Under the pieces are notes generated by a model. The model did not search any database. It was given only the letters and a program-made list of their open reading frames with translations, and was not told the DNA's origin. The translations under genes were made by a program, and so were the position numbers. 24,703 bases of DNA from a virus: positions 1 through 24,703 of the IMG/VR virus record IMGVR_UViG_3300042389_000225; one strand, given 5' to 3'. Of the stretch, positions 1 through 24,703 are shown piece by piece. Every line of letters starts with the position of its first letter. The first letter of the stretch is position 1.

Positions 1-329
1 CGCGCATCGGTGTCGCTGCAAAGAACGACAACATTCTTTACCAGTCTTGCCATATCCTCCATAAACAAGGAAAGTATTACATCGTCCACTTCAAGGAACT
101 CTTTGAATTAGACGGTAAGCCATCCAACATGTCAGACAATGATGTTCAGCGTCGTAATACGATTGCGAATCTAATGGCTGAATGGGGTTTAGTGAAACTT
201 GTTAATGCAGATAAGACAAAGGATAACGTCGCACCATTAAGCCAGATCAAGATTCTTCCATTCAAAGAGAAGAATGAGTGGCAATTGGTTTCCAAATATA
301 CAATCGGGAAGAAAAAGAAGGAAGGTTAA
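1..329 (+). CDS. regA: RegA translational repressor, 5'-truncated by the window edge
   Basis: The reading frame is open from base 3, and the 108 visible codons match the body and C-terminus of T4 RegA, a protein of about 122 residues. Recognisable blocks are LYQSCHIL followed by KYYIVHFKELFELDG, and the C-terminal EWQLVSKYTIG (T4: EWKLVPKYTIG). The first dozen or so residues lie upstream of the window. T4 RegA binds the translation initiation regions of many early mRNAs and represses them once replication is under way. The gene ends 3 bases before dut and is probably cotranscribed with it. In T4 regA directly precedes gene 43; here about 9.7 kb of other genes lie between. An in-frame ATG at 129 is internal and not the start. 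Identity is from recalled family sequence, and I consider it very safe. Confidence 0.95.
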   Translation, partial: RIGVAAKNDNILYQSCHILHKQGKYYIVHFKELFELDGKPSNMSDNDVQRRNTIANLMAEWGLVKLVNADKTKDNVAPLSQIKILPFKEKNEWQLVSKYTIGKKKKEG

Positions 330-332
330 TTT

Positions 333-893
333 ATGCTAACTGTGAATGTGTATCGACTTCGTGATGATCTTGAACTTCCAACATACGGCACGACTCTCGC
401 AAATTGTTTTGATTTGTCATTTCAGCCAACTGACACACATGTCACTGGTTACGACAAGTACAACAATCCAATCAGTCAATTAATCAATAACTTCAAGGAG
501 ATCTCGATCTATCCTGGTGATAGATTGCTTATTCCTACTGGATTAATCTTTAAGATCGAAAAACGATTTACAATAGAAAATTTTGCGGATATCTATAGCG
601 CATCATCACCATCACTTCAAAACTATAGCATCCGTCTTCATCCGCGTTCAGGTTTGTCGCTGAAGCGTGGTTTGGTGTTAGCAAACTCTGAAGGCATCGT
701 TGATGTTGACTATCAACAGCAAGTGTTTGTTCTTCTAACAAACATCTCTTCTATTGGTCAGACTATTAAGGCTGGCGAGCGAATCGCACAGGCTGAAGTT
801 ACTTGCAATGAACAAGTTGAATTTGTTGTTCTTGCAAATGCACCAGAAAAACATTCAGAGCGTAATGGTGGATTTGGTTCAACTGGTGTATAA
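333..893 (+). CDS. dut: dUTPase (deoxyuridine 5'-triphosphate nucleotidohydrolase)
   Basis: This 186-residue protein carries the five motifs of trimeric dUTPases in order: motif 1 around D27 (CFDLSF), motif 2 PRSGLSLK (104-111), motif 3 GIVDVDY (121-127, uracil-binding loop with catalytic Asp), motif 4 GERIAQ (148-153) and the glycine-rich motif 5 RNGGFGSTG (177-185). It hydrolyses dUTP to dUMP and pyrophosphate, keeping uracil out of phage DNA and feeding thymidylate synthesis. It is longer than the usual ~150 residues because of insertions at about 33-60 and 78-98. It lies between regA and the dCMP deaminase gene (3-base gaps), and both enzymes yield dUMP, which supports a nucleotide-metabolism pair. 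ATG at 333 is the only sensible start. Confidence 0.95.
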   Translation: MLTVNVYRLRDDLELPTYGTTLANCFDLSFQPTDTHVTGYDKYNNPISQLINNFKEISIYPGDRLLIPTGLIFKIEKRFTIENFADIYSASSPSLQNYSIRLHPRSGLSLKRGLVLANSEGIVDVDYQQQVFVLLTNISSIGQTIKAGERIAQAEVTCNEQVEFVVLANAPEKHSERNGGFGSTGV

Positions 894-896
894 ATT

Positions 897-1385
897 ATGA
901 TTCGTGATGAATTGTCATGGGATGAGTTGTTCATCCTTCAGGCTGCTTTGATCTCACAAAAAAGCAAAGACCCATCAACCAAAGTCGGCTGTGTGATTGT
1001 CAATGATGACAATGTTATACTCAGCACAGGCTTCAATGGTTTCCCGAGAGGCATTGAAGAAGATTGGGCTGATCGTTGGAAGCGCCCAGAAAAATATCAC
1101 TGGGTTGAACATGCTGAACGCAATGCAATCTTCAACGCCGCACGTGTTGGTGTTTCACTCAACAACTCTCGTGCTTATCTAAACTTTGAACCGAAGCCAT
1201 GCGCCGAATGCACACGCGCATTGATTCAAGCAGGTATCAAGGAAGTCATCGGTCCGAATCGACCATTCACAGGTAAGGGTGCTGGCAAGCATTACTCGAT
1301 CGATCACGCCGAAGTAATGTTGCGCGAGGCAGGAGTCCGTGTGCGCCGATTTGACCTTCCCCCCGAGTTATTACCGCCTCTATAA
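897..1385 (+). CDS. cd: dCMP deaminase
   Basis: A 162-residue zinc-dependent cytidine/deoxycytidylate deaminase. The zinc site is visible as H72-A-E74 (HAERNAIFNAA, catalytic Glu) and P101-C102-x2-C105 (PCAECTRALI). The N-terminal segment DPSTKVGCVIV followed by GFNGFPRG is typical of dCMP deaminases rather than cytidine or tRNA deaminases. It converts dCMP to dUMP, which with the upstream dUTPase provides substrate for dTMP synthesis. T4 Cd is somewhat longer (193 residues). A phage that uses unmodified cytosine has no need to spare dCMP, and no dCMP hydroxymethylase is visible in this window. The gene ends just before a structured intergenic stretch, possibly the end of a transcription unit. 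Confidence 0.93.
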   Translation: MIRDELSWDELFILQAALISQKSKDPSTKVGCVIVNDDNVILSTGFNGFPRGIEEDWADRWKRPEKYHWVEHAERNAIFNAARVGVSLNNSRAYLNFEPKPCAECTRALIQAGIKEVIGPNRPFTGKGAGKHYSIDHAEVMLREAGVRVRRFDLPPELLPPL

Positions 1386-1387
1386 TA

Positions 1388-1417
1388 GGACCGCTGCAAT
1401 AGGATTGCAGGAGGTCT
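1388..1417 (+). promoter_or_regulatory. Hairpin overlapping a strong Shine-Dalgarno sequence
   Basis: Bases 1394-1400 and 1404-1410 pair perfectly (CTGCAAT / ATTGCAG, loop AGG). After a small internal bulge, 1388-1392 pairs with 1413-1417 (GGACC / GGTCT, one G-U). The 3' arm contains AGGAGG at 1409-1414, four bases before a GTG at 1419 that opens the frame of the next gene. The structure would hide that ribosome site. No U-run follows directly, so it does not look like a terminator. It may control translation of an extended form of the downstream protein or protect the 3' end of the cd transcript. Confidence 0.5.
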
Positions 1418-1422
1418 GGTGA

Positions 1423-1436
1423 GACTTGCGCAAGTC
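1423..1436. repeat. Perfect 14-bp palindrome
   Basis: GACTTGCGCAAGTC is a perfect inverted repeat 26 bases upstream of the TTTACA element of a promoter-like sequence. It could be a protein-binding site (operator) or a short RNA hairpin following the one at 1388-1417. Its flanks do not extend the symmetry. A 14-bp perfect palindrome is unlikely but not impossible by chance in 24.7 kb. Confidence 0.4.
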
Positions 1437-1461
1437 ATTGATTCTATTAGAGTTTTTTTCC

Positions 1462-1490
1462 TTTACAATTTTAGGGAAATAAGCGATAAT
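1462..1490 (+). promoter_or_regulatory. Sigma70-type promoter
   Basis: TTTACA (1462-1467), a 17-base spacer and GATAAT (1485-1490) fit the host vegetative consensus closely. A run of seven T (1453-1459) followed by C lies just upstream, as in the second promoter-like module at 2761-2797. It sits in the 111-base gap after cd and would drive the small-gene cluster from 1497. The predicted transcription start falls at or within a base or two of the ATG at 1497, so the mRNA would be leaderless or nearly so. Confidence 0.55.
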
Positions 1491-1496
1491 ATATGT

Positions 1497-1763
1497 ATGA
1501 AATGTGAAAACACTGTGAAGATTGGTGACGTCGTCAAGAGTCTTGACTTCGTTGGTATCAACGACTGCTTTTATGTCGGTCTCGTGACCGAAATCCTCAA
1601 CGACGGTCGATTCCGCGCCAAGGCAATCAAGCGTGTGTGGAAGGGCGAGGCTGATAAGCGTCCTCTTGCTGACGAGTTCTTCGCTCCGCTTCCTGGTCAT
1701 GATTTCTTCGACGACATGGCTGAATGGAAGAATGCTGCTCCTCGCATCCAGGTGGTTGCCTAG
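1497..1763 (+). CDS. Small hypothetical phage protein, SH3-like composition
   Basis: From ATG 1497 this encodes 88 residues beginning MKCENTVKIGDVVKSLDFVG. The pattern of short strands (VKIGDVV, YVGLVTEI, GRFRAKAIKRVW) suggests a small beta-barrel such as an SH3-like domain, but I do not recognise a named family. The same frame is open upstream to a GTG at 1419, preceded by AGGAGG, which would give 114 residues. I prefer 1497 because the extension runs through a well-formed promoter, but 1497 has no ribosome-binding site, so the choice is uncertain. First gene of the accessory cluster that follows the promoter. Confidence 0.7.
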   Translation: MKCENTVKIGDVVKSLDFVGINDCFYVGLVTEILNDGRFRAKAIKRVWKGEADKRPLADEFFAPLPGHDFFDDMAEWKNAAPRIQVVA

Positions 1764-1772
1764 TAAGAACAT

Positions 1773-2072
1773 ATGAAAATGACTAAAATTGTATACAATG
1801 CTTGTTATGGTGGGTTTGGTCTGTCGAATAGGGCTGTGAGGCGTTATTGTGAGATCAAAGGTATCGCTGAAGAAACTATCTATCACCGAGATATCGAACG
1901 AACTGACCCTGTGTTGGTGCAGGTCGTGGAGGAACTCGGGGATAAGGCTAACGGTGATTGTGCGGAGTTGCGTATTGCAGAATTGTCTGCTGGCACTCTA
2001 TATCGCATCGATGAGTATGATGGACTAGAGCAAGTGTGTACGCAGGATGATTATGCATGGAGTGTAGCGTAA
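1773..2072 (+). CDS. Conserved phage protein with N-terminal YGGFGLS motif
   Basis: A 99-residue protein beginning MKMTKIVYN followed by ACYGGFGLSNRAVRRY. The Y-G-G-F-G-L-S segment, a central DPVLVQVVEELGDKANG and a C-terminal YRIDEYDGLE are features I recall from a family of small phage proteins of unknown function, found mainly in T4-like and other large phages. No catalytic motif or membrane segment is visible. Translation could begin at the first or third codon, both ATG. It lies 9 bases after the preceding gene and 1 base before the next, so it belongs to the same operon. Function unknown. Confidence 0.8.
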   Translation: MKMTKIVYNACYGGFGLSNRAVRRYCEIKGIAEETIYHRDIERTDPVLVQVVEELGDKANGDCAELRIAELSAGTLYRIDEYDGLEQVCTQDDYAWSVA

Positions 2073-2073
2073 T

Positions 2074-2301
2074 ATGAAAAAGCAAACTGAAACTCTGTTG
2101 AGTGAGGCGATTGACCTTGTGAATGGTGCCGATCATGTTCTTGCGAACACTCTTTCGCAACTTGATTTGAGCGCCAAGAACTGTTACGATCTTGCTGAGA
2201 AACTTGAACGCGCTCGCAACCTTCTTTTGGTTGTCGGCGATCGCAAGTATCAGGCTGAGTTGAATCAAGTTCCTATGTCTACCGAAGGAGTACCGTTCTA
2301 A
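2074..2301 (+). CDS. Small hypothetical protein
   Basis: A 75-residue protein with a mostly helical look: a long amphipathic stretch from about residue 5 to 55 (SEAIDLVNGADHVLA, then DLAEKLERARNLLLVVG). A coiled coil or helical hairpin is plausible. I recognise no family. The start is one base after the previous stop and the stop overlaps the next ATG (TAATG), which indicates translational coupling inside the small-gene operon. Confidence 0.65.
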   Translation: MKKQTETLLSEAIDLVNGADHVLANTLSQLDLSAKNCYDLAEKLERARNLLLVVGDRKYQAELNQVPMSTEGVPF

Positions 2302-2531
2302 TGGCTCGTGTTAAAGATCTGTTTCATGACATCATCGAGATGTATTTCTATGATGGCATGAAGGAGGCTGAGATCGCAACGTCTCTTGGTATCTCATTGC
2401 TACAGGTTCATGAGGCAATCGGATTCTATGAGCAAACAAACGAGAGGTTGGTGACAGACGCTGATGAGGTTGTTTCTTACGATGACCTTATGCATGATCC
2501 CATTGAAGGTAAATACAACTCGGAGCAATGA
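2301..2531 (+). CDS. Small protein with sigma-factor-like helix-turn-helix
   Basis: A 76-residue protein. Residues about 19-40 (GMKEAEIATSLGISLLQVHE) fit the helix-turn-helix pattern of region 4-like or response-regulator-like DNA-binding domains: an E-x-E-I-A-x-x-L-G-I-S core and a recognition helix. The remaining C-terminal 35 residues are acidic. It may be a small DNA-binding regulator, or simply a helical domain resembling one. The ATG overlaps the upstream stop (TAATG) and the protein ends one base before the next gene. The HTH call is by eye. Confidence 0.65.
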   Translation: MARVKDLFHDIIEMYFYDGMKEAEIATSLGISLLQVHEAIGFYEQTNERLVTDADEVVSYDDLMHDPIEGKYNSEQ

Positions 2532-2532
2532 T

Positions 2533-2739
2533 ATGATTGACATGTCTAAGATTGTTGAACATGCACGCGCTCTTGAGGAGATGGGTTGCTCCGTTGTTGT
2601 CTTCACCCCAGAAGAGTTGCGCGGCGCAAACCCTCATCATGTTGCATCTCGTTTGATTGAATTGGGATGGGAAGTGATTGATGATATCGCTGGTCCCGAG
2701 AACGAGATTGAAGAAGATTGGAACTGGGGCATCAAGTGA
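2533..2739 (+). CDS. Small hypothetical protein
   Basis: A 68-residue protein starting MIDMSKIVEHARALEEMG. The start at ATG 2533 is set by GGAG at 2522-2525 and by the upstream stop ending at 2531; a longer in-frame opening from 2464 lies inside the previous gene and is rejected. The sequence alternates helix and strand (VVVFTPEEL, HHVASRLIELGWEVIDD), which suggests a compact alpha/beta fold of unknown function. It is the last gene before a 96-base gap containing a promoter-like module. Confidence 0.68.
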   Translation: MIDMSKIVEHARALEEMGCSVVVFTPEELRGANPHHVASRLIELGWEVIDDIAGPENEIEEDWNWGIK

Positions 2740-2760
2740 TTGATCCGCACTGGTTCCATG

Positions 2761-2797
2761 TTTTTTTCTATCTTTGTGGATTAATTTCAGGTATAAT
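2761..2797 (+). promoter_or_regulatory. Promoter-like module (T7-run plus TATAAT)
   Basis: A run of seven T then C (2761-2768) is followed by a perfect TATAAT at 2792-2797. The T-run to -10 distance (31 bases) nearly equals that of the promoter at 1453-1490 (32 bases), which suggests one promoter class. No good -35 hexamer is present at 16-18 bases upstream, so an activator or upstream element may substitute. A predicted start near 2803-2805 would give a leader of about 33 bases before the ATG at 2836. Confidence 0.45.
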
Positions 2798-2835
2798 AAT
2801 TTGTGTTCCCGCCAAACGAAAGGGTAAATATTATC

Positions 2836-3057
2836 ATGACTAATGTATATCGTCATTCTGTTCTTGCTCCAAAAGAGCGAGTGCAATTTGACCCTCGCAA
2901 TCGCAAACATATGGTTGATTTTGCGAGGTTTGTCAAGTATAATACTTGGAAGGATGGATGTTCTTATTTCTTGGAAGATCCGTTTACAGATATTCCGACA
3001 ATGATTCGTTGCAAAATTGCTGATTACACTTTGTCTAAACTTGTGGAGAAAGTCTAA
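2836..3057 (+). CDS. Small hypothetical protein
   Basis: A 73-residue protein, MTNVYRHSVLAPKERVQFDP at the N-terminus, rich in basic and aromatic residues. The start at ATG 2836 is preceded by AAAGGG about 11 bases upstream; a GTG at 2803 in frame would coincide with the predicted transcription start and is less likely. I recognise no domain. It is the first gene after the second promoter-like module, and its stop overlaps the next start (TAATG). Confidence 0.65.
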   Translation: MTNVYRHSVLAPKERVQFDPRNRKHMVDFARFVKYNTWKDGCSYFLEDPFTDIPTMIRCKIADYTLSKLVEKV

Positions 3058-3218
3058 TGGATGTTGTATTGCTTTCGTTGACAGTCATTCTTCTTTCGTT
3101 GACTTCAGTATCAGTGCTTGTCGTGTCTTATCACCTTATGCAGATTCGGAAAAATCTCCAAGATGCTATGAAGATTTGCGAAGATGCAGTCCGTTCTCTG
3201 CGTAGTGGAGGTCCGTGA
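3057..3218 (+). CDS. 53-residue single-pass membrane protein
   Basis: A short open frame beginning MDVVLLSLTVILLSLTSVSV and ending RSLRSGGP. Residues about 3-26 are a continuous hydrophobic stretch that can cross a membrane once. The rest (from HLMQIRKNL) is an amphipathic, mildly basic tail, so N-out/C-in is likely. Start and stop are coupled to both neighbours: ATG overlaps the previous TAA, and its TGA overlaps the next ATG. Its own end carries the GGAGG ribosome site of the next gene. No lipobox is present, so a spanin subunit is unlikely. Small membrane proteins of this kind in phages often act on the host envelope, but nothing here shows the function. Confidence 0.65.
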   Translation: MDVVLLSLTVILLSLTSVSVLVVSYHLMQIRKNLQDAMKICEDAVRSLRSGGP

Positions 3219-3409
3219 TGTCTAATGGCAACTTCGAAGTGCTGCCTCGTGGCACAACTACAGAACTGCAGTTTTTGCGACAACTAGCCAAGGATATCGT
3301 TGAATGTTATCCCAAGCATGGCACACACTTTACCATTGAGGAAGTGAAGCGTCTTGCGGCAAGGGTTGAGGGATTTTATAATGCTCATGTAGAGAAGTAT
3401 CCTGTATGA
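3218..3409 (+). CDS. Small hypothetical protein
   Basis: A 63-residue protein, MSNGNFEVLPRGTTTELQFL at its N-terminus. GGAGG at 3207-3211, six bases upstream, fixes the start at ATG 3218 rather than the GTG at 3215. A central amphipathic helix (LRQLAKDIVECYPKHG) is followed by FTIEEVKRLAARVEGFY, which suggests an all-helical fold. No family recognised. Overlaps both neighbours by ATGA. Confidence 0.68.
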   Translation: MSNGNFEVLPRGTTTELQFLRQLAKDIVECYPKHGTHFTIEEVKRLAARVEGFYNAHVEKYPV

Positions 3410-3726
3410 TGATTTATTGCGCTGCTCGATTCAAACCGAAGAAGAAGCGTAAGTCAAAGGGTGTAGTTGCGACCAAGTATCGCAAGTCGACAGCCATTCT
3501 TGGTTATGAGAAACTGCCGAGTCTCTCTTATGGTCCGCGAGTTGGTGCTGGTGATGCTCGCAGCATTCAGTCGCTGAAGTCTGATAAGATCTTCACTGAG
3601 AAGAAAGAAAGTCTGATGTACACTGGCACTTTGGTGAAGGGTATTGCTACAATGCATAAGAGCAACGCTGTTCCAGTGATTGACGAGGAGCAGATGAAAG
3701 ACATTTCCCGTATGAGGAGAGGTTGA
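3406..3726 (+). CDS. Conserved phage protein ending in MHKSNAVP...MRRG motif
   Basis: A 106-residue basic protein. The N-terminal FKPKKKRKSKGVVATKY is lysine-rich. The C-terminal part has GTLVKGIATMHKSNAVPVID and then EEQMKDISRMRRG, a signature I recall from many phage genomes where the function is unknown. The basic N-terminus could contact nucleic acid. ATG 3406 overlaps the previous stop; a second ATG directly follows at 3409. The end carries the AGGAG ribosome site of the next gene. Confidence 0.78.
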   Translation: MMIYCAARFKPKKKRKSKGVVATKYRKSTAILGYEKLPSLSYGPRVGAGDARSIQSLKSDKIFTEKKESLMYTGTLVKGIATMHKSNAVPVIDEEQMKDISRMRRG

Positions 3727-3728
3727 CA

Positions 3729-4190
3729 TTGAAAGTTTCAATCGGAAAATACCCTAAGAAAGACGGTAAACAGAAAGTCTCTGTTCGCATTGATCCATGG
3801 GACACATGGAACATGGACGCAACTCTTGCGCTCATCATCCATCCCATGCTCAAGCAGTTGAAGAAAACAACTCATGGCGCACCGTATGTTGATGATGAGG
3901 ATGTTCCTGAGCATCTTCGCACTTCTGCAGCCAAGCCAAAGAAGAATGATTGGGATGTTGACAGCAACCACTTCAAGCGTTGGGACTGGGTGCTCAGCGA
4001 GATGATTTGGGCATTTGGCGAAGAAGTCAAAGACAAAGAACCCAATTTCTGGATTGAGAAACCCAAGTGGAACAAAGACGGCATGGTAAAGGGTGGCAAC
4101 CTAGACAAAGAGAAGAGGGATAAATACCTCGGAAGGAAGAAGAACGCATTCCGCCTTTTTGGAAAATATTATGAGAATCTTTGGGATTAA
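3729..4190 (+). CDS. Conserved phage protein (WDTWNMD / GAPYVDDEDVP family)
   Basis: A 153-residue protein with the blocks RIDPWDTWNMDATLALIIHP, then HGAPYVDDEDVPEHL, then DSNHFKRWDWVLSEMIWAFG. I recall this family from many T4-like and other phages, where it is annotated only as hypothetical. The aromatic and acidic residues are strongly clustered. I prefer the TTG at 3729, because AGGAG at 3715-3719 lies nine bases upstream; the TTG at 3723 would be only three bases away. Rare TTG starts are weak, so expression may be low. Function unknown; it is the last gene before the first sugar island. Confidence 0.78.
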   Translation: MKVSIGKYPKKDGKQKVSVRIDPWDTWNMDATLALIIHPMLKQLKKTTHGAPYVDDEDVPEHLRTSAAKPKKNDWDVDSNHFKRWDWVLSEMIWAFGEEVKDKEPNFWIEKPKWNKDGMVKGGNLDKEKRDKYLGRKKNAFRLFGKYYENLWD

Positions 4191-4192
4191 AA

Positions 4193-4942
4193 ATGATAAA
4201 CAATCTGGACTACTGTTCTTTACAAGAACAGTTTAAAAGATCCGAACCATTCCATCATGTAGTTATTGACAATTTTTTCGATGATAAGACTGCCGCTGAG
4301 ATAGCGAGCAGTTTTCCAGCACACAATGATTCTGTGTGGACTGTTTCTTATGACAATGCTGTAGAAAAGAAGAAAGCCTGTTCGCACTGGGATAAATTTC
4401 CTGCGCCGATTTACTCATCATTGTTCTTTCTTTGTAGTCATAAGTTTGCTGGTGTTCTAAGTCACATTACACAAAACTCAAACATCATCCCAGACTACGG
4501 TCTTCATGGCGGTGGAATGCATTCTCATAGCCGAGATGGCAAACTAAACATCCATAAAGATTATTCGCTACATCCTAAAATGCCATTGATGCGAAACTAT
4601 AATCTTATCATGTACATGACACCAGACTGGAATCCTGAGTGGGGTGGTGGTCTAGAATTTTGGAGTCATGATGAAGAAACGCAGCAACCTAAAGAATGCA
4701 TCACTAAAATTGAGAATAAGTTTAATCGCGCTGTGTTATTCGACACCACGCAAAACTCTTGGCATGGTTTACCCGAAGAATTAACATGCCCAGAAAACAT
4801 AGCGCGAAGAAGTCTGGCTACATACTATTTGAATCCCATAAATAGTAAAGCGGAATCAAGAAAGCGTGCATTATATGCTCCCTATGGAGATCAAAAAAAC
4901 GATCCAAGTGTTCTACAATTTTGTAAAGAGAGAAGTTTATGA
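4193..4942 (+). CDS. 2-oxoglutarate/Fe(II)-dependent oxygenase
   Basis: A 249-residue member of the prolyl-hydroxylase-like 2OG-Fe(II) dioxygenase family. The iron triad is visible as H121-x-D123 (LNIHKDYS) and H191 (SWHGLPE), with R206 (NIARRSLATYY) placed to bind the 2-oxoglutarate carboxylate. Between them lies the expected strand core (NYNLIMYMTPDW, then WGGGLEFW). The family hydroxylates proteins, nucleobases or small molecules using O2 and 2-oxoglutarate. It is the first gene of the sugar island and overlaps the next glycosyltransferase by 4 bases, so hydroxylation of the acceptor or of the sugar is plausible; this is inference. Start ATG 4193 follows the previous stop by 2 bases; an upstream TTG at 4181 is rejected. 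Confidence 0.88.
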   Translation: MINNLDYCSLQEQFKRSEPFHHVVIDNFFDDKTAAEIASSFPAHNDSVWTVSYDNAVEKKKACSHWDKFPAPIYSSLFFLCSHKFAGVLSHITQNSNIIPDYGLHGGGMHSHSRDGKLNIHKDYSLHPKMPLMRNYNLIMYMTPDWNPEWGGGLEFWSHDEETQQPKECITKIENKFNRAVLFDTTQNSWHGLPEELTCPENIARRSLATYYLNPINSKAESRKRALYAPYGDQKNDPSVLQFCKERSL

Positions 4943-5682
4943 AAGTATCTGTTATTACCGCAACAACTGGCGGCGTCAGACTTGCTGATTGCATTGATTC
5001 TGTACGCAATCAAACCTATAAAAACATTGAACATTATGTTATTGTTGATGGTTCTGATAGATGGGAACAAACCTCTGAAATTCTCAATGCGATGGAATTT
5101 CCTAACGGCAATAATGAGTTCGTCATTGTTCTGCCGCACGCAACTGGACTAAATCGATTCAATGGTCACCGTATCTATGGTGGCTTTAGTTTCCTGACCA
5201 ACGGTGACTATATTGCATGGCTAGATGATGATAATGAGTTTACGCCAAATCATATCGAAAGCCTTGTTAAGATTACACAAGAAAAACAACTAGACTGGGC
5301 ATATTCGCTGCGCCAGATTGTTGATAGCAAGGGCGAGTTTATCTGCAACGACGATTGCGAAAACTTGGGTAAATACAAGTCCGTTCTTAACGACCACTTT
5401 GTCGATGTGAGTTGTTTCTTTGTTCGTCGTGAACTTGCGGTGAACATTGCTCCGATCTGGCACCGTCAGGCGCGACCACCCAATGGCATGATGGAAGTTG
5501 ACCGTGCATTGACTGCTGTTCTGATGCATGAACAGAATAAGTTAAAGTTTGACTCCAACAACGATTATACGGTAAAATATAGAGTAGGAAGCACAGGAAT
5601 ATCTGTGCAGGCTGACTTCTTTATCAACGGTAACGCTGAGATGCTCAAGCGTTATGCTGGAAAACTTCCCTGGAAACAATAA
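4939..5682 (+). CDS. Family 2 glycosyltransferase
   Basis: A 247-residue GT-A-fold glycosyltransferase. The N-terminus MKVSVITATTGGVRLADCID and SVRNQTYKNIEHYVIVDGS are the classical GT2 opening, with the nucleotide-binding Asp at about 37. The metal/donor motif is D96-D97-D98 in IAWLDDDNEF. It transfers a sugar from a nucleotide donor to an unknown acceptor. It overlaps the oxygenase upstream (ATGA) and its TAA shares one base with the next ATG (TAATG), so these genes are translationally coupled. Donor specificity cannot be read from sequence; dTDP-deoxysugars made by the second island are candidates. Confidence 0.88.
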   Translation: MKVSVITATTGGVRLADCIDSVRNQTYKNIEHYVIVDGSDRWEQTSEILNAMEFPNGNNEFVIVLPHATGLNRFNGHRIYGGFSFLTNGDYIAWLDDDNEFTPNHIESLVKITQEKQLDWAYSLRQIVDSKGEFICNDDCENLGKYKSVLNDHFVDVSCFFVRRELAVNIAPIWHRQARPPNGMMEVDRALTAVLMHEQNKLKFDSNNDYTVKYRVGSTGISVQADFFINGNAEMLKRYAGKLPWKQ

Positions 5683-6527
5683 TGCGTTTTGTAATTTGTC
5701 ATGTTCGTAATGAGGAATATCTTTTAAATTGGTGGCTTCAGCACCATAAAGATAAGTTTGACCACGGGGTTATCGTAGACTATCATTCTACTGATGGTTC
5801 TATGGATCTTGTTAGAAAGATTACACCCAAGTGGCAAATCATAAAATCGGTAAACAAAGATTTCAACGCAATCACCTGCGATAATGAGATCATGAATATC
5901 GAACGCAGCATTCAACAACAGTATCCGTATGCTTGGATGATTACTCTAAATGTCACCGAGTTTCTTATTGGTAATACTCGCAGATTATTGCATGCCTTCA
6001 AGTCACAGAAACCTGTTCGCATGCAAAAACTTATTCCATGCGATGTGATGATTGACACAGAACAGCAAAAGTTTACCGAACCAGATCCTAGTGTATCTCT
6101 TGTAACACAAAGAACATTTGGTATGCCTTGCGATTATAGCGAAGATACTGTTTATAATGCATATGCTGGTGCTAGAGATTTTCAAGCAATTGAAGATAAT
6201 GTTATGTATGACAATCGTAAGATGCGAAGCATGCATAACTTTGCACTAAACTATTTCGACACTTCAGTCTGGCGAGCAGGTAGACATTACTGGGGAACAC
6301 CAGCCGAAGACTTCCGTATTTTGTGGTATGGGTATTCACCATTTACAGAAGATCTTCTTCAGCGTAAACTTGCAATTCAAACTCAAATTCCTGAGGCTGA
6401 TAAGGCAGTTGGTAACGGTGGACAGCACCTGCTAAATAGAGATACAGCGATTGCTCGTTACGAATGGCATCGCCAGTTCGGTATTGATTTGCGTGATCAA
6501 ATTATAATGCTAGAGAATAGATTATGA
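5682..6527 (+). CDS. Glycosyltransferase-like protein (GT2_4/GT92 type) with degenerate DxD
   Basis: A 281-residue protein that begins MRFVICHVRNEEYLLNWWLQ and then HGVIVDYHSTDGS, the opening of the Glyco_tranf_2_4 / GT92-like branch of GT-A enzymes. In that branch a D-x-D-E-F motif is expected near residue 90. Here the segment reads L-N90-V-T92-E93-F94, so both metal-binding Asp are replaced while E-F is retained. It may be inactive, may use an alternative metal ligand, or may act as a partner of the upstream GT. Coupled to both neighbours (TAATG and ATGA overlaps). Confidence 0.75.
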   Translation: MRFVICHVRNEEYLLNWWLQHHKDKFDHGVIVDYHSTDGSMDLVRKITPKWQIIKSVNKDFNAITCDNEIMNIERSIQQQYPYAWMITLNVTEFLIGNTRRLLHAFKSQKPVRMQKLIPCDVMIDTEQQKFTEPDPSVSLVTQRTFGMPCDYSEDTVYNAYAGARDFQAIEDNVMYDNRKMRSMHNFALNYFDTSVWRAGRHYWGTPAEDFRILWYGYSPFTEDLLQRKLAIQTQIPEADKAVGNGGQHLLNRDTAIARYEWHRQFGIDLRDQIIMLENRL

Positions 6528-7444
6528 AAATTTTACTGTTAGGTGGAAAGGGTTATATCGGTTCTCGATTACACCCATATCTTGTTTGGCGCGACTACGA
6601 TGTAACTTGCTACGACCTTTGTTGGTTTGGCAATTCAACGATGATGCCATTTGTTCGCAAAGACTTCAATAATCTAAGCATAGAAGAACTAACGAAATAT
6701 GATGCTGTCATATTGTTAGCAGCACATTCTTCGGTTAAGATGTGCGTCGATGATTACATGTCATCGTTTAACAATAACATCAGAAATTTTGTCAATCTAG
6801 TGCATAAAATTGAATTGATACCGAAGCCAATTAAACTAATCTATGCTAGTTCCTCGTCTATCTATGGAAACACTGGCGATCGAATAGCCACCGAGGAACA
6901 AAAAGAATTTATTTGCGTAAATAACTATGACCTTACGAAATATGCAATAGATCAATACATGCTTAATAATAATCCGATTGAGCCATGGTATGGGCTTAGA
7001 TTCGGCACTGTTAATGGATTTTCACGCAATTTCCGCAGTGAACTGATGCTTAATTCTATGTCGATGTCAGCAATAGAGAATGATGTGATACGCATGTCTA
7101 ACTCACATATTCATCGTGCTATTCTTGGATTATCAGACTTGCTAGAATCAATTGACGCTATTCTACAGAAAGGCAACAGCAAAAATTCTGGCGTCTATAA
7201 TATCAATTCCTTTAATAGCACTGTATCTAATCTAGCAAAAGAAGTTGCTGCTATAACTGATGTAGAAATAATTGATGAGGGTAAGGTTGGTAATCCTTAT
7301 GACTTCATGATATCGAATAAAAAATTCAGCGATACCTTTGACTTTAAATTTAAGTCTACCGTGCAGTCGATTGTACAAGAAATCAAAACACAATATGGCA
7401 ATGTGACATTTACAAACAGAGATAAGAGTGTGCGATATGAGTAA
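6524..7444 (+). CDS. NAD-dependent nucleotide-sugar epimerase/dehydratase
   Basis: A 306-residue extended short-chain dehydrogenase. The Rossmann motif G7-x2-G10-x2-G13 (LLGGKGYIGS) is at the N-terminus. The catalytic Ser lies in IYASSSSIYG (about 109-112), and the active pair is Y135-x3-K139 (NNYDLTKYAID). The family acts on UDP-, GDP- or dTDP-sugars. I cannot assign the substrate; it is distinct from the RmlB at 17163. Overlaps the glycosyltransferase upstream (ATGA) and the methyltransferase downstream (8 bases). Together these suggest modification of an activated sugar before transfer. Confidence 0.85.
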   Translation: MKILLLGGKGYIGSRLHPYLVWRDYDVTCYDLCWFGNSTMMPFVRKDFNNLSIEELTKYDAVILLAAHSSVKMCVDDYMSSFNNNIRNFVNLVHKIELIPKPIKLIYASSSSIYGNTGDRIATEEQKEFICVNNYDLTKYAIDQYMLNNNPIEPWYGLRFGTVNGFSRNFRSELMLNSMSMSAIENDVIRMSNSHIHRAILGLSDLLESIDAILQKGNSKNSGVYNINSFNSTVSNLAKEVAAITDVEIIDEGKVGNPYDFMISNKKFSDTFDFKFKSTVQSIVQEIKTQYGNVTFTNRDKSVRYE

Positions 7445-8612
7445 TTATGAGATAATCGAAGAGTGTTATGCATGCGGCTCTAGCGCATTACATAAATTTT
7501 GTTCTCTGGGTTCTCAGCCTTTGGCTAATAATCTTAAGGATACACCCGAGCAAGATGATGAATTGTATCCACTAGAAGTAAATGTTTGTATGGAATGCTA
7601 TCACTCTCAGTTGACAGTATCTGTTGATAGAGAAGCGTTGTACAAGCATTATCTTTATGTCAGCGGAACATCGAACACTTTAGTTAAAGAATTTGATCAG
7701 GTTGCCTCTCAAATTCATTCAGAAAATCCTGGAGACAATAAACGAATTCTTGATATTGCTTGCAATGATGGCACTTTCTTAAAGTCATTCAGACCATATA
7801 AGTGGCAACTGCATGGCATAGACCCAGCTGAAAACATTGTTTCCAAGATTAACGAACCAGACCTAAATCTTACTTGTGATTTTTTTCCATCAGTAAAGGT
7901 TAAAGGTGCATATGATGTTATCACTTGCTTTAATGTGGTGGCACATATCCAAAATCCTTTAGCATTCCTAACAGATTGTAAGAGGCTGTTGCAACCAGAT
8001 GGCACTCTGTACATACAGACCTCACAGAAAAATATGATTGTAAACGGTGAGTTCGATACAATTTATCACGAACACCATTCGTTCTTTACAATCAACTCTA
8101 TGAATGAATTGTGTAAACGCGCAAGGCTTTCCCTGGTGGATGTTGAATATCGTCCAGTGCACGGAACAAGTTATCTGTTTAAGATTAAGCACAATGCAAC
8201 GGATAATTCAGAGGAACGAATTAATCAATTATTGCAAGATGAGTCTGCTTTGGTTGACGCAGAAACATATGAAGAATTTAATGATAAAGTGTTGAACAAT
8301 AAAACTCGATTAACCCAATTAATTGATGAATCATCATTGCCTGTTGTTGGCTATGGAGCAGCCGCAAAGGGTGTGGTGATGAGCAATTATGTTCAACGCA
8401 AACTAAAATATATCGTCGACGAAAATCCGATGAAGATCGGTAAGATTATCGGCGGTGTTAATATTCCTATCGTTGCACCAGAAACATTAATCAACGAACC
8501 TGGCGATTTAATGATTATTGTTTATGCGTGGAATTTCTTTGATGAGATTCATTCTAAGATCAAAAAACTTAGACCAAATAACAACGATATAATCGTTTCG
8601 TCAATGCAATAA
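7437..8612 (+). CDS. Sugar C-methyltransferase (SAM-dependent, zinc-binding N-domain)
   Basis: A 391-residue protein with the three-part layout of dTDP-sugar C-methyltransferases such as TcaB9. (1) N-terminal zinc domain with C10-x2-C13 and C51-x2-C54. (2) SAM-binding Rossmann domain with ILDIACNDGTFL (104-115) and, further on, the conserved active-site segment Y210-H211-E212-H213 followed by FF. (3) C-terminal domain with VVGYGAAAKGVVMSNY (303-318), typical of this family. Known members methylate carbon 3 of dTDP-4-keto-deoxysugars, giving branched sugars. Start at ATG 7437, overlapping the epimerase by 8 bases; the GTG at 7428 is less likely. A 4-keto donor could come from RmlA/RmlB about 10 kb downstream (inference). 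Confidence 0.9.
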   Translation: MSNYEIIEECYACGSSALHKFCSLGSQPLANNLKDTPEQDDELYPLEVNVCMECYHSQLTVSVDREALYKHYLYVSGTSNTLVKEFDQVASQIHSENPGDNKRILDIACNDGTFLKSFRPYKWQLHGIDPAENIVSKINEPDLNLTCDFFPSVKVKGAYDVITCFNVVAHIQNPLAFLTDCKRLLQPDGTLYIQTSQKNMIVNGEFDTIYHEHHSFFTINSMNELCKRARLSLVDVEYRPVHGTSYLFKIKHNATDNSEERINQLLQDESALVDAETYEEFNDKVLNNKTRLTQLIDESSLPVVGYGAAAKGVVMSNYVQRKLKYIVDENPMKIGKIIGGVNIPIVAPETLINEPGDLMIIVYAWNFFDEIHSKIKKLRPNNNDIIVSSMQ

Positions 8613-8627
8613 ATCAAAGGATATGTT

Positions 8628-9338
8628 ATGAAAGCCTGTATCGCATCATATTTTATGCCGAACATTAATCCTAAAACTGTGGAATTACAAAGAGCAGTTG
8701 TTAAGAAGTTTAATCCTTTAAACCTTCAGCATATAGCCATTAAGGGAGAAATCCCGCATGGTTTGTTTATGGATTATATTTGGACATTAAATGGTCAATC
8801 AGTTTCTACCTTTAAAGATGAAAATGTTTCAAAACAATTAGACTTTGATGTCGTGTTGTTTCTAGACATTGATTGTTTGCCAGTCCACCCAAATGCAATA
8901 GAAACATATATTTCGGCGGCATCAAATGGTGCGTTAATTGGTAATGCGCAGCGTTCAGGGCATATTGAAAACAACAATCATTTGTTTGCTGCACCTTCAG
9001 CGTTAGCATTAAGCGCAGCAAATTTTGATAAGATGGGTCGACCATCAGCAATGGAAACTAGTCGCGGTGATGTTGCCGAAGAGTATACCTATGCTGCTGA
9101 GGCTAATAATATTGCAGTTGACTTTGTCATGCCATTAAGGTATGATAGGAATGTATATCGATATGATTGGGAAACTGACCGTAGACCTTATTGGACTCTA
9201 GAAAATGGCAATCCAAACTATGGTCTTGGTACAACATACGGTAAAGAAAACGATCTATTCTGGCATAACTTCCAAATCAGAGTAGAAGGTCAGCAAGAAC
9301 AATTTTGGAAGAAATGTGAGGAATTATTAAATGGCTAA
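8628..9338 (+). CDS. Probable GT-A-type glycosyltransferase
   Basis: A 236-residue protein. The motif VVLFLDIDCLPV with D80-x-D82 is the donor/metal signature of GT-A glycosyltransferases, and the N-terminus MKACIASYFMPNINPKTVEL fits the first Rossmann-like strand. Later segments (GNAQRSGHI, then FAAPSALALS, then HNFQIRVEGQQEQFWKKCEE) resemble phage proteins I recall annotated as glycosyltransferase or hypothetical. Donor and acceptor unknown. AAAGGAT eight bases or so upstream can serve as ribosome site after a 15-base gap. Overlaps the next gene by 8 bases. Last gene of the first sugar island. Confidence 0.72.
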   Translation: MKACIASYFMPNINPKTVELQRAVVKKFNPLNLQHIAIKGEIPHGLFMDYIWTLNGQSVSTFKDENVSKQLDFDVVLFLDIDCLPVHPNAIETYISAASNGALIGNAQRSGHIENNNHLFAAPSALALSAANFDKMGRPSAMETSRGDVAEEYTYAAEANNIAVDFVMPLRYDRNVYRYDWETDRRPYWTLENGNPNYGLGTTYGKENDLFWHNFQIRVEGQQEQFWKKCEELLNG

Positions 9339-9534
9339 TCGTAGTGACTTTTATAACGCTAAACTTCCACGACAATACAAGAGAATGCTTGCAATGGCTG
9401 AAGCATATGGTTGGGTTAAAGACTCACATGAGCGTGGTGATTTTAAACGATCGATGATTGCTGCTCATGCAAACCATGTTGCTTTCAAGATCAAGCGTCA
9501 GTCTATGGATAATGCTAACAGCAGTGAAGAATAA
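9331..9534 (+). CDS. Small conserved phage protein
   Basis: A 67-residue basic protein starting MANRSDFYNAKLPRQYKRML, with DSHERGDFKRSMIAAHANHV in the middle. The 'DFYxAKLPR...HERG..KR..I.AHANH' pattern is one I recall from small proteins of T4-like marine phages; no function is known. The region is helical with clustered Arg/Lys/His, so nucleic-acid contact is possible but unproven. Overlaps the upstream transferase by 8 bases and the next gene by TAATG. Confidence 0.7.
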   Translation: MANRSDFYNAKLPRQYKRMLAMAEAYGWVKDSHERGDFKRSMIAAHANHVAFKIKRQSMDNANSSEE

Positions 9535-9791
9535 TGCATTCTTTATCAGAACTCCGTGACTTGCTAGTATCTAAACAGATACAGATACTAGATTATAATG
9601 GTTGGCAACTTAGAGTCGGTGATGACACGTGGGTTATGATACACGATGTTCTTTATTTAAATGGTGAAAAACAAAACCATAAGCAAAAAGGTTTATTTGA
9701 CAAATACAAGAAGGTGAATACAAATGACAATCAAAGCACTCAAGCTCGTAAATGGCGAGGAATTAATTGCGGCAATCGAAGAGGAGAGTGA
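9534..9791 (+). CDS. Small hypothetical protein
   Basis: An 85-residue protein beginning MHSLSELRDLLVSKQIQILD, with GWQLRVGDDTWVMIHDVLY. The first 55 residues look like a folded alpha/beta domain. The last 23 (from about NTNDNQ, rich in N, Q, R, G) overlap the first 68 bases of the next gene in another frame and look unstructured. The TAATG junction with the previous gene supports real translation. No family recognised. The overlap could mean that a shorter ancestral form was extended by loss of a stop. Confidence 0.6.
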   Translation: MHSLSELRDLLVSKQIQILDYNGWQLRVGDDTWVMIHDVLYLNGEKQNHKQKGLFDKYKKVNTNDNQSTQARKWRGINCGNRRGE

Positions 9792-10020
9792 CACTCACAT
9801 CACTTTCACTGACCCAGTTGCTTGCGTTCTCCAGCGCGGTAAAGATGGTGCCCCAGTTCTTGGCTTTATGCCATGGATGCAAGCAAGCAATCCTCCGTTT
9901 ACAATCAACAAGAATCATATTCTTGTTATCTCAGAGGTTGCGGATGAAGTGAAAAACGGGTATAATCAAATCTTCGGGGCAGGAATCGTTGTTCCCCCAA
10001 GGCAGTTAATTACAGGTTAA
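9724..10020 (+). CDS. Conserved phage protein, Sm-like beta fold likely
   Basis: A 98-residue protein, MTIKALKLVNGEELIAAIEE, then HITFTDPVACVLQRGKDG, then NQIFGAGIVVPP. The opening 'K-x-L-K-L-V-N-G-E-E-L-I-A' and the 'DPV' strand resemble small Sm/LSm-like proteins that I recall next to gene 43 in T4-like phages; function unknown. AAGAAGGTG at about 9709-9717 is the ribosome site and confirms ATG 9724. The stop lies 3 bases before the polymerase start, so it is probably coupled to gene 43. Confidence 0.78.
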   Translation: MTIKALKLVNGEELIAAIEEESDTHITFTDPVACVLQRGKDGAPVLGFMPWMQASNPPFTINKNHILVISEVADEVKNGYNQIFGAGIVVPPRQLITG

Positions 10021-10023
10021 AGC

Positions 10024-12564
10024 GTGTCTAATTTTTATACTAATGTCAGCGTCTCTGGTCGATTTATTCTTCTGAGAGGCGTTGAAAATGATAAGAGGGT
10101 CAGACGGAAGGTTGAATTCCGTCCGACCTTTTTTCTTTCCAGTCAAGAGAAGTCTGAGTACAAAACTCTTGATGGTGATTATGTCAAACCAATACAGCCT
10201 GGAACAATTCCAGAGTGTCGTGAATTCTTAGAGAGGTACAAGGGTGTCGACAATTTTCCTGTTTTTGGGAATAATCGCTATGAGTATGCTTATATTGCTG
10301 ATGAGTATCCTGACGATATTCTTTGGGATGTCAGTAAAATACTTATTGCCTATCTTGATATCGAAGTTGGATCCGAGAACGGATTTCCTGAACCAAGAGA
10401 TGCAAACGAAGCAATCACAGCAATCAGTATCAAAGTCAAAGATAATTATTTTGTGTTTGGTTGTGGCGATTATGTCAAGCATCGTGACGACGTGCACTAT
10501 GCAAAATGCCGCGATGAGTCAGATCTCATACGACGCTTCCTCGACCTATGGAGCCGATGGCATCCAGATGTAGTCACTGGTTGGAATGTCGAGCAATTCG
10601 ATATTCCATATCTTGCTAATCGCATCATCAAAGTTCTTGGTGAGGATGAAGCCAAGAAACTCTCGCCGTGGAATCGTATCAGTAAACGCGAAACGACGAT
10701 GATGAATCGTCCAGTAGAGTTCTATGATATTTCTGGGGTTGCTATTCTAGATTACATTCAACTCTATCGTAAGTTTACTTATTCGCAGCAAGAGTCTTAT
10801 CGTCTTGATAACATTGCTCATGTTGAATTGGGTGAAAAGAAATTAGATTATTCTGAGTTCGAAACTCTACATCAATTATACAAGCACGACTATCAGAAGT
10901 TCATTGAGTATAACATCAAGGACGTCGAACTTGTTGAGAAACTCGAAGACAAGATGAAGTTGATTGAACTTGCGTTGACTCTTGCTTATGATAACAAGGT
11001 CAACTACGATGATGTGTTCACACAGGTTCGTATGTGGGACGCGATTATCTACAACTATCTTCTACGAAAGAAAATTGTGATTCCTCAACTTTCTCATAGC
11101 ACAAAGAGTTCGCAATACGAAGGCGCATATGTAAAAGATCCCATTTGTGGTATGCATGAATGGGTTGCGTCGTTTGACTTGAACAGTCTGTATCCGCACT
11201 TGATTATGCAGTATAACATCTCGATGGAAACACTCGTCGAGCCAAAATTATACAATGACAATATGCGTGGGTTTATCAGCAACTGTAATGTCAGCGTTAA
11301 CTCTTTGCTAAATCAAGAAGTTGATACAAGCATCCTAAAAGATCTTGGTGTTACCGTAACGCCGAATGGTCAGCTGTTCCGTACTCAAGAGCAGGGTGTT
11401 CTGCCTGAGATTATGGATAGCATGTACAAAGATCGTACACGCTATAAGAAGTTGGCAATCGAAGCCAAGAAGAAGATCGAAACTGTTCTTGAAGATAAGA
11501 ATCAAGTGGCTTATCTTGAGAAACAAGTTGCTCGATACAATAACCTGCAGTTGGCAAAGAAGGTTACTCTAAACTCTGCTTACGGTGCACTTGGTAATCA
11601 ATACTTCCGCTTCTTTGATACTCGTATCGCCGAAGGCATTACAACGGCAGGTCAGTTGTCTATTCGTTGGATTGAAAAGAAGATTAATCAATACATGAAT
11701 AATCTGCTCAAAACTGATGATGTAGATTATGTCATCGCTTCTGATACTGACTCGATTTATTTGAACATGGGTCCGCTGGTCAAGAAACTTTACCCAGATA
11801 CTTCTGATACCAAGAAAGTTATTAAGTTTATGGATAAGGTTTGCGATGATAAGATCCAGCCGTTCATTGATGCGTCGTATGAAGAATTGAAAGAATATGT
11901 CAATGCGTTTCAACAGCGCATGGAAATGAAGCGTGAGTCATTGGCTGACAAGGCAATCTGGGTCGCTAAGAAAAACTATATTCTCAATGTCTACAATAGC
12001 GAAGGTGTGGCGTATGCCAAACCGAAACTCAAGATGATGGGCATCTCAGCGATTCGTTCGTCTACTCCATCTGCTTGTCGTGCAAAGATTAAAGAAGCAA
12101 TCAATATTGTCATAACACAAACTGAAGATGATTTGCATAAATTTATCGAAAAGTTTCGCAGTGAGTTTAAGAAACTATCTGTTGAAGATATTGCATTCCC
12201 AAGATCCGTTAATGGTCTAAAAGAGTATGCTGATGCTGCGCATATCTTCAAGAAAGGAACACCGATCCATGTCAAGGGTGCATTGGTGTACAATCATTTG
12301 TTGAGAGAATTGGAACTCACCAAACGATATCAGGAAATCAAGGAAGGCGAAAAGATCAAGTTTGTCTATCTAAAACAACCAAATATTTACAATAACAATA
12401 CTCTTGCATTCTTGTCTGGTATTCCCAAGCAGTTGGATGCTGAGCAATATATTGATTACGATCTGCAGTTCGAGAAATCATTTCTTGAACCGCTAGATAT
12501 TATTCTTTCTTCCATTAATTGGAAATCTGAAAAGGTTGAATCGCTAGATTGCTTTTTCGCATAA
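10024..12564 (+). CDS. 43: DNA polymerase, family B (T4 gp43)
   Basis: An 846-residue replicative polymerase with 3'-5' exonuclease (T4 gp43 has 898). Exo I is D112-x-E114 (YLDIEV), Exo II is TGWNVEQFD (N188, D193) and Exo III is Y296-x3-D300 (YNIKDVEL). Polymerase motif A is SFDLNSLYP (D385), motif B is KKVTLNSAYG (512-521) and motif C is DTDS (574-577). All catalytic residues are present, so the enzyme should be active. It starts at GTG 10024, aligned with the T4 N-terminus (MSNFYTNVSV against MKEFYISIET), with only a weak AGG upstream. A terminator-shaped hairpin lies in codons 25-37. In T4 gp43 represses its own translation through an operator at its ribosome site; I see no comparable structure directly at the start here. 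Confidence 0.97.
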   Translation: MSNFYTNVSVSGRFILLRGVENDKRVRRKVEFRPTFFLSSQEKSEYKTLDGDYVKPIQPGTIPECREFLERYKGVDNFPVFGNNRYEYAYIADEYPDDILWDVSKILIAYLDIEVGSENGFPEPRDANEAITAISIKVKDNYFVFGCGDYVKHRDDVHYAKCRDESDLIRRFLDLWSRWHPDVVTGWNVEQFDIPYLANRIIKVLGEDEAKKLSPWNRISKRETTMMNRPVEFYDISGVAILDYIQLYRKFTYSQQESYRLDNIAHVELGEKKLDYSEFETLHQLYKHDYQKFIEYNIKDVELVEKLEDKMKLIELALTLAYDNKVNYDDVFTQVRMWDAIIYNYLLRKKIVIPQLSHSTKSSQYEGAYVKDPICGMHEWVASFDLNSLYPHLIMQYNISMETLVEPKLYNDNMRGFISNCNVSVNSLLNQEVDTSILKDLGVTVTPNGQLFRTQEQGVLPEIMDSMYKDRTRYKKLAIEAKKKIETVLEDKNQVAYLEKQVARYNNLQLAKKVTLNSAYGALGNQYFRFFDTRIAEGITTAGQLSIRWIEKKINQYMNNLLKTDDVDYVIASDTDSIYLNMGPLVKKLYPDTSDTKKVIKFMDKVCDDKIQPFIDASYEELKEYVNAFQQRMEMKRESLADKAIWVAKKNYILNVYNSEGVAYAKPKLKMMGISAIRSSTPSACRAKIKEAINIVITQTEDDLHKFIEKFRSEFKKLSVEDIAFPRSVNGLKEYADAAHIFKKGTPIHVKGALVYNHLLRELELTKRYQEIKEGEKIKFVYLKQPNIYNNNTLAFLSGIPKQLDAEQYIDYDLQFEKSFLEPLDIILSSINWKSEKVESLDCFFA
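10096..10135 (+). terminator. Terminator-shaped hairpin inside gene 43
   Basis: GACGGAA (10103-10109) pairs perfectly with TTCCGTC (10117-10123) around a 7-base loop. The stem continues past one A/C mismatch with GGTC (10098-10101) and GACC (10125-10128), and further with A10096/G10097 against T10129/T10130. Six T follow from 10129. This has every feature of an intrinsic terminator, 73 bases after the GTG start. It may attenuate polymerase transcription, act as an RNA control element, or be a coding coincidence. Confidence 0.5.
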
Positions 12565-12577
12565 AATAGTATATAAT
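12548..12577 (+). promoter_or_regulatory. Possible middle-type promoter of uvsX
   Basis: In the 41-base gap and the end of gene 43, ATTGCTTTT (12548-12556) matches the T4 MotA box (A/T)(A/T)TGCTT(T/C)A at 8 of 9 positions, and a perfect TATAAT is at 12572-12577. The spacing of 15 bases is longer than the 12-13 usual in T4. T4 uvsX has a middle promoter in this place, which supports the idea. No motA gene is visible in the window. AAGGAG at 12593-12598 then serves uvsX. Confidence 0.4.
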
Positions 12578-12605
12578 ACATATATCGTTTACAAGGAGAC
12601 TACAC

Positions 12606-13643
12606 ATGAGCCTGTTAGATAAACTCAAGAAAAATTCAACAATTAAAGATACTTCTATCCTTTCTCGTTCAATCTTTTTTGAAGAAAAGGATATGGTGCA
12701 GACAAGCATCCCCGCAGTAAATATTGCGCTTTCTGGTTCTCTTGATGGTGGCTTTACTCCTGGTCTCACAATGTGGGCTGGTCCGAGCAAGCACTTCAAG
12801 ACTGCGTTCAGTTTGATTATGGCGAAAGCCTACCAGGACAAGTACCCTGATGCTATTGTTCTTTTCTACGATTCTGAGTTCGGTACTCCGCAATCATATT
12901 TCCAGAACTTCGGTATTGATAAGGAGCGTGTTATCCATACGCCAATCACTGATGTCGAGCAGTTGAAGTTTGACATCATGAATCAGCTGACTAACATTGA
13001 GCGTGGCGATCGTGTGATGATTCTAATTGACTCGATTGGTAATCTTGCTTCGAAGAAAGAAGTTGAAGATGCTCTTGAGCAAAAGTCTGTTGGTGACATG
13101 ACTCGCGCCAAGCAGATTAAGTCTTTGTTCCGTATGGTCACACCGCACCTTACGCTAAAGGATATCCCGATGGTTGTGGTCAATCACACCTATATGGAAA
13201 TTGGTATGTTCCCGAAGGCAATCGTCGGCGGTGGTACAGGTTCTTATTACTCTGCCGACAATATCTATATCCTAGGTCGTCAGCAGGAAAAGGAAGGCGC
13301 TGACCTTGTAGGGTATTCTTATATCATCAATGTAGAAAAGTCTCGTTATGTTCGCGAAAAGGCAAAAATCCCTGTTTCTGTCCGTTTTGATGGTGGTGTT
13401 AGCAGGTTTTCTGGGCTCATGGATATGGCACTTGAATCTGGTCATGTCATCAAGCCATCAAATGGTTGGTATGCTCGCGTAAACACCACCACTGGTGAAG
13501 TTGAGAATAAGAAGTGGCGATTTGCTGACACGGAATCCTCTGACTTCTGGGACACGATACTTGAAAATGATTCGTTTAAGGATTGGGTACGTGAAAACTA
13601 TTCCTTTGGTTCTGCTGTGACTGTTGAGGAAGAAGATGTTTGA
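12606..13643 (+). CDS. uvsX: RecA-like recombinase UvsX
   Basis: A 345-residue recombinase very similar to T4 UvsX (391 residues). The Walker A loop is GPSKHFKT (59-66; T4 GPSKSFKS), Walker B ends at D142 (VMILIDSIGNLASKK), and the conserved LFYDSEFG, DMTRAKQIKSLFR and GGGTGSYYSAD segments follow. It forms filaments on single-stranded DNA and drives strand exchange, recombination-dependent replication and repair. The C-terminal acidic tail is about 45 residues shorter than in T4. AAGGAG seven bases upstream gives a strong start. Its end overlaps the gene 40-like frame by 8 bases, and its last codons supply that gene's ribosome site. Confidence 0.97.
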   Translation: MSLLDKLKKNSTIKDTSILSRSIFFEEKDMVQTSIPAVNIALSGSLDGGFTPGLTMWAGPSKHFKTAFSLIMAKAYQDKYPDAIVLFYDSEFGTPQSYFQNFGIDKERVIHTPITDVEQLKFDIMNQLTNIERGDRVMILIDSIGNLASKKEVEDALEQKSVGDMTRAKQIKSLFRMVTPHLTLKDIPMVVVNHTYMEIGMFPKAIVGGGTGSYYSADNIYILGRQQEKEGADLVGYSYIINVEKSRYVREKAKIPVSVRFDGGVSRFSGLMDMALESGHVIKPSNGWYARVNTTTGEVENKKWRFADTESSDFWDTILENDSFKDWVRENYSFGSAVTVEEEDV

Positions 13644-14139
13644 AGATTTAATTGCGAAATTCCAATTTTGGAAAGCAAGAAAGTTCTTAAAGTTTGGTAG
13701 AGACTACGATCTTTTTCTAGATCTTTCAAACAAAGATGCTATTGCTATTAAGATAATCAAGAAATATCCTGGTGTCATATTTGAGATTACTGATATCCAT
13801 ATGTCCAGTGATAATGAAATGTCATACAATATTTCAATTATCTCTAATCCTAATCTTTGTAATGTAGAATCTAATAAGTTTAAGAACTTTACTTCTGCCA
13901 TACTTCGTAATATAATTACTGATTCGGTAGAACACGCCACAAGGGTAATAGATGAAAACAGAAACACTAATTTTGTCGAATCTGATGCGGAACGAGTCTT
14001 TCATGAGGAAGACTCTGCCCTTTCTGAAGAAAGAGTATCTGACAGAAAGCCACGAAAGAAAGGTATTCGAAGAAATAAAAGAGTTCATTCTAAAGTACAA
14101 CAGTCTGCCTCCGAAAGCAGCGCTGGAGATCAGCCTTAA
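13636..14139 (+). CDS. 40: Gene 40-like protein (head vertex assembly chaperone by position)
   Basis: A 167-residue protein starting MFEDLIAKFQFWKARKFLKF, with an amphipathic N-terminal helix and a beta-rich middle (AIAIKIIKKYPGVIFEITDI). It lies exactly between uvsX and 41, the place of T4 gene 40 (about 114 residues, membrane-associated, assists prohead portal initiation); the assignment rests on synteny and general resemblance. The last 62 codons overlap gene 41 in a different frame and encode a charged, probably disordered tail (ERVSDRKPRKKGIRRNKRV). Start ATG 13636 is preceded by GAGGAAG inside uvsX. The overlap makes this tail longer than in T4 and may be an overprinted extension. Confidence 0.65.
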   Translation: MFEDLIAKFQFWKARKFLKFGRDYDLFLDLSNKDAIAIKIIKKYPGVIFEITDIHMSSDNEMSYNISIISNPNLCNVESNKFKNFTSAILRNIITDSVEHATRVIDENRNTNFVESDAERVFHEEDSALSEERVSDRKPRKKGIRRNKRVHSKVQQSASESSAGDQP

Positions 14140-15328
14140 AGAATCTACGAAACTCACAGAGGGTGAGTTAAATAAGTCACTCGAACTCCTAAAGGAAATC
14201 TCGAATGACAAGTCAGAGCAAAAACTCGAGTGGCTTCTTGACACTACAGAAAAGTTCTGCCAAGAAAAAGCGATTTACAATGCCATCATGGATTCCATTC
14301 AGATCCTGGATGGCAAAGATCAAGCAAGGGGCAAAGGAAGCATTCCTACTCTTTTGTCTGATGCTCTGGGGGTTAGTTTCGATCCTCACATTGGTCATGA
14401 TTTTTTGGATAGTTACGCTGATCGCTACGATTTTTATCATCGCGTCGAAAAAAGAATCCCCTTCGATCTTGAATATTTCAACAAAATCACTAAAGGTGGA
14501 TTACCACAAAAGACCCTTAACATTGCTCTTGCAGGTACTGGTGTCGGCAAGTCTCTGTTTATGTGTCATGTGGCTGCTGGTTGCCTGACGCAGAACTACA
14601 ATGTTCTATACATTACTCTAGAAATGGCTGAGGAGAAGATTGCTGAAAGAATCGACGCTAATCTCCTCAATGTTTCTCTTGACGATCTCATGAACATGCC
14701 GAAAGACATGTATGAGAAGCGAATGGGTAAACTCAGGGGTTCTGTCAAAGGCAAGTTAATTATTAAAGAATATCCAACTGCGTCTGCGAATCCTGCTCAC
14801 TTCCGCGCATTGATTAACGATCTTGCACTGAAGAAGAACTTCCGCCCAGATATAATCTTCATTGACTACCTAAATATTTGCGCATCGTCTAGAATTAAGG
14901 CGGGTGCGAATGTAAACAGTTATACTTACATCAAGGCTATCGCCGAAGAACTGCGCGGTCTTGCGGTGGAGAATAATGTCCCGATTGTTTCTGCAACTCA
15001 AACAACTCGTTCAGGGTTCAGTAACTCGGATCCTGGACTCGAAGATACTTCTGAATCGTTCGGTCTACCTGCGACTGCTGACTTTATGTTTGCTCTTGTT
15101 AGCACTGAAGAGTTGCAGCAACTTAATCAGTTACTCGTCAAGCAACTTAAAAATCGTTATAACGATCCCAACCTCCATAAACGATTTACGATTGGAGTTG
15201 ACAGAGCCAAGATGAAGTTGTACGATCTTGAACAGAAAGCCCAAGATTCAGTGATGCAGGAAAACAACTCAAAGCCAGCCTTTGATCGTGGTCGAAGCAC
15301 AGATAAGTTTAAGAATCTAAAAGTATGA
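13952..15328 (+). CDS. 41: Replicative DNA helicase gp41 (DnaB-like)
   Basis: A 458-residue helicase (T4 gp41 has 475). The N-terminal domain aligns with T4 from the first residues (ILSNLMRNESF, then YNSLPPKAALEISL). The RecA-like motor has Walker A GTGVGKS (195-201), ITLEMAEE with the catalytic Glu at about 224, and Walker B FIDYLNIC (D305), then SATQTTRSGF and SFGLPATADFM. It unwinds the fork with the gp61 primase, which is not in this window. AAGGG upstream supports ATG 13952. The first 62 codons also encode the tail of the gene 40-like protein in another frame. Its end overlaps the following gene by ATGA. Confidence 0.96.
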   Translation: MKTETLILSNLMRNESFMRKTLPFLKKEYLTESHERKVFEEIKEFILKYNSLPPKAALEISLKESTKLTEGELNKSLELLKEISNDKSEQKLEWLLDTTEKFCQEKAIYNAIMDSIQILDGKDQARGKGSIPTLLSDALGVSFDPHIGHDFLDSYADRYDFYHRVEKRIPFDLEYFNKITKGGLPQKTLNIALAGTGVGKSLFMCHVAAGCLTQNYNVLYITLEMAEEKIAERIDANLLNVSLDDLMNMPKDMYEKRMGKLRGSVKGKLIIKEYPTASANPAHFRALINDLALKKNFRPDIIFIDYLNICASSRIKAGANVNSYTYIKAIAEELRGLAVENNVPIVSATQTTRSGFSNSDPGLEDTSESFGLPATADFMFALVSTEELQQLNQLLVKQLKNRYNDPNLHKRFTIGVDRAKMKLYDLEQKAQDSVMQENNSKPAFDRGRSTDKFKNLKV

Positions 15329-15951
15329 GAATTATGAAGGATGTGCATAAACGCCAAAAGCAGATTGCTGACTTAATTGATAATTGGGTTGGCGAAAAAA
15401 GAATTGCACCTCTGATTCGTAAACTCAACAAACTTTTTGAGAAGGATAAAGTTGTATTTGCTTCCAGTCGATACGATGAAAAGTATTATGCAGATTATCC
15501 AATACTTGTTTCTGGTTTATACCAGTCTCGTTTTATGGGTATCCCCGACTGCATTTACATCTATCTTAGCCTTCCATCTGATAAACTGTCAGTGACCATG
15601 ACACCAAAGGGTGCTAAAAATTTGTCAGTCAATGTCACCAAAGTGCTTTTTCATGAGCTGCGTCATCGACAGCAAAACATCAAGAGAAAGTATAAAATTA
15701 CACCTGCACCATATAAAGTAGAAGATGTAGAACGCGATTATCAGATGATGTATCTGGGTTCGACTGATGAAATAGATGCTTATGCATTCGAAACAAAGTT
15801 CGATAATGTTGCGCTAAATAAATTACGAAAAGCGCATACGATTGGCTGGAGAAATTCTGAAGCCATCTTTATGTATCGCAAAAACTTTCGGGATCAAGAT
15901 CCTAAAGTTTGGAAAAAGTTTTTAAAGAAGGTTTATAAAAATGGCAGATAA
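15325..15951 (+). CDS. Putative zinc metallopeptidase (HExxH)
   Basis: A 208-residue protein with H110-E111-L-R-H114 (KVLFHELRHRQQ), a canonical HExxH zinc/catalytic motif at the start of a helix. About 35 residues later STDEIDAYAFE (146-156) offers a third ligand, E149 or E156, as in gluzincin-type peptidases. No signal peptide or membrane segment is seen, so it should act in the cytoplasm or inside the virion. Substrate unknown. It starts at ATG 15325 overlapping gp41 (ATGA), although ATG 15334 is possible, and overlaps the next gene by 11 bases. It is not the T4-type prohead protease gp21, which is a serine enzyme. The motif is clear; activity is inference. Confidence 0.7.
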   Translation: MRIMKDVHKRQKQIADLIDNWVGEKRIAPLIRKLNKLFEKDKVVFASSRYDEKYYADYPILVSGLYQSRFMGIPDCIYIYLSLPSDKLSVTMTPKGAKNLSVNVTKVLFHELRHRQQNIKRKYKITPAPYKVEDVERDYQMMYLGSTDEIDAYAFETKFDNVALNKLRKAHTIGWRNSEAIFMYRKNFRDQDPKVWKKFLKKVYKNGR

Positions 15952-17152
15952 AACGGCACTCCAAGAAGCAGCCCAAGCGTTATTCTGTGCATTAGCAGAT
16001 TATTTGGGACATAGAGAATCAACAAAAGTTTTTGATAAAAAAGTTTATAAGACTTATGAAGATTTCACTGCCAAATATAATCCTCCTGGACAAAAAAATA
16101 TAACGCAAGTTATAAAAGAAGCATATAAAACTAATGTGAATACGCCTGGAGTTTCTTTAGCAGACATTGAAAAGTTTTTAATTTCTGATAAAACTTGGTT
16201 TCATTCCTCTATGCATATTGCAAAACAGGTTTTAGTAGAAGTTGGTAATATCAATCAAAAATTCAATAGAATTAAAAATGTCAACTGGAGTAATATCATT
16301 TATGTTCGTGGTGATGATGAAGTTATGGGTAATATCCAAACTCTATTTTCACGAGCAAATAAAATCTTAAAAGAAGTCGAAGGTCCATCAAAAGCATTTG
16401 GTAATATTAATAAGTGGAGTCCAGCAGATATTTACTTTGCAACCCCAGTAGCAAAAAAAAAGTTGGCTGTGGCAGTTTCAAAACAGCCAAAAATAACATT
16501 TGAAGAACTTAATGGAATGATCTCAGGTATGATTGATTCTGCAGATCTTCTTCCACTTTCTTTAAAGAAGCAAACAGGAGAGGTTGAAGTTGTTAAAGTT
16601 AACTTTGAGGGTGGTGGTGAACTGCCATATATATTTGCAGGCATTGGTGGTAAAGCAGAAGATGCAAGATCATTAGTTGTGGAGATAAGTAAGACCGATA
16701 AATCCACAGATATTGTGATTCGTCATGATGCTGCGACAGGCACATTTTCTGGTGGAACATATAAAATGGAAATACGGTCAAAGGGTGGGGCGCGAGGTGG
16801 TTCACTCTCAGGAAATAAAATAATTGACGTGGCAAAATCAGTTGATTCTCAATTTGGTAATAAATTAGAATTATCTATGCAAACAGCTAAACGAGGTTTT
16901 GCAGAAGAAGCAACAAAAAAATTAAAAGATCTTAAGAAAGAACCAAAAGATTCTCCAGAAGGTATTCGATACAGAGAAATTAGAAATGATTTGAGTAAAA
17001 AGTATTTTACTGATTCTGGACCAAATAAAGAGATAAAAGATTATCTTGTGAGTAATGCGCGCAGTGGAAAATCAACTAAATTAATAAAATCATTTATAGT
17101 TGCTGCAGCATCTGGAAGTGATTACTCAGCGAAATATGTTATTGCAAAATAA
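15941..17152 (+). CDS. Large hypothetical phage protein with possible PD-(D/E)xK-like motifs
   Basis: A 403-residue protein with no named domain I can assign with confidence. The most striking pair is KWSPADIYFA (D163) followed about 40 residues later by LLPLSLKK (K209-K210). The 'KW.PADIW ... L(I/L).(V/L)SLKK' pattern recurs in phage proteins and resembles the D...(S/E)xK core of restriction-like nucleases; this is inference. The C-terminal third (RSKGGARGGSLSGNK, then KKLKDLKKEPKD) is basic. Codon choice is visibly more A/T-ending than in gp41 or the sugar genes, which may mean a separate origin. Overlaps the metallopeptidase gene by 11 bases; the second sugar island starts 11 bases after it. 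Confidence 0.6.
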   Translation: MADKTALQEAAQALFCALADYLGHRESTKVFDKKVYKTYEDFTAKYNPPGQKNITQVIKEAYKTNVNTPGVSLADIEKFLISDKTWFHSSMHIAKQVLVEVGNINQKFNRIKNVNWSNIIYVRGDDEVMGNIQTLFSRANKILKEVEGPSKAFGNINKWSPADIYFATPVAKKKLAVAVSKQPKITFEELNGMISGMIDSADLLPLSLKKQTGEVEVVKVNFEGGGELPYIFAGIGGKAEDARSLVVEISKTDKSTDIVIRHDAATGTFSGGTYKMEIRSKGGARGGSLSGNKIIDVAKSVDSQFGNKLELSMQTAKRGFAEEATKKLKDLKKEPKDSPEGIRYREIRNDLSKKYFTDSGPNKEIKDYLVSNARSGKSTKLIKSFIVAAASGSDYSAKYVIAK

Positions 17153-17162
17153 TTGAGGTTTT

Positions 17163-18110
17163 ATGACTACATTTGTGACTGGTGGATTGGGGTTTATTGG
17201 TTCTAATTTTGTAATCTCCCACCTTAAAAAATATCCTTCGGATGAGATTGTCGTCCTCGACAATTACTCTTATTCTGCAAACAGCAGTAATCTAGATAAA
17301 TTTTATGATGACTGGCGATTGCAAGTCAAGAGAGTTGACATTCGCAATCTTCAATTTTTGGAGCACATGTATTCCAGCTATGAACCAGATATTATTTTCC
17401 ATTTTGCGGCTGAGTCTCATGTTGATAATTCTATCCGTGGTGACGATGACTTTCTTAGCACCAATATTAACGGCACCCATAACATTCTAAAGTGCATCAA
17501 GAAATATGGCGGCAAGTTAGTCCATGTTTCTACTGATGAAGTTTATGGAAGTCTTGGTCCAGATGATCCTTCGTTCAGCGAAACAACGCCATACGACCCA
17601 CGCAACCCATACTCTGCAACTAAAGCAGCCAGCGACCACCTAGTTCGCTCGTATGTAAACACGCATAACCTAGAAGCAGTTGTAACTAACTGTTCGAATA
17701 ACTATGGTCCTCGTCAGCACAAAGAAAAGTTTATTCCAACAATCATTCAACATATCAAAAACAACACACCTATTCCTGTTTACGGTAATGGTTCTAATAT
17801 TCGTGACTGGTTATTTGTTGAAGACCATTGCGATGCACTTTTAACTATTGGCGAAAACTTTAAGCGTGGTGAACGGTACAACATTGGTGGTGGATTTGAG
17901 TGTGACAATCTAAGCATGGTATCTATGATTTTGGATATCATGGGCAAGCCACCAGAAACACATAAAAACTGGATTAATTTTGTGGATGATCGAAAGGGTC
18001 ATGATTTGCGTTATTCGATGGATTCAAGTAAACTTAAAAATGAACTTGGATGGGAAGCAAAAACAAATATATTTGATGGTTTGAGAAAAACTGTGGAGTG
18101 GTATCTATGA
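17163..18110 (+). CDS. rmlB: dTDP-glucose 4,6-dehydratase
   Basis: A 315-residue extended short-chain dehydrogenase with all RmlB hallmarks: G7-x2-G10-x2-G13 (TGGLGFIG), AAESHVDNSI (82-91), the catalytic T124-D125-E126 in VSTDEVYGS, and Y150-x3-K154 (NPYSATKAASDH), then NCSNNYGPRQHKEKFIP. The STDE triplet separates 4,6-dehydratases from epimerases, and the DNSI/RQHKEKFIP context favours the dTDP-glucose enzyme. It makes dTDP-4-keto-6-deoxy-D-glucose, the branch point to rhamnose and many deoxysugars. First gene of the second sugar island, overlapping rmlA by ATGA. Start ATG 17163, with TGAGG about five bases upstream as a modest ribosome site. Slightly shorter than bacterial RmlB (about 350). 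Confidence 0.95.
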   Translation: MTTFVTGGLGFIGSNFVISHLKKYPSDEIVVLDNYSYSANSSNLDKFYDDWRLQVKRVDIRNLQFLEHMYSSYEPDIIFHFAAESHVDNSIRGDDDFLSTNINGTHNILKCIKKYGGKLVHVSTDEVYGSLGPDDPSFSETTPYDPRNPYSATKAASDHLVRSYVNTHNLEAVVTNCSNNYGPRQHKEKFIPTIIQHIKNNTPIPVYGNGSNIRDWLFVEDHCDALLTIGENFKRGERYNIGGGFECDNLSMVSMILDIMGKPPETHKNWINFVDDRKGHDLRYSMDSSKLKNELGWEAKTNIFDGLRKTVEWYL

Positions 18111-18982
18111 GAAAGGGTATAATTTTATCAGGTGGAATGGGCACTCGTTTGTACCCATGCACCGAAGTGACTTCGAAACAATTACTGCCAGTTTATGATA
18201 AACCGCTGGTGTATTATCCGCTATCGACATTGATGATGGCTGGTATTCGCGATATCATGATTGTCAATTCACCAAACGACGCAGAAGCATTCAAGCGACT
18301 CTGTGGTGATGGATCTCAATGGGGCATCAATATCTCATACTCAATCCAGCCAGAGCCAAAGGGTATTGCTGAGTGTTTCCGTATCTGCGAAGAATGGATC
18401 GGAAAGGATGATGTTGCGCTTATTCTTGGCGATAACATTTTCTATGGAAATGATTTGATTAATCGTTTCGCTCATGCTAACTGGAACAGAACAGGATGTA
18501 CTCTATTTGCATATCATGTCAGTGACCCTGAGCGATTCGGCGTTGTTGAGTTTAACGATAACAATGATCCCATTGATGTTCACGAAAAGCCAGCCAACCC
18601 ACCTAGCAATTATGCAGTAACAGGTTTATACTTTTATGATAATAAAGTGGTAGACTATGCTTGGCAGATTACACCGTCGCATCGCGGTGAACTGGAAATT
18701 ACTGACATCAATAAATTGTACATGAAGAATCATGATTGTAAAGTTGAGTTTTTGAATCGTGGTGTTGCATGGATTGATACTGGGACATTCGAGTCTTTGT
18801 CAGAGGCATCTGTTTTTGTTGGATCAGTACAAAAAAGAACTGGAACGATGATTGCATGCCCCGAAGAGATTGCTTACAAGCATGCATGGATTACGCAGAA
18901 ACAAGTTGAAGAACAGGCTAATAAGTATGCCAAGTCGGATTATGGTAAGTATTTGTACAAAATTATTCACACGAGGATTTAA
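18107..18982 (+). CDS. rmlA: Glucose-1-phosphate thymidylyltransferase
   Basis: A 291-residue nucleotidyltransferase, the usual RmlA length. The signature GGMGTRLYP (9-17) with TSKQLLPVYDKP and the LILGDNIFYG metal/substrate motif are intact, and the C-terminal IACPEEIAYKHAWI is typical of RmlA. It condenses dTTP and glucose-1-phosphate to dTDP-glucose and pyrophosphate, directly before the RmlB step. GTGGAG eight bases upstream selects ATG 18107, overlapping the rmlB stop; the GTG at 18098 is rejected. Cellular RmlA is commonly feedback-inhibited by dTDP-rhamnose; I cannot tell from sequence whether this one is. Confidence 0.96.
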   Translation: MRKGIILSGGMGTRLYPCTEVTSKQLLPVYDKPLVYYPLSTLMMAGIRDIMIVNSPNDAEAFKRLCGDGSQWGINISYSIQPEPKGIAECFRICEEWIGKDDVALILGDNIFYGNDLINRFAHANWNRTGCTLFAYHVSDPERFGVVEFNDNNDPIDVHEKPANPPSNYAVTGLYFYDNKVVDYAWQITPSHRGELEITDINKLYMKNHDCKVEFLNRGVAWIDTGTFESLSEASVFVGSVQKRTGTMIACPEEIAYKHAWITQKQVEEQANKYAKSDYGKYLYKIIHTRI

Positions 18983-18984
18983 TT

Positions 18985-19758
18985 ATGCATTTTCTAGTAG
19001 TTGGTCGAGGATGGACGGGTAAAAAGGTATTCAAGGAATTGCTTCAGCGTGGGCATGTGGTAACATTTTGCTCCCATGAAGATGCAATCGATACTATAGA
19101 AAGAACCACATTTGATTGGGTTGTAAACTGTGCTGGTAAAACGGGAACCCCAAATGTTGATGCCTGTGAGTTGGACAAGCAGGGTACTATTGACGCCAAT
19201 GCAATTTTCCCAGCATTATTGGCTAATGCATGTGGATGGAGAACTCGTTTGGCGCATTTCTCCAGCGGGTGTATCTACATGGGTGATATTGATGATGTGG
19301 ACGCTCCACCAAACTATTTTGGTAGCATCTATTCAGTATCCAAGGGTGTTTCAGATGTCTATCTTGGCGATAAAGCGCAGGTTTATCGTATTCGTATGCC
19401 ATTTACTGGTGTCAACGAGTCTAAAAATTATCTTACAAAGGTCTATAACTACGCCAAACACGGTAAGTTAATTGATGCTGGCGAAAACTCATTAACAGAT
19501 CTTGATGAGGCTGTAAGCGTCGCCTGTAATCTTATGGAAGAACACGAGCCTAATGGGTACTATAACCTGGTAAATAAGGGTTCTGTAAACATGCATGAAC
19601 TTGCGGATCTTATGAAGATTGACCCGCAATGGTACACTCCAGAAGAATTTAAGGCAGCAACAGCAGCTGGGCGGTCAACCTGCACCATTCCTGCTTATGA
19701 GGGTATGTCGGATATTCGAGATGCACTCAAGAACGCTATTGCAAGTATGAAACTCTAA
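18985..19758 (+). CDS. NRS/ER-like nucleotide-sugar epimerase/4-reductase (RmlD superfamily)
   Basis: A 257-residue reductase of the RmlD superfamily, closest in my reading to plant NRS/ER (UER1) and its giant-virus relatives. Shared segments are VNCAGKTGTPNVDACE, SSGCIYMG, PPNYFGSIYSVSK, RIRMPFTGV and NYLTKVYNYAK. The N-terminal dinucleotide motif is G7-x-G9-x2-G12. The reductase pair is Y116/K120. The residues implicated in 3,5-epimerisation in the plant enzyme, a Cys in the GCI turn and a Lys in the NFITK segment, have counterparts at C96 and K152. If both activities are present, RmlA, RmlB and this protein make dTDP-L-rhamnose without RmlC, which is absent from the window. The residue match is from memory of the plant protein. 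Starts 2 bases after rmlA. Confidence 0.82.
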   Translation: MHFLVVGRGWTGKKVFKELLQRGHVVTFCSHEDAIDTIERTTFDWVVNCAGKTGTPNVDACELDKQGTIDANAIFPALLANACGWRTRLAHFSSGCIYMGDIDDVDAPPNYFGSIYSVSKGVSDVYLGDKAQVYRIRMPFTGVNESKNYLTKVYNYAKHGKLIDAGENSLTDLDEAVSVACNLMEEHEPNGYYNLVNKGSVNMHELADLMKIDPQWYTPEEFKAATAAGRSTCTIPAYEGMSDIRDALKNAIASMKL

Positions 19759-19770
19759 ATATACTAAATA
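19755..19770 (+). promoter_or_regulatory. Tandem CTAAATA, possible late promoter
   Basis: CTAAATA occurs at 19755-19761 and again at 19764-19770, separated by TA. T4 late promoters are TATAAATA, and CTAAATA-type variants are reported for T4-like cyanophages. It lies 28-44 bases upstream of the ATG at 19799, where probable virion genes begin after a 40-base gap. TGGAGAG at 19789-19795 is the ribosome site. The gp55/gp33 sigma system that would read it is not in the window. Confidence 0.5.
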
Positions 19771-19798
19771 AAAGGTAATCCCACAGTGTGGAGAGAGT

Positions 19799-20935
19799 AT
19801 GTTACAGTTCTCTGCCTTTTTAACAGAGGCGTCTAAAGCCGTAGGAATCCAGCATCTAGAGCATCCCTCTGATCGCACATTTGACGGTTCAAAACCAGCA
19901 TCTCAAGCACTCACTGCTCTCCGAGGCGTTGCTCTCGGAAGGACTCCAATTACACGCAAAATCGATGACAAAATGTCATTCCAGATCGTCCGCGAAAAAG
20001 ACGGTCGCGTTGGCGTAAAATACAAGGGTCCAGGCGCCAAGTATAACTACACTGCATCCGACGTCGACACTCAGCATGGCAAAAAACCATACCTTGCTGA
20101 GCCGCTTAAAGCCATTCTAGCACACGGCTACAAGGTTCTTCCTAAAAGAGCTGGCGAGTGGCAAGGTGGATTTATGTCCACTCCAGAAACTCGTGAAGAA
20201 ACCGATGGTAAGATCTCACACACTCCAAACACTATTAAGTATGCCGTCGATAAAAATTCTCCAGAAGGTAAAAAACTAGCCAAGTCTAAACTCAGCATCA
20301 CAGTCCACACTGAGTTAAAAGGTAGAAACAAAAAGGCAACACCTATCACGGATCAGTCGGAGTTTGGAGAACATCCAGATGTTCATCTAGTTAAACATGC
20401 TATCGGTAAAGAAGAACAAAGGTTAAGCCCAAAAGATCGTAAAGCCGTTGTGGAAAGATTAGCGGCTGCTCAAAAACTGATGAAAGGTCATTCCTATGAG
20501 CATCTTGCTGGTCACGAAGCAACACTCAGAACCTATGTAAACTCAACAGTCGACTCTGGCGAAAAGCCAACTGTTCAGGGATACACTCGCCATCTTACAA
20601 ACAGATGGGCAAAAGAAATCGACAAAGTTAAAACTGAGAAAGCCAAGAACGCTAAAGCCGCTGCTCGTGACTCTGCACTGGAGCATGTAAAGAACAATTC
20701 TGCTGCGTTTAAAACTACATTCGATATTCATCATAACACGCAAAAAGCAACTAATCTGCTTGCTCGCGGTTTAAATAAAACTGCAAGTGGCGAATATTCG
20801 CATTCTATTAGCGGTAAAGAATCTGGACCAGAAGGTTACTTTGCGAAAGGATTAAAAGTTGTAGATCGTGAGGAGTTTAGTAAACTTAACAGAGCAAGAT
20901 CTGCAGTGCTACGAGGACAAAAGAGTATCATATGA
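19799..20935 (+). CDS. DUF6267-like phage protein, possible nucleotidyltransferase fold
   Basis: A 378-residue protein. Segments KIDDKMSFQIV (about 54-64), KYKGPGAKYNYTASDV, EWQGGFM and ISHTPNTIKYAV line up with a family I recall from T4-like marine phages (DUF6267) in which the first motif usually reads KWDGAPA and the third QGDLM. The K-x-D-G style motif resembles the nucleotide-binding lysine of ATP/GTP-dependent ligases and capping enzymes, but here Gly is replaced by Asp, so activity is doubtful. The C-terminal half is lysine-rich and helical. It follows a candidate late promoter and overlaps the next gene by ATGA, so both are probably late and possibly packaged proteins. Identity of the family is from memory. 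Confidence 0.65.
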   Translation: MLQFSAFLTEASKAVGIQHLEHPSDRTFDGSKPASQALTALRGVALGRTPITRKIDDKMSFQIVREKDGRVGVKYKGPGAKYNYTASDVDTQHGKKPYLAEPLKAILAHGYKVLPKRAGEWQGGFMSTPETREETDGKISHTPNTIKYAVDKNSPEGKKLAKSKLSITVHTELKGRNKKATPITDQSEFGEHPDVHLVKHAIGKEEQRLSPKDRKAVVERLAAAQKLMKGHSYEHLAGHEATLRTYVNSTVDSGEKPTVQGYTRHLTNRWAKEIDKVKTEKAKNAKAAARDSALEHVKNNSAAFKTTFDIHHNTQKATNLLARGLNKTASGEYSHSISGKESGPEGYFAKGLKVVDREEFSKLNRARSAVLRGQKSII

Positions 20936-23280
20936 GTAAAGCAACATTTACTTTTGGCAGATTTAACCCACCAACCGAAGCAGGTCATGGTAAACTTGTA
21001 TCTGCTGTTCAATCACATGCTGAGGAAAGTGGTGGCAAGCATTACATTTTCCCATCGCACACACAAGATTCTAGAAAAAATCCATTGTCACACGGCGAAA
21101 AGGCAGGCGCGTTAAGAAATTTATTCCCGAATGCCAATGTTGTATCTAATAGCAAAGTTAAAACTGCAATTGATGCAATGAAGCATCTAGAATCTAAAGG
21201 TCACACGCATGTAACAATGGTTGTGGGTTCTGATCGAGTAAAAGAGTTCCACACTTTACTCAATAAATATAGAAAGAAAGAATTTCCAGGAATTAAAAAA
21301 GTCGAAGTTAAGTCTGCTGGTCAACGAGATCCAGACGCAGAGGGTGCAGAAGGTATGTCTGCTTCTAAACTTCGTGGTTTAGTTAAGGCAGGTAAACGCG
21401 ACGAGTTTGTTAGCCATTACAGTAACAAAGAACTCGGTGCATCAATACATGATAAGGTAAAAAAAGCAATGAGCGAAGAAACAAATTCACCAATCGGCAT
21501 TTTCCTACTTGGCGGTCCAGGTAGCGGAAAGGACTATGTCCTGAAGAATATCTTTTCTCGATTTGATCTTGTTGAGGTTCAACTAGACCAAGTGCTTTCG
21601 GGTAAAGCCTCTGAACTATTGGAATCAAATGCAAACATTGTCGTCAATGGTGCTGCTGACGCGGATAAGATTGAACTCGTTAAGACTATGCTCGAAGGCT
21701 ATGAGTTTGATACTGTATATGTTTCTGTAACTAACAAAGTTTCTCGCGCTCGTAATGATGAACGAGCAGATCCACTACCAGAAAACAAGCGTTTAGAAAA
21801 GTGGTATCGTTCTGAAAAACTATCAGAAGAACTAGATTGCTTCGTGTTTAATAATTCAATTAATCTAAACGAATCTAGTCAAATGGAACAGATTATGTTC
21901 GCAAGCCAGATCGAAAAACTACTGGAGCGTCTAGTAGAAAGAGGGCTGGCATTATCTGAAAAAAAGTTGCCATCAGTTGCAAAAGATAAAGCGTCTGGAT
22001 TGCCAAAGAAGTATGTTGCTGGATTGAGTGCATCAACGGCGAAGGCTAGAGCATCACATTGGAGAGAAAAGGCAAAACTTTCTGACAGCGATCCTCGTGC
22101 ATACGAACCAGCTCCTGGCGATGCAACTGCCAAAACAAAGCCAAGCAAGTATACACTAAAAGTCCGTAAGATGATGGACGAAGCCAATGAGAAAAAGATT
22201 CGTCGCATAGCTCGCAGTGGAAACATCACTGCTGTTATGAACAAGAGAAAAGAAACGGGTCGTGTTTCTGAGGAAACAGTCGACGAAGGTGCGGCAGATA
22301 AGTCTTTATCAGCAAAAGCAGCCAAGTCAGGAATCTCAGTTTCTACTTTAAGAAAGGTGTATCGTCGTGGCGTTGCTGCTTGGAACTCTGGTCACCGCCC
22401 AGGAACCACGCCATCACAGTGGGGTCATGCTCGCGTGAACTCATATATCTCTAAAGGTAAAGGCACTTATCATGGTGCTGATAAAGATCTAAGAGAAGAT
22501 ATTGATCAGATGTTTGAACAAGAGATGGATTGCTGTCCAGAAAACTACGAAGAAGCCGTAGATCTAACACCAACATTGGCAAAATCATCCAAAAAGAAAA
22601 AGTCGCAAACAGTTCCACCTAATGCAAGAGATGCTGCTTTGGATGGTCTACCAGTCGTTACGAGCGGTTCGTATGTGCGCGAAGATATTACTTTGGAAGA
22701 AGCTGTCCAATACCATCTAGAAAATAAAATCTCGTTTACTGAAAATGCTTTCCGTCCAGGGTCAGAGATGTTTTTTGAAATGATCTCTGAAGCCAGACGC
22801 CTTTATTCTGAAGGCAATTATGCTCCAAAAGACGAGTGGGAAAGGGATATGCTTAATTCAAACATTGGCGAAATTGCCGAGTTTGAAGGGCAACAAGTTG
22901 TCCTAGATTATCCAGTAGAAGAAGGTTTAGAAGAAGCCTGTTGGTCTGGGTATACACAAAAAGGATTAAAGAAGAAGGGCAACCGAATGGTTCCCAACTG
23001 CGTTCCTGTAAATGAAGAAGATAAAACTGATGGCAAGGGCATTGGTAAGCCATGGCGCGAAGGTGGCGGTGGTGCGGTTTATGTTCGCACTGGTGATGGT
23101 GGCGTCAAGAAAGTCCGCTTCAGTCAGTCTGGAATGGCAAAGAAGTTCAATGATCCAGGAGCAACAAAGTCATTCGTTGCTCGCCATCGTTGCTTAACCA
23201 ATAAGGATAAGACCAGCGCGTCTTATTGGGCATGTCGTTATCCAAGATTCTTTAGCAATTCAGGCAAGATATGGTGGTAA
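20932..23280 (+). CDS. Mosaic protein: NMNAT-like, P-loop and virion-type modules
   Basis: A 782-residue multi-domain protein. Residues 1-175: nucleotidyltransferase of the NMN adenylyltransferase/cytidylyltransferase type, with GRFNPPTEAGH (T15-x2-G18-H19) and GMSASKLR (141-148) in place of the usual ISSTxxR. Residues 187-340: kinase-like P-loop domain, Walker A GGPGSGKD (194-201). Residues 351-415: the GLPKKYVAGLS...YEPAPGDATAKTKPSK module. Residues 458-522: SGIS...VYRRGVAAWNSGHRPGTTP module (DUF5824-like, from memory). Residues 580-665: FRPGSEMFFEMISEARRLY...IGEIAEFEG module. Residues 670-691: CWSGYTQKG...VPNCVP. Residues 728-770: VRF...RHRC...YWACRY. The N-terminal pair recalls NadR (adenylyltransferase plus kinase), but NAD synthesis is not established. 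The modules recur in marine T4-like phages, so a packaged or core-associated protein is my best guess. Confidence 0.75.
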   Translation: MSKATFTFGRFNPPTEAGHGKLVSAVQSHAEESGGKHYIFPSHTQDSRKNPLSHGEKAGALRNLFPNANVVSNSKVKTAIDAMKHLESKGHTHVTMVVGSDRVKEFHTLLNKYRKKEFPGIKKVEVKSAGQRDPDAEGAEGMSASKLRGLVKAGKRDEFVSHYSNKELGASIHDKVKKAMSEETNSPIGIFLLGGPGSGKDYVLKNIFSRFDLVEVQLDQVLSGKASELLESNANIVVNGAADADKIELVKTMLEGYEFDTVYVSVTNKVSRARNDERADPLPENKRLEKWYRSEKLSEELDCFVFNNSINLNESSQMEQIMFASQIEKLLERLVERGLALSEKKLPSVAKDKASGLPKKYVAGLSASTAKARASHWREKAKLSDSDPRAYEPAPGDATAKTKPSKYTLKVRKMMDEANEKKIRRIARSGNITAVMNKRKETGRVSEETVDEGAADKSLSAKAAKSGISVSTLRKVYRRGVAAWNSGHRPGTTPSQWGHARVNSYISKGKGTYHGADKDLREDIDQMFEQEMDCCPENYEEAVDLTPTLAKSSKKKKSQTVPPNARDAALDGLPVVTSGSYVREDITLEEAVQYHLENKISFTENAFRPGSEMFFEMISEARRLYSEGNYAPKDEWERDMLNSNIGEIAEFEGQQVVLDYPVEEGLEEACWSGYTQKGLKKKGNRMVPNCVPVNEEDKTDGKGIGKPWREGGGGAVYVRTGDGGVKKVRFSQSGMAKKFNDPGATKSFVARHRCLTNKDKTSASYWACRYPRFFSNSGKIWW

Positions 23281-23543
23281 AGCCATATATTGACGAACAA
23301 CTAAATAAATCGAGTTTTGTGCGTACATTCAAACACGATGTTTTAACAGAAGAATTGGTCTGGCATCGTGACGAAAAGGGTAGATATATTGAGGTTATAG
23401 AAGGTTCTGGTTGGGAAGTTCAATTAGAAAATAAACTTCCAATACCATTAATTAAAGGCGATAAGTTTTTTATTCCCGCAAAAACTTTTCATAGAATAAA
23501 ACGTGGGACAAATGATCTTACAGTAAAGATCGAGGAATCATAA
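23271..23543 (+). CDS. Small cupin-like protein
   Basis: A 90-residue protein with the strand-rich pattern of a single-domain cupin: ELVWHRDEKGRYIEVIEG, then GWEVQLENKLPIPL, then KGDKFFIPAKTFHRIKRG. H and E in the first part and H in the second could bind a metal as in cupin motifs 1 and 2. I recall similar small or fused modules in T4-like phages, always of unknown function. ATG 23271 overlaps the end of the mosaic gene by 10 bases, and the stop abuts the next ATG. The order suggests it was once, or sometimes is, a module of the larger protein. Confidence 0.68.
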   Translation: MVVKPYIDEQLNKSSFVRTFKHDVLTEELVWHRDEKGRYIEVIEGSGWEVQLENKLPIPLIKGDKFFIPAKTFHRIKRGTNDLTVKIEES

Positions 23544-24703
23544 ATGGCAGACGTAAAAGTTCCAGCATTATTGCATAAGATGTCAAAGGCTGCTCAAAAG
23601 GCATGGTATAAAAAGAATAACATGACGATGCCTTCAGAAGTCGAAGGCGGTAGATCTGCAGCTGCTGCGAAACGAGTTGTCGCTCCTGCACCTAGAAAGC
23701 AGATGACAGCTGCGCCACAATCTATTCGTGCAATGAATGCTGCGCGCCAAAAAGCGTACTACGAAAAAGGTGGTCGCCAACCAATTGGCGCTGGTGGATC
23801 TGGTGGCAGCAGTTCAATGGCTGGTGTCGGTCAAAGCAGCGCAAAGGAAATCATCAAGGGCATCAAAGCAGGATATAATCCAAAGGTTGCTCTAGTTCGT
23901 TACACTAACGAAGAAGCCGAGCAAATCGACGAAGTCACCAAGAAAGAAGCTGAAGCAGCTCTTGGTGGTCCAGTAAAAACAAAGCCAAAGATGCCAGCAG
24001 GAAAGCAACCAGAAGGGTATCGCTATGTTCGCGCTCTTGCTCGCAGGGCAATGAAGGCAGGATTGAAGAAAGAAGAAGTCGAGCAGATGGATGAAGCTCG
24101 TAGGTATAAAATTGAACCTAAAGAATCTCCTGTATTCAAAAATTCAGAAGCAAACCCAAAGATGCGACACTTTAGTATCTCTGTTAAGAATAAAGAAGTT
24201 GGCTGGCTAGAACATGACAAGGAAGACGACACAGTCCGTGGTAGTTTGCATGGCAAGCCTGTCAACATAAGCAGACATAAAGGGGATACTGTTGCCGACA
24301 AATTCAAATCATATATCAATAGAATGAAAGAAGAAGTCGAGCAAGGCAGAGGCAGATTAATGAACTCGCATGTTGCCTATCTAAGACCAAAAAAAAGTGC
24401 TCCATCGGATGTAAAAGATCACTTTGAAGTTCCAGTTAACTCAGATAGCAAAAAAGGTGCTCACGGCAAGTTTGCCAAAATATTTGGTAGCAGCATGGCC
24501 AAACACTATGAAGTTGTTCATGTAAAGCCATTTGTAAAACCAACAGTTGCAGAAGAAGTCGAGCAAATTGATGAAATTGATTACAAAAAGTATCTCAAAG
24601 TGAGTAGAGAAAAAAGACCACTTACGATGAAATCCGTCGATTCTGCTCTAGCTGCGGACAAAGCTGGTGACCCAAATCCACTTAGAAAACTTCAAAACAC
24701 TAA
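23544..24703 (+). CDS. Modular protein with repeated EEVEQ(I/M)DE linkers, 3' end outside window
   Basis: An open frame from ATG 23544 to the window edge without a stop (at least 386 codons). The N-terminus (MADVKVPALLHKMSKAAQKA) is followed by an Ala/Gly/Ser/Lys-rich low-complexity region with AYYEKGGRQPIGAGG. The sequence EEAEQIDE or EEVEQxxx recurs at residues 123, 177, 263 and 337, separating different short modules, for example MRHFSISVKNKEVGWLEHD (about 210-228) and HFEVPVNSDSKKGAHGKFAK. Three of the four copies end in I-D-E or M-D-E, close to the (I/L)-x-E cleavage rule of T4-type prohead proteases. It is therefore a good candidate for a packaged head protein cut into pieces during maturation. 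No enzyme motif seen. Directly follows the cupin-like gene. Confidence 0.72.
   Translation, partial: MADVKVPALLHKMSKAAQKAWYKKNNMTMPSEVEGGRSAAAAKRVVAPAPRKQMTAAPQSIRAMNAARQKAYYEKGGRQPIGAGGSGGSSSMAGVGQSSAKEIIKGIKAGYNPKVALVRYTNEEAEQIDEVTKKEAEAALGGPVKTKPKMPAGKQPEGYRYVRALARRAMKAGLKKEEVEQMDEARRYKIEPKESPVFKNSEANPKMRHFSISVKNKEVGWLEHDKEDDTVRGSLHGKPVNISRHKGDTVADKFKSYINRMKEEVEQGRGRLMNSHVAYLRPKKSAPSDVKDHFEVPVNSDSKKGAHGKFAKIFGSSMAKHYEVVHVKPFVKPTVAEEVEQIDEIDYKKYLKVSREKRPLTMKSVDSALAADKAGDPNPLRKLQNT
23910..24575 (+). repeat. Four dispersed in-frame copies of a GAAGAAGTCGAGCA linker
   Basis: Copies are at 23910-23933, 24072-24095, 24330-24346 and 24552-24575. The core GAAGAAGTCGAGCA is identical in the last three and has one change (GCC) in the first. 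All are in the reading frame, at codon distances of 54, 86 and 74. Three copies encode EE(A/V)EQ(I/M)DE; the third is followed by GRGRL. Nucleotide-level identity suggests recent duplication or recombination between copies. Confidence 0.7.

Follow-up and report, generated by a model that had tools for sequence, protein, structure and literature searches.

A hairpin directly followed by a U-run lies inside the DNA polymerase gene (gene 43) of an aquatic T4-like virus, and on comparative grounds the two probably constitute a selected intrinsic (Rho-independent) transcription attenuator within the polymerase coding sequence. Selection almost certainly acts on the hairpin structure: the hairpin is real, is selected beyond the protein code, is kept up by compensatory changes and is evolutionarily coupled to its U-run. 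The window, i.e., the whole stretch of DNA analyzed, comprises 24,703 nt (IMG/VR record IMGVR_UViG_3300042389_000225), and the features discussed are the following:

9572..9599, + strand: promoter-like site TAAACA-16-TATAAT, 5' of the Sm-like gene; weak
9724..10020, + strand: gene for an Sm-like protein of 98 aa, directly 5' of gene 43 (PF16243, E 4e-6)
10024..12564, + strand: gene 43, DNA polymerase, 846 aa, GTG start, containing the HP2 element (PHROG and Pfam)
10046..10085, + strand: HP1, second conserved coding hairpin, gp43 codons 8-21 (synonymous null, covariation)
10098..10128, + strand: HP2, terminator-like hairpin, gp43 codons 25-35 (pairing, MFE, synonymous null, covariation)
10129..10138, + strand: U-run TTTTTTCTTT, directly 3' of HP2, codons 36-39 (Phe-Phe-Leu-Ser, of the last only the first T)

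The product of gene 43 is a family B DNA polymerase, with PHROG and Pfam DNA polymerase B matches. The stop codon of the Sm-like gene lies 3 nt ahead of the gp43 start, and in the named cyanophages examined gp43 likewise has a gene before it at this position. The match of the window's Sm-like protein to PF16243 is just under the curated cut-off; the protein (LSm fold) also shows profile similarity to PDB 3by7. The promoter-like site is rated weak, as only some of the relatives have it equally far upstream, and a search of the relatives for a conserved promoter before the Sm-like gene was not convincing. Searched by Megablast, cultured phages gave no match to the region.

The arms of HP2, GGTC-A-GACGGAA (10098-10109) and TTCCGTC-C-GACC (10117-10128), enclose a loop of 7 nt (GGTTGAA, 10110-10116) and form 11 Watson-Crick pairs with one A·C mismatch (A10102/C10124). 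The seven inner pairs are G10103-C10123, A10104-T10122, C10105-G10121, G10106-C10120, G10107-C10119, A10108-T10118 and A10109-T10117; past the mismatch follow C10101-G10125, T10100-A10126, G10099-C10127 and G10098-C10128. Six T (10129-10134) and then CTTT come after the hairpin, and G-U and A-U extensions lengthen the stem into this T-run. The structure starts 72 nt into gene 43 (from base 73). Our recount of the pairs agrees with the initial annotation, which had placed a stem with one mismatch and six T inside gene 43 at these positions. A stable GC-containing hairpin and a U-run immediately 3' of the stem (TTTTTTCTTT), as expected of an intrinsic terminator, are thus both present.

HP2 folds with an MFE of -22.4 kcal/mol, which none of 200 dinucleotide shuffles equaled (z -4.3). 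A consensus terminator scan of the window includes HP2 among 5 sites, against 5.9 expected; with no general excess of terminator-like sites, such a scan by itself would not single it out. The appropriate null is a synonymous one, in which the peptide is fixed and codons are redrawn at the frequencies found in the gene itself: of 3,000 such recodings not one was as stable (z -5.4), and HP2 is the most codon-improbable of 2,464 coding windows across the 24.7 kb (z -6.6). The hairpin might have arisen by chance from the conserved peptide RVRRKVEFRPTFFL, since recodings often give weak hairpins (null mean -7.6 kcal/mol) owing to the partial complementarity of the Arg and Pro-Thr codons. The observed stability is nevertheless beyond all 3,000 recodings, and the covariation and synonymous conservation described below argue against it as well; we regard coincidence, which the initial annotation had left standing, as refuted and its residual probability as negligible.

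Among 42 related lineages, separated by nucleotide differences of 7% or more, none of 2,000 recodings was as stable in 23 lineages and at most 7 were in 26; for the window the count was also 0 of 2,000. The inner stem varies between ACGGAA/TTCCGT, ACGAAA/TTTCGT and GCGAAA/TTTCGC, and L050 and L085 carry a different sequence, AGGTTGAGAAGG/CCTTCCAACCT, amino-acid changes included. At the same site the L085 stem reads GGTTG.GAAGG/CCTTCCAACC, and L190 has a stem in another register, CGTCGGAAG/CTTCCGACG, followed by TTTTTT. Overall 97.5% of HP2 pairs are kept in the relatives, with two-sided exchanges between A-U and G-C at two stem positions, so the compensatory synonymous changes that had been proposed as a check are indeed found. 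Synonymous differences amount to 0.21 in codons 24-37 compared with 0.38 in the rest of gene 43, and codons 25, 26, 34, 35 and 36 are invariant; low synonymous change by itself is no more than suggestive, as 39 of 735 windows of the same length are as conserved or more. L050 and L057 have a poor U-run (TTCTAT) yet retain the pairing, weakly in L057. The stem is missing at the site in L053, L080, L192 and L221 and in S-PM2, S-SKS1 and P-TIM68, which indicates that the element is dispensable or replaced.

HP1 starts 22 nt past the first base of the start codon. Only 3 of 3,000 synonymous recodings are as stable, and it covaries in the relatives, one pair being A-U in 12 and U-A in 12. In L053, L040, L190, L025 and L219 its stem of 15-17 bp is perfect or nearly so, and HP1 is strongest in several lineages without HP2. 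Having no U-run, HP1 needs an explanation other than termination. The initial annotation had also raised an RNA switch. Despite this conserved upstream hairpin, neither a ligand nor a competing fold was identified, and Rfam gave nothing above the curated threshold anywhere in the window; the switch is therefore unsupported, whereas the attenuation suggested alongside it gains from the compensatory stem changes and the co-evolution with the U-run.

In marine Kyanoviridae (S-T4, P-SSM2, S-CREM1, S-H38, MED4-213) and marine contigs, codons 9-34 form a single long hairpin, with its last pairs formed at the homologous Pro-Thr codons, immediately 5' of C-TTTTT-G. The stems closing this hairpin are:

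S-T4: GGTCGGG/CCCGACT
P-SSM2: GGTTGGG/CCCAACC
S-CREM1: GGTAGGTGA/TCACCTACC
S-H38: AGTAGGGGA/TCCCCTACT
MED4-213: AGTTGGAGA/TCTCCAACT

The long hairpin is 91% paired and has a covariation score of 0.235, compared with 0.104 or less for slid versions; one of its P1 pairs is C-G in 23, U-A in 7, A-U in 3 and U-G in 2, with no break. Different hairpins, also with U-runs, lie in the stretch between codons 17 and 38 in syn9, Syn30, S-SSM4 and S-SSM5, and a gene-wide scan of gp43 in 112 lineages has a hot spot at codons 34-36. Beyond the Kyanoviridae, four T4-like phages, AR1 (T4 group), Aeromonas Ahp1, Vibrio K491 and Sinorhizobium phiM7, have no terminator-like structure in the first 100 codons of gp43. 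In L245, L248, L258, L259, L276 and L296 a hairpin ACTCTTGATGG...CTGTCGAGAGT precedes TTTTAT at gp43 codons 46-67. This structure has only moderate support (z -2 to -4.4) and a weak U-run, and is possibly a relocated element, in lineages that mostly lack the terminator at codon 35.

Stem and U-run are kept together in relatives. Where Leu-Phe follows Pro-Thr in marine lineages, the codons are CTT TTT in 35 of 35 lineages with the stem compared with 4 of 30 stemless ones (Fisher 3e-14), while codon usage predicts 8.4 of 35 (about 8 in each group). Likewise, 25 of the 27 stem-bearing lineages of the window clade use TTT for the first Phe, with 14 expected. With a tree made from the remainder of gene 43, the element left out, 13 of 18 independent pairs showed joint change of stem and U-run and 0 showed change in opposite directions (median p 0.0002). 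The amino-acid motif P-T-[LF]-[FY] itself gives a U-rich site. Block recombination of the 5' end could inflate the coupling; it would not explain that many different stem sequences share one U-run.

Across the alignments G-U cells outnumber A-C cells by 148:33, 34:1 (HP2) and 107:14, which favors RNA of the mRNA-sense strand as the selected molecule. The arms do constitute an imperfect inverted repeat, as a protein-bound palindrome or a hairpin of single-stranded DNA would, but a DNA element would not be expected to retain G-U wobbles and reject A-C (34:1 in HP2), nor to have its U-run constantly on the same side, and we hold this explanation to be very improbable. The terminator d-score is +18 to +23 for the window hairpin and 13 to 53 for three intergenic terminators of a 173-kb relative (G001). 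Most marine long hairpins score close to or under the classical d threshold (near or below zero), consistent with at best partial termination.

Intrinsic terminators and attenuators are well known, for instance those in front of E. coli dnaG and in pyrBI, as is the T4 operator upstream of gp43. Like the intrinsic terminators and attenuators, the gp43 element has a GC-rich hairpin just before a U-run, placed to lower a downstream replication gene, and as in leader and intercistronic attenuators, control by translation is possible. In contrast to known attenuators, it lies within an essential polymerase ORF, where every base is also part of a codon, and its register has been rebuilt differently between lineages. 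Methylophage Melnitz carries a glutamine riboswitch / tmRNA cassette (PMC9004378). The similarity to the window consists of RNA-based regulation and a related gp41-type helicase (61.5% identity); locus and structure differ, the window has no Rfam match, and the gp43 of Melnitz shows no hairpin-plus-U-run at the homologous site. We found no report of a conserved terminator within gene 43 in the open-access literature searched.

Sm/Hfq proteins generally bind U-rich RNA beside hairpins, and with an Sm-like gene directly upstream in the window, and a gene at the same position in named cyanophages, the hairpin and/or U-run might serve as an operator bound by gp43 or the Sm-like protein, controlling translation or mRNA stability. 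The conservation of HP1 without a U-run would fit such a role, and the gp43 proteins of T4 and RB69 self-repress their translation via an RNA hairpin (PMC3014915), here too in the mRNA of the same gene and potentially regulating the same protein. That operator is a hairpin of 16-18 nt with a conserved UAAC-type loop, about 40 nt upstream of the start, which overlaps the ribosome-binding site and has no U-run (PMC3014915). In contrast, the element of the window lies inside the gene, 70-110 nt past the start, with a variable loop (GGTTGAA in the window) and a U-run; T4-like AR1 has no such element at its gp43 site. As stem and loop sequences are free to vary, and the U-run, needless for a gp43 operator, is lost along with the stem, we consider an operator unlikely. 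Varying stem sequence, a constant stem-plus-U-run shape and the prevalence of G·U over A·C fit an attenuator better than a protein-binding site or a DNA palindrome.

Termination could also be incidental to another role in the mRNA, such as slowing the ribosome for folding of the N-terminal domain, or mRNA protection or processing. In the window clade and the marine clade alike, codons 8-36 are folded throughout, HP1 does without a U-run, and strong coding hairpins show a roughly twofold higher frequency early in genes of the close relative G001 (27 of 3020 windows in the first 180 nt against 40 of 9618 beyond 360 nt, p 0.004), dCMP deaminase being an example. Against this, the stem-adjacent U-run of gp43 is kept far above codon usage and is gone when the stem is gone, which makes such a role a poor candidate, with a low probability, somewhat below that of an operator.

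Codons 25-45 of the dCMP deaminase gene of G001 (L331:3410) form a very strong hairpin, CCCGTCGACAAAG...CTTGTCGACGGG, with TTTTAA after it (L331:3481-3543); the hairpin is kept in 17 of 22 lineages, mostly before TTTTAA and with at least two unrelated stem sequences, and is absent from the window homolog (897-1385). Small early genes of G001 have terminator-like coding hairpins 45-115 nt in (L331:6803-6879 and L331:6270-6390; CACCCAACG/CGTTGGGTG TTTTCG and CTCGGCGATTCTC/GAGAAGTTGCCGAG TTTG). In the window, the second most codon-improbable hairpin (AAGACTGCCGC...GCGAGCAGTTTT, 4286-4315) is located about 105 nt into ORF 4181-4942, which has a weak endonuclease V-like match, and a hairpin GCAGTTCGAGAAATCATTTCTTGAACCGC (12460-12495, z -5.2 against synonymous recoding) lies near the end of gene 43. 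A proper U-run is rare among the coding hairpins genome-wide in G001, so a wider class of attenuators inside genes is a possibility rather than an established fact. Tentatively, and with the odds against it, Kyanoviridae-like phages might use 5'-proximal intragenic attenuators in early and replication genes, with termination testing the translation of a new transcript; if true, the class would span gp43 and, in relatives, dCMP deaminase and small early genes, overwritten on the code.

Besides about 16 tRNAs, G001 has a permuted (two-piece) tmRNA fitting the betaproteobacterial model (L326:12763-13127, tag ANDDSFTPMALAA); searches of G001 for the photosystem reaction-centre family, Chloroa_b-bind and CpeT gave no match. 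From the tmRNA type and the absence of photosystem matches, the host of G001 is probably a freshwater betaproteobacterium, and that of the window's clade probably not a cyanobacterium. Cyanobacteria lack Rho (PMC5100998); an explanation by a Rho-less host was dropped for this clade on account of its probable host.

For the attenuator, we propose that once the first ~110 nt of gene 43 are transcribed, codons 25-35 (9-34 in the marine phages) would fold just 5' of the U-run, where RNA polymerase would terminate with partial efficiency. A fraction of the transcripts from the upstream Sm-like gene would then stop at about 10130-10136, and transcription of gene 43 and of the replication genes that follow would be lower than that of the Sm-like gene. 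More speculatively, as the element sits just past the initiating ribosome, an early ribosome on gene 43 might open the hairpin, so that poor translation would lead to more termination, and HP1 might delay the translating ribosome. The adjacent Sm-like protein is a possible partner of the hairpin, and control through it, given the 3 nt between the genes, is speculation.

The cultured phages with and without the element provide natural controls, and the terminators of such phages are worth seeking inside genes, not only between them. A single sequence holds both polymerase code and a terminator-like RNA signal, conserved in a major aquatic virus family, and the prediction is that premature termination limits the expression of the polymerase and the downstream replication genes in these phages.
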